This document shows, in pieces, positions 1 to 40,946 of a DNA stretch of 40,946 nt. The stretch is taken from contig JAFQPI010000028.1 in NCBI GenBank assembly GCA_017411805.1, forward strand, positions 1 to 40,946. The letters are read 5' to 3'. This DNA is from Clostridia bacterium (lineage in GTDB: Bacteria > Bacillota > Clostridia > Oscillospirales > CAG-272). The translations under genes and the position numbers were made by a program. Under the pieces are notes generated by a model. That model was given only the letters and a program-made list of their open reading frames with translations, was not told the origin of the DNA and did no database searches. The stretch's first letter is position 1. Each line of letters opens with the position of its first letter.

Positions 1-96
1 GACGAGCGCAAGGCGGCAATGGTCTCGAACCTCCTCGTTGTCCTCTGCGGCAACCGTGACGCACAGCCGATAGTCAACTCGGGCAGCCTCTATTGA
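1..96 (+). CDS. C-terminal end of an unidentified protein, possibly SPFH/band 7 type (partial)
   Basis: Frame 1 is open from the first base and stops with TGA at 94-96, giving the last 31 residues of a protein that begins outside the window. The tail contains SNLLVVLCG and ends in SGSLY. From memory this resembles the C-terminus of SPFH (band 7) membrane-microdomain proteins of Clostridia, but 31 residues are too few for a firm call. The next start codon follows one base after the stop (TGATATG), so the two genes are probably translationally coupled. Confidence 0.4.
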
Positions 97-97
97 T

Positions 98-301
98 ATG
101 GACGATAAGCAGAAAAAGCAGATCCCTCTGCGTCTCTCGCCCAAGCTCTACGCCGCTATCGCCGCATGGGCAGAGGATGATTTCCGCTCGGTCAACGGGC
201 AGATCGAGTATCTTCTCACGGAATGCGTTCGTCAGAGAAAGAAAAACGGCAAATACGTCTCGGATGAGATCGACTTGCCGCTTGATATTGATATAGAATA
301 A
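98..301 (+). CDS. Small ribbon-helix-helix (Arc/CopG)-like protein
   Basis: A 67-residue protein. The core, roughly residues 7-48, has a short strand ([10 protein letters not shown]) followed by two helices containing [16 protein letters not shown], the usual shape of Arc/CopG-type DNA-binding proteins in Firmicutes. The last 19 residues are acidic. The ATG at 98 sits one base after the stop of the upstream gene, so expression is probably coupled to it. A strong hairpin follows directly, so the transcript likely ends here. This could be an antitoxin-like repressor, but no partner toxin is adjacent. An overlapping frame (93-296) is a shadow. Fold assignment is by pattern only. Confidence 0.6.
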
Positions 302-304
302 GCA

Positions 305-355
305 AAAGCACCACGCATTCGCCTCGTTCACGACGAATGCACGGTGCTCTTTTTT
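305..355. terminator. Bidirectional terminator between convergent genes
   Basis: AAAAGCACC and GCATTCG pair with CGAATGC and GGTGCT, giving a long stem with a short internal mismatch, followed by a run of T. A-rich sequence on the left side would serve the minus-strand mgtC-like gene, which ends at 354. Confidence 0.75.
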
Positions 356-1037
356 AATACTGAACAGGCAGCGCAACCATTACGTCGCTGTTCTCCCTGG
401 AGACCAAAAGGAGGGCTTCAAAATCTCCCGGGGATTTTGATTTGAATTCTATTCCGACATGGTTCGCAAGTCCGCTCTTAGCGGGAATTACCTCTATCTT
501 TGAAGCGTATTGCATCGCAATATCGCAGAATTCCTGTGTTTTTTCCGCATCTGAAAGCTCGACGTAACAATAATTCGTGTCGCTCTTTTTCGACTTCTTC
601 TCAAGATGTATCAAGAGAGTTATCGTCAGAAATACTATCAGAAACGCGAGGATCGCAGCTATGTAGAACCCGATCCCGATCGCGATCCCAATGCTTCCCG
701 TCGCCCAAAGTCCCGCAGCTGTAGTAAGTCCCGTAACCTGTGAGCGGTTTCGAACAATTATCGTTCCGACGCCGAGAAATCCGATTCCCGAGATAACCTG
801 CGCGGCAACTCGCAAAGGGTCTGCCGAAAAGCCGAGCACGCGAACCTCGTATACTCCCGTCATTGCCGCCAGAGTTGCTCCGAGGCAGACGAGTATATGA
901 GTGCGCAGACCGGCGGCGCGTCCGTGATACCCGCGCTCAAGTCCGATGCATCCGCCGAGGATCAGAGCAAGCAGAATGCGGAAGGCTACACTCCAGATAT
1001 TGAGCTCGGTCAAGGTTTCAATAATTTCTTCAAGCAT
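354..1037 (-). CDS. MgtC/SapB-family membrane protein
   Basis: About 227 residues. The N-terminal half holds several hydrophobic helices with the family hallmarks LGGCIGLERGYHGRAAGLRTH and the GIGFLGVGTII / TTAAGLWATGSIGIA segments. The C-terminal part (from about residue 145) is a soluble ACT-like tail seen in many MgtC homologues. MgtC proteins are inner-membrane proteins linked to magnesium limitation and membrane potential; the exact role here is not known. I chose ATG 1037 (MLEEII) instead of the longer frame from 1064 because an AGAGGA site lies at the right distance and the longer form would overlap the upstream gene by 35 bases. The 8-base overlap with the HTH gene indicates an operon. 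Confidence 0.85.
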   Translation of the reverse strand: MLEEIIETLTELNIWSVAFRILLALILGGCIGLERGYHGRAAGLRTHILVCLGATLAAMTGVYEVRVLGFSADPLRVAAQVISGIGFLGVGTIIVRNRSQVTGLTTAAGLWATGSIGIAIGIGFYIAAILAFLIVFLTITLLIHLEKKSKKSDTNYCYVELSDAEKTQEFCDIAMQYASKIEVIPAKSGLANHVGIEFKSKSPGDFEALLLVSRENSDVMVALPVQY

Positions 1038-1632
1038 TGCTATCCTCTTTCTCCGCACTTGCATTTCTGCCCCATACGAGGAACCAGATCAGGATTATAA
1101 AACTTGCGGCAAAGGTAAAAATTAAGTTCGCAATACTGCTGACGTGCATTATTCCGAAGCATACGACAGAATAAAGGAAATATATAACCGAGCAAGCGGC
1201 AAATATTCTGAAGTTATTCGTTGCCAAGAGAGATACCGCTATCAGAACGATCATCAGCGAAACGAGTTCGCCGATCTCCTCTCCGAACCAAAGATGATCC
1301 CCCCAGAATATCGAAAGAAGAAAGAAGATCATGCCGAATATGAGCATTACGGCTCCGGTCACGATTTTTGGTCGGATGTTGAGCATCAACTGCGGTGTTT
1401 CCGTCGGAGGCTTGGTTTCTTGACCTTGCTTTGATCTGTCACCGAACACCAGCTCGTCGATCGTGATACCGAAAAGCTTGCTCATTTTTATGATCCTATC
1501 AAGATCGGGTACCGCCGAATTGTTTTCCCACTTTGAAACGGATTGCCTCGAGACCTCAAGGGCATTTGCAAGGTCGGTCTGCGACATATTATTCGCTGTT
1601 CTGTTCTTGTAGATATTCTCGCCGATGTTCAT
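1030..1632 (-). CDS. XRE-family HTH regulator with C-terminal membrane helices
   Basis: A 200-residue protein. Residues 1-62 are a classic lambda-repressor-like HTH: MSQTDLANALEVSRQSVSKWE is the recognition region. After a polar linker (about 65-87), three or four hydrophobic segments follow (about 90-190), so this is a membrane-tethered regulator of a type common in Firmicutes. It overlaps the mgtC-like gene, which suggests it senses something at the membrane and controls that neighbour, itself, or both; this is inference from order. The start at 1632 is supported by GGAGGA upstream and by a promoter at 1664-1692. Confidence 0.85.
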   Translation of the reverse strand: MNIGENIYKNRTANNMSQTDLANALEVSRQSVSKWENNSAVPDLDRIIKMSKLFGITIDELVFGDRSKQGQETKPPTETPQLMLNIRPKIVTGAVMLIFGMIFFLLSIFWGDHLWFGEEIGELVSLMIVLIAVSLLATNNFRIFAACSVIYFLYSVVCFGIMHVSSIANLIFTFAASFIILIWFLVWGRNASAEKEDSNA

Positions 1633-1663
1633 TTGTTCCTCCGTGGGACTTTGTTGTGTATAT

Positions 1664-1692
1664 ATTATAACACTTTTTTGATGTAAAGTCTA
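1664..1692 (-). promoter_or_regulatory. Promoter of the HTH/mgtC-like operon
   Basis: On the minus strand, TAGACT, 17 bases, TATAAT. The -10 is consensus and the -35 is weak, consistent with a regulated promoter. It lies about 32 bases before the start codon. Confidence 0.55.
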
Positions 1693-1784
1693 CCAACCAC
1701 GCTTTAAAAATCAGCAACCCGCGGTTGCATTCTTCTCCTTGATGCCCAAAATGAAGCTTTTTACTATTTTATATTGACTTTATA

Positions 1785-1813
1785 TTGACAAATATTGAAA
1801 AATGTGATACAAT
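1785..1813 (+). promoter_or_regulatory. Promoter of the zinc-ribbon membrane protein gene
   Basis: TTGACA at 1785-1790, a 17-base spacer, TACAAT at 1808-1813. It is followed by an 80-base leader and an AAGGAGA ribosome site before ATG 1895. Confidence 0.8.
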
Positions 1814-1894
1814 TAGGGTGGCTGTTTATCCGATATGATCACTCTGGCAGCCAAGCACAAAATTCATAATCAATTTTTTTAAGGAGACATTGAA

Positions 1895-3649
1895 ATGAAG
1901 TGTACGCATTGTAATGCTGATCTCGAAGGCGGCGCAAAATTTTGTACCGTTTGCGGTCAGCCGGTTCCCGAGGGCGTGATTCCTCCGGATCCCGAGACAG
2001 AGCCCGCAAAGAAGATCACCGCAGGCGAGATCCTTGCCAAGGTCAAGGGCTTCTTCGCAACTCTCGGCGGAAAGATCAAGCCCGCTCTCTCTAAGGTCGG
2101 CGAAAAATCCAAGGACGTTGCCAAGAAGGCTGACGGCAAGCTTGAACAGTTCCTCGGTGATAAGAAAATGTATCTTTACGCAGGCGTTATCGGCCTTGTC
2201 GGTCTCATCATCGTCATCTCCGTGATCGCCGCTATCATCCCCAACGGCAACGGTTATCTGACCACACAGCAAGTCGGCATCGACGTTATGGATGAAAAGA
2301 TCTATATTCTGAAGGACAGCAAGGCTATCGAGCTGAAGACGTCCGCGGAAGCTATAGCCGATAAGTTTATTTCCATTGACGGCGAAACTATCCTCTTCCT
2401 TGATGACGAAGGTATTCTCCACAGAGTCAAGGGTAAGAAGACCGTTGAGATCGTTGAAGACGTAAAGGACTATATTGCAGCCCCCTTCGGAAACTCGGTT
2501 CTCTTCTATTCCTCGGAAGACGACGAGGAGATCCTCTACTACACCAAGACCTCCAAGGGCAAGCCCATCGAAGTCTTTGAATCTGACGACGAAAACGCTC
2601 TAAACGAGATCGCTATCTCTCCCGACGGAAAGAGCGCGGCTTTCACCGTATACGATGATGAAGGCGACTCCTACCTCTACTATTTCAACGGCAAGAAGAG
2701 CACAAAGATCAAGAAGTGCGACGGCGCACTCGTTGGTCTCAGCAACGGCGGCAAATACATCTACGTAGCAAGCACCAATGAAGACGGCAAGACCAACCTC
2801 TATTGCTACAACAAGAAGGGCGACAGCAACAAGATCGGTGCCTTGACCGGCAGCAGCGTAAGCTTCAACCTTGACGGAACAGAAGTCATGTTCGCGAATG
2901 AAGACAAGACCCTCGTTTCTGTAAAGGGCAAGGAGCCCATTAAGGTTGCTAAGGCATCCGGACTCAAGCTCATGCTCCCCACCAATGCTACTCAAGAAAA
3001 CTACGCGATCTCCGATCACGCTCTCGTTCTCCCCGTTGAGTCGCTTTTCAAGCACGTTTATCAGGCATCCGACCGCAATATTTCTTTTGAGCAGGGCTAC
3101 ACCTCCAGCACTCAGGTATTCTATATAACCAAGAAGGAAAACAAGTGCATCAAGCTCCTCTCCGGAAAGAACATCTCCGGTGCAACTCTTGACCTTAGCG
3201 CCGAGTACATCTATTACGTAGACGGCGACGAGCTCATGGTTCTTAAGATCTCCAAGGGCGAGAAGGCTGAAGATAAGGCAAAGACCATCGCCGAGGACGT
3301 CGGCAGCTTCGTTATAACCTCCGACAGAAAGTACGTTTACTACATTGACGATCAGGATCTCTACGTTGTAAACGGCAAGAAGGGCGGTAAGGAAAAGAAG
3401 ATCTCCAAGGGCGACGTTATGTACCTCGCTATCGACGACAAGGATTTCGTTTACTACGTTGACGACGAATCCGACGTATACGCAACCAAGGGCAAGAAGG
3501 AAGGCAAGCGTATTCTGAGCGAGGGTATGATCGCTCCCTCCGCAGGTATTCCCGTTTATGCCTTTGACGAGGATGCTATCTACGCAACTCGCGGAAGAAG
3601 AACGCCCAAGAAGCTTCTTGACATTGAATTTGATATCGGATTCAATTAA
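1895..3649 (+). CDS. Zinc-ribbon, membrane-anchored protein with propeller-like repeats
   Basis: A 584-residue protein. Residues 1-22 form a zinc ribbon with C3, C6, C17 and C20. Residues about 45-90 are a lysine-rich linker. Residues 93-115 are a single strongly hydrophobic helix. The remaining about 465 residues are repeated short beta segments with Tyr-Tyr-x-Asp and GKK motifs (YYVDGDELMVL, YYIDDQDLYVV, YYVDDESDVYA), as in DUF5050-like or WD-type propellers. The ribbon would sit in the cytoplasm and the repeat domain outside. The substrate or ligand is unknown. It stands alone between its own promoter and terminator. Codon use is strikingly biased (AAG, GAC, ATC), which suggests high expression. 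A related single-helix propeller-like protein lies at 34695-35834. Confidence 0.75.
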   Translation: MKCTHCNADLEGGAKFCTVCGQPVPEGVIPPDPETEPAKKITAGEILAKVKGFFATLGGKIKPALSKVGEKSKDVAKKADGKLEQFLGDKKMYLYAGVIGLVGLIIVISVIAAIIPNGNGYLTTQQVGIDVMDEKIYILKDSKAIELKTSAEAIADKFISIDGETILFLDDEGILHRVKGKKTVEIVEDVKDYIAAPFGNSVLFYSSEDDEEILYYTKTSKGKPIEVFESDDENALNEIAISPDGKSAAFTVYDDEGDSYLYYFNGKKSTKIKKCDGALVGLSNGGKYIYVASTNEDGKTNLYCYNKKGDSNKIGALTGSSVSFNLDGTEVMFANEDKTLVSVKGKEPIKVAKASGLKLMLPTNATQENYAISDHALVLPVESLFKHVYQASDRNISFEQGYTSSTQVFYITKKENKCIKLLSGKNISGATLDLSAEYIYYVDGDELMVLKISKGEKAEDKAKTIAEDVGSFVITSDRKYVYYIDDQDLYVVNGKKGGKEKKISKGDVMYLAIDDKDFVYYVDDESDVYATKGKKEGKRILSEGMIAPSAGIPVYAFDEDAIYATRGRRTPKKLLDIEFDIGFN

Positions 3650-3660
3650 TTAAATATAAT

Positions 3661-3688
3661 AAAAAAGGATGCGAAAGCATCCTTTTTT
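3661..3688. terminator. Bidirectional terminator
   Basis: GGATGC, GAAA tetraloop, GCATCC, flanked by six A on the left and six T on the right. It serves both the zinc-ribbon gene and the convergent holA. Confidence 0.9.
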
Positions 3689-4709
3689 ATATTGAGCAAA
3701 TCAGCTGTTCGATCGGAACGTAACCCTTGCCCCAGCCCTTTGTTTGCGCGTCGGCGGCAACGCAGAGCTCGAGCGTATTCTTAAGCGCGTCGGCGGTGAT
3801 ATTCTTCATCGCGGCAACGTATTTTCCGAGCGGATAGGGCTTGATCCCGGTAGCGGCGGCAATATCATTCTGACTCATGCCCGATTTCTGACAGGCGAGG
3901 ATGGCATTCATATCGCAGATAACGCGGATCAGCTCAGCCATGATGCGTACGGGCTCGGCTTTTTCAGCCTTCATTTTGGAGAGAACGGCAAGTGCCGTCG
4001 GAATATTTCGCGCCAAAATGGCGTTCGCAAGCGCAAACGAGTCGAATTCCTCGTTCGAGCACGCCGCCTCGCGGATATCCTCGAGCATGACAGCCTTCCG
4101 TCCCCTTGCGAGAACGAGATAGGATATCTTGTCGATCTCGGAGGCGAGAGTAAACATATCTGTGCCGCAAAAGTCGACCGTCGCGGCGCATACACGCTCG
4201 TCGGCTTCAACTCCGTTTTCCTTAAAATGTCGCGCGCACCAACCCGCGAGTCTGCCGGCGGTGACACGGTCAAAGCGGACTCCCTGCGCATTCTCGCAGA
4301 GCTTCTTAAGCTCGGGCGAGATACGCTTGGGTGTTCCCGCGTTAATGCCTCCCGAGGGGATCGAGATGATCAGCACGTTGCCCGATTCCCCGTCGAGCGT
4401 GCCGAGGATCTCGCAGATGGCGTTTATCTCGGCGGCGCGGAGGTCGGTAAACGCAAGCGATGCGGTCACGAGCTTGTATTCCCCAAGCATCGGAGGAGCG
4501 GCGAGCGCCGCGCCTATGGCTTCGGGCGAAAAATCCGCCTGTTCGATGCGAATGTAGTCAAACATCTCCGCCTCGGGGGACACAAGCTCGCTCTTTGCCA
4601 CCGAGAGCGCGTTCCCCTTGAGGTAATCCTCGTCGCCGAAGAATATGTAAGCCGCATCGGGCGTTTTGATATTTCGGCGGAACTGCGCCTCGGTGATGAT
4701 TTCCTTCAT
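3687..4709 (-). CDS. holA: DNA polymerase III subunit delta
   Basis: A 340-residue protein, the usual size for HolA. The N-terminal part (YIFFGDEDYLKGNAL) is the characteristic opening of the clamp-loader delta subunit, followed by the AAA-like region (LIISIPSGGIN, the segment before PELKKLCENAQG) and the C-terminal helical collar domain (residues about 215-340, AEPVRIMAELIRVICDMNAIL). Delta binds the beta clamp and opens it during DNA replication. It is the downstream gene of a pair with the glycerophosphodiesterase (15 bases apart), so it may be co-transcribed. GC-rich codon use here differs from the phosphodiesterase, but not enough to imply transfer. Confidence 0.92.
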   Translation of the reverse strand: MKEIITEAQFRRNIKTPDAAYIFFGDEDYLKGNALSVAKSELVSPEAEMFDYIRIEQADFSPEAIGAALAAPPMLGEYKLVTASLAFTDLRAAEINAICEILGTLDGESGNVLIISIPSGGINAGTPKRISPELKKLCENAQGVRFDRVTAGRLAGWCARHFKENGVEADERVCAATVDFCGTDMFTLASEIDKISYLVLARGRKAVMLEDIREAACSNEEFDSFALANAILARNIPTALAVLSKMKAEKAEPVRIMAELIRVICDMNAILACQKSGMSQNDIAAATGIKPYPLGKYVAAMKNITADALKNTLELCVAADAQTKGWGKGYVPIEQLICSI

Positions 4710-4724
4710 TTGTCGGTACGACTC

Positions 4725-5471
4725 TTAGTCGGTAAGACCGTAGGTCTCACGGATGAGGTCGGGCTTGTTGGTGATCACAGCGTCACAGCCGACGTCGGAG
4801 AGCCACTTTGCAACCTCGGGATCGTCAACGGTCCAAGGATGAACGCGGATGCCCTTTTCGTGGCACTTCTCAACGTAGTTCGGGTAGAGCTTGAGCTGAG
4901 TGTGCTTGGGGTGGGAAGCAAGCGCACCGATATTCTCGGCATAGTCCCAGGGCTTGACCATATTGAAGCTGTAGAGGGGAGCAACGAAAGCCTTCGGGTT
5001 GACCTCGAGCATACGCTCAAGCTGAGCGTGGTCGAAGGAGGAGTAGATAACGAGATCGAGCATACCGGTCTTCTCTGCGAGAGCGTGGAGAGCGGCGGGC
5101 ATTCTGGGGTCAGCAGACTTGATCTCTACGTTGCAGACCATATTGTTCTCGCGGCAGAGGTTGAAGAGGTCTTCCATAAGCGGGATCTTGGTGCCCTTGA
5201 AATCGGGAGAGAACTTGCGGCCGAAGTCGAAGTTAAGAAGCTCCTCGTAGGTGTACTCGGTTACGAGACCCTGACCGTTGGAGGTACGGTCGATCTTTTC
5301 GTCGTGAACGGTTACGATCTTGCCGTCAGCGGTGAAGTGTACGTCGGTCTCAATGCCGTCAGCCTTCATCTTTGCCGCGAGCTCGTAAGCGGGCATGGTG
5401 TTTTCGGGCGCGTAAGCGGATGCACCGCGATGCGCGATAACGAGGGTACGTTCTGTGAGTGTCTTTGCCAT
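4725..5471 (-). CDS. Glycerophosphodiester phosphodiesterase (first of two)
   Basis: A 248-residue protein of the GDPD family, which hydrolyses glycerophosphodiesters to glycerol-3-phosphate and an alcohol. Catalytic and metal residues are visible: H14-R15 in HRGAS, E41 and D43 in ETDVHF, and H56 in VHDEKIDRT. No signal peptide is present, so it acts in the cytoplasm. The start at 5471 has an AAAGGAAAC ribosome site. A MITE-like element begins 64 bases upstream, and no clear promoter was found between them. A paralogue lies at 20437-21246; the two share the HRG, ETDV and DRTxNG motifs but differ elsewhere. Confidence 0.92.
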   Translation of the reverse strand: MAKTLTERTLVIAHRGASAYAPENTMPAYELAAKMKADGIETDVHFTADGKIVTVHDEKIDRTSNGQGLVTEYTYEELLNFDFGRKFSPDFKGTKIPLMEDLFNLCRENNMVCNVEIKSADPRMPAALHALAEKTGMLDLVIYSSFDHAQLERMLEVNPKAFVAPLYSFNMVKPWDYAENIGALASHPKHTQLKLYPNYVEKCHEKGIRVHPWTVDDPEVAKWLSDVGCDAVITNKPDLIRETYGLTD

Positions 5472-5534
5472 TGTTTTTGTTTCCTTTCGGATGTATTTGT
5501 TTTTTGTTTTGTTTTCTTGGGTTAATTAAGTGAT

Positions 5535-5864
5535 ATAATGTCCTCCTCATCCACCAGCCTGCGCCGGTCCCCCTTCCCCGCTGGGGAAGGCTAAATTAAT
5601 TGCACGAATTCCTTCGATATTCAGCGAACATCGTCCATACTTAACCTTTGCAAAGCAGATCGGAAAATTTTTATTAAAATAATTACGCGCTATCAGTAGA
5701 GTTTGCACATATTATTTCAATAAAAATATTCCAATTTACCAAAACATAATTGTATCTTTGAACGATATTCGTTGTACAAATCAAGTTGAAGCACTAACCA
5801 TTTTGCCTTCCCCAGCGGGGAAGGGGGACCGTCGCTTGACGACGGTGGATGAGGAGGACATTAT
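5535..5864. mobile_element. MITE-like element with long terminal inverted repeats
   Basis: This fills most of the 484-base gene-free stretch 5472-5955. Both ends carry ATAATGTCCTCCTCATCCACC-like arms (20 bases shown at most) in opposite orientation. Each arm continues through a short variable hairpin into GTCCCCCTTCCCCGCTGGGG and AAGGC. The arms are about 55 bases each. The interior, about 220 bases, is AT-rich, with no open frame worth calling. No transposase is present, so it would be non-autonomous. The family type is known from memory to be common in gut Clostridia, but its transposase family cannot be named from the sequence. Confidence 0.75.
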
Positions 5865-5955
5865 TATACTATATAAACGACAAGCAACTTATTAAGATCC
5901 TCGATTATTCTCTTTAGATATAGCAAACATAGACTATCGATTCTGGGGCTACGTA

Positions 5956-6846
5956 TTATATTTCCAATCCAAGCTCTTGCTCAAGAGCTTTTTTCATGAT
6001 CGCGGTTTCTTCATCGCGAATAGTTTTTATCCAAGTAAGGTCGTTTTCGTTTCTACGTTCCATAAAAACACGGTATTGAGCTTTAATATACTTTTTACAT
6101 TGTTCATCGAGCTCGGCTTCGATATCCTTCGGTCCCCAAATTCTATACGCTTCCTCATATGCTTCTTGATATGACATTTCCGGGCAGGTTTGCTCCAAAA
6201 TTTTTATATGCTCATTTATCGATTCCATATAGTGTGGATTGGGTTTATTGTTACGATAATACTGCTCCCTTTCCTGCTCTCTGAAGTTTTCCACAGTTTG
6301 ATCCATTAACTTGGACGCTTCATCAAAGCTACCGTCTAAATAAGCTTTCCACAATAACAAGTATTGATTGGATCCCATATTAATCTTGGTAATAGCACAA
6401 AACTCATCTTCGTTATATATTGTAGGTTCATCTGCAGAAACTGTTCTGATGGGTTTGATGCTTTCTATCAGGCAGGTTTCTTCATCGGTGAGTGAATCGA
6501 AATATGGCAAAATATTGTCGGTAAAAATCTTCAGGCAAAGTTCCATTACCGGTGTGAAATCTTCATCACAATCAGAATAATAGTACATTACTTGAGTATA
6601 GGTCGAATTTTGTGCCCACCAACCTTTTTTAAGTTTGTCTACGGCTTTGTTGCATTTAATTCCGATTAATCTGTGACACCAGTAAGGGTATGCGGTATAA
6701 AAAATACGAAACGGTTTAATATCATCCAAAAGTACCGCTTGTATAGTGTTACCTTTGATTCTGTAGAATAGCTTTCCTTGCTTTTCAAATCCAAGTGCGG
6801 TCAAGGGAGCTTTAAAAACTTTGTTATAATACTTTGAAACAGACAT
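5956..6846 (-). CDS. DUF4304-like hypothetical protein
   Basis: About 296 residues. The N-terminus (YYNKVFKAPLTALGFEKQGKLFYRIKGN) resembles the DUF4304 pattern of a cytosolic alpha/beta domain of unknown function. The C-terminal half is helical and rich in charged residues, with YQEAYEEAYRIWGPKDIEAELDE. No signal peptide or membrane segment is seen. The start is ATG 6846 because GGAGG precedes it; the longer frame from 6903 would run into the hairpin CGCGCCC/GGGCGCG. Codon use is AT-richer than its neighbours and it is bracketed by repeats (the MITE on one side, a hairpin cluster on the other), so it may be a recent arrival. Function unknown. Confidence 0.6.
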   Translation of the reverse strand: MSVSKYYNKVFKAPLTALGFEKQGKLFYRIKGNTIQAVLLDDIKPFRIFYTAYPYWCHRLIGIKCNKAVDKLKKGWWAQNSTYTQVMYYYSDCDEDFTPVMELCLKIFTDNILPYFDSLTDEETCLIESIKPIRTVSADEPTIYNEDEFCAITKINMGSNQYLLLWKAYLDGSFDEASKLMDQTVENFREQEREQYYRNNKPNPHYMESINEHIKILEQTCPEMSYQEAYEEAYRIWGPKDIEAELDEQCKKYIKAQYRVFMERRNENDLTWIKTIRDEETAIMKKALEQELGLEI

Positions 6847-6870
6847 ATTTAACCTCCGATTCGTATGATC

Positions 6871-7043
6871 CGCGCCCTTAGGGCGCGGGGTGACAGAGCG
6901 CAATACTTCCCTACATTCGGGAAGTATTGACTCTGTCCAAACAGCCGGCAGGGGCGCCGTCTGTTTGAAGCAGTTGGCAAAAGCTGAAGCTTTTGCATAG
7001 AATCGAGACTCTGTCTCGAGCTCTGCAAACTTTGAAAAGTTTG
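6871..7043. repeat. Cluster of six hairpins (array D)
   Basis: Consecutive inverted repeats: CGCGCCC/GGGCGCG (6871-6887, 3-base loop); GACAGAG plus CAATACTTCCC pairing with GGGAAGTATTG plus CTCTGTC (6892-6937); CAAACAG/CTGTTTG with an inner CGGC/GCCG (6938-6967); GCAAAAGC/GCTTTTGC (6977-6996); TCGAGAC/GTCTCGA (7003-7019, 3-base loop); CAAACTT/AAGTTTG (7026-7043). Stems differ in every unit. Unlike the other arrays, no constant linker is obvious here. Confidence 0.8.
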
Positions 7044-7073
7044 ATCAAACTTTTATTCTTTTATATTCAATCG

Positions 7074-7142
7074 AAAATTTCCGAGCTTCGCGAGGAAATT
7101 CACCTTAACTCTGCACTCTGCATTCTTCACTCTGCACTCTCC
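7074..7142 (+). repeat. Palindrome plus heptamer composite repeat, copy 1
   Basis: AATTTCC (7076-7082) pairs with GGAAATT (7094-7100), with GAGCTTCGCGA between. CACCTTA follows, then five 7-base units, ACTCTGC, ACTCTGC, ATTCTTC, ACTCTGC, ACTCTCC (7108-7142). The heptamer block overlaps the 3' end of cysE, so the last residues and the stop codon of that gene are made of repeat. Confidence 0.8.
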
Positions 7143-7975
7143 TCTCCCTTTTTCAGGTTCTCGATCTCGCCCTTAAGTTCAGCAATCTTCGTCTCAAGCT
7201 CGCTCAGCTGCTGCGAAACAGGGTCGGTGATGTGGATCTGGTCGAGCTGATCGGATACCTTCTCGCCGTCCTGACGGACGACCTTCGCGGGGATGCCGAC
7301 CGCAGTTGCTCCCGCAGGGATCTCCTTGAGCACTACCGCGCCCGCCGCTATCTTCGCGCCGTCGCCAATGCGGAAGGGTCCGAGGACCTTCGCGCCCGCG
7401 CCGACCATTACGTTGTTGCCGAGTGTCGGGTGACGCTTGCCCGTGTCCTTGCCCGTACCGCCGAGGGTCACGCCCTGATAGAGCGTGCAATCGTCGCCGA
7501 TGATGCAGGTCTCGCCGATAACGACGCCCGAGCCGTGGTCGATCATAAGTCTTTTTCCGATCTGCGCGCCCGGATGGATCTCGATTCCCGTCAGAAATCT
7601 TGCAAGCTGAGAAACCGCTCTCGCGGGGAGAAAATGTTTGTTAACGTAAAGCTTGTGCGCCACACGGTAAGCGAGCATAGCGTGGACACCCGAATAGAGC
7701 AGCATGACCTCGATATCGCTTCTTGCGGCGGGGTCGCGCTCGCGCACCGCGGCAACGTCCTCAAGGATCTCTTCCTTTATCTCCGAGAAGAAGCATCTGC
7801 CGTCAAATATCTTGTCTTCGATAACCGAATAGAGTCTGCCCGAAGCCACGCGGAGCTTTCCGTAGCCAGCCCTCAACGCCTTTTTGATCTTTTCCTTCTG
7901 CTCGGGGGTCAGCTTTTTCTTCTTTTCGGTGTTGATCTCTTTTTCATTCGTTCCAATATTGATATAAATATGCAT
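7127..7975 (-). CDS. cysE: Serine O-acetyltransferase
   Basis: A 282-residue protein that transfers acetyl from acetyl-CoA to L-serine, the first step of cysteine synthesis. Residues about 55-130 are the helical N-terminal domain (AAVRERDPAARSDIEVMLLYSGVHAMLAYRVAH). From about 130 a left-handed beta-helix of hexapeptide repeats follows (IHPGAQIGKRLMIDHGSGVV with the catalytic histidine, then VTLGGTGKDTGKRHPTLGNNV). A lysine-rich N-terminal extension of about 50 residues and a coiled C-terminal tail (LETKIAELKGEIENLKKGE) make it longer than the common forms. It follows the unknown membrane protein by 9 bases, so the two are probably one transcript. The stop lies inside a heptamer repeat. serA and serC, which supply the serine, are in the same window. 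Confidence 0.93.
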   Translation of the reverse strand: MHIYINIGTNEKEINTEKKKKLTPEQKEKIKKALRAGYGKLRVASGRLYSVIEDKIFDGRCFFSEIKEEILEDVAAVRERDPAARSDIEVMLLYSGVHAMLAYRVAHKLYVNKHFLPARAVSQLARFLTGIEIHPGAQIGKRLMIDHGSGVVIGETCIIGDDCTLYQGVTLGGTGKDTGKRHPTLGNNVMVGAGAKVLGPFRIGDGAKIAAGAVVLKEIPAGATAVGIPAKVVRQDGEKVSDQLDQIHITDPVSQQLSELETKIAELKGEIENLKKGEESAE

Positions 7976-7984
7976 ATTAACTCC

Positions 7985-8776
7985 TTATTTATCGCCCTTG
8001 ATTGCGGCGATATCCTTCTTATCGAGCTGATAATCGCGCGTTCCGAGAGACTGATCGTAAATGTCGATCACAGCATAGGGGATCGCGGTATAATCCGTGT
8101 CACCCTTATAGTATATTTCCACGTTCATATCGCTGATACTCTCAAAAGCGGGCATTTCCGCAAAGGAATACTGCCAAAACGAATAGAGCGCGGTCGTGTC
8201 CGAAGCGCAGAGCGTCGCGCTGAGACGCATCGACTTTGTTGCCGAATTTGCATCGGGGCTGTAATAAACGACGAGAGTTACGTCGAAAACGTCATCAGAT
8301 TTCGACGGCGTCTGCGAAAGCTCATAATCCTCCCCGAGATGCACGAGCGTGCTCTTGTTGTATCGGAGAACTATCTGCGACTGATTCGCATACGGAAAGA
8401 AGATAACGTCGGTCAGGAAAAACTGCGCAAATTCGTTCTCCGCAACCTCGCCCTCTGCCAGCTCAAACTGCTTATGCCACTTTTCATCCGTCGAAATATT
8501 GTCCTTTCCCGCCTGATAGAGCGCGAAAAACTGCTTTTCGGGGTCGGTATTTGCCAGGTATTCCTCATAAGCCGAGGAAAGCACATCATTTCCCGCAACC
8601 GTCTTGATCGCGGCGGGCTCGCTTGTCGAGAAGAAAACGCGCCAGAGCAGGAATGCGTTTATGAGCACTATAAGTCCTATCGCGGTAAATTTAATACATT
8701 TTCCGAGGATATTCCAAAATCGCGGCACGGGTGGGCCTTCGTATTCCTCTTCGTCTTCAAAAAAATCGTATGCCAT
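7985..8776 (-). CDS. Single-pass membrane protein of unknown function
   Basis: A 263-residue protein that I do not recognise. Residues 1-20 are acidic and cytoplasmic (FFEDEEEYEGPPVPRF), residues about 30-49 form one hydrophobic helix (TAIGLIVLINAFLLWRVFF), and the rest is a predicted extracytoplasmic alpha/beta domain with many aromatic residues. It is 9 bases upstream of cysE on the same strand, suggesting a shared transcript, but nothing in the sequence links it to cysteine synthesis. The start at 8776 has a GAAAGGAAAC ribosome site. Confidence 0.6.
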   Translation of the reverse strand: MAYDFFEDEEEYEGPPVPRFWNILGKCIKFTAIGLIVLINAFLLWRVFFSTSEPAAIKTVAGNDVLSSAYEEYLANTDPEKQFFALYQAGKDNISTDEKWHKQFELAEGEVAENEFAQFFLTDVIFFPYANQSQIVLRYNKSTLVHLGEDYELSQTPSKSDDVFDVTLVVYYSPDANSATKSMRLSATLCASDTTALYSFWQYSFAEMPAFESISDMNVEIYYKGDTDYTAIPYAVIDIYDQSLGTRDYQLDKKDIAAIKGDK

Positions 8777-8841
8777 GATAAGTTTCCTTTCAAAAAATAT
8801 TTATCATCGAATATAAAAGTAAGCAAATATAATAGAATTCG

Positions 8842-8984
8842 TTTTTTCGGTGGCTTTGCTGCCGAAAAAACACCTTTTTGACGAGCAAAGCGAGTCCGCG
8901 CGCCGAAGGGAGCTGCCAAAATCAAAGATTTTGGCAAGCGGAGATAAGCGCGCGTCTCAATTGTAAAACGTAGTTTTACAATTG
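8842..8984. repeat. Three strong hairpins (array F)
   Basis: TTTTTTCGG/CCGAAAAAA (8842-8870, usable as a bidirectional terminator), GCCAAAATC-AAA-GATTTTGGC (8915-8935), and CAATTGTAAAAC-GTA-GTTTTACAATTG (8958-8984; 12-bp stem, 3-base loop). The second is nested inside a weaker outer pairing of CGCGCGC with GCGCGCG. The last hairpin ends one base before the stop codon of the PTS IIC gene. Confidence 0.75.
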
Positions 8985-8985
8985 G

Positions 8986-10047
8986 CTACAACTTCATATC
9001 GCCGTCCTTGATAAGTCCCGTCTTCTTCATAGGAAGATAGACAAGATATGAGATCAATGCGGGAAGAATGAAGCAAATGAGCGCAAGTCCGAGCCAATCG
9101 ATGAATCCGACGTGGTCGGGATATCCGTTTGCAGGGTCAAGCCAACCGAGGATGATACCGACGGGTCCGAGCAGACCGCAGGTTCCCATACCCGAATTGA
9201 TCGCCGCGCCGTACATCCTCATAGAGAAAACGCAGGTTGCAAGCGGTCCCGTCACCGCCGAGGCTATGATCGGCGGGAGCCATATGATCGGTTTTTTTAT
9301 GATATTCGGCATCTGGAGCATACTCGTTCCGACGCCTTGAGAAAGCAGACCGCCGACACCGTTGTCCTTGAATGAGATAACGGCAAAGCCCACCATCTGC
9401 GCACAGCATCCCGCGACAGCCGCGCCGCCCGCTATGGCAAGTCCCACGGACGAGCCCTCGGCAAGCGCGCTTCCCGTAAGCACGAGTCCCGCACAGATCG
9501 CCGCCGATGAGATCGGCAGAGTCAGCGCGATTCCCATAACGACCGAAACCGCAAGCCCCGTGACAAGGGGTGCCTGGGTAGCCGCCCAGCCGATAAAATA
9601 ACTGACGTACCCGATGAGCTTACCGATAAAGGGCGCGGCAAAAACGCTGAGAAGTCCGCCGACGAGCAGGGTCACAAAAGGCGTGACGATGATATCCACT
9701 TTAGTCTTTTTTGAAACGAGCTGACCGAGCTCCGCCGCTATGATCGCGATAAAGAAGACCGCAAGAGGTCCGCCCGCGCCGCCCATCGAGTTCGCAGCAT
9801 ATCCGACAGCCGCACTCGAGAAGATGACGAGAGGATCGCATCCCAGCGAATACGCGATCGCCGCCGCCATCGCGGGTCCCGCGACAGCCTGCGCAAAGCC
9901 TCCGATCTCGGCGAAGACCCCGAGATGGGGTATCATTCCGAGTGCCTTGAAGATCGTTCCGATCAGGAGCGACGCGAAAAGTCCCTGCGCCATCGCCGAC
10001 ATCGCGGTGATGAAATAGCGAGAGAGGTATTTTTTGATAATTGACAT
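8986..10047 (-). CDS. PTS-type IIC membrane protein, PfoR-like
   Basis: A 353-residue, very hydrophobic protein with about eight to ten membrane helices and many Gly/Ala pairs (AVGYAANSMGGAGGPLAVFF, TLPISSAAICAGLVLTGSALAEG). This matches the PTS_EIIC_2 family, typified by PfoR of Clostridium perfringens, rather than the classic glucose IIC. No IIA or IIB domain is attached or adjacent, so transport through a phosphorelay is not shown. It is downstream of the ribulokinase gene on the same strand, with 155 bases of repeats between, so a pentose-related role is possible. AGGAGCA precedes the ATG. Confidence 0.8.
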   Translation of the reverse strand: MSIIKKYLSRYFITAMSAMAQGLFASLLIGTIFKALGMIPHLGVFAEIGGFAQAVAGPAMAAAIAYSLGCDPLVIFSSAAVGYAANSMGGAGGPLAVFFIAIIAAELGQLVSKKTKVDIIVTPFVTLLVGGLLSVFAAPFIGKLIGYVSYFIGWAATQAPLVTGLAVSVVMGIALTLPISSAAICAGLVLTGSALAEGSSVGLAIAGGAAVAGCCAQMVGFAVISFKDNGVGGLLSQGVGTSMLQMPNIIKKPIIWLPPIIASAVTGPLATCVFSMRMYGAAINSGMGTCGLLGPVGIILGWLDPANGYPDHVGFIDWLGLALICFILPALISYLVYLPMKKTGLIKDGDMKL

Positions 10048-10097
10048 AATTTGTGCTCCTGTTTATAGGAAAATGCAAAATGCAAAATAAGGTATCT

Positions 10098-10117
10098 TTT
10101 CGCCAAAGCGAAAAGTA
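10098..10117. terminator. Hairpin between kinase and PTS IIC genes
   Basis: CTTTTCGC, CAAA, GCGAAAAG: an 8-bp stem followed by TATTTTAATT. It may attenuate transcription leaving the kinase gene. The T-run is poor, so termination is uncertain. Confidence 0.35.
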
Positions 10118-10130
10118 TTTTAATTAAAAT

Positions 10131-10204
10131 GAAAATTTCCGAACGTAGTGAGGAAATTGACCTTCACTAGTCACTAGTCACTAGTCACTAGCCACTAGTC
10201 ACTC
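10131..10204 (+). repeat. Palindrome plus heptamer composite repeat, copy 2
   Basis: AATTTCC (10134-10140) pairs with GGAAATT (10152-10158), with GAACGTAGTGA between; GACCTT follows. Then come 7-base units CACTAGT (10165, 10172, 10179), CACTAGC (10186), CACTAGT (10193) and a partial CACT. The layout is the same as copy 1 but the heptamer is different. The stop codon of the kinase gene (TGA at 10205-10203) overlaps the last unit. Confidence 0.85.
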
Positions 10205-11858
10205 AAATTTCGCCTTGCTTAATCTTAAGAAGACGTTTCATAACATTATTCCCGCCCCTGCCAAAGTAATCGTGGAGGGTGAGATATTCGCGATAGAGCG
10301 CGGAATAGACCTTTTCGTTCTCCTTATTGGGAGTATAACTGCTGTAGATGGGGCTCTTCATCGCGTCGGAGGCGGCAAAGATATTCTTGTATTCGCCCGC
10401 GGCAACGGCGGCGTAGATCGCGGATCCGAGCGCGGGTGCCTGCTTCGATGCGATAACGTTGATCGGGATGCCGAGCACGTCCGAGTAGACCTGCATCGTA
10501 AAGGCATCCTTGCGCGCGATCCCGCCAGCGGCGATGAGGCTCGTGATCTTGATTCCGCACTCGCCCATACGGTCGATGATGACCTTGGTTGCAAAGGCGG
10601 TCGCCTCGATAAGCGCGCGGAGGATATCGGCGGTGTCGGTGCGGAGGGTCATGCCGATCAAGAGGCCCGTAAGGTCGCCGTCAACGAGAATATTGCGGTT
10701 TCCGTTCCACCAATCGAGCGCGATAAGACCTGTCTCGCCCGGTCTCTTCTCCGCCGCGCGGCGAACGAGAAGCTGAATTACGGGGATGCCGAGCTTTTCC
10801 GCCTCGGCGTGGTCCGCGGGAGTCGCAAGATTCTCGACTACCCAAGCAAAATGGTCACCGACGGCGCAAAGTCCCGCCTCGATGCCAAAGTAACCGGGCA
10901 TAACTCCGTCGGGAACGTATCCGCAGATGCCCTTGACGTCGCGGAATTCATCCGCCATAGTAAAATAACAGTTGGAAGTGCCGAAAATACCGTAGATGTC
11001 GCCGGGGGCGGTCAGTCCGACCGCGGGCGCGGCAACGTGCGCATCGGGAATTCCCGCGGCAACCGCAGTACCCTCGGCAAGGCCGAAGCGCGCCGACGCC
11101 TCCTTTGTGACACGTCCGACAAGCTCGCCCATACCGATTACGGGCGCGTCGAGAAGTCTCTTTGCAAGCGCGGGGAGCTCGGGATCGACGGCGGCAAGGT
11201 ATTCGTCCGAAGGATAACCCACGTCCGGAAGATACTCCGCCTTATATGCCGCAAAAAGATATCCGCGCTTCTGCTCACCCGTGAGCAGGAAATTGAGCCA
11301 GTCGCCCGCCTCGATATAGTAATCCGCCGCCTCGATGACCTCGGGTGCCTCGTGCGCTGTCTGAAGGAGCTTCGGAAATAACCACTCGCTCGAAATTTTT
11401 CCGCCAAAATAGTTCGGGAAAGTCTCTCCTCTCTCGGCGGCGATCTCGTTCATACGGTCAGCCCACTTCTGAGACGCGTGATGCTTCCAGAGTTTAACGT
11501 ACGCGTGCTTATTATTCTCGAATTCGGGGAGGCAGACAAGGGGCGTGCCGTCCTTCTTGATGGGGAGAACGGTACAGCAGGTGAAATCTATTCCGACACC
11601 TACGATCTGCTCGGGGACTATATCAGCCTCGCGGCAGAGCGCGGGGATGAGATATTCGAGCACCGCTATATAATCACGCGGGTCCTCGAGAGCCCAGTTG
11701 ACAGGGAGCACCTCTCCGCTTGAGGGGAGAACGCTGTCGATGACGGCATGGGGGTAATCCATCACCACGCTGCCGCATTCCTCGCCGTTTTTCACGTCAA
11801 CGAGAACAGCCCTGCCCGAAAGCGTTCCGAAATCTATTCCTACCGTATATTTTCGCAT
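10203..11858 (-). CDS. araB: Ribulokinase-type FGGY carbohydrate kinase
   Basis: About 551 residues. The N-terminal ATP-binding fold starts YTVGIDFGTLSGRAVLVD, the AraB version of the FGGY kinase motif, with the family's YPHAV and GIDFTCCT segments. The C-terminal signature region is LIAAGGIARKDAFTMQVYSDVLG. The enzyme phosphorylates L-ribulose, or a related ketose, at C5 in the cytoplasm; other substrates cannot be excluded. ATG 11858 is chosen over the longer frame from 11918 because the extra 20 residues overlap the -10 of the promoter and are not conserved-looking. araA and araD are not in the window. A GH127-like enzyme that could release arabinose lies at 27605-29476. Confidence 0.88.
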   Translation of the reverse strand: MRKYTVGIDFGTLSGRAVLVDVKNGEECGSVVMDYPHAVIDSVLPSSGEVLPVNWALEDPRDYIAVLEYLIPALCREADIVPEQIVGVGIDFTCCTVLPIKKDGTPLVCLPEFENNKHAYVKLWKHHASQKWADRMNEIAAERGETFPNYFGGKISSEWLFPKLLQTAHEAPEVIEAADYYIEAGDWLNFLLTGEQKRGYLFAAYKAEYLPDVGYPSDEYLAAVDPELPALAKRLLDAPVIGMGELVGRVTKEASARFGLAEGTAVAAGIPDAHVAAPAVGLTAPGDIYGIFGTSNCYFTMADEFRDVKGICGYVPDGVMPGYFGIEAGLCAVGDHFAWVVENLATPADHAEAEKLGIPVIQLLVRRAAEKRPGETGLIALDWWNGNRNILVDGDLTGLLIGMTLRTDTADILRALIEATAFATKVIIDRMGECGIKITSLIAAGGIARKDAFTMQVYSDVLGIPINVIASKQAPALGSAIYAAVAAGEYKNIFAASDAMKSPIYSSYTPNKENEKVYSALYREYLTLHDYFGRGGNNVMKRLLKIKQGEI

Positions 11859-11889
11859 TTTTAAGTACCTCAAATATTTATACAGAATA

Positions 11890-11918
11890 ATTATATAACA
11901 TTTTCGAGCAAATGTCAA
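11890..11918 (-). promoter_or_regulatory. Consensus promoter of the ribulokinase gene
   Basis: Minus strand TTGACA (11918-11913), 17 bases, TATAAT (11895-11890). No activator or operator site was recognised next to it. Confidence 0.85.
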
Positions 11919-11991
11919 ACCTTTTTTGCTGATTTATATAAAGCATATTAGATTTTTTGTCAGATACGGCAAGAATTTTCGAATCGGACAA

Positions 11992-12033
11992 AAAATCGCA
12001 GACTCCCGTATTCCGCAAGGAGTCTGCGATTTT
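11992..12033. terminator. Terminator downstream of serA
   Basis: AAAATCGCAGACTCC pairs with GGAGTCTGCGATTTT (15 bp, 12-base loop), with T-runs on both strands. It lies 12 bases past the serA stop codon. Confidence 0.9.
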
Positions 12034-12044
12034 GTTTATCAGGA

Positions 12045-13211
12045 TCAGATGACGATAACTCTCCAGATTCCGTCGATCTCCGAGATCTGCTTCTTCATCG
12101 CCTCGATATCGGCGTCCGAGGTGCCTGTGGCGAGAGCAAGCAGGGTACATGCGTTATTGCCGCGCGACTTGTTCGAGAGATGCTCGATGTTTACGCCCCT
12201 TTCCGCGATCGCACCCGAGATCTTTGCGATCGAAGCGGGGATATTTGCATGGAGAACAAGGACGTTTCTGCCGCCGTGCGCGGGCAGATCGATCGCGGGG
12301 AAGTTGACGGAATTGCGGATATTGCCCGTCTCGAGGAATTCAACGAGCTGATTTGCCGCCATAATGGCGCAGTTGTCCTCGCTCTCACCCGTCGACGCAC
12401 CCAAGTGCGGAATATTAACAATACCCTTGACGCCGAGCGTTTCCTCGGTCGGGAAGTCGGTGACGTAAGCCGAGATCTTGCCCGCCGCGATAGCGTCCTT
12501 GATGTCGGCGGGGGCGGCGAGATCTGCGCGCGCAAGATTGATGATCTTGACGCCCTGCTTCATTTTGTCGATATTTTCCTTGCGGATCATGCCCCTTGTC
12601 GACTCGACAGCGGGGACGTGGAGGGTGATATAGTCGCTCTTTTCAAAGATCTCGTCGGTCGTCAGCGCGTGGCCGACCGCGCGGGAGATGCGCCAAGCGC
12701 CTTCGACCGTGAGATATGGGTCGTAGCCGATGACCTTCATTCCGAGGTCGAGCGCGGCGTTTGCCACAAGCGCGCCGATCGCGCCGAGGCCGATGACTCC
12801 GAGGGTCTTTCCGCGGAGCTCACAGCCTCCAAACGCAGATTTACCCTTCTCCACCGTCTTTGCGACGTCGGACGTAAGCGTCTCCGCCCAGTTCGCGCCG
12901 CCGATGACGTCACGCGAAGCGAGCATCAGAGCGCAGATAACGAGCTCCTTTACGCCGTTCGCGTTCGCGCCGGGGGTGTTGAAGACGACGATTCCCGCCT
13001 CGGTACAGCGTTCGATCGGGATATTGTTGACGCCCGCGCCGCAGCGCGCGATGGCAAGCAGCTCGGGGTTAAATTCCATATCGTGAAGAGCTGCCGAGCG
13101 CACCATTATCGCCTCGGGCGCGGCACAGTCGTCGGATACGTTATATACCGCGCGGTCAAAAATATCGGTACCGCAAGCGGCGATCTTGTTCATAAGCTTA
13201 ATGTTTTTCAT
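12045..13211 (-). CDS. serA: D-3-phosphoglycerate dehydrogenase
   Basis: A 388-residue enzyme that oxidises 3-phosphoglycerate to 3-phosphohydroxypyruvate with NAD, the first step of serine synthesis. The Rossmann domain shows LGVIGLGAIGALVANAA with D further on (IGYDPY), the substrate arginine is in INLARADL, and the catalytic His is in IPHLGASTGESE. The last about 75 residues are an ACT domain (VLVLHANIPASIAKISGAIAE), which in this family often binds serine for feedback control. It is the shorter class found in Clostridia, without the extra intervening domain. The start is ATG 13211, preceded by AGGAGAA; the longer frame from 13262 has no ribosome site. It is transcribed after serC. Confidence 0.92.
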   Translation of the reverse strand: MKNIKLMNKIAACGTDIFDRAVYNVSDDCAAPEAIMVRSAALHDMEFNPELLAIARCGAGVNNIPIERCTEAGIVVFNTPGANANGVKELVICALMLASRDVIGGANWAETLTSDVAKTVEKGKSAFGGCELRGKTLGVIGLGAIGALVANAALDLGMKVIGYDPYLTVEGAWRISRAVGHALTTDEIFEKSDYITLHVPAVESTRGMIRKENIDKMKQGVKIINLARADLAAPADIKDAIAAGKISAYVTDFPTEETLGVKGIVNIPHLGASTGESEDNCAIMAANQLVEFLETGNIRNSVNFPAIDLPAHGGRNVLVLHANIPASIAKISGAIAERGVNIEHLSNKSRGNNACTLLALATGTSDADIEAMKKQISEIDGIWRVIVI

Positions 13212-13259
13212 TGGGGTTCTCCTATTATATGACGATGCCGTCAAGTAAAAATCTTCATC

Positions 13260-13422
13260 CATTTTTCATTACGAGTCCGTAGACACATAATTATATATTT
13301 GGTAAAACTCAGAAGCTCCAATACATTTTTCTTAACATAATACACAGCATATTTTTTATTGGGCTCGGACCGCCGAGGACGTCGGTCCCTACAGACTCGT
13401 AATTTAACTACGCTGAAAAATG
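13260..13422. repeat. Inverted-repeat element between serC and serA
   Basis: CATTTTTCA (13260-13268) and TTACGAGTCCGTAG (13269-13282) face CTACAGACTCGTAA (13389-13402, one mismatch) and TGAAAAATG (13414-13422). A GC-rich hairpin GGACCG/CGGTCC sits at 13367-13388. This explains most of the 268-base gap between two genes that would otherwise form a tight operon. No open frame is inside. Confidence 0.6.
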
Positions 13423-13479
13423 TATTATTTGCTCGTACATATACTATTGCCGTTATATATGTGAGATAGTTATAACACC

Positions 13480-14565
13480 TTACTTCGGGTTTTTCTCGGC
13501 AAAATCCTTCATGAAAGCAACAAGCTTTTCAACACCCTCGTAGGGCATTGCGTTATAGATCGATGCTCTCATACCACCGACCGAGCGGTGGCCCTTGAGG
13601 TTCTTAAGCCCGGCCTTTTCGGCATCCGAGGCGAATTTCTTATCGAGATCTGCGTTGCCCGTGACGAAGGTTACGTTCATCATCGAGCGACACTCGGGCT
13701 TTACGGGCGCGATATAGTAATCCTGCGAGTCGAGGTAGCCGTAAAGCAGAGCTGCCTTTTTCTCATTGAGCTGCTTCATGGCGTCGAGTCCGCCGAGCGA
13801 ATCGATCCATTCGTAGACGAGTCCCGCCATATAGATCGTGTAGCAGGGGGGCGTATTGTACATCGATCCGTTCTCAGCCATCAGATTCCAATCGAGCATC
13901 GAGGGCGTCTCGGGGCGAGCCTTGCCGAGCAGATCCTTCCTTACTATAACGAGCGTCATTCCCGCGGGAGCCATATTCTTCTGCGCGCCCGCGTAGATCA
14001 CGCCAAACTTCTCGACGTCGACGGGCTCGGAGATGATGCAGGAGGACATATCGGCAACGAGCGGAACGTCGCCCGTGTCGGGGATATAATTATACTTCGT
14101 GCCGAAAATGGTATTGTTATAGCAGATATGAACGTACGCGGCGTCGGGATTGAGATCCTCCTTTTTAACCTTCGGAACGTAGGTAAATCCGTCCGCCTTC
14201 GAGGTTGCAACGAGTCTGACGTCGCCGTACTTCTGCGCCTCGGTATATGCCTTGCCCGAGAACTGACCCGAAACGATATAGTCCGCAGTACCGCCGACGG
14301 GAAGGAGATTCAGGGGAACAGCCGCGAACTGAGTAGAGGCTCCGCCCTGAAGAAAGAGGACGGCGTAATTATCGGGAATATTCATCAGCCTGCGCAGGTC
14401 GGCTTCAGCCTTTGCTATAATGGGCTCGAAATCCTTTGATCGGTGCGACATCTCGGCGACCGACATTCCGCTCTCGCCATAGGAGAGCATTTCGGCTGCG
14501 GCACGCTCAAGAACGGGCACGGGAAGCATCGAGGGACCTGCAGAAAAATTATATACTCTGTTCAT
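13480..14565 (-). CDS. serC: Phosphoserine aminotransferase
   Basis: A 361-residue, PLP-dependent class V aminotransferase that converts 3-phosphohydroxypyruvate and glutamate to phosphoserine. The start VYNFSAGPSMLP is the family signature. The PLP lysine is in the AGAQKNMAPAGMTLVIV segment, and GHRSVGGMRASIYNAMP near the C-terminus is the phosphate-binding motif. ATG 14565 has AAGGAG upstream and a consensus promoter 40 bases before it. It is the first gene before serA, so the two form a serine unit. No dedicated phosphoserine phosphatase (serB) is present in the window. Confidence 0.95.
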   Translation of the reverse strand: MNRVYNFSAGPSMLPVPVLERAAAEMLSYGESGMSVAEMSHRSKDFEPIIAKAEADLRRLMNIPDNYAVLFLQGGASTQFAAVPLNLLPVGGTADYIVSGQFSGKAYTEAQKYGDVRLVATSKADGFTYVPKVKKEDLNPDAAYVHICYNNTIFGTKYNYIPDTGDVPLVADMSSCIISEPVDVEKFGVIYAGAQKNMAPAGMTLVIVRKDLLGKARPETPSMLDWNLMAENGSMYNTPPCYTIYMAGLVYEWIDSLGGLDAMKQLNEKKAALLYGYLDSQDYYIAPVKPECRSMMNVTFVTGNADLDKKFASDAEKAGLKNLKGHRSVGGMRASIYNAMPYEGVEKLVAFMKDFAEKNPK

Positions 14566-14606
14566 GGTAATTCTCCTTATTAACGCATTAAAATGATTAT
14601 GATGAG

Positions 14607-14635
14607 ATTATACTACAAGAATATGCGTTTGTCAA
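14607..14635 (-). promoter_or_regulatory. Consensus promoter of serC-serA
   Basis: Minus strand TTGACA (14635-14630), 17 bases, TATAAT (14612-14607). Four TTTTTGC blocks at 14640-14646, 14650-14656, 14683-14689 and 14693-14699 lie directly upstream; see findings. Confidence 0.9.
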
Positions 14636-14778
14636 TACCTTTTTGCAAATTTTTGCAACTTACAGAGACTTTTTATTGCATATTTTTGCTCATTTTTGCG
14701 TTTTTTGTTCGATTTCGACCAAAATTGTGAATGTTGTGATTGAACTTGGCTTCATTTTCGCGGACATTTGGCAAAAAA

Positions 14779-14806
14779 CAAACGCGCTGAAAAATCAGCG
14801 CGTTTG
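14779..14806. terminator. Terminator downstream of the GltS-like gene
   Basis: CAAACGCGCTGA, AAAA loop, TCAGCGCGTTTG, a perfect 12-bp stem with poly-A/poly-T on both sides, 8 bases past the stop codon. Confidence 0.92.
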
Positions 14807-14814
14807 CAAAAATA

Positions 14815-16197
14815 TCATTTTTTCTTCCTTCCGAAGATCTTGCTTCTGAACAAGAGAACGTTCATGAAGGCGAAGAAAGCAACGAAGATAATAAGCACCA
14901 ATATGGGCTTGGTGGGAGCGAGTGTGGCAAGGAACATCATCGGGAATCCGAAGGCTATGGCGGGGAAGTTCTGGTAAACCATATTGTCCGAGGCGGGAGT
15001 CTTGAACTCGCCGTCGACCTCTCTCAGCAGGATAACGCCCGTGCTTGCCGTTCCGGTCAGCATGCCGTACATCATAAGGAACTGCTCCTCGTAATAGTCG
15101 GGGAAGAGCACCTTTGCCACGACGCGGTTATAAATATAAGTAACAATCAGACCGACCACGCCGATCAGAAGGATGATTCCCCAATAATTCTCAAGAATAT
15201 CAAGTCTGATCGCGGCAACGCCTGCAACGACCATGATATCGAAGAAGAAATTGCTCGCGCGGGTCATAAGGAAATTATTCGTATACTTGCGCTTGACGAT
15301 ATTTTTCTTATGAAGGAAGTTCATCAGCAGCTTGATAAGCGTCGCCGTGAGAACGCCGAGCAGGAAGTTGAAGCCGTAGATGACGGATCTCATACCGGGC
15401 AGAAGATTTCCGAGGAGGAACATCAGCAGATAAGCCGCAATATAAGCTACAACGATCAGCGCGACCTGCACCGTGAACTTATCAATGCTCTCCTGCATCG
15501 GGATCTCGCCGTTCTCCTCAACAGCCTCGGAATGCGTGCTTCCGTCCGAACGCTCCGAGATAACGAGCTTACCACGCTTTTTCATTAAGTTGAGATGGAT
15601 AACCCCGCCTATCGACGCGGAAAGGAAGCCGAAAGCCGCAATGGTAAGACCAAAGCTCTTGCCGCCGATAAATCCGTGCTCGACCTCGTAGATCGTGCCG
15701 TAGTTGAGCGCCTGACCCGTACCCTGACCGTAACCGAATGGGAGCAGAACTCCCGCCGCGGCAAAGAAATCCTTAATAAAGAAGGTTGCAATAATGGTTA
15801 TGCCGAGTCCGAAAATGCCCTGAAGCAGATACGTCGAAACCGTTGTAACGCCGGTATTGAATATCTCGCCGGTCCTCTTTTTCGTAAGCTTCGTGTTCGT
15901 CGTTTTGAAGGATGACGCGATAAATCCGAGAGCGAGCGTATGATAAGTAATGATCTCAAGCTGTGTCGTTCCGCTTGTGCCGAATGCGGCAGTATCAAAC
16001 ATGACCTCGCCCGTGATCGCCTTGTAGATCGCGGCAACGATAAGAAGAATTATTCCGCCTATGACCGAAGTCGGAGTCAGCGACTCGCGCAGAAAGGAGA
16101 TCGCTCTTTTCAGAATATTTCCGACGAGAAGGCTTCCGAGGAGCACCGCAAAGGTGATCATCCAGCCCCATACACTAAAGTCCCAAAAATTGTTCAT
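14815..16197 (-). CDS. GltS-like sodium/glutamate symporter
   Basis: A 460-residue protein with about ten to twelve membrane helices. The paired signature loops of the ESS/GltS family are visible: GYGQGTGQALNYG in the first half and MLTGTASTGVILLREVD in the second, each part of a re-entrant loop in an inverted-repeat fold. The family imports glutamate with sodium. A soluble loop of about 30 residues (KRGKLVISERSDGSTHSE) joins the halves. The start ATG 16197 overlaps the acyltransferase gene by 23 bases and has AAGGAGA within that gene, indicating translational coupling. Substrate specificity is inferred from family only. Confidence 0.85.
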   Translation of the reverse strand: MNNFWDFSVWGWMITFAVLLGSLLVGNILKRAISFLRESLTPTSVIGGIILLIVAAIYKAITGEVMFDTAAFGTSGTTQLEIITYHTLALGFIASSFKTTNTKLTKKRTGEIFNTGVTTVSTYLLQGIFGLGITIIATFFIKDFFAAAGVLLPFGYGQGTGQALNYGTIYEVEHGFIGGKSFGLTIAAFGFLSASIGGVIHLNLMKKRGKLVISERSDGSTHSEAVEENGEIPMQESIDKFTVQVALIVVAYIAAYLLMFLLGNLLPGMRSVIYGFNFLLGVLTATLIKLLMNFLHKKNIVKRKYTNNFLMTRASNFFFDIMVVAGVAAIRLDILENYWGIILLIGVVGLIVTYIYNRVVAKVLFPDYYEEQFLMMYGMLTGTASTGVILLREVDGEFKTPASDNMVYQNFPAIAFGFPMMFLATLAPTKPILVLIIFVAFFAFMNVLLFRSKIFGRKKK

Positions 16198-17392
16198 TTT
16201 CGTCTCCTTTAATTATGTTTTTGTATCTGTGGTAAATATGTACGTATTTCAGAGCGTTGAAGCGCGGGCTTCCCTTGAGCTGATAGATCCTGCCGCCGTG
16301 GTAGATATTCGCCTTGTTCTTGCCAAGTACCGTAACCGCGCTCGTCTCCCCGAGGGGGAAATCAAGTTCCGCGCCATCTCCGCGGACGGTTATCCTATCG
16401 CCGTAGAGCGATACCTCGGCATCCTCGCAAATCGGGATCTTTTTCTCGCAGGGAATGACCTCGGATATCCTTGCGCGGTCGCGGTAGATCGGATTTGCAG
16501 TATATACTGTCACGTCAAGCGAATTCATGAAAGCCTTCTGGGCATCGTACCAATCGGCAACGAATCTGTAAGGGAAATCAAATCCGACGCCGCAGAGCTC
16601 CTTTGTCTCAAGATACTCGATCTCGCGGGAGCATTTTTTGCATTTAATTCTGTCTCCGTGGCTCTCAAATTCGGATAGACCGCAGAAAGGGCAGTAATAT
16701 ACGGCTCTCTCGAGGTATTCCGCGCGCTTTTTATGGCGGAATTTTATATCAACGCATGCCTCATCGACGTAAAGAGTTGAGCTGATGGCTTCAAAAAGCT
16801 CCGAGTCCGTCATCTCGGCGTATTCCTCGGGCTTTATTTCGCGGGCGCAATAGATCCGCATTTTTCCGCGGCGGACAACGTCGCTCCAGCGCGGCTCGGC
16901 ACCGTAACCGCCCTCGATGCGGTAAAGCAGGATCGGCATCGAAAGCTTGCGTGCAAGCGAGACGATCGATGGATTCATATACTCGGTGCGTCCGCTGTAG
17001 GTGCGGTTTCCCTCGGGCGCGATCGCAATGGTTCCGCCCTCACGCGCGACCTTGATGCAGTTAAGAATGGCGCGAATGTCCGTTGTCTGCTTCTTGATCG
17101 GGATAGGCGCAACGAGATACTTGATCACGGATGAAAGCCATCCCATCGAGAAAATATCCTCTGTTGCCATATAGTAAACAGGCCCCTTCAGAGTCATTCC
17201 GACGAAGAACTGATCAAATGGGGTCTGATGATTGAGCAGAACGAGGTACGGCCTCTTTTCCTGTCCCTTAAATTTTTCTATCTTTATGCCATACTTAAAA
17301 TGTACGTACGGTCTGAGGATACAATAGGCAATATTCCGCACTACGCGGTGTCGGAATTTCATCCATTTTGTATCTTTTTTCTTCTTTTTCAT
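16175..17392 (-). CDS. PlsC-like acyltransferase with zinc-ribbon C-terminal extension
   Basis: A 405-residue protein. The acyltransferase domain spans about residues 25-210: NHQTPFD (H55, D60) is the HX4D catalytic motif and APEGNRT (125-131) the substrate-binding motif. It would acylate lysophosphatidic acid or a related acceptor at the membrane. Residues 234-254 form a zinc ribbon (C234, C237, C251, C254), followed by about 150 residues of unrecognised sequence. This makes it nearly twice the length of standard PlsC. The start at 17392 has GGAGGA upstream and a consensus promoter. It shares a transcript with the GltS-like gene. Confidence 0.82.
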   Translation of the reverse strand: MKKKKKDTKWMKFRHRVVRNIAYCILRPYVHFKYGIKIEKFKGQEKRPYLVLLNHQTPFDQFFVGMTLKGPVYYMATEDIFSMGWLSSVIKYLVAPIPIKKQTTDIRAILNCIKVAREGGTIAIAPEGNRTYSGRTEYMNPSIVSLARKLSMPILLYRIEGGYGAEPRWSDVVRRGKMRIYCAREIKPEEYAEMTDSELFEAISSTLYVDEACVDIKFRHKKRAEYLERAVYYCPFCGLSEFESHGDRIKCKKCSREIEYLETKELCGVGFDFPYRFVADWYDAQKAFMNSLDVTVYTANPIYRDRARISEVIPCEKKIPICEDAEVSLYGDRITVRGDGAELDFPLGETSAVTVLGKNKANIYHGGRIYQLKGSPRFNALKYVHIYHRYKNIIKGDENEQFLGL

Positions 17393-17429
17393 GCATCCTC
17401 CGGATCAGGCAGAGTTTTTCATAATTATA

Positions 17430-17458
17430 ATTATATATTATTTTCCTCGAATTGTCAA
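17430..17458 (-). promoter_or_regulatory. Consensus promoter of the acyltransferase/GltS operon
   Basis: Minus strand TTGACA (17458-17453), 17 bases, TATAAT (17435-17430). Confidence 0.85.
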
Positions 17459-17532
17459 GAAAAATCTGTCCGGCTCATGGGGAGACTTTCGCGCAAAGAG
17501 TGCTGAGAGACACCGAGATCGTTATAAAAATG

Positions 17533-17561
17533 ACCGAGAAGCGGATCTTCGCCTCTCGGTA
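17533..17561. terminator. Terminator of the tmk-lipoprotein operon
   Basis: ACCGAGA on the plus strand pairs with TCTCGGT, with further GAAG/CTTC pairing inside. On the minus strand ATTTTTAT follows. It lies 23 bases past the lipoprotein stop. Confidence 0.65.
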
Positions 17562-17583
17562 TAATTTTGTTTCTTAGGTACCT

Positions 17584-19182
17584 CTACCATTCCTCTTCGT
17601 CGGGATCGCAATAGATGACCTTGACCTTCGCGCTGTTCCTCGATACTATCTTCAGCTCGACCTCTCTCGAGATCGTGTAGCTCACTCCCGATACCTTTGC
17701 GGTTGCCGAAAAAATATATCCGATAGCGTCTGCTCTGCCTGCGGAGTCTGTCACAAGATAGGTATAAGCTTTCTCGATCAAAAGCTCGGGCGAGGAAGAC
17801 AAAACGCCCGCACGCAGAAGAAGATTTCTTGCAATATTCTCCGCCGCCGCATAGTTCAGATCCAAGGCAAGCACGGACGACCCCGAAGACGACTTATTCA
17901 TACCCGTACAATTATCAAGCGAGAAAAAGGAAGTCGAGAAGGGATACGCGAGGGTAAAAGCAAGATTCACGGAATTTATCGTCGTGTCGATAAAAACGGT
18001 GCCGTTATCTATTCTTGAATAGCCGCAGCTGTTGTTGAAATGAGTCAGGGTCGTGTGTATGCCCGTGCCGTCGCCCTTATCGAACTTTTTCTCAATACTT
18101 GCGCCGATACTGCTGTTATACGCATATACCGTGTCAGAAGTCAGAGCCAAATTGAACGAGCCGCTCTTTATGATCATATCGTCGCTGACAGAATACTCGT
18201 AAGCCTTGCGGTTTTCGGTAAAAGACGAGATCTCGCCGACAAGAGCAAAATAGAGCGCAAGCGTATCAAGATCCGAAAAAGACTTGCTTCCCTCCGCAGA
18301 CGGAAGTTCAAGCGAAATTTCGCTTCCTTTATCCGTTTGCTTGGTTGACGAGGTGATCAGTATATCCATGATCCTCTCGCCGCCCGCGCTTACCGTCAGG
18401 GATACCGACATATCGGCAGAGATCAGATTCGCGTCAGCGTCCGTCCTTGCCGTCAAAGACACGCTATCAAAGCTTGCAAAACTTCCATCCGGGAGCGAGA
18501 TCATCCTGATTATCTCTTCTCTTCCCGTCTCATTGATATCAGAAAAGCTAAGAAGAAGCTCCTCGCCCTCTTCAAACACCTTTCCCTTCGTAAACGAGGA
18601 CATGAGGAGAGGATCCGAGATCAGCTCAAGAAAGGCGGCGCGGTCATATCCGTCAAAAATAAACTTCCCCGCCTCAGATTCATAAAGCATCCTGCCGCCG
18701 AGAAGATAATAGCTCTCTCCGCTGCTCGCGCGGCGAAAAACAGCGTTATCCTTGTACACGCTCAGCTCAGAATCGACCACCGATACGCTTTTTTCTCCGC
18801 GGGCGTTGATCTTGATCTCGGTATGGAAGCTTCTGCGATAGGATGAGCTGACGCTTGCCAGAAAATTCGATACTAAGAGAATATTCTCCGCAGTCATATC
18901 CTTGACTTCGATAGTCTCGGCAGTCTCCTCCGAGGTTTCCTCCTCGGTGATCTCATCCGTGATCTCATCCGTGGTCTCCTCGGTGATCTCATCTGTGATC
19001 TCCGACGTAGTCTCGTCGGCTTCGGTATCCGGCGGTGGTGAGAGAAGCGTATCCTCTGACGAGGTGATCTCCTCCGTCACAGCCGCAGAGACCTCGGGCT
19101 CATCGAAAGTGCCTTCCCTGCAGGATGAAAACAGAAAAAGCAGAGCGAGCACAAGCGAAGCTGCCCTTGCCGCGAGCTTCAT
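17584..19182 (-). CDS. Secreted lipoprotein of unknown function with acidic Thr-rich linker
   Basis: A 532-residue protein. Residues 1-21 are a lipoprotein signal (LVLALLFLFSSC, lipidation at C21). Residues about 45-95 are a low-complexity linker built from repeats of E-I-T-D/E, which likely holds the domain away from the membrane. The rest (about 100-532) is rich in Ser and beta structure, with YSVSDDMIIKSGSFNLALTSD and similar segments. I do not recognise the domain. It overlaps the preceding gene by four bases (ATGA), so it is the third gene of the tmk operon. The linker DNA is a 12-bp tandem repeat (18935-19020). Confidence 0.7.
   Translation of the reverse strand: MKLAARAASLVLALLFLFSSCREGTFDEPEVSAAVTEEITSSEDTLLSPPPDTEADETTSEITDEITEETTDEITDEITEEETSEETAETIEVKDMTAENILLVSNFLASVSSSYRRSFHTEIKINARGEKSVSVVDSELSVYKDNAVFRRASSGESYYLLGGRMLYESEAGKFIFDGYDRAAFLELISDPLLMSSFTKGKVFEEGEELLLSFSDINETGREEIIRMISLPDGSFASFDSVSLTARTDADANLISADMSVSLTVSAGGERIMDILITSSTKQTDKGSEISLELPSAEGSKSFSDLDTLALYFALVGEISSFTENRKAYEYSVSDDMIIKSGSFNLALTSDTVYAYNSSIGASIEKKFDKGDGTGIHTTLTHFNNSCGYSRIDNGTVFIDTTINSVNLAFTLAYPFSTSFFSLDNCTGMNKSSSGSSVLALDLNYAAAENIARNLLLRAGVLSSSPELLIEKAYTYLVTDSAGRADAIGYIFSATAKVSGVSYTISREVELKIVSRNSAKVKVIYCDPDEEEW
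18935..19020. repeat. In-frame 12-bp tandem repeat
   Basis: Units close to GATCTCATCCGT recur about six to seven times with substitutions and encode the E-I-T-D linker of the lipoprotein. The length is a multiple of three, so copy-number change would keep the frame. Confidence 0.75.
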
Positions 19183-19673
19183 TCCTGCACCTCACAGCCA
19201 AGCGAGCGCATGATCTCTATCATTTTTTCATCGGGAGAAAAGCGCACAAAGCCATCGCCGTCACGTTCCGGGACCTCATAGATCCACGAATCCGAAACGA
19301 AGGGGGATGGACGGTAATCGTATACCCTGCCATCAGGCTTTTTGCCGCCGTCGGCGCGGAAAAGTCTGCCGCCCGATGCAGAAACACGGCAAACCGTACG
19401 ATTCACCTTGCCGCGGTTCTCGATTATAACGAGATCGGGAGCTTTTCCGTCCTCGGAACCCTCAATGATATAGGTATATCCCGAAAGCAGAAAGCGCGAG
19501 CAGATCATGATCCCCGCGATCGCAACTACGAATCCCGCTGTTTGCAATATCGGCTTATATTCGCCCAGGAATTCGCCGAGCAAAACAAGAAATGCCGCGC
19601 CGCCGAGGATGCAAAAGGCGAGAGCTTTGCTCCTGCTGTCGCCCTTTTCGGGGGAATAGGAATAGATCCTCAT
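19179..19673 (-). CDS. Two-helix membrane protein of unknown function
   Basis: About 164 residues. Two hydrophobic helices lie at roughly 18-39 (ALAFCILGGAAFLVLLGEFLG) and 45-64, followed by a soluble beta-rich domain with IIEGSEDGKAPDLVIIENRGK and a C-terminal FSPDEKMIEIMRSLG. The ATG at 19673 is used because it follows the tmk stop by one base; the longer frame from 19751 overlaps tmk by 77 bases. Its own stop overlaps the start of the lipoprotein gene. Tight coupling suggests the three products are made together, but no functional link to dTMP synthesis is visible. Confidence 0.7.
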   Translation of the reverse strand: MRIYSYSPEKGDSRSKALAFCILGGAAFLVLLGEFLGEYKPILQTAGFVVAIAGIMICSRFLLSGYTYIIEGSEDGKAPDLVIIENRGKVNRTVCRVSASGGRLFRADGGKKPDGRVYDYRPSPFVSDSWIYEVPERDGDGFVRFSPDEKMIEIMRSLGCEVQE

Positions 19674-19674
19674 A

Positions 19675-20313
19675 TCACTCACCGATTCCGAGTGCCGCGA
19701 AGACCTGCTCCTTGATATCGGAGGATACCTCATCGATAGAGCGCGAGGCATCGATAACGAGGACCTTCTCGCCCATCTCCTTGAGAAATTCGATCGCGTT
19801 CAGATAATTCCTGCGTACTCGTGCCTGCTTATCGTCACCGTCGTATATCTCCTTATCGGCGCGGTTTTGGTCGCGTCGCGCCTTCGTGACCTCGGTCGGA
19901 ACGTCGAGGAAGACGAAAAGATCAGGCTTCATTGCCTCTATGCATGGCTTATTCATGGCGTAAATATCAGCCATCGAGATGCGGTCCGTCGTGTTATACG
20001 CCATATTTGAAAGATAATAGCGGTCACATACAATATTCGTGCCCGCATCGACCAGCGGACGCATGAATTCGATATGCTCAAGGCGGTCTGCCACGTGGAG
20101 ATACGCCATGCTCTCGGTCAGAAACTTGACGCCGCCGTAGAGACCCGATCTGATGATCGCGCCCGCAGCGTTTCTTTCGTTGGGCTCACGCTCGTAAAGG
20201 CATGGCATGCCCGTCGCCTCTGCAATTGCGGCACGGAGACGCTCGGTCTGCGTGGTCTTTCCGCAGCCGTCACAGCCCTCAAAAACTATAAAATATCCGC
20301 GTGTGTTCTTCAT
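19675..20313 (-). CDS. tmk: Thymidylate kinase
   Basis: A 212-residue P-loop kinase that phosphorylates dTMP to dTDP. The Walker A loop is EGCDGCGKTT (residues 12-21), the DRY motif is in CDRYYLSNMAY, and the lid region is ARRDQNRADKEIYD. Length and motif order match bacterial Tmk. A consensus promoter lies at 20347-20375. It heads an operon with a membrane protein and a lipoprotein, an unusual setting: tmk is often near holB or cell-division genes in Firmicutes. Confidence 0.95.
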   Translation of the reverse strand: MKNTRGYFIVFEGCDGCGKTTQTERLRAAIAEATGMPCLYEREPNERNAAGAIIRSGLYGGVKFLTESMAYLHVADRLEHIEFMRPLVDAGTNIVCDRYYLSNMAYNTTDRISMADIYAMNKPCIEAMKPDLFVFLDVPTEVTKARRDQNRADKEIYDGDDKQARVRRNYLNAIEFLKEMGEKVLVIDASRSIDEVSSDIKEQVFAALGIGE

Positions 20314-20346
20314 GGAAATACCTCGTTACATATTAATACAGTTTAC

Positions 20347-20375
20347 ATTATACCACATCGAGAGGAGATTGTCAA
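20347..20375 (-). promoter_or_regulatory. Consensus promoter of tmk
   Basis: Minus strand TTGACA (20375-20370), 17 bases, TATAAT (20352-20347). Confidence 0.88.
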
Positions 20376-20383
20376 GACAAAGA

Positions 20384-20420
20384 GCGGATCGAACACGGAG
20401 CGCTTAGCCGTATTCGATCC
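20384..20420. terminator. Terminator of glycerophosphodiesterase 2
   Basis: GCGGATCGAACACGG pairs with CCGTATTCGATCCGC (one G-T pair) around AGCGCTTAG-type loop. It lies between the phosphodiesterase stop (20437) and the tmk promoter. On the minus strand it is followed by TCTTTGTCTT. Confidence 0.8.
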
Positions 20421-20436
20421 GCCCTTTCAATAGCGA

Positions 20437-21246
20437 TTACTTATGACAATTTCTCTTGCGCAGGAATTCAAGGATCTCATCGGGATTATTGCAGGTGATG
20501 AGAACGCCGCCACAGGCGATGACCTCGTCAACGTGCTCCTGCGTCTTGACTCCCGCAGGTGCCCATGGCTGGATCCCGAAGGATGCCATACGGTCGAATT
20601 CCTCCTTCGTTGCCATATTGATCGGGCTGTAGAGCGCGCGGAACATGCAGCAGCAGTATGCCGAATCGGTATAGGGGTTGCGCTTTACCTTGCCCATATG
20701 GGTGAGGGGATAGTAGATATGGCGGCGGTATTTCGAGCCGTACTTATCCTCCATATACTCGTGGAGCTTGCCGTTGAAGGTGTTGATCACGACGCGGTCG
20801 GTAAAGCCGTAATCGTCGATTATCTTCATAACTCTGTCGCAGACGTCATACGCGATCTCGTCGCGTCCGTCGATCGGGTATTCCTTGAGCTCGATATCGA
20901 GGGTGATCGTCGGATGATCCTTGACGAGCTCCATAAATTCGATAAAGGTGGGGATCCTCTCGCCCGCAAATTCCGCGCCCTTCCATGAACCTGCGTCGAG
21001 GGTCTTCAGCTCCGAAAGCAGCTTTTCGCAGACCTTTCCCGTGCCGTTGGTGGTACGGTCGACCGTGGCATCGTGGATGCAGACGAGCTCACCGTCCTTT
21101 GTGATACGGACGTCGGTCTCGATCTGGTCAACTCCGATCTCGAGAGCCTTGCGAAACGCGAGCAATGTATTCTCGGGGTAGACGGTGCTCCAGCCGCGGT
21201 GCGCCGCTACGTATACGTTATCCTTGCTTTGGGTCCAGTAATTCAT
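20437..21246 (-). CDS. Glycerophosphodiester phosphodiesterase (second of two)
   Basis: A 269-residue cytoplasmic GDPD-family enzyme. Key residues are H16-R17 (AAHRGWS), E43 and D45 (IETDVRI) and H58 (CIHDATVDRTTNGTG). The C-terminal ITCNNPDEIL is the usual end of the barrel. Compared with the paralogue at 4725-5471, it has an extra segment with three consecutive cysteines (YCCCMFRALY). It has its own promoter and terminator, so it is a single-gene unit. GGAGG precedes the ATG. The natural substrate cannot be told from sequence. Confidence 0.92.
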   Translation of the reverse strand: MNYWTQSKDNVYVAAHRGWSTVYPENTLLAFRKALEIGVDQIETDVRITKDGELVCIHDATVDRTTNGTGKVCEKLLSELKTLDAGSWKGAEFAGERIPTFIEFMELVKDHPTITLDIELKEYPIDGRDEIAYDVCDRVMKIIDDYGFTDRVVINTFNGKLHEYMEDKYGSKYRRHIYYPLTHMGKVKRNPYTDSAYCCCMFRALYSPINMATKEEFDRMASFGIQPWAPAGVKTQEHVDEVIACGGVLITCNNPDEILEFLRKRNCHK

Positions 21247-21276
21247 AGAAGATACCTCCGAAGGTGGTTTTTTATT

Positions 21277-21305
21277 ATTATATCACCATCGCGCGTCAAA
21301 GTCAA
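21277..21305 (-). promoter_or_regulatory. Promoter of glycerophosphodiesterase 2
   Basis: Minus strand TTGACT (21305-21300), 17 bases, TATAAT (21282-21277). Confidence 0.82.
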
Positions 21306-21327
21306 TATTATTTCTTCCGACATATAA

Positions 21328-21355
21328 TGACAATGAGCAAAAATTCCCATTGTCA
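21328..21355. promoter_or_regulatory. Inverted repeat upstream of mazF
   Basis: TGACAATG (21328-21335) and CATTGTCA (21348-21355), 8-bp arms with a 12-base spacer. It lies between the divergent phosphodiesterase promoter and mazF and could be an operator. No clear mazF promoter was found. Confidence 0.4.
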
Positions 21356-21432
21356 ATATTCCCTTTTTCTGTTTAAATCGGTATGATGATTGGCAAGAAT
21401 AGTGATAGACCAAGGAAAGGAAGAAGAACATA

Positions 21433-21888
21433 ATGAACCCTCAGATTCGCAGAGGAGATATATATTACGCAGATCTTTCGCCCGTTGTGGGCTCGGAGCA
21501 GGGCGGACTGCGCCCCGTGCTGATAATCCAGAACGACGTCGGCAACAAATACAGCCCGACCGTAATAGCCGCCGCGATCACCTCAAGAATGAGCAAAACG
21601 CGCCTGCCGACACATATCGACATATACGCCGAAAGCGCGGGGCTTGCGCGCGATTCAGTTATTCTTCTTGAGCAGATCCGCACGCTCGACAAACGCCGCC
21701 TGCGCGAGAGGATGGGTCATCTCGACGCCGCTATGATGGACCGCGTCAACAACGCCATAGCCGTCAGCTTCGGGATAATCATCCCGCCTGCGGAGACCTA
21801 TATTGAGGAGGAGGTACGGCCTGCGGCGGTGGCGGAGGTTACTATCGCGCAGGGGACGGGAGATGTTCCGCCACAGGCGGAGGGATGA
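21433..21888 (+). CDS. mazF: MazF/PemK-family mRNA endoribonuclease, orphan
   Basis: A 151-residue protein. The first about 117 residues match MazF/Endo[34 protein letters not shown], then the [13 protein letters not shown] region with catalytic R and T, and [14 protein letters not shown]. These toxins cleave single-stranded mRNA at short motifs. The usual upstream MazE-type antitoxin gene is missing: the 186 bases before it hold only promoters and an inverted repeat. The last about 30 residues are an Ala/Glu-rich tail not typical of the family. Its final codons come from a TCCGCC-ACA-GGCGGA hairpin that begins the repeat array downstream. Housekeeping EndoA in Firmicutes can be paired at a distance, so the antitoxin may be elsewhere. 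Confidence 0.9.
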
Positions 21889-21991
21889 GGAGATCGCTGC
21901 GCGAGTTAAGATCGGCTTGCGCCGAGTTAAGATCCGCCACGGGTGGAGTTAAGATCGCGCGCTGCGCGAGTTAAGATTCGCCTGCGGCGAA
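21867..21991. repeat. Variable-hairpin array A, linker GTTAAGA
   Basis: Six hairpins, the first inside mazF: TCCGCC-ACA-GGCGGA (21867-21881); TCGC-TGC-GCGA (21894-21904); TCGGC-TTGC-GCCGA (21912-21925); TCCGCC-ACG-GGTGGA (21933-21947); TCGCGC-GCT-GCGCGA (21955-21969); TTCGCC-TGC-GGCGAA (21977-21991). The last five are separated by identical GTTAAGA linkers at 21905, 21926, 21948 and 21970. Stems differ, but every stem starts with T and ends with A and the loop is 3-4 bases. Confidence 0.9.
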
Positions 21992-22025
21992 GTTTGAAGG
22001 TGAATTTCCGCACGCGGCAATTTTC
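21992..22025 (-). repeat. AATTTCC palindrome, diverged copy after array A
   Basis: AATTTCCGC, AC, GCGGCAATT (one mismatch), preceded by GTTTGAAGGTG. Read on the minus strand it has the GAAAATT...GGAAATTCACCTTC layout of the other copies, without heptamers. Confidence 0.65.
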
Positions 22026-22069
22026 GATAAAATAAAAAAACAACAACAGCGGGAAAGTTTTTGAAGATT

Positions 22070-22101
22070 CTTAAGGAACTTTTCTCAAAAAGTTCCTTAA
22101 G
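22070..22101. terminator. Perfect 14-bp hairpin
   Basis: CTTAAGGAACTTTT, CTCA loop, AAAAGTTCCTTAAG. It could end transcripts from mazF, although no T-run follows. It is equally well explained as another member of the local hairpin cluster. Confidence 0.45.
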
Positions 22102-22102
22102 T

Positions 22103-22222
22103 CGCCGCCCGCAGACGGCGCGAGATATATCGGCCGGTGCCGATACGATATATTGTTTGCTTTGGCAAACAATACGATATACTGCGCGGAGCGCGGTACG
22201 ATATGTTCCGCGTTGCGGAACA
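22103..22222. repeat. Variable-hairpin array B, linker CGATA
   Basis: CGCCG/CGGCG (22103-22120), TATCGGC-CGGT-GCCGATA (22128-22145), TATTGTTTGC-TTTG-GCAAACAATA (22151-22174), TACTGCGC-GGA-GCGCGGTA (22180-22198), TGTTCCGC-GTT-GCGGAACA (22204-22222). CGATA separates the last four units exactly (22146, 22175, 22199). The array stops seven bases before the -35 of the type I toxin promoter. Confidence 0.9.
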
Positions 22223-22228
22223 TTTTTG

Positions 22229-22257
22229 TTGACAAAGAATGTCGAATGTGATATAAT
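22229..22257 (+). promoter_or_regulatory. Consensus promoter of the toxin mRNA (RNA I)
   Basis: TTGACA (22229-22234), 17 bases, TATAAT (22252-22257). The transcript would start near 22264 and end at the terminator 22444-22487, about 225 bases. Confidence 0.92.
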
Positions 22258-22282
22258 AAGCGTGGCGAAAGCCCGTAGGAGT

Positions 22283-22294
22283 ACCATATCGGTG
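22283..22294 (+). repeat. Direct repeat DRa of the par-like module
   Basis: ACCATATCGGTG in the 5' leader of the toxin mRNA; 11 of 12 bases match DRb at 22506-22517. It is embedded in a longer segment (22274-22305) that is inverted at 22499-22525. Confidence 0.75.
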
Positions 22295-22365
22295 CGGTTG
22301 CTTCCTTCTATTTCGGAGGAAGTGTAGTCTTTTTTGCCTTCCTCCGCGAGGAGGGAGGTGGTAAT

Positions 22366-22452
22366 ATGGATGTTGTTACATGGCGCGACTTGATTGAGAT
22401 CGCTATCCTCGTAATTGCCATTATAACCTGTTTCAGAAACAAAAAAAGATAA
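22366..22452 (+). CDS. Small hydrophobic toxin, Fst/holin-like
   Basis: A 28-residue peptide starting MDVVTWRDLIEI, with a hydrophobic helix at about residues 9-22 (ILVIAIITC) and a positively charged end (RNKKR). Size and layout match the Fst-like and putative holin-like toxins of Firmicutes type I toxin-antitoxin systems, which act on the membrane. The ribosome site GGAGGGAGG (about 22350) can pair with CCTTCCTCC just upstream, so translation is probably shut off by a leader hairpin. The stop codon lies inside the left arm of the terminator. It is flanked by the convergent antitoxin RNA gene. The peptide has not been compared to any database here. Confidence 0.8.
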   Translation: MDVVTWRDLIEIAILVIAIITCFRNKKR

Positions 22453-22487
22453 CCGCCCTGCTTTGACCGGAAGAGCGGTTATCTTTT
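22444..22487. terminator. Shared bidirectional terminator of toxin and antitoxin RNAs
   Basis: AAAAGATAACCGC (22444-22456) pairs perfectly with GCGGTTATCTTTT (22475-22487). The 18-base loop contains TTGA, a possible U-turn (YUNR) motif for loop contact between the two RNAs. It has TTTT on the plus strand and seven T on the minus strand. Confidence 0.9.
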
Positions 22488-22505
22488 AATCGTTCGGGGG
22501 AAGCA

Positions 22506-22517
22506 ACCGTATCGGTG
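22506..22517 (+). repeat. Direct repeat DRb of the par-like module
   Basis: ACCGTATCGGTG, near the 5' end of the antitoxin RNA. Because the two RNAs are read from opposite strands, DRa and DRb become complementary in the transcripts. Confidence 0.75.
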
Positions 22518-22530
22518 CTCCTACGTTATT

Positions 22531-22559
22531 ATTATACACCGTTTTTTATATTTTGTCAA
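22531..22559 (-). promoter_or_regulatory. Consensus promoter of the antitoxin RNA
   Basis: Minus strand TTGACA (22559-22554), 17 bases, TATAAT (22536-22531). Confidence 0.92.
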
Positions 22560-22608
22560 TGCTTTTTAATTTTTTTCTCAAATAAGATAACAAACTTCCC
22601 CCAAGGAC

Positions 22609-22637
22609 TTGATTTTTTCGCAAAAAAAGTGTACAAT
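22609..22637 (+). promoter_or_regulatory. Promoter of the class II aldolase gene
   Basis: TTGATT (22609-22614), 17 bases, TACAAT (22632-22637), 38 bases before the start codon. Confidence 0.75.
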
Positions 22638-22675
22638 ATAGAGTGGAAATAAATTTACTCACAAGGAGACAAAAA

Positions 22676-23635
22676 ATGGCACTTGTAACAACCAAGGAAA
22701 TGTTCAAGAAGGCTTATGCCGGCGGTTACGCTATCGGCGCCTTCAACATTAACAACATGGAGATCATCCAGGCTATCACCGAGGCAGCTGCTGAGGAAAA
22801 GTCCCCCGTAGTTCTCCAGGTATCCGCAGGCGCACGTAAGTATGCTAAGCACGCATACCTTATGGGCCTTGCTCGCGCAGCAGTTGAAGACAGCGGCGTT
22901 GATTTCGCTCTTCACCTCGACCACGGAGCAGATTTTGAGATCTGTAAGTCCTGCATCGACGGCGGTTTCACCTCCGTTATGATCGACGGTTCTCACTTTG
23001 ACTATGAGGACAATATCGCTCTGACCAAGAAGGTCGTTGACTACGCCCATGAGCGCGGATGCGTCGTTGAGGGCGAGCTCGGCGTTCTTGCAGGCGTTGA
23101 GGATGACGTTGTAGCTGAGCACTCCTCCTACACCCGTCCCGATGAGGTTGAGGATTTCGTAACCCGTACAGGCGTTGACTCCCTCGCTATCTCCATCGGC
23201 ACATCCCACGGCGCATATAAGTTCACTCCCGCACAGTGCACAAGAAACGAAAAGGGCATCCTCGTTCCTCCTCCTCTCCGCTTCGACATCCTCGAAGAGA
23301 TCGGCAAGAGACTTCCCGAGTTCCCGATCGTTCTCCACGGTGCGTCCTCGGTTCCCCAGGAATACGTTGCAGAGATCAACGCCCTCGGCGGTCAGCTCCC
23401 CGATGCAGTAGGCATTCCCGAGGAGCAGCTTCGCCGCGCAGCTCAGATGGCTGTTTGTAAGATCAACATCGACTCCGACATCCGTCTCGCTATGACCGCA
23501 GGCATCCGCCGCGTTCTTACTCAGAATCCCGCAGCCTTCGACCCCAGAGATTACCTCAAGGTCGCTCGCGAGGAAGTCAAGAAGATGGTCCGCCACAAGA
23601 TCGTCAACGTGCTCGGCTCTTCCAATACCCTTTAA
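22676..23635 (+). CDS. fba: Class II fructose-bisphosphate aldolase
   Basis: A 319-residue zinc-dependent aldolase. Visible marks are FALHLDHGADF (catalytic D82, zinc H83), the glycine-rich ISIGTSHGAYK with a zinc histidine, PIVLHGASSVP with another, and KINIDSDIRLA near the end, which binds substrate phosphate. It splits fructose-1,6-bisphosphate into two triose phosphates in glycolysis; tagatose-bisphosphate activity cannot be excluded from sequence. ATG 22676 is used because AAGGAGACAAAA precedes it; the frame open from 22643 starts between the promoter and that site. Strongly biased codon use (CTC, CGC, GCA) suggests high expression. It has its own promoter and terminator. Confidence 0.95.
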   Translation: MALVTTKEMFKKAYAGGYAIGAFNINNMEIIQAITEAAAEEKSPVVLQVSAGARKYAKHAYLMGLARAAVEDSGVDFALHLDHGADFEICKSCIDGGFTSVMIDGSHFDYEDNIALTKKVVDYAHERGCVVEGELGVLAGVEDDVVAEHSSYTRPDEVEDFVTRTGVDSLAISIGTSHGAYKFTPAQCTRNEKGILVPPPLRFDILEEIGKRLPEFPIVLHGASSVPQEYVAEINALGGQLPDAVGIPEEQLRRAAQMAVCKINIDSDIRLAMTAGIRRVLTQNPAAFDPRDYLKVAREEVKKMVRHKIVNVLGSSNTL

Positions 23636-23644
23636 TTTCGTTTG

Positions 23645-23679
23645 CGGAGCAACGTCTTTTTGGCGTTGCTCCGATTTTA
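23645..23679. terminator. Terminator of the aldolase gene
   Basis: CGGAGCAACG pairs with CGTTGCTCCG (10 bp, 9-base loop), followed by ATTTTAT, 9 bases past the stop. Confidence 0.85.
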
Positions 23680-23707
23680 TATTTAACTGCTATCTGAGTT
23701 TTTATTA

Positions 23708-23785
23708 TCGGGCTTTGCCCGAGATAATATCTCGCTTGCGCGATATTAACTTGCCGTAGGCAATATTAACTCCGCCGAAGGCGGA
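23708..23785. repeat. Variable-hairpin array E, linker TATTAAC (GTTAATA)
   Basis: TCGGGC-TTT-GCCCGA (23708-23722); TCTCG/CGCGA with AATAT flanks (23730-23743, one mismatch); TTGCC-GTA-GGCAA (23751-23763); TCCGCC-GAA-GGCGGA (23771-23785). The linker TATTAAC is identical at 23744-23750 and 23764-23770. Read on the minus strand it is GTTAATA, one base from the GTTAAGA linker of arrays A and C. Confidence 0.85.
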
Positions 23786-23813
23786 CAGCAAATTTTTTAA
23801 AGGAAAACAGACT

Positions 23814-24566
23814 ATGATAAAGTACGGAATTCAGACGGGCAAGCAGAACGCTGACCCGACAGCCATGTTCGAGGCTGTCAAGAGAGCGGGCTTTGATGCC
23901 GTCCTCGTCAGTCTCAGCGGCACCTTTGACAACGACCGTCAGATCGAGATCATCCGCCGCGTCGGTCTTGAGATCGACAACTGCCATTCCCCCTGGAACG
24001 ACATCAACCACCTCTGGCGAGATACCCTCAAGGGTCAGGGCGCATACGAAATGCTCCGTGACAATCTCATCGAATGCGGTAAATACTGCATTCCCCGCGC
24101 GGTATGGCACGTTTCCTCGGGCAACAACTATCCTCCCATCTCTCAGATAGGAATGGATCGCGTTGCCTCCCTCATCGAGGTCGCTGACAAAGCGAACGTC
24201 GATATTTGCCTTGAAAATCAGAGATTCTTCCATTTTATAGATTACATATACGCCCATCTCGACTGCCCCCGCCTCAAATTCTGCTATGACAGCGGACACG
24301 AGGCATGCTTCTCGCAGACGAGGCTCGCGCTGCCGAAGTACAGACATAAGCTCGCGGCACTCCATCTGCACGACAACAGCGGAGTTTACAATTCCGACGA
24401 TCATCTCCTACCCGGACGCGGCACGGGCGTCGACTGGGATTACGTCCGCAAAAATCTTGAGGGCTACGAGGGTGTCATCTCGCTTGAGGTAAAGAGGATC
24501 CCCGAGATGAGCCTCGACGAATTCTACGCCGCGGCATACGAAGCTGCAAAATTTGTTAAATCATAA
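23814..24566 (+). CDS. Sugar phosphate isomerase/epimerase-like TIM barrel
   Basis: A 250-residue protein of the xylose isomerase-like (AP endonuclease 2) TIM-barrel family. Candidate metal ligands are in ICLENQRF (Glu), KFCYDSGHE (Asp, His), LHLHDN (His) and the final ISLEVKRI (Glu). Such proteins isomerise or epimerise sugars and related hydroxy acids in the cytoplasm. The substrate is not determinable. The secreted beta-helix gene follows 9 bases later and a second barrel follows that, so the three form an operon, probably for a carbohydrate released outside the cell. AAGGAAAAC precedes the ATG. Confidence 0.82.
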   Translation: MIKYGIQTGKQNADPTAMFEAVKRAGFDAVLVSLSGTFDNDRQIEIIRRVGLEIDNCHSPWNDINHLWRDTLKGQGAYEMLRDNLIECGKYCIPRAVWHVSSGNNYPPISQIGMDRVASLIEVADKANVDICLENQRFFHFIDYIYAHLDCPRLKFCYDSGHEACFSQTRLALPKYRHKLAALHLHDNSGVYNSDDHLLPGRGTGVDWDYVRKNLEGYEGVISLEVKRIPEMSLDEFYAAAYEAAKFVKS

Positions 24567-24575
24567 GAGGTAACC

Positions 24576-26615
24576 ATGAAGCGTCTTTATCTTTTTCTGA
24601 CAATTCTTATACTGACACTCTCCCTTGCCGCTTGCAGCGGGAACGGAGAGGTAACGACAGATCCCTCCGCATCGAACGAGGGCACTCCCGCCCCCGAAAC
24701 CAAGCCGCTCAACACAGAGCCGCTTGAGAGCGTGACGGTTGAAAACCCCGATTGGGGATATAAGGCATTTTCTCTCTCGGTATCCGATGAAACCATCGTA
24801 AAAGCCGAGCTTGACAAATCCACGGGCAACGTAAATCTCACCTCCTTCAATCCCGGAGAAGCAGAAGTCTACGTTCACGACTGCTTTGATCATAAGGCCG
24901 TGATCAAGGTAAGCGTTGCGGAAGGCGGAAAGATCACTTACGAGGCATCACCCTGCACGGAAGAGTTCATCAATGCCAAGGATTTCGGCGTTATAGCGGG
25001 CAAGAGCACCGCGGGTCTTCCCGATCTGACCACACAGATGCAGAAGGCGATCGACCATGCTTACAAGCAGGGCGGCGGAACTGTATATCTCTATCCCGGA
25101 TTCTATAACATCAAGCTCATCAGCATGCGCGAGGGCGTTACGCTGAAGATGTATTCGGGCTTCACCGACGCTCGCGAGGGCTATACCAAAGATCTTGCCG
25201 AAAAAGTGGATAACGGTGAGGTCACCGTTCTCATTCTGACCCGAATCCTCAGCACCGATTTCAACGATTACGGCAGAAACAGCGCAAAGAATTTCACCAT
25301 CAGCGGCGGCGTTATCGACAACTGCCGCTCGACGCAGTCAACTCTTCTCTTCGGTCTCTCGGAAAATATCACCATCGAGAACGCGATATTCAAGGATATC
25401 AAGAACAACCACGTAATTCAGATCACGGGATGCAACAACGTAACCATCCGCAACTGTATCTTCGCGGGATTTGAATGGGGCGATACTTTTACGCGCGAGA
25501 CCATCCAGATCGAGCAATCGCATCCCGGATCGCACAGCGGAAACCACGCGGGCGCGCCTCAGCGTTTCGACTACGGCGAAATGTACGGCTGTGATAACGT
25601 AGTTATAGATTCCTGCTACTTCGGCCCCTCGGATGAGCTTCCCGGCGCGCACATCGCGATCGGTCACCACGGCACCGCGCACGAGGCTGTTTGCGACGGC
25701 TTCAAGATCACCAACAACGTCTTCGACAGCCCCACCTACGCCGCTATCAGATTCGCAAACATCGTTGACGTCGAGATCACGGGCAATAAGTTCATCGCGG
25801 GCAAGCTCAGCAATAAATTCTGCAGCGAGGAAAATCCCGCCTTCATTATTCTCTATCCAAACACGTCAAATATCACCTACAACAATATAGTAAACGGTCA
25901 GAAGGTTACAAAAGCGATCTCCAACGAGCTTTCGGGCACGCACAACGTCAATATCTCGAATAACGAATTCCTCGTAACGCCCGGCTCCGACAAGAGGATC
26001 GCTTACGTTACGGGAACCTCGATCACCCCCGGCGTGATCCACAAGGCGGGCGTCGTCCGTCAGGATACCTACGATTCCAAGATCTACGCGCTGACGGGTT
26101 ACTTCAAATCGACAAACTACACGGGAAATATCAATTTCTCGGACAACAAGATCACATACGAGGGTCAGCCCACTTTCGCGGACTGCATACTCTTTTTCTC
26201 CTTGGTATACGGTCTCAGAATCGAGAATAACTCGATCGACTTGAAGAATTGTAATTTCAAATGCGCTTCGGACGGTGTGGCGGGACTTCAGACCACCGGT
26301 TGCCGTAACGGCGAGGCTGCAGAGACCTACAAGATCGATTCCAAGGCGGTCAAGCAGTTCGTCTCGATCCCCCATGCGGACGGAAGCACGGCTCAGCTCG
26401 TCTTCAACTGCACAGCCAGCCATTATCTTATAGCCGGTGAGGGCGGACGCATCGAGCTTTCCTCGGATACCAAGGGTAACGTCTACGTCGAGGTCATCGC
26501 AAACGAAGGATATTCCTTCGTCGGTTGGACCACTTCGGCGGGCGATTTCAAGGAGACGGGAACCTACACCGTCAGCTCCGAGATCACATTAAAGGCAGCA
26601 TTCAAGAAGAATTGA
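24576..26615 (+). CDS. Secreted lipoprotein with parallel beta-helix and C-terminal InlB-like repeat
   Basis: A 679-residue protein. Residues 1-20 are a lipoprotein signal (LILTLSLAAC, lipidation at C20), followed by a Thr/Pro linker. Residues about 125-560 begin with AKDFGVIAGKSTAGLPDLTTQMQKAID, the usual opening of pectate-lyase/GH28-type right-handed beta-helices. Repeating rungs follow (ENAIFKDIKNNHVIQITGCNNVTIRNCIF). The last about 60 residues (NEGYSFVGWTT, ITLKAAFKKN) match the divergent InlB B-repeat / bacterial repeat domain, often used in surface proteins. It probably binds or cuts a polysaccharide at the cell surface; catalytic residues were not assigned. It lies between two sugar isomerase-like genes. 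Confidence 0.8.
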   Translation: MKRLYLFLTILILTLSLAACSGNGEVTTDPSASNEGTPAPETKPLNTEPLESVTVENPDWGYKAFSLSVSDETIVKAELDKSTGNVNLTSFNPGEAEVYVHDCFDHKAVIKVSVAEGGKITYEASPCTEEFINAKDFGVIAGKSTAGLPDLTTQMQKAIDHAYKQGGGTVYLYPGFYNIKLISMREGVTLKMYSGFTDAREGYTKDLAEKVDNGEVTVLILTRILSTDFNDYGRNSAKNFTISGGVIDNCRSTQSTLLFGLSENITIENAIFKDIKNNHVIQITGCNNVTIRNCIFAGFEWGDTFTRETIQIEQSHPGSHSGNHAGAPQRFDYGEMYGCDNVVIDSCYFGPSDELPGAHIAIGHHGTAHEAVCDGFKITNNVFDSPTYAAIRFANIVDVEITGNKFIAGKLSNKFCSEENPAFIILYPNTSNITYNNIVNGQKVTKAISNELSGTHNVNISNNEFLVTPGSDKRIAYVTGTSITPGVIHKAGVVRQDTYDSKIYALTGYFKSTNYTGNINFSDNKITYEGQPTFADCILFFSLVYGLRIENNSIDLKNCNFKCASDGVAGLQTTGCRNGEAAETYKIDSKAVKQFVSIPHADGSTAQLVFNCTASHYLIAGEGGRIELSSDTKGNVYVEVIANEGYSFVGWTTSAGDFKETGTYTVSSEITLKAAFKKN

Positions 26616-26633
26616 CTCAGAAAGGAAAAAATC

Positions 26634-27506
26634 ATGCTTATTTCAACACAGACAAGCCACGCTGTCGGAAGACTCGGCTTCGAGAAGGGAATCCTTACGC
26701 TCAAGAACGGCGGCTATGATTGCCTCGATCTCTCGCTTTTCGAGATGATCAACGGCGACAGCGTTTACGTTGCGGGCGATTGGAGAAAGCTCGTAGAGGA
26801 ACGCCGCGCATTTGCCGACGCAAACGGGATCAAGTTCAATCAGTCGCACGCGCCCTTCTCCTTTGCCTGGGCTGACGAAAATATCCGCGAGAATATCGCA
26901 AAGCCGCGCGTTGAGCAGTCGCTCGAGATCAGCGCGATGATGGGTGTCGATATCGTTGTCGTTCATCCCCTCCATTGGATGCCCTATCTCGGACATGAAA
27001 AGGAGATAAGCGAGCTCAATATCGCTTACTACAAGTCTCTCGTTCCGCTGGCGCGTAATTTCGGCGTAAAGATCGCGCTCGAGAATATGTGGCAGCGTGA
27101 GGTAAAGCGCAAGTGTATCTGCACCGACGTTGCGGGCTTTGCTAAGGATCACGCCGACCTCATTGACGCCATCGACAGCGAATGGGTAGTTGCCTGCCTT
27201 GACGTCGGACATTGCTCGCTTGTCGGCGAGGAAGCGCAGGACACCATCCGCATCCTCGGACACGACAGACTTAAGGCCGTCCACCTCCACGACAACGACT
27301 ATCAGGGCGACCGCCATACTCTCCCCGGACTCGGACAGATGAACTGGAACGAGATCATGAAGGCATTCGACGATATCAAGTACGACGGCGAATTTACATA
27401 CGAGGCGGATAACTTCCTCAAGGGCTTCGATAACGACTACTTCCCGAAGGCTGTCGAATTCATGGTACAGACAGCACGCCATCTTATTTCCAAAACGTCG
27501 CTGTAA
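26634..27506 (+). CDS. Sugar phosphate isomerase/epimerase-like TIM barrel (second)
   Basis: A 290-residue barrel of the same family as 23814-24566. Possible metal ligands: KIALENMWQ (Glu), VACLDVGHCSL (Asp, His), VHLHDNDYQGDRHTLPG (His) and FTYEADNF (Glu). It is 18 bases after the beta-helix lipoprotein gene and probably on the same transcript. The two barrels share the LENxW/R, D-x-GH and LHDN motifs but are otherwise distinct, so they likely act on different steps or substrates. A GH127-like enzyme is encoded convergently just downstream. Confidence 0.82.
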   Translation: MLISTQTSHAVGRLGFEKGILTLKNGGYDCLDLSLFEMINGDSVYVAGDWRKLVEERRAFADANGIKFNQSHAPFSFAWADENIRENIAKPRVEQSLEISAMMGVDIVVVHPLHWMPYLGHEKEISELNIAYYKSLVPLARNFGVKIALENMWQREVKRKCICTDVAGFAKDHADLIDAIDSEWVVACLDVGHCSLVGEEAQDTIRILGHDRLKAVHLHDNDYQGDRHTLPGLGQMNWNEIMKAFDDIKYDGEFTYEADNFLKGFDNDYFPKAVEFMVQTARHLISKTSL

Positions 27507-27520
27507 TAATCTGAAAATAA

Positions 27521-27568
27521 AAAAACGAGATGCGATGAAGCTTTCGGCTTCATCGCATCTCGTTTTTT
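27521..27568. terminator. Bidirectional terminator
   Basis: ACGAGATGCGATGAAGC pairs with GCTTCATCGCATCTCGT around a 5-base loop, with A and T runs on the two sides. It ends both the isomerase operon and the convergent glycosidase gene. Confidence 0.95.
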
Positions 27569-27604
27569 CTGTTCAGATCGTCTTCTGCCGAGACCGGCAA
27601 TCGA

Positions 27605-29476
27605 TTATACCGGCAGCCACGCGGCAATATCGCTTTTCCAATCCTTGCCGGCGGACTGATAGTCAACGAGGAAGAATTTTTCACCGTCCGCGCCGGTAAA
27701 TTCGCATTTCAGCAGATAGTTTTCATCCTCCAGCACGCGGCAGGCGAGCTTTTTGCCCTTACGCTCAAAGCTGAAAGGACTGCTTGCCTCCTTGCCGAGC
27801 CTCGAATCAGCGGCGAGGGTCAGCGGTCCGCGCGAAAGCGAGATATACCTGTCGTCCTCATCCTTGTGACGTACGGCTACGGGCGGTCGCATAGTGCCGC
27901 AGGTGTTTATATAGAGCACGTCGAGGTCCCAACTCTCGGGAAGGGTCTCGCGGATCGACATATCGAGCTCGAGCACGACCTCACTCTTGCCCGCAGGAAC
28001 GTGTACAGTCGCATATCCTTCGCGCGCCTTGAGATTAGTCTTCTTTGACCACTCGGGAACGCGGAGGCGGAGGTCAAATTCTCTCTCCGACCCGATCTTC
28101 AGCAGGATCTTGCCGTCGGCGGGGTATTTGGTCTCGGTCTCGATTACGATCCTTCCGCTTTCGGCGGCAAGAGTATTGATTCCGTTCTCGTAAAAATTCA
28201 CAACCACCGCGCCGTCCGACTCGAGGATGGCGTGCTTGGTGAAGATACCGAGACCCGCCGCGCCTATGCAGACGCAACAGCCGTAATAGGATCTGTCGGC
28301 AAGGAACTGGAATCCGCCGACCTTTCTTCCGCGGCGTCCGGGGATGAGCGGCGAATAGCTGTCGAAGGGCAGGGGCGTGACTGTGATCTCGCCCTCGCCG
28401 AATTCCTTTGCAAATCTTCTCGTTATATAATCGTCCTGCGGTACGATCATGTGCTCATTGAGCGAGCCGAGATAGGCGTTGTAGAAGGAGTGCTCGATCG
28501 CGTCGGCAAACACACTCTCGCCCGTAAGTCTGAGCAATTGCGAGCAGAGCTTCATCCAGGTGACGGTCACGCAGGTCTCCTGCATAATTCCGTCGTAAAA
28601 CTGCGTCTGACGAGCCTTTGTGTGGTCGAAGAGCTCGTGCGTGCATCCGCAAGAGCCGATCACGGATACCTCGGTCTCGAGCACCGACTTTGCGAAGTTG
28701 ACGACGGCTGTTCTGTATTTCTCGATTCCCGTGACGCGGTAGTACTCGAGCAGACCCTCGAAGCAGGACATCATCTCGTATGCCTTAGAGACGCCGTACT
28801 GATAGGGCTTGAGCACGTTTTCATACGCGCGCTCGAAAACGTTTACGCCCTCGGCACCGCCCGATTCAACGATGTAGGTGCAAAAATCAAAATATTTCCT
28901 CTCGCCCGTGAGGTTATAGAGTCTGACCATCGGCTCGAGGATCGATGAAGAATTGAGCCCGAGCCAATGATTTGTGGCTTTATTGATATGTATCTGCCCC
29001 TCGCCCCTGCCGATATGCGCGATCACGTAATCGGCGGCGCGCGAGATGAATGAGACGATCTCGGCTTTAAGCTCCGCATCGCGGCAAATATCAAGGTAAT
29101 ATTCCATTCCGAGAATGACGTACTTGCGGCACCAGAGGTCCCAAGCGCGGAATTCGGTCTCTTTTGTAAAGGAGGAGATCCTTCCCTCGGCATCGATGAC
29201 CGTGAGCATATCGCGGACGGTCTCGGTGAGTACCTCGTAGAGCTCCTCGTTCCCCGAGAACTCATAAACGAGCGCGCCGCCGCGCATCATCTTGCCCCAA
29301 TATTCGCCTCGCCAGCCGTTGTTTCCCCCGTCGATCGGATAGCGGAACTGATCAACGAATCTCTGCCAGGTCACGCGGTCGCAAAGCTGCTTCTGCATAA
29401 GAAACGCGGCGGCCTTTGCGCTGAGTCCGTCGTATTTTTGTTCTGAATTCAAAAAGTGCATCTTGTCACGGCTCAT
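27605..29476 (-). CDS. GH127-like (DUF1680) glycoside hydrolase, probable beta-L-arabinofuranosidase
   Basis: A 623-residue protein without a signal peptide. The N-terminal about 410 residues form the (alpha/alpha)6-type barrel of this family, and the rest is beta-rich. The characteristic zinc-cysteine site is visible: E300 and C302 in QETCVTV, C400 and C401 in YGCCVC. These match in order the Glu, Cys, Cys, Cys set described for HypBA1 of Bifidobacterium, where one Cys is the nucleophile. GH127 enzymes release L-arabinofuranose from glycans, and related families have other substrates. The cytoplasmic location fits uptake of an oligosaccharide first. A ribulokinase-type gene elsewhere in the window would fit arabinose use. 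GGAGG precedes the start and a consensus promoter lies upstream. Confidence 0.85.
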   Translation of the reverse strand: MSRDKMHFLNSEQKYDGLSAKAAAFLMQKQLCDRVTWQRFVDQFRYPIDGGNNGWRGEYWGKMMRGGALVYEFSGNEELYEVLTETVRDMLTVIDAEGRISSFTKETEFRAWDLWCRKYVILGMEYYLDICRDAELKAEIVSFISRAADYVIAHIGRGEGQIHINKATNHWLGLNSSSILEPMVRLYNLTGERKYFDFCTYIVESGGAEGVNVFERAYENVLKPYQYGVSKAYEMMSCFEGLLEYYRVTGIEKYRTAVVNFAKSVLETEVSVIGSCGCTHELFDHTKARQTQFYDGIMQETCVTVTWMKLCSQLLRLTGESVFADAIEHSFYNAYLGSLNEHMIVPQDDYITRRFAKEFGEGEITVTPLPFDSYSPLIPGRRGRKVGGFQFLADRSYYGCCVCIGAAGLGIFTKHAILESDGAVVVNFYENGINTLAAESGRIVIETETKYPADGKILLKIGSEREFDLRLRVPEWSKKTNLKAREGYATVHVPAGKSEVVLELDMSIRETLPESWDLDVLYINTCGTMRPPVAVRHKDEDDRYISLSRGPLTLAADSRLGKEASSPFSFERKGKKLACRVLEDENYLLKCEFTGADGEKFFLVDYQSAGKDWKSDIAAWLPV

Positions 29477-29506
29477 GGTAGTCCTCCAATCGTTTATTCA
29501 AATATA

Positions 29507-29535
29507 ATTATACCTTTTTCGCCTCCGCTTGTCAA
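29507..29535 (-). promoter_or_regulatory. Consensus promoter of the GH127-like gene
   Basis: Minus strand TTGACA (29535-29530), 17 bases, TATAAT (29512-29507). Confidence 0.88.
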
Positions 29536-29614
29536 TAAAAAAGCAAAGAAAACGAATATTTTTCGCGCGATGACTTAATAATAACTACAAACGAAAAAGG
29601 AAAGGGTGTCTTTT

Positions 29615-29887
29615 ATGCAAAGCTTCAACCATACACTGAACTGCGTCGGAGGACTTCACGCGCGCCCCGCAGGAGTTATCGTCAACGCCGCAAAGCAGTT
29701 TTCATCCGATATACTGATCAGAAAGCTCTCGGCAGAGGGCGCAAAGGAAGCCGATGCCAAGCGACTGATCTCGCTTATGAGCCTTGGGGCGCGGCGCGGC
29801 GAAACGATCACTTTTTATATCAACGGCCCCGATGAAAGCATGGCGGCAGAAAAGCTTCAGGCTCTCTGCCGCGAGATGGTGGGATAA
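29615..29887 (+). CDS. ptsH: HPr phosphocarrier protein, Ser46 position replaced
   Basis: A 90-residue HPr that carries phosphate from enzyme I to the sugar-specific EIIA. The active site is GGLHARPAG with H15. ATG 29615 is preferred over GTG 29606 because the GGAAAGG site is then 8 bases away and His falls at position 15. In Gram-positive HPr a serine (Ser46, in LKSIMGVMSLG) is phosphorylated by HPr kinase. Here the matching segment reads AKRLISLMSLG, so the position is Arg50; the region before it has four extra residues. ptsI overlaps its stop by one base. No clear promoter was found in the 138 bases between it and the divergent glycosidase gene. Confidence 0.92.
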   Translation: MQSFNHTLNCVGGLHARPAGVIVNAAKQFSSDILIRKLSAEGAKEADAKRLISLMSLGARRGETITFYINGPDESMAAEKLQALCREMVG

Positions 29888-31530
29888 TGAACAGCATCGC
29901 AAAGCCCTCGCTTTTCCGTGGCATCGGCATCGGCGAGACGGCTGTTTACGGCAAGATCCGATTTATCGGCGAAAAGAAACCTGCACCCGAGCGAAAAAGC
30001 CGCGGTGCCGCGGCAGAAAAGCGCGAATTTGATGCCGCTCTGACTCAAGCGCGCGCCGAGACCTCGGCTCTTTACAGAAAAACTCTTGCCGCGGCGGGCA
30101 AGGAGGCGGCGTCGATCTTTGAAATCCACGAAATGCTGCTCTGCGATCCCGATTTCATCGATCTTGTACATTCGGGAATATCAAAGGGTCTCTCGGCTCC
30201 CGATGCCGTCCGCGAGGCGGGCGAGTCGCTTGCGGGGATATTCGAGGGGCTTGAGGACGAATATCTCTCCGCGCGTGCCGCCGATATGCGCGATATTTCC
30301 TCGCGCGTCTGCTCGATCATCACGGGCGGAGAGGACGAGCGCGAGGGCGACGGCTCACCCGAGATCATCGTCTGCCGCGATCTGACACCGGGCGACACCG
30401 TAAAGCTTGACACCGAGAGAGTTGCGGGATTTGTCACCTTTGCGGGCTCGGTCAACTCGCACACCGCCATCCTTGCACGCGCAATGGATATACCCGCCCT
30501 CATCCGCGCCGAGGAATTCGGGCCCGAACTTGACGGCGCACCCGCCATCCTCGATGCGCAAGCGGCAAGTCTTTCGGTCAATCCGACGCCCGAGGAGATG
30601 CTGAAGCTTGCCGAAAGTCTTCAGCGCCGCGAGGCTGAGCGCAGCCGCCTGCGTACTCTCGCCGCCCTCCCCGCAGTTACTAAAAGCGGACGGAGGATCG
30701 CGCTCTACGCCAATATCGGATCTACAGCCGAGGCTGAGGCGGCTTATCGGGCGGGCGCGGAGGGGATCGGTCTCTTCCGAAGCGAATTTCTTTTCATCGG
30801 ACGCGACGATCTGCCGGGCGAGGAGGAGCAATTCGAGGCTTACCGAGACGTGGCAAGCCTTTTTGCAGACCGAGCGGGTCCCGTCGTTATCCGCACCCTC
30901 GATATCGGCGCGGACAAATCGCTTCCTGCGCTCAGACTTGACGCCGAGGAAAACCCCGCGCTCGGAATGAGGGGGATACGTCTCTGTCTTTCCCGCCCCG
31001 AGCTCTTCCGCACGCAGATCCGCGCGATCCTTCGCGCATCCGCATACGGAAAGACGGCGATCATGCTCCCGATGATCACCTGCTCGGACGAGATCGCGCG
31101 GACGAAGCGCATCATTTCCGAGGAAAAGAACCGCCTACGCTTTGAGGAGGTTGCATTTGACGAGTCTATCGGACTCGGGATAATGATCGAGACGCCCGCC
31201 GCCGCGATCATGGCGCACGAGCTTGCGCGCGAATGCGACTTTTTCTCGGTCGGAACGAACGATCTTTTCCAATACACCCTCGCCGCAGATCGCCAGAATC
31301 ACAGGCTTGCATATCTCGAGGAGGGCGGCGTCGAGCCCGTTATGCGCCTGATCAAGCTCGCGTCCGAGGGCATCCACTCGGCGGGAGAAGACAAATGGCT
31401 CGGCATCTGCGGCGAGATGGCGGCGGACGTCAAATTGACCGAAACCCTCCTTGCCGCGGGCGCGGACGAGCTCTCCGTCTCACCGCCCTATCTTTCGAGG
31501 ATCAAGGACAGGGTGAGGGGAATAGATTAA
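29887..31530 (+). CDS. ptsI: PTS enzyme I (phosphoenolpyruvate-protein phosphotransferase)
   Basis: A 547-residue protein that takes phosphate from PEP and passes it to HPr. The phosphorylated histidine is H192 in GSVNSHTAILARAMDIP. The C-terminal PEP-binding barrel has GIGLFRSEFLF, ALGMRGIRLCL, DFFSVGTNDLFQYTLAADR and the catalytic cysteine in LGICGEMAAD. It is slightly shorter than the about 570 residues of well-known forms. ATG 29887 shares its A with the ptsH stop. The TAA at 31528-31530 is immediately followed by the first GTTAAGA linker of a hairpin array and then a mobile element, which separate it from the EIIA gene. Confidence 0.95.
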   Translation: MNSIAKPSLFRGIGIGETAVYGKIRFIGEKKPAPERKSRGAAAEKREFDAALTQARAETSALYRKTLAAAGKEAASIFEIHEMLLCDPDFIDLVHSGISKGLSAPDAVREAGESLAGIFEGLEDEYLSARAADMRDISSRVCSIITGGEDEREGDGSPEIIVCRDLTPGDTVKLDTERVAGFVTFAGSVNSHTAILARAMDIPALIRAEEFGPELDGAPAILDAQAASLSVNPTPEEMLKLAESLQRREAERSRLRTLAALPAVTKSGRRIALYANIGSTAEAEAAYRAGAEGIGLFRSEFLFIGRDDLPGEEEQFEAYRDVASLFADRAGPVVIRTLDIGADKSLPALRLDAEENPALGMRGIRLCLSRPELFRTQIRAILRASAYGKTAIMLPMITCSDEIARTKRIISEEKNRLRFEEVAFDESIGLGIMIETPAAAIMAHELARECDFFSVGTNDLFQYTLAADRQNHRLAYLEEGGVEPVMRLIKLASEGIHSAGEDKWLGICGEMAADVKLTETLLAAGADELSVSPPYLSRIKDRVRGID

Positions 31531-31593
31531 GTTAAGATCTCGCTTCGCGAGAGTTAAGATCGGCTTGCGCCGAGTTAAGATTGCCAAAGGCAA
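31531..31593. repeat. Variable-hairpin array C, linker GTTAAGA
   Basis: GTTAAGA (31531) TCTCGC-TTC-GCGAGA (31538-31552); GTTAAGA (31553) TCGGC-TTGC-GCCGA (31560-31573, identical to one unit of array A); GTTAAGA (31574) TTGCC-AAA-GGCAA (31581-31593). The array starts on the base after the ptsI stop codon. GTTTAATG and an AATTTCC palindrome follow. Confidence 0.9.
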
Positions 31594-31600
31594 GTTTAAT

Positions 31601-31639
31601 GAAAATTTCCGAGCGAAACGACGGAAATTTACCTTCCAC
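31601..31639 (+). repeat. Palindrome plus tail composite repeat, copy 3
   Basis: AATTTCCGAGCG and CGACGGAAATT form the palindrome (about 31604-31628), followed by TACCTTCCAC. The following TAG is shared with the mobile element that starts at 31640, so the heptamer part seems interrupted or replaced by that insertion. Confidence 0.75.
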
Positions 31640-31917
31640 TAGCCGTACGGGAATCGAACCTAATTGCCTCATGGCGATTACTTTTCGCGTCTTTCGGCGT
31701 GTTTTTACTCGCAAGGTTAATACCTTGCTTCGCAAAATCCCACCAAAATCCATCAAAAATTAATTCGCCGTGAGGTGTGAGCAGTTTTGACGGAGCAGAT
31801 TTTTTCGAGAACAAAGTTCTTTCCGACGATCATATATTAATATTATCAAGGAAAGAACTGCAGTTATCGAGAAAATCTGCCCGACAAAACCAATTTGGTT
31901 CGATTCTCGTACGGCTA
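31640..31917. mobile_element. TA-flanked MITE with tRNA-like ends, complete copy
   Basis: A 278-base element bounded by TAGCCGTACGGGAATCGAAC on the left and its inverse, GGTTCGATTCTCGTACGGCTA (21 bases at 31897-31917; first 20 shown by position), on the right. The TA at each end looks like a target duplication, as in IS630/Tc1-type transposition. Inside, TAATTGCCTCATGGCGATTA faces TTAATTCGCCGTGAGG, and two 42-base arms (31783-31824 and 31850-31891) form a long imperfect hairpin. No transposase is encoded. The ends contain GGTTCGATTC, the tRNA T-loop (B-box) motif, but no full tRNA can fold. It sits between ptsI and the EIIA gene, 25 bases before the latter's start. Confidence 0.85.
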
Positions 31918-31942
31918 GACTAAAAAAACGTCAGAGGTAAAA

Positions 31943-32422
31943 ATGAAACTTTTTTCCAAACCACAAAAGACAAACAGCCTCGCTCTCCTTTCCGTCTGCG
32001 ACGGCGAGGTCGTTTCTCTCGACGAGGTTCCCGACGAGGCTTTTGCCTCGGGGATGCTCGGCGAGGGCTTTGCCGTTATGCCGGAGAACGGGACCGTCCT
32101 CTCCCCCGCGGAGGGCGTCATCGAGTCGATCAGCGACAGCCGCCACGCCTACGCGATCTCATCGAAGATCGGCGATATCCTCGTCCATATCGGGATCGAT
32201 TCTGTAAAAGTCCCCGAAGCTTTTGAGCCGATCGTAAACGTCGGCGAAAAAGTAGCGGCGGGTCAGCCGATCGCGCGCGTCGATCTCGGTCTGCTCCGCG
32301 CATCAGGTATTTCAACCGTGATCCCCGTCCTCATCACCGATAAAAGACAAGCGGGCGGGATAAAGATCAAATACGGAAAAGCCATCGGCGGACGTGATAT
32401 TGCAATTAAGTTTACAGATTAA
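31943..32422 (+). CDS. crr: PTS glucose-type EIIA
   Basis: A 159-residue single-domain EIIA of the glucose family. The phosphorylated histidine is H82 in ILVHIGIDSV and its partner is H68 in SDSRHAYAIS. The opening SLDEVPDEAFASGMLGEGFAV is the family's typical start. It accepts phosphate from HPr and gives it to the EIIB domain encoded next. AGAGGTAAAA precedes the ATG. A mobile element ends 25 bases upstream and could have displaced the native leader; transcription may come through from ptsHI. Confidence 0.93.
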   Translation: MKLFSKPQKTNSLALLSVCDGEVVSLDEVPDEAFASGMLGEGFAVMPENGTVLSPAEGVIESISDSRHAYAISSKIGDILVHIGIDSVKVPEAFEPIVNVGEKVAAGQPIARVDLGLLRASGISTVIPVLITDKRQAGGIKIKYGKAIGGRDIAIKFTD

Positions 32423-32430
32423 GCGTTTTA

Positions 32431-32606
32431 TCTCTCCCTCCGTCATTTTCTTGCGAAAATGCCACCTCCCTCCTCAGAGGGAGGCAAGGAGTTTATGCGA
32501 ACATAGCTGATAGAGATAACAAACGACCGCTTAATGCAATGTTAGTACTCATAACCTTGGCTCCCTCTGAGGAGGGAGCTGTCTGCGTAGCAGACTGAGG
32601 GAGAGA
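32431..32606. mobile_element. Short MITE-like element with variable hairpin in each arm
   Basis: Ends are TCTCTCCCTC (32431-32440) and GAGGGAGAGA (32597-32606). Each arm then has a hairpin, ATTTTC-TTGC-GAAAAT on the left and TCTGC-TAC-GCAGA on the right. After that comes the shared CTCCCTCCTCAGAGGGAG and CAAGG. The central about 55 bases are unremarkable. The plan matches the 5535-5864 element, with different sequence. It lies between the EIIA and EIICB genes. Confidence 0.75.
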
Positions 32607-32659
32607 CAATTCCGTATCTTAATTTTTTAGCAAAAGCTAAAGAAAGGATTTTTCATAAA

Positions 32660-34321
32660 ATGAACGCTGTAAAAGAAAAACCCGCAAAGCGGGATTCAAG
32701 GCTTTTCGGAGTGCTTCAGAGGGTCGGTCGCTCCTTTATGCTTCCGATCGCGCTCCTTCCGATAGCGGGACTCCTCCTCGGAGTCGGCGCATCGCTGACA
32801 AACACGGCAATGATCGAAAGCTACGGGCTCGAAAAGGTACTCGGCGAGGGTACTCTGCTCAATTCGATCCTTACCGTCCTCTCTGCCGTCGGCTCGATCA
32901 TCTTCGACAATCTCCCCATAATCTTTGCCATGGGCGTTGCGCTCGGTATGGCTGAAAGCGAAAAGGCGACCGCGACCCTCTCGGCGGCGATCGCGTTTTT
33001 CGTAATGCACGCGACGATCTCCACGCTTCTCGCGCTTACCGGCAAGATCTCGGACGGCTCCCTCCACGAGGGAAGCATTGCCGACGTCGTCGGCATCACC
33101 TCGCTCCAGATGGGCGTATTCGGCGGTATCATCGTCGGACTCGGCGTTGCCGTGCTTCACAACAAATTCTACAAGATAAAGCTCCCGACCGTCATATCCT
33201 TCTTTGGAGGAACTCGTTTCGTTCCGATAATTTCGACCGTCGTTTACGTCGCCGTGGGTGCCGCGATGTTCTTCGTCTGGCCCTTCATACAGGAGGGGAT
33301 CTTCGGACTTGGCAATCTCGTACTGAACTCAGGCTACGTAGGAACCGCGGTTTATGGGTTTATCGAGCGAATACTCATCCCCTTCGGGCTTCATCACGTC
33401 TTCTACCTCCCTTTCTGGCAGACGGGCGTGGGCGGAAGCGCGATCGTTGACGGCAATCTCATTATGGGCGCGCAGAACATCTTCTTTGCCGAGCTTGCAA
33501 GCCCCGCAACCGAGGTCTTCTCGGTCTCGGCAACGAGATTCATGTCAGGCAAATTTCCCTTTATGATCTTCGGACTGCCCGGCGCGGCTCTGGCGATGTA
33601 CTCCTGCGCCAAAACGCAAAAAAAGAAGATCGCGGGCGGACTTCTCCTCTCGGCGGCTCTGACCGCGATGCTGACGGGCATCACCGAGCCGATCGAGTTC
33701 ACCTTCCTCTTCGTTGCGCCCGTGCTATACTTTTTCCACTCCCTCCTCGCGGGACTTTCCTATATGCTGACGCACGTTTTCCGCGTCGGCGTCGGAATGA
33801 CTTTTTCGGGCGGGATCATCGATCTTCTCCTCTTCGGAGTTCTTCAAGGCAACGAAAAAACGGGTTGGATAGCGATATTGCCGCTCGGAATCGTCTATTT
33901 TGTCGTTTATTTCCTGCTCTTCCGCTTCATGATCCGCAAATTCGACTACGTCACCCCCGGCCGTGAGGAGGACGGTGAGACCAAGCTTTACACCCGCGCC
34001 GATTACAACGAGAAGAAAAAGGGATCGAGGCCCGAAGTTGCGGGCGAGCCCGAGATGTCAGCCCCCGCGGTCGGGCTTGAGGACATGTCGTCGCTGATCG
34101 TCCGCGGACTCGGCGGGCGCGAAAACATCCGCGACGTCGACTGTTGCGCGACACGCTTGCGAGTGACGGTCAAAAATTCCGATCTGGTCACCGATTCTCT
34201 GCTCAAGATGAGCGGAGCCGCGGGCGTTATCAGACGCGGAAACGGCGTCCAGGTCGTCTACGGCCCGCAGGTCAGCGTCATCAAGAGCGAGCTTGATGAT
34301 TATTTGAGGAAACAAAAATAA
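32660..34321 (+). CDS. PTS glucose/N-acetylglucosamine-type EIICB
   Basis: A 553-residue permease. EIIC, about residues 15-435, begins RSFMLPIALLPIAGLLLGVG and contains the conserved ITEPIEFTFLFVAPVLYFFH sugar-binding loop. A charged linker follows, then EIIB from about residue 475. In EIIB the phosphorylated cysteine is C496 in VDCCATRLRV (the adjacent C495 is unusual, but the CxTRLR motif sets C496). No EIIA domain is fused; the separate EIIA gene is upstream. With ptsH, ptsI and crr this gives a complete uptake and phosphorylation route. Glucose, maltose and GlcNAc permeases share these motifs, so the sugar is not fixed. Confidence 0.92.
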   Translation: MNAVKEKPAKRDSRLFGVLQRVGRSFMLPIALLPIAGLLLGVGASLTNTAMIESYGLEKVLGEGTLLNSILTVLSAVGSIIFDNLPIIFAMGVALGMAESEKATATLSAAIAFFVMHATISTLLALTGKISDGSLHEGSIADVVGITSLQMGVFGGIIVGLGVAVLHNKFYKIKLPTVISFFGGTRFVPIISTVVYVAVGAAMFFVWPFIQEGIFGLGNLVLNSGYVGTAVYGFIERILIPFGLHHVFYLPFWQTGVGGSAIVDGNLIMGAQNIFFAELASPATEVFSVSATRFMSGKFPFMIFGLPGAALAMYSCAKTQKKKIAGGLLLSAALTAMLTGITEPIEFTFLFVAPVLYFFHSLLAGLSYMLTHVFRVGVGMTFSGGIIDLLLFGVLQGNEKTGWIAILPLGIVYFVVYFLLFRFMIRKFDYVTPGREEDGETKLYTRADYNEKKKGSRPEVAGEPEMSAPAVGLEDMSSLIVRGLGGRENIRDVDCCATRLRVTVKNSDLVTDSLLKMSGAAGVIRRGNGVQVVYGPQVSVIKSELDDYLRKQK

Positions 34322-34413
34322 GTGCAGAGCATAAAAAGTGCAGAGCAAACAAGTGCAGAGTGCAGAATGCAGAGTGCAGAGTTAATGTAATTTTTCTCGC
34401 GTTGCTCGAAAAA
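34320..34413 (-). repeat. Inverted composite repeat, left copy
   Basis: AAGTGCAGAGCATAAAAAGT, then units GCAGAGT, GCAGAAT, GCAGAGT, GCAGAGT (34355-34382), then a diverged palindrome, ATTTTTCTCGC/GCTCGAAAAAT (34391-34415). It starts at the stop codon of the EIICB gene and mirrors 34604-34688. Confidence 0.75.
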
Positions 34414-34484
34414 TATCTGTGCGATAATTTAATATAGTTTTGATAATACTTCGCTAAGCTATAACCTATAACAACAAAACAAAA

Positions 34485-34537
34485 ATACTCGGAAATCAAT
34501 GAAGATAACTTCAAAGATTTCCGAGTATCTTTTTTTG
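34485..34537. terminator. Terminator of the EIICB gene
   Basis: ATACTCGGAAATC (34485-34497) pairs with GATTTCCGAGTAT (34516-34528); a smaller TGAAG/CTTCA hairpin is in the loop. Eight T follow on the plus strand, and five A lie on the left. It is within the 373-base gap 34322-34694, otherwise filled by two inverted repeats. Confidence 0.85.
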
Positions 34538-34603
34538 ATTTACCCAACTATCGTTTATAGAAAAACGATGGTTTATTAAAGTAAAACATAATTATTGTAT
34601 TTC

Positions 34604-34688
34604 TAATTTCCGAGCGTAGCGAAGGAAATTTTCCATAACTCTGCATTCTGCACTCTGCACTCTGCACTTTTTATGCTCTGCACTTTTC
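34604..34688 (+). repeat. Palindrome plus heptamer composite repeat, copy 4
   Basis: AATTTCCGAGCG/CGAAGGAAATT (34604-34630), TTCCATA, then ACTCTGC (34638), ATTCTGC (34645), ACTCTGC (34652), ACTCTGC (34659), then ACTTTTTATGCTCTGCACTT. The heptamer is that of copy 1, 27 kb away, not that of copy 2. Confidence 0.8.
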
Positions 34689-34694
34689 CGTCCA

Positions 34695-35834
34695 CTATTC
34701 CGGCAAAACCACTTTGTTAATCTCCCCCGTTGCAAGGTTCAAAGACGCATAGAATAATTCATTCTCTGTTCCCGGGCTGCTATCCGCAAAGCTTCCGAAA
34801 AGCTTATCCCCCGACAAATATCCCTCCAGGAATGCAATATCCGGGTTGGTATAGATTATTTTGTCATTCTTTCCGTCGAGATCGCATTCGTGTATGCTCT
34901 CGCCGCAAAGTGCCTGCGGGTAGCCTGAAAACGCATCCGATATAACAGCTCTTTCTGTATATGGGAAATAGACGATCTTATTATCCTTCAAAAAGAATTC
35001 TCCCACCTGTGTCTCAAGAAGCTTATCGCATTCGTCGCTTTTTGTGTCGATGACGTACAATCGTACGTAGTCAAAGCGCCATTGCGATGAAAGGGATGGC
35101 TTTGCTGAAATAATCTCAGCCGTATCAATAGAAATATATATCTTTCCGTCATGATACTCTGCTTTATTTATACAATCCGATGTGTACGTTCTGAACGAAT
35201 ATATATCCTTCTTTTGGGAGGTTTCGAGATCGTAGGAATAAATGTGTGCGGTATTTATGATTGAGGATGAAATAGAAAAATTTCCGCTGTAGGTATAAAT
35301 CTTTCCGTCTGCTACCATAAGAATATATTCCGAATAATCACATTCAGCAAGGGATTCGACTTCGCCCCCGTCCGCAGGTTGGCGCAAAAGGTTCTTTGAA
35401 TCATTATAGTAAATATATCCGTCGTAAACAAAGAATGACCGATATGGGGAATATTCAATTCCGGTATCCTGCGTCTTCCCCGATTCTATGTCGTAATATG
35501 CAATATAATATTTCGCATCCTCGCTTCCGCTCAGGTAACCGAAATAAACTCTGCCATCGGATATCCGAGTGGGCGGGGCGGTATGTTCAAGAATGCAGTA
35601 AACATCCTCGTCTGTGTGTCCGCAAAGCTTTACAGCCGTGTCGTTTTGCGGATCATAACGCATCATCACTCCGTCGATCTGACAATACAGGTAACCCGCG
35701 TACTCGTTCGGTGTTACGGGCTCAGGCACTTTTCCGCCAAGTCTATGTCTGCCTCCAAGATAGATCGCTCCAAAAAGGATCGCGATGAGAAGGATGAAAA
35801 TTATAATCAAGCTTACGATCTCATTCTTTTTCAT
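34695..35834 (-). CDS. Single-pass membrane protein with propeller-like repeats
   Basis: A 379-residue protein. Residues about 6-27 are one hydrophobic helix (IVSLIIIFILLIAILFGAIYL), followed by a Pro-rich spacer. The rest is repeated short strands with ISDGRVYFGYL, FVYDGYIYYND, MVADGKIYTYSG and EYHDGKIYISID, as in DUF5050-like propellers. It is probably anchored in the membrane and faces outside. The ligand is unknown. It shows the same general plan as the C-terminal part of the 1895-3649 protein, without the zinc ribbon. AAAGGAGA precedes the ATG. Confidence 0.7.
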   Translation of the reverse strand: MKKNEIVSLIIIFILLIAILFGAIYLGGRHRLGGKVPEPVTPNEYAGYLYCQIDGVMMRYDPQNDTAVKLCGHTDEDVYCILEHTAPPTRISDGRVYFGYLSGSEDAKYYIAYYDIESGKTQDTGIEYSPYRSFFVYDGYIYYNDSKNLLRQPADGGEVESLAECDYSEYILMVADGKIYTYSGNFSISSSIINTAHIYSYDLETSQKKDIYSFRTYTSDCINKAEYHDGKIYISIDTAEIISAKPSLSSQWRFDYVRLYVIDTKSDECDKLLETQVGEFFLKDNKIVYFPYTERAVISDAFSGYPQALCGESIHECDLDGKNDKIIYTNPDIAFLEGYLSGDKLFGSFADSSPGTENELFYASLNLATGEINKVVLPE

Positions 35835-35865
35835 ACGAAGTCTCCTTTCCCAAGATTTCGATTAT

Positions 35866-35894
35866 AGTCTATCACAAAAACACCCAAATGTCAA
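35866..35894 (-). promoter_or_regulatory. Promoter of the propeller-like membrane protein gene
   Basis: Minus strand TTGACA (35894-35889), 17 bases, TAGACT (35871-35866). The -10 is weak; TATAAT occurs five bases further on, with too long a spacer. Confidence 0.5.
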
Positions 35895-35984
35895 TAATAA
35901 TTGCTCTGATGAATATTTTTTCTGCATCAAGTCAAAAATAAAAGCGATGGCGGCTTACATATTTTTAAGAAAGGCTTTATTAAA

Positions 35985-36665
35985 ATGAAAAAACTTACAC
36001 ATTCACCGCACCGCCATCGCGCAGCCGCCTTCATCACCTGCGCCGCCATCATCATCTCACTCATCGCGCTTATTCTTTTCTCTCCCGAGATCAATGATTT
36101 CGACACCGATCCCGTCTATGCGAGCGTTTTCCGCCTCCATATCCGCGCAAATTCGGACAGCCGAGCCGATCAGGAAACAAAGCTTGCCGTCCGCGATGCC
36201 CTTCTGCCCTTCACCGCCGAGCTTTTCCGCAATTGCAACGATCTCAATGATGCCGTGGCAGTTGCGGACTTGGAAAAGGACGCGATAATATCGCATATTG
36301 ATTCGACGCTTTCCTCCCTCGGTGCCGATTATTCGGCATCGGTAAAGATCGGGCGCGAGCATTTTCCGGAGCGGAGCTACGGCGGAGAGGTCTACCCCGA
36401 GGGCGAATACACCGCGCTCATCGTCGAGCTCGGCGAGGGCGAGGGGCAAAACTGGTGGTGCGTGCTTTTTCCCTCACTCTGTCTTTCCGCAGCAAAGGGC
36501 GAGGACTCGATCGAGGTCGGACTCACGCCCGAGCAATTTGACACCATCCTGTCCCCCGCCGAGACACGTCCCGTATCCGAAAAGACGCAAAGTGACAGCT
36601 CCGCGCCGAAATACCGTATCAAATTCAAATTTTTGGAGCTTATATGCGAGCTTTTTGATCGCTAA
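35985..36665 (+). CDS. spoIIR: Stage II sporulation protein R
   Basis: A 226-residue secreted or membrane-tethered protein. Residues about 13-33 are a signal/anchor helix. The family marks are FRLHIRANSDSRADQETKLAVRDALL and YPEGEYTALIVELGEGEGQNWWCVLFPSLC. SpoIIR is made in the forespore under SigF and triggers processing of pro-SigE by SpoIIGA in the mother cell. Its presence shows the organism is, or recently was, a spore former. A convincing SigF promoter was not found in the 150 bases upstream. AAGAAAGG lies at 35970-35977, before the ATG. Confidence 0.95.
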   Translation: MKKLTHSPHRHRAAAFITCAAIIISLIALILFSPEINDFDTDPVYASVFRLHIRANSDSRADQETKLAVRDALLPFTAELFRNCNDLNDAVAVADLEKDAIISHIDSTLSSLGADYSASVKIGREHFPERSYGGEVYPEGEYTALIVELGEGEGQNWWCVLFPSLCLSAAKGEDSIEVGLTPEQFDTILSPAETRPVSEKTQSDSSAPKYRIKFKFLELICELFDR

Positions 36666-36731
36666 ATATTGAAAAACTCTGTATTCTATGATATAATTAT
36701 AAAAATATTTTATCATACAGAGGAAAACAAA

Positions 36732-37409
36732 ATGGCACACAAGAAACAGATATCTCCCAGTCTGATGTGCGCGGATCTTCTGAATCTCGGCGCTGAGCTG
36801 AAGTTACTTGAGAAGGCGGGCATCGAATATCTCCACATCGACATCATGGACGGCGTATACGTACCCAATTACACCCTCGGAACCGATTTCGTAAAGAGAG
36901 TCAAGGCGGCTACAAGCATTCCTCTCGATATCCACATGATGGTAGAGAATCCCGGACAGAAGCTTGATTGGTTCGAGTTCGGCGAGGGCGACTACGTCTG
37001 CTTACATATCGAGTCCGAGCCCCACATACAGCGTGCGCTCGCATCCATCCGCGCCCGCGGAGCAAAGCCGATGGTTGCTCTCAACCCCGGCACACCCATC
37101 ACTGCCATTGAGGAGCTCCTCCCCGACATCGACGGCGTGCTCGTTATGACGGTCAATCCCGGATTTGCAGGTCAGAAGCTTGTCAAATCCACCCTCTCCA
37201 AGATCACACGCATGAGAAAATTCCTTGACGATCACGGTTATCCCGATATCGAGATCGAGGTTGACGGCAACGTAAGCTTTGAGAATGCCAAGCTCATGAG
37301 CGAGGCGGGAGCCGATATCTTCGTCGCGGGAACCTCCTCCATCTACGCAAAGGGCGGGGATATGTTCGCAAACGCGGAAAAGCTCCGCGAGATCATCAAT
37401 ATGTATTGA
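36732..37409 (+). CDS. Ribulose-phosphate 3-epimerase family, AlsE-like
   Basis: A 225-residue TIM barrel. Metal and catalytic residues are in LHIDIMDGVYVPN (His, Asp), DIHMMVENP (His) and IEVDGNVS (Asp); VMTVNPGFAGQK is the flexible loop. The wording ISPSLMCADLL, MTVNPGFAGQ, IEIEVDGN and GADIFVAGTSSIY is closer to D-allulose-6-phosphate 3-epimerase (AlsE) than to classic Rpe, but both remain possible. ATG 36732 is used because GAGGAAAAC precedes it; the frame open from 36669 covers an AT-rich, promoter-like leader. It ends in its own terminator. Confidence 0.88.
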   Translation: MAHKKQISPSLMCADLLNLGAELKLLEKAGIEYLHIDIMDGVYVPNYTLGTDFVKRVKAATSIPLDIHMMVENPGQKLDWFEFGEGDYVCLHIESEPHIQRALASIRARGAKPMVALNPGTPITAIEELLPDIDGVLVMTVNPGFAGQKLVKSTLSKITRMRKFLDDHGYPDIEIEVDGNVSFENAKLMSEAGADIFVAGTSSIYAKGGDMFANAEKLREIINMY

Positions 37410-37443
37410 CGAGCCGATCGCTCTCCTAAATGAAACTTCAGTA

Positions 37444-37481
37444 AAAATACGGCATATCTTGAAAGAGGTATGCCGTATTTT
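37444..37481. terminator. Terminator of the epimerase gene
   Basis: AAAATACGGCATA pairs with TATGCCGTATTTT (13 bp) around a 12-base loop. It lies 35 bases past the stop. Confidence 0.9.
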
Positions 37482-37550
37482 GCGTTTGCGGACGCTATCG
37501 GAAATAATTATCTTCTGATAAGGTGATAAAATAAAATTCCGCGAAGTAAA

Positions 37551-37579
37551 TTTACAAACCGCAAAAAATGTGCTATAAT
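37551..37579 (+). promoter_or_regulatory. Upstream promoter P1 of the ABC importer operon
   Basis: TTTACA (37551-37556), 17 bases, TATAAT (37574-37579). TGTGCC (37583-37588) and GGCACA (37624-37629) form an inverted repeat between P1 and P2. Confidence 0.7.
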
Positions 37580-37634
37580 AATTGTGCCAAACAATCTCTT
37601 CATAGTTATAGGTCTTTTTCGTCGGCACACGTCC

Positions 37635-37663
37635 TTGACAAAGACCGTGCAGGGTGATATAAT
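37635..37663 (+). promoter_or_regulatory. Consensus promoter P2 of the ABC importer operon
   Basis: TTGACA (37635-37640), 17 bases, TATAAT (37658-37663), 29 bases before the start codon. Confidence 0.88.
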
Positions 37664-37692
37664 TATTATATATTTGAAAGACGGTCTATCCA

Positions 37693-38628
37693 ATGAAAAA
37701 ATGCCTATTCATTATCTTGGCTCTCATCATCTGCCTTTCGCTTGCATCCTGCGGCGAGGAAAATGAGACCGAAGAAGAAACGCTTTATTCCTTCACCGAC
37801 AGCGAGGGCAGAGCGGTCTCTCTTGAAAAGAAGCCCGAGCGCGTTGCCGTGCTTTTCTCGTCCTATGCCGAAATGTGGACGCTTGCGGGCGGCGAGATCA
37901 GCGTCACCGTCGGCGAGAGCATCGAGCGCGGATTTGCTCCCGATGGGATAACCCTCGTCGATCCCGGTGCGGGAAAGAGCATCGACCGCGAGGTACTCAT
38001 AGCGTCAGAGCCCGATTTCGTCATTGCCTCCGCCGATATCGCGGCGCATGCCGAGCTCGCCTCATATCTTGACACTCTCCGGATCCCCTGCGCACTCTTC
38101 AGAGTTGATTCCTTTTACGACTACGCCGACGCGATGAAGCATCTCTGCGGCGTCACGGAGAGGCACGATCTTTATGAAAAGCACGTCGTTGAGGTATCAA
38201 AGCAGATCGAAAAAGTCATAAATTCCGTCCCGCGAGAGGATTTGCCGAAGATCCTTTTCGTCCGTTGCGGCTCGAGCTACGGCGCGACAAAGGCTAAGAC
38301 CGCGGAGGAAAACTTCGTCTGCAAAATGCTCGCCGAGCTCGGCGCGATCAATATTGCCGAGGCGGCACCCGAGCTTTGCGATTCGCTCTCGCTCGAGGCG
38401 ATCCTCACAGCCGAACCCGATAAGCTGCTTTTCTCCACCATGGGAAACGAGCAAAAAGCAAAGGAATACATGAACGGATTGCTCGAATCCGAGCCTTGGC
38501 AGGCTCTCGATGCCGTTCGCAAAGGAAATTACGTCTATCTCGACAAAAATCTATTCCAATTCAAGCCGAATGCCCGCTGGGCGGAGGCATATAAGTTCTT
38601 AGCGGAGTATCTTTACGGTGAATATTAA
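37693..38628 (+). CDS. ABC importer substrate-binding lipoprotein (siderophore/heme/cobalamin type)
   Basis: A 311-residue lipoprotein. The signal is CLFIILALIICLSLASC with lipidation at C20. The mature part is a periplasmic-binding fold of the BtuF/FecB class: TDSEGRAVSLEKKPERVAVLFSSYAE at the first lobe, LIASEPDFVIASADIAAH, and a late segment GNYVYLDKNLFQFKPNARWAEAY. It captures the ligand outside the membrane and passes it to the permease encoded next. The ribosome site is weak (GAAAGACGG). Ligand cannot be settled between ferric siderophore, heme and cobalamin. Confidence 0.9.
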   Translation: MKKCLFIILALIICLSLASCGEENETEEETLYSFTDSEGRAVSLEKKPERVAVLFSSYAEMWTLAGGEISVTVGESIERGFAPDGITLVDPGAGKSIDREVLIASEPDFVIASADIAAHAELASYLDTLRIPCALFRVDSFYDYADAMKHLCGVTERHDLYEKHVVEVSKQIEKVINSVPREDLPKILFVRCGSSYGATKAKTAEENFVCKMLAELGAINIAEAAPELCDSLSLEAILTAEPDKLLFSTMGNEQKAKEYMNGLLESEPWQALDAVRKGNYVYLDKNLFQFKPNARWAEAYKFLAEYLYGEY

Positions 38629-39607
38629 AAAACTGACCATTTTCGCCATACTCGGCATAGCTCTTCTCGGGTTATGCCTTTTGTCGATGCGTTACGGCAG
38701 CGTTTTTATTGACACAGGAGACTTCTTTTCCGCGCTTCTACGCAAGGAGGGCTACGAGACCCGAAGCATCATCATCTACAGCCTTCGCCTGCCGCGCGTG
38801 ATCGGTGGTATTCTGGCAGGGGTCGGGCTCGGAGTCTCGGGAGTCCTTCTCCAGAGCGTCACGGGCAACAAAATGGCAAGCCCCGGGCTTATCGGAGTCA
38901 ATTCGGGCGCGGGCTTTGCCGTGATCCTCGCGCTCTCTTTGCCCGCCATACCCATCGCCGCGATCCCCTTTATCTCCTTTACGGGCGCTTCTCTTGCGAC
39001 ACTCGCCATAATCGCGATCGCGGGAAGGATGGGAATGACGAAAAACACCGTCGTCCTCAGCGGAATCGCATTTTCCGCAATACTTTCGGCTGGCATCTCG
39101 CTGCTCTCGTTGCTTGACAGCGACGTTCTCGTCGGTTACAACGCCTTTGCAGTCGGTTCTCTCGCGGGGATCGAAGCAAAAAGCCTGACGATGCCCGCCG
39201 TACTTATCGTTTCTGCCCTTCTTTGCGCGCTTTTTGCCGCGCAAAGGATAAATCTTCTCTCGCTCGGCGCGCCGATAGCCTCCTCGCTCGGGCTCAACGT
39301 CCGAGGCATGCGGATCTTTTGCATGCTTCTTGCCTCGGCTCTTGCGGGCGCGGCTGTCTCTGTGGTGGGGCTGCTCGGATTCGTCGGCTTGATGTCGCCG
39401 CATATCGCGCGCGCTTTGGTCGGCCCCGACGCGCGAAAGCTGATCCCCTGCACTGCCCTTGTCGGCGCGGACCTCGTTCTTGCGGCTGACCTTATCGGAC
39501 GCGTCGTCTTCGCACCCGGGGAGATGCCCGTCGGAGTGCTGATGGCACTTCTCGGCGCGCCCTTTTTCCTCGCCATTCTTCTGAAGGGAGGTCGGCGCGA
39601 TGCTTAA
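38618..39607 (+). CDS. ABC importer permease, FecCD/BtuC family
   Basis: A 329-residue membrane protein with about nine to ten helices. The family marks are RLPRVIGGILAGVGLGVSGVLLQSVTGNKMASPGLIGVNSGAG near the N-terminus and the GLLGFVGLMSPHIARALVGPDARKLIP coupling loop near residue 250. It uses a GTG start at 38618, eleven bases before the end of the binding-protein gene, with a site inside that gene; coupling is therefore likely. A single permease gene suggests a homodimeric channel. Confidence 0.92.
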   Translation: MNIKKLTIFAILGIALLGLCLLSMRYGSVFIDTGDFFSALLRKEGYETRSIIIYSLRLPRVIGGILAGVGLGVSGVLLQSVTGNKMASPGLIGVNSGAGFAVILALSLPAIPIAAIPFISFTGASLATLAIIAIAGRMGMTKNTVVLSGIAFSAILSAGISLLSLLDSDVLVGYNAFAVGSLAGIEAKSLTMPAVLIVSALLCALFAAQRINLLSLGAPIASSLGLNVRGMRIFCMLLASALAGAAVSVVGLLGFVGLMSPHIARALVGPDARKLIPCTALVGADLVLAADLIGRVVFAPGEMPVGVLMALLGAPFFLAILLKGGRRDA

Positions 39608-40343
39608 AATTGAAAAGCTTTCCGCCTCATACGGCAAAAAGCAGGTGCTTTTCGATATCAGCGCCGTGATCGAGCGCGGAAAATTCACCGCCATAATTGG
39701 CAGAAACGGCTCGGGAAAATCGACCCTCCTCTCCTGCATTGCCTCGCTTCACAGCTATTCGGGCAAGATCACGCTCGGCGGTCGCGATATCTCCTCGATC
39801 AGCCGCCGCGAACGCGCAAAAGCACTCTCTTTTCTGCCTCAGAACCTGCCGATCACGCCGTTTACCGTTGCCGAGACCGTCGCCTTTGGCAGAGAGCCTT
39901 ATACCGATCTTACGGGAAAGCTCTCCGACCTTGACAAAAAAGCCGTCTGCCGTGCCATCGAGCAATGCGGGATCGCGCATCTTTCGGATAAAAGGCTCGG
40001 CGAGATCTCGGGCGGCGAGAGACAGATGGCGTATCTCGCCATGATGATGGCGCAGAACGCCGCGATCTTACTGCTCGACGAGCCGACTACGTATATGGAC
40101 GCGCCAAACGCGCGCGAGCTTCTCTCCGCGCTCACACTCGCACGTGACGGAGGAAAGACCGTGTTGGCTGTTATGCACGATCTGACTCAGGCTATAAAAT
40201 ACGCCGACAACGTCATTCTTCTCGACTCGGGCAGACCCGTCTTCTCGGGAAGCCGCGATGCGATCCTGCAATCGGGCGAGATCGAGCGCGTAATGGGCGT
40301 TGAGTCACATCGACTCGCCGACGGACAATACGTATTTCTCTGA
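39600..40343 (+). CDS. ABC importer ATPase, FepC/BtuD type
   Basis: A 247-residue ATPase. Walker A is GRNGSGKST (34-42), the signature SGGERQMAYLAMMMAQ is at about 140, and Walker B ILLLDEPTTYMD follows, with the switch histidine in VMHDLTQAIKYAD. It powers import by the permease encoded just upstream, whose last 8 bases overlap its ATG. This closes a three-gene operon that ends in a terminator. Confidence 0.95.
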   Translation: MLKIEKLSASYGKKQVLFDISAVIERGKFTAIIGRNGSGKSTLLSCIASLHSYSGKITLGGRDISSISRRERAKALSFLPQNLPITPFTVAETVAFGREPYTDLTGKLSDLDKKAVCRAIEQCGIAHLSDKRLGEISGGERQMAYLAMMMAQNAAILLLDEPTTYMDAPNARELLSALTLARDGGKTVLAVMHDLTQAIKYADNVILLDSGRPVFSGSRDAILQSGEIERVMGVESHRLADGQYVFL

Positions 40344-40349
40344 ATAATA

Positions 40350-40375
40350 AAAAGAGGCTTGCAAGCCTCTTTTTA
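40350..40375. terminator. Bidirectional terminator
   Basis: AAAAAGAGGCT, TGCA, AGCCTCTTTTT, an almost fully palindromic stem that ends the ABC operon and faces the convergent metallophosphoesterase remnant. Confidence 0.92.
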
Positions 40376-40805
40376 TTCGTCAAAAACCAAGCAATTGACC
40401 TTATGCGACTTGACTGTGCAAGCGTCGATGGCTATGATACCTTCCGCGTAAAAGGGATCGTATACCGCATCCTCGCCCTGCTCGCTGCAGATCCCGCTTA
40501 TATGCGCGTGACCCCAGGCGGATCGGCAATGACCGCATACTACCGTCTTTCCGGGCTCGTTTATACCGCGCAGGCAGGATATCTCCATGCCGTTTCTCCA
40601 GCGCGCGCGATGCCACTCGCTCTCATCCGCCTCGCGCCAATTCTCATTATAGCTGTAAACAGCCTTCATTTCCTCGATTTTCACGTCAACGGGTATCCAT
40701 CCGTGGCAGAAAACGTATTTTTCCGTTTCGTAATAATTCACAGCGGAGGGGAGCAGCTCGCGGTAAAAGCCCGACTCCCTGACCCTTTCGATCAGCTTGT
40801 TTGGA
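40373..40805 (-). pseudogene. C-terminal part of a metallophosphoesterase, split by a mobile element
   Basis: The frame is open for about 144 codons, reading YPNKLIERVRESGFYRELLPS then YVFCHGWIPVD, ARWRNGMEISC, GKTVVCGHCRSAWGHAH, and IIAIDACTVKSHKVNCLVFDE at the end. This resembles the C-terminal half of serine/threonine-phosphatase-like metallophosphoesterases (HGW and GH-x motifs). The N-terminal half, which should contain the metal motifs DxH and GNH, is absent. At 40806 the sequence changes abruptly to the left end of the TA-flanked element, and the frame meets a TAG within it. Any shorter start, such as GTG 40741 (122 residues), would give only the C-terminal piece. The N-terminal half may lie beyond the window. 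Confidence 0.75.
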
Positions 40806-40946
40806 TAGCCGTACGGGAGTCGAACCTAATTGCCTCACGGCGATTACTTTTCGCGTATTTCGGCGTGCTTTTACTCGCAAGGTTAATACCTTGCTTCGCA
40901 AAATCCCACCAAAATCCATCAAAAATTAATTCGCCGTGAGGTGCGA
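40806..40946. mobile_element. TA-flanked MITE with tRNA-like end, second copy (cut by window end)
   Basis: The 141 bases from TAGCCGTACGGGAGTCGAAC to the window end match 31640-31780 with five substitutions and no gaps (about 96%). The insertion lies within the metallophosphoesterase gene at a TA. Confidence 0.88.

Follow-up and report, generated by a model that had tools for sequence, protein, structure and literature searches.

REP and BIME repeats are described as short intergenic palindromes with an unpaired GTAG or CGTC tag, which occur many times per genome, lie largely downstream of genes and often stand close together in opposite orientation; RAYT is absent from some REP families (PMC3733652). 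Dispersed intergenic hairpins are also reported from organelles, i.e. RHE of sponges (PMC2800124) as well as LIMP and HyLIMP of Lobosphaera (PMC4524435). At the level of the single DNA hairpin, hairpins that have a GNA or GNNA loop and two or more G-C pairs are presented as extraordinarily stable mini-hairpins (PMC4686876). The small hairpins in the early promoters of phage N4 extrude at physiological supercoiling, which in vivo depends on gyrase and requires a G:C pair closing the loop plus the G and the A of the loop, while stem positions that are not conserved may carry any bases that keep the pairing (PMC4496689). Of the elements found in the open-licence literature, the REP/BIME repeats and the organelle hairpin elements come nearest to the element described here, which we observe in some gut Clostridia and in which near-perfect hairpins of changing sequence are strung together beside genes by a short spacer that is nearly constant within a species.

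The window, i.e. the whole stretch of 40,946 nucleotides that was analysed, is one entire contig of the draft genome G000 (2.46 Mb, 84.7% complete); the sister species is labelled G010, and G001, G005 and G009 are further members of the genus. Three hairpin arrays with a constant linker had been predicted in the window, and all three are present at the predicted positions:

21433-21888, open reading frame: MazF/PemK gene (PF02452)
21894..21991, + strand: array A, five hairpins and four GTTAAGA linkers, starting 5 bases past the MazF/PemK stop
21894-21904, 21912-21925, 21933-21947, 21955-21969 and 21977-21991, + strand: the hairpins of array A
21992..22024, + strand: tail of array A, GTTTGAAGGTG and an AATTTCC hairpin, with one mispair in G000
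23708..23785, - strand: array B, four hairpins with two GTTAATA linkers and a nine-base variant
29887-31530, open reading frame: gene of a PEP-utilising enzyme (ptsI-like), directly before array C
31531..31593, + strand: array C, three GTTAAGA linkers with a hairpin after each
31538-31552, 31560-31573 and 31581-31593, + strand: the hairpins of array C, with linkers at 31531, 31553 and 31574
31594..31630, + strand: tail of array C, GTTTAATGAA and an AATTTCC hairpin

As the original prediction had it, arrays A and C have the stem TCGGC-TTGC-GCCGA in common, both continue into GTTT and then the AATTTCC hairpin, and array C starts on the base after the ptsI stop. Array A, said to start inside mazF, actually begins after the stop of that gene; the hairpin at 21868-21882 within the gene is joined to the array by no linker. 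Of the stems described as perfect, one in array A (TCCGCC-ACG-GGTGGA) has a G-T mispair, and GTTAATA is correct for two linkers of array B, the third being the nine-base variant (GATAATATC on the + strand). The first hairpin of array B lies 28 bases upstream of the start codon of the open reading frame at 23814. Across the window GTTAAKAT occurs 11 times against 1.82 expected, a count reached in 0 of 100 shuffles.

Besides the arrays, the window carries other repeated sequences. An element of about 350 nt (22219-22573) has a promoter-like TTGACA/TATAAT, inverted ends (CCGTAGGAGTACC / GGTGCTCCTACG) and an open reading frame for 28 hydrophobic residues; it has copies in G001 and G010 and resembles, by eye, a type I toxin-like gene for a small membrane peptide. 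A repeat of about 280 nt with inverted ends like the 3' end of a tRNA (31640-31920 and 40806-40946), possibly a MITE-like element, adjoins array C and is found in many copies in G000 and G005 and in some in G010 and G001, several of them at contig ends. Hairpin blocks of a second type, with variable stems and recurring loops (TTCA, AGA/GGA), are represented by 22053-22120, lie downstream of many arrays and have many copies in G001 and G010. At 22120-22228 a further hairpin string with the linker (T)ACGATAT can be made out by eye, and CGATAT-type strings also occur in G009. Finally, at 7060-7138, 10118-10196 and 34590-34668 the AATTTCC palindrome is followed by short tandem repeats (CTCTGCA and CACTAGT types).

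With REP/BIME repeats the arrays share an intergenic location that is mostly 3' of genes, but their stems vary from unit to unit (88 distinct sequences among 182 inner units) while linker and pairing persist, their linkers are GTTAAGA, GTTAATG, GTTAATA, GTTAAGG and variants instead of GTAG or CGTC, and the Y1 transposase (PF01797) was not found in G000 at its 84.7% completeness. Lacking the REP tag, a conserved palindrome and, in this draft, the transposase, the arrays are thus classed among the intergenic palindromic repeats and not as REP. CRISPR arrays consist of constant repeats of about 20-40 nt and unique, non-palindromic spacers, whereas here the constant part has 7 nt and the variable parts are palindromic and recurring. 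Folded integron attC sites have core triplets as well as extrahelical bases, whereas 166 of the 182 inner units are short perfect hairpins free of extrahelical bases. An intrinsic terminator is a GC hairpin directly before a T run, whereas the inner units are followed by linkers of the GTTAAGA type; the tail hairpin may nevertheless be a terminator, as may some of the first hairpins, of which those at L072, L073, L075, L105 and L107 resemble, by eye, the gene's own terminator.

The organelle elements resemble the arrays in being dispersed intergenic hairpins, and in HyLIMP a change in one arm of the stem usually has its counterpart in the opposite arm (PMC4524435); LIMP, however, is described as having stems of a fixed repeat and a loop in both orientations (PMC4524435), and no array of free stems on a constant linker was found described for either group (PMC2800124, PMC4524435). 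The C-G-closed GNA and GNNA loops that the arrays carry on one strand recall the DNA mini-hairpins, which are described as oligonucleotides and parts of aptamers (PMC4686876), whereas here they form chromosomal arrays. As in the small inverted repeats of the N4 promoters, the loop-closing pair and the G and A of the loop matter and the other stem bases are free if paired; for the N4 hairpins, which are phage promoters serving one RNA polymerase, extrusion is reported (PMC4496689), whereas for the arrays it is a proposal. Within the open-licence literature, judged by titles and the openings of abstracts, no description of such arrays was found.

The pairing of the two stem arms was quantified for 75 arrays from 53 loci (the window and L065-L116), which were cut at the linkers into units of which only the first T and the last A were demanded. 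Among the 182 inner units, 819 of 840 pairs are Watson-Crick (97.5%), whereas exchanging right arms between units of equal length gives 67.4% and at most 72.3% in 1000 exchanges; the covariation of stem arms that had been proposed is thereby confirmed. Units of 15 bases illustrate the freedom of the stem, with pairs 3, 4 and 5 taking four, four and three Watson-Crick types, and their five column pairs of highest mutual information are all symmetric, four being base pairs and one, at columns 7-9, a position within the loop and not a base pair. Arrays of two other species behave alike: pairing reaches 98.1% in G001 (32 units; 69.2% after arm exchange) and 97.6% in G005 (29 units; 75.6%), in sets drawn from the loci of 30 of the 51 and 29 of the 45 linker matches, plus stretches, and comprising 16 and 12 arrays after removal of duplicates. 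The mispairs among the 840 pairs are 3 G-T, 4 A-C and 14 others. For RNA stems, the general assumption is that compensatory changes go via G-U (PMC8794818). With G-T so scarce, and in no excess over A-C, the data seem to favour perfect copying at the DNA level.

The loops follow a strand-specific rule. Read along the linker, triloops are TNC in 133 of 185 cases and GNA in 2, and four-base loops are TNNC in 31 of 38 and GNNA in none; 132 of the 133 TNC loops are closed by a C-G pair. Counting each distinct unit once, TNC accounts for 47 and GNA for 2 of 76 triloops, and TNNC for 11 and GNNA for 0 of 18 four-base loops. On the strand opposite to the linker the loops are cGNAg and cGNNAg, and of the 223 loops that have 3 or 4 nt, 164 fit GNA or GNNA on this one strand and 59 do not; the triloops other than TNC (52 of 185) often sit on TCGCGC stems. 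Since the middle base of the loop is free and the rule is valid at both loop lengths, it looks like a structural rule of the other strand. In a sample of G000, hairpins of at least 6 bp outside arrays have GNA or TNC in 44 of 245 triloops, and those merely beside a linker-like string in 25 of 65, which is below the parsed arrays. A scan of further loci that ignored the linker yielded 29 arrays, of which 28 belong to this genus, including some G010 arrays that also enter the counts above, and one to a different genus. As these were oriented by their majority loop, the count of 87 vs 2 measures agreement of loops within arrays, and the independent part is that the linkers then read consistently, all 12 types starting with a purine and T when loops are oriented as TNC (GTGATAA, ATGATATA, GTGAAAT, ATGGTTA and GTGATGA among them). 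Nearest-neighbour DNA energies are equal on both strands for 189 of 226 units and better on the antisense strand for 33, worse for 4; these tables apparently do not credit GNA triloops with extra stability.

An important question is whether it is the DNA or its transcript that is held to this structure, and an RNA function at gene ends is the main rival to a DNA hairpin reading. The arrays would then be strings of hairpins in transcribed UTRs that end, protect or space transcripts, with selection keeping RNA pairing and independent folding while the sequence drifts through compensatory changes. This explanation, which we consider unlikely though clearly to be reckoned with, draws on the location at gene borders. 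Gene context was taken from a simple longest-ORF caller for arrays of G000 and G010 (7 of 73 with overlapping open reading frames set aside, and two G005 arrays left out), and of the resulting 66 arrays 44 start at the 3' end of a gene and 20 at a 5' end, while no open reading frame was found for the other 2. The idea that units are added at gene 3' ends is thus partly right, and the 20 speak against RNA-level elements. Distances were measured to the first linker, and across the four groups the medians are 23 to 66.5 nt between the gene and that linker and 145 to 306.5 nt between the last linker and the gene that follows. In 49 of 75 arrays a perfect hairpin of 4 bp or more ends exactly at the first linker, in 60 a hairpin follows the last linker, and in 46 an AATTTC-like tail lies within 40 nt. 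There are 9 cases of two arrays with GTTAAKR-type linkers within 500 nt, and in all 9 the arrays face each other.

Also on the side of RNA are the terminator-like look of some first hairpins, judged by eye, and the choice of neighbouring units. Under RNA energies, 63 arrays fold as drawn to 0.766, whereas arrays with swapped units reach 0.629 (maximum of 200, 0.704), which could mean selection at the RNA level, and the better folding persists when repeated stems are kept out on both sides (0.788 vs 0.703, P 0.017; 60 arrays, 120 swaps). In GTTAAKR arrays a stem is repeated within the array in only 3 of 155 pairs, with 13.4 expected or, with position kept, 12.2 and 12.7 (P 0.001 and 0.00025), while repeated loops are not avoided (25 vs 29). 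The avoidance of repeated stems does not reach significance in G001 (1 vs 1.9) or in the short G005 arrays (0 vs 0.7), and facing arrays show none (6 vs 3.9). Taken together, better folding and stem avoidance reflect either selection on folding or a loss of identical neighbours. Against the RNA explanation stand the scarcity of G-T pairs (3, vs 4 A-C, of 840) and a loop polarity that is identical at gene 3' ends (TTC 38, GAA 0) and 5' ends (TTC 19, GAA 0), i.e. independent of the direction of transcription. Moreover, linkers are uniform within a species and different at the same sites, and the window is without an Rfam match. The original prediction had offered selection for RNA structure as one possible cause; the data do not favour it, as loop polarity and the near-absence of G-T wobble together favour turnover of whole units at the DNA level over RNA covariation.

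The arrays belong to a genome-wide population, as had been suspected from three loci. The pattern GTTAAGATN{8,22}GTTAAGAT has 26 matches in the G000 genome and none in the reversed control, and in 25 of the 26, read by eye, the stem is perfect over 4 bp or more. A looser linker pattern matches 76 times in G000, 68 times in G010, 3 times in G005 and not in the remaining ten genus genomes, its reversed control giving 0 in twelve genus genomes and 1 in G009; as this pattern prescribes T-Y and R-A as the two ends, the outer pairs are partly built in, and the inner pairs are free of constraint. Ignoring the linker, a scan of 440,529 bases of G000 (20 stretches and the window) found 18 strict arrays, some with other linkers (GTGAAAT, ATTCCATA, TATATCAT), and 0 in its control, a single copy with the bases shuffled within 200-base blocks. 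The same arrays as in G010 and G005 also appear under the Clostridia drafts RGIG1801 (goat cecum) and RGIG9562 (yak colon), respectively. Farther out, GCTTCGCN{10,20}GCTTCGC matches in 82 of 299 genomes across the phylum, where the listed matches outside G000 are not array-like by eye, and in 110 of 146 genomes of the family, where the control also matches in many and a clear excess is seen in few (G026, G009, G431).

Comparison of the same gene borders in different species shows what changes and what stays. At sites S1, S2, S3, A, B and C, arrays occupy the same border in three or four of G000, G010, G001 and G005. The flanks of site A are nearly identical in G000 and G010, yet the two genomes have different hairpins and linkers at unit 3 and disagree in two loops. 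Site A thus supports the proposal that units change as whole hairpins, while other sites look like gain and loss of units, differ totally or are unchanged: L075 and L105 are identical, L082 and L161 retain inner stems, L086 and L088 differ by an apparent gain of one unit and loss of another, L078 and L111 have common stems in different order with different loops, and L079/L095, L080/L095 and site C have little in common. At S1, G010 and G005 have conserved the first hairpin (TCACGC), the last hairpin (TTTCCGC) and the tail, whereas the two species differ in their linkers and inner hairpins. Site C is without an array in G005, and site A has only a remnant there, which carries GTGATAA and not the usual linker of G005. 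GTGATAA occurs 51 times in G001 and 0 times in the other twelve genus genomes; ATGGTTA occurs 45 times in G005, once in G000 and not in the other eleven. The place is thus often kept and the interior rewritten, with linkers uniform per species. Long arrays of G005 and G001 contain repeated blocks of two or three units, which suggests that tandem block duplication also occurs; one of them (L153, G005:C96, 1476-1823), with stems of period three (TCCGC, TCGGC, TCGGC) and scattered mispairs, looks like such a duplication followed by point mutation.

Such patchy, polar and abundant units could also be a selfish, REP-like intergenic repeat, moved in trans by a putative single-strand transposase or recombinase that would recognise hairpin shape and bring the host no benefit. 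We regard this as improbable. Unit polarity, high copy number and patchy occurrence among the genomes of the genus would fit it, as would linker subfamilies in several species and the exclusively facing pairs (9 vs 0 vs 0), but the occupation of the same sites in three or four species would demand a strong site preference, PF01797 was found in none of G000, G001 and G009, and viral contigs gave no exact match for two linker patterns. PF01797 is present in 3 of 13 genus genomes, including the array-bearing G010 and G005. Reverse transcription, a mechanism suggested in the original prediction, has as its candidate PF00078, with two matches in the array-bearing G010 and none in the array-bearing G000, G001, G005 and G009. 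As these genes were not found in several array-bearing drafts, all of them incomplete (72-92% complete), both Y1/RAYT transposition and reverse transcription are rejected as makers of the arrays. Carriage by viral contigs is rejected on the 0 exact matches for the two linker patterns.

Similarly improbable, in our judgement, is a pure mutation process in which replication template switching at small palindromes copies one arm onto the other without any function and slippage between linkers lets arrays grow and shrink. Stems are reported to arise and to be restored by template switching (PMC8794818), which offers a route for arms changing together; by itself, switching gives neither constant linkers nor one-way loops. 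Joint change of the arms, the few mispairs and the duplicated blocks in the long G005 and G001 arrays would follow from it, but it leaves the species-wide linkers and the loop rule unexplained, inverted loops being almost absent (133 vs 2), and there is no significant sign of copying from the local flank (upstream, P 0.08; downstream, 2 close matches vs 7.1 expected), a source that we reject after this negative result, although unit 3 of array A resembles, by eye, a hairpin within the end of mazF. Chance is ruled out by the shuffles, the reversed controls and the linker-blind scan, and a known Rfam family is rejected as well, as Rfam 15 gave no match in the window at gathering score and, for 21500-24000, six weak matches, none of which reached the cut-off.

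Overall, near-perfect pairing, covariation, polarity, position at gene borders, shared sites with replaced interiors and species-specific linkers are observed, and we account for them, with moderate confidence, by DNA hairpin units of fixed polarity that are turned over as wholes, together with a putative factor that reads the linker. What is preserved would be the hairpin structure and the species-typical 7-base linker, with the sequence of the stem mostly free. Units would be copied, swapped and lost as whole hairpins via single-stranded DNA or by copying based on replication; each new unit would then be paired on arrival. The putative factor would recognise the linker from its sequence and the hairpin from its structure, and would homogenise linkers throughout the genome. 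On the strand antisense to the linker, the mostly C-G-closed GNA and GNNA loops belong to the class that forms extra-stable DNA mini-hairpins and is able to extrude in phage N4 promoters; the units would extrude as mini-cruciforms at gene borders, where they may absorb supercoiling or dock a protein.

A more far-reaching version, which we put forward tentatively and think rather unlikely, is that the arrays represent a new class of bacterial chromosomal element, i.e. gene-border arrays of supercoil-extrudable cGNAg DNA hairpins that are rewritten by a putative trans-acting machine, which would recognise hairpin shape and supply or check the species-specific linker. If such a machine is at work, a single change in it would re-tag the linkers genome-wide, much as a changed telomerase template does with telomere repeats. 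Usual repeats diverge or homogenise as whole units; here the linker is near-uniform per genome and the stem largely free, and while the linker differs between sister species at the same sites, the stem keeps near-perfect pairing and obeys a loop rule on one strand. The arrays thus separate the copying of sequence from the keeping of structure. With many natural replicates in each genome, they bear on how perfect hairpins arise, on whether hairpins of chromosomal DNA, and not of RNA, are selected, and on what recognises them.
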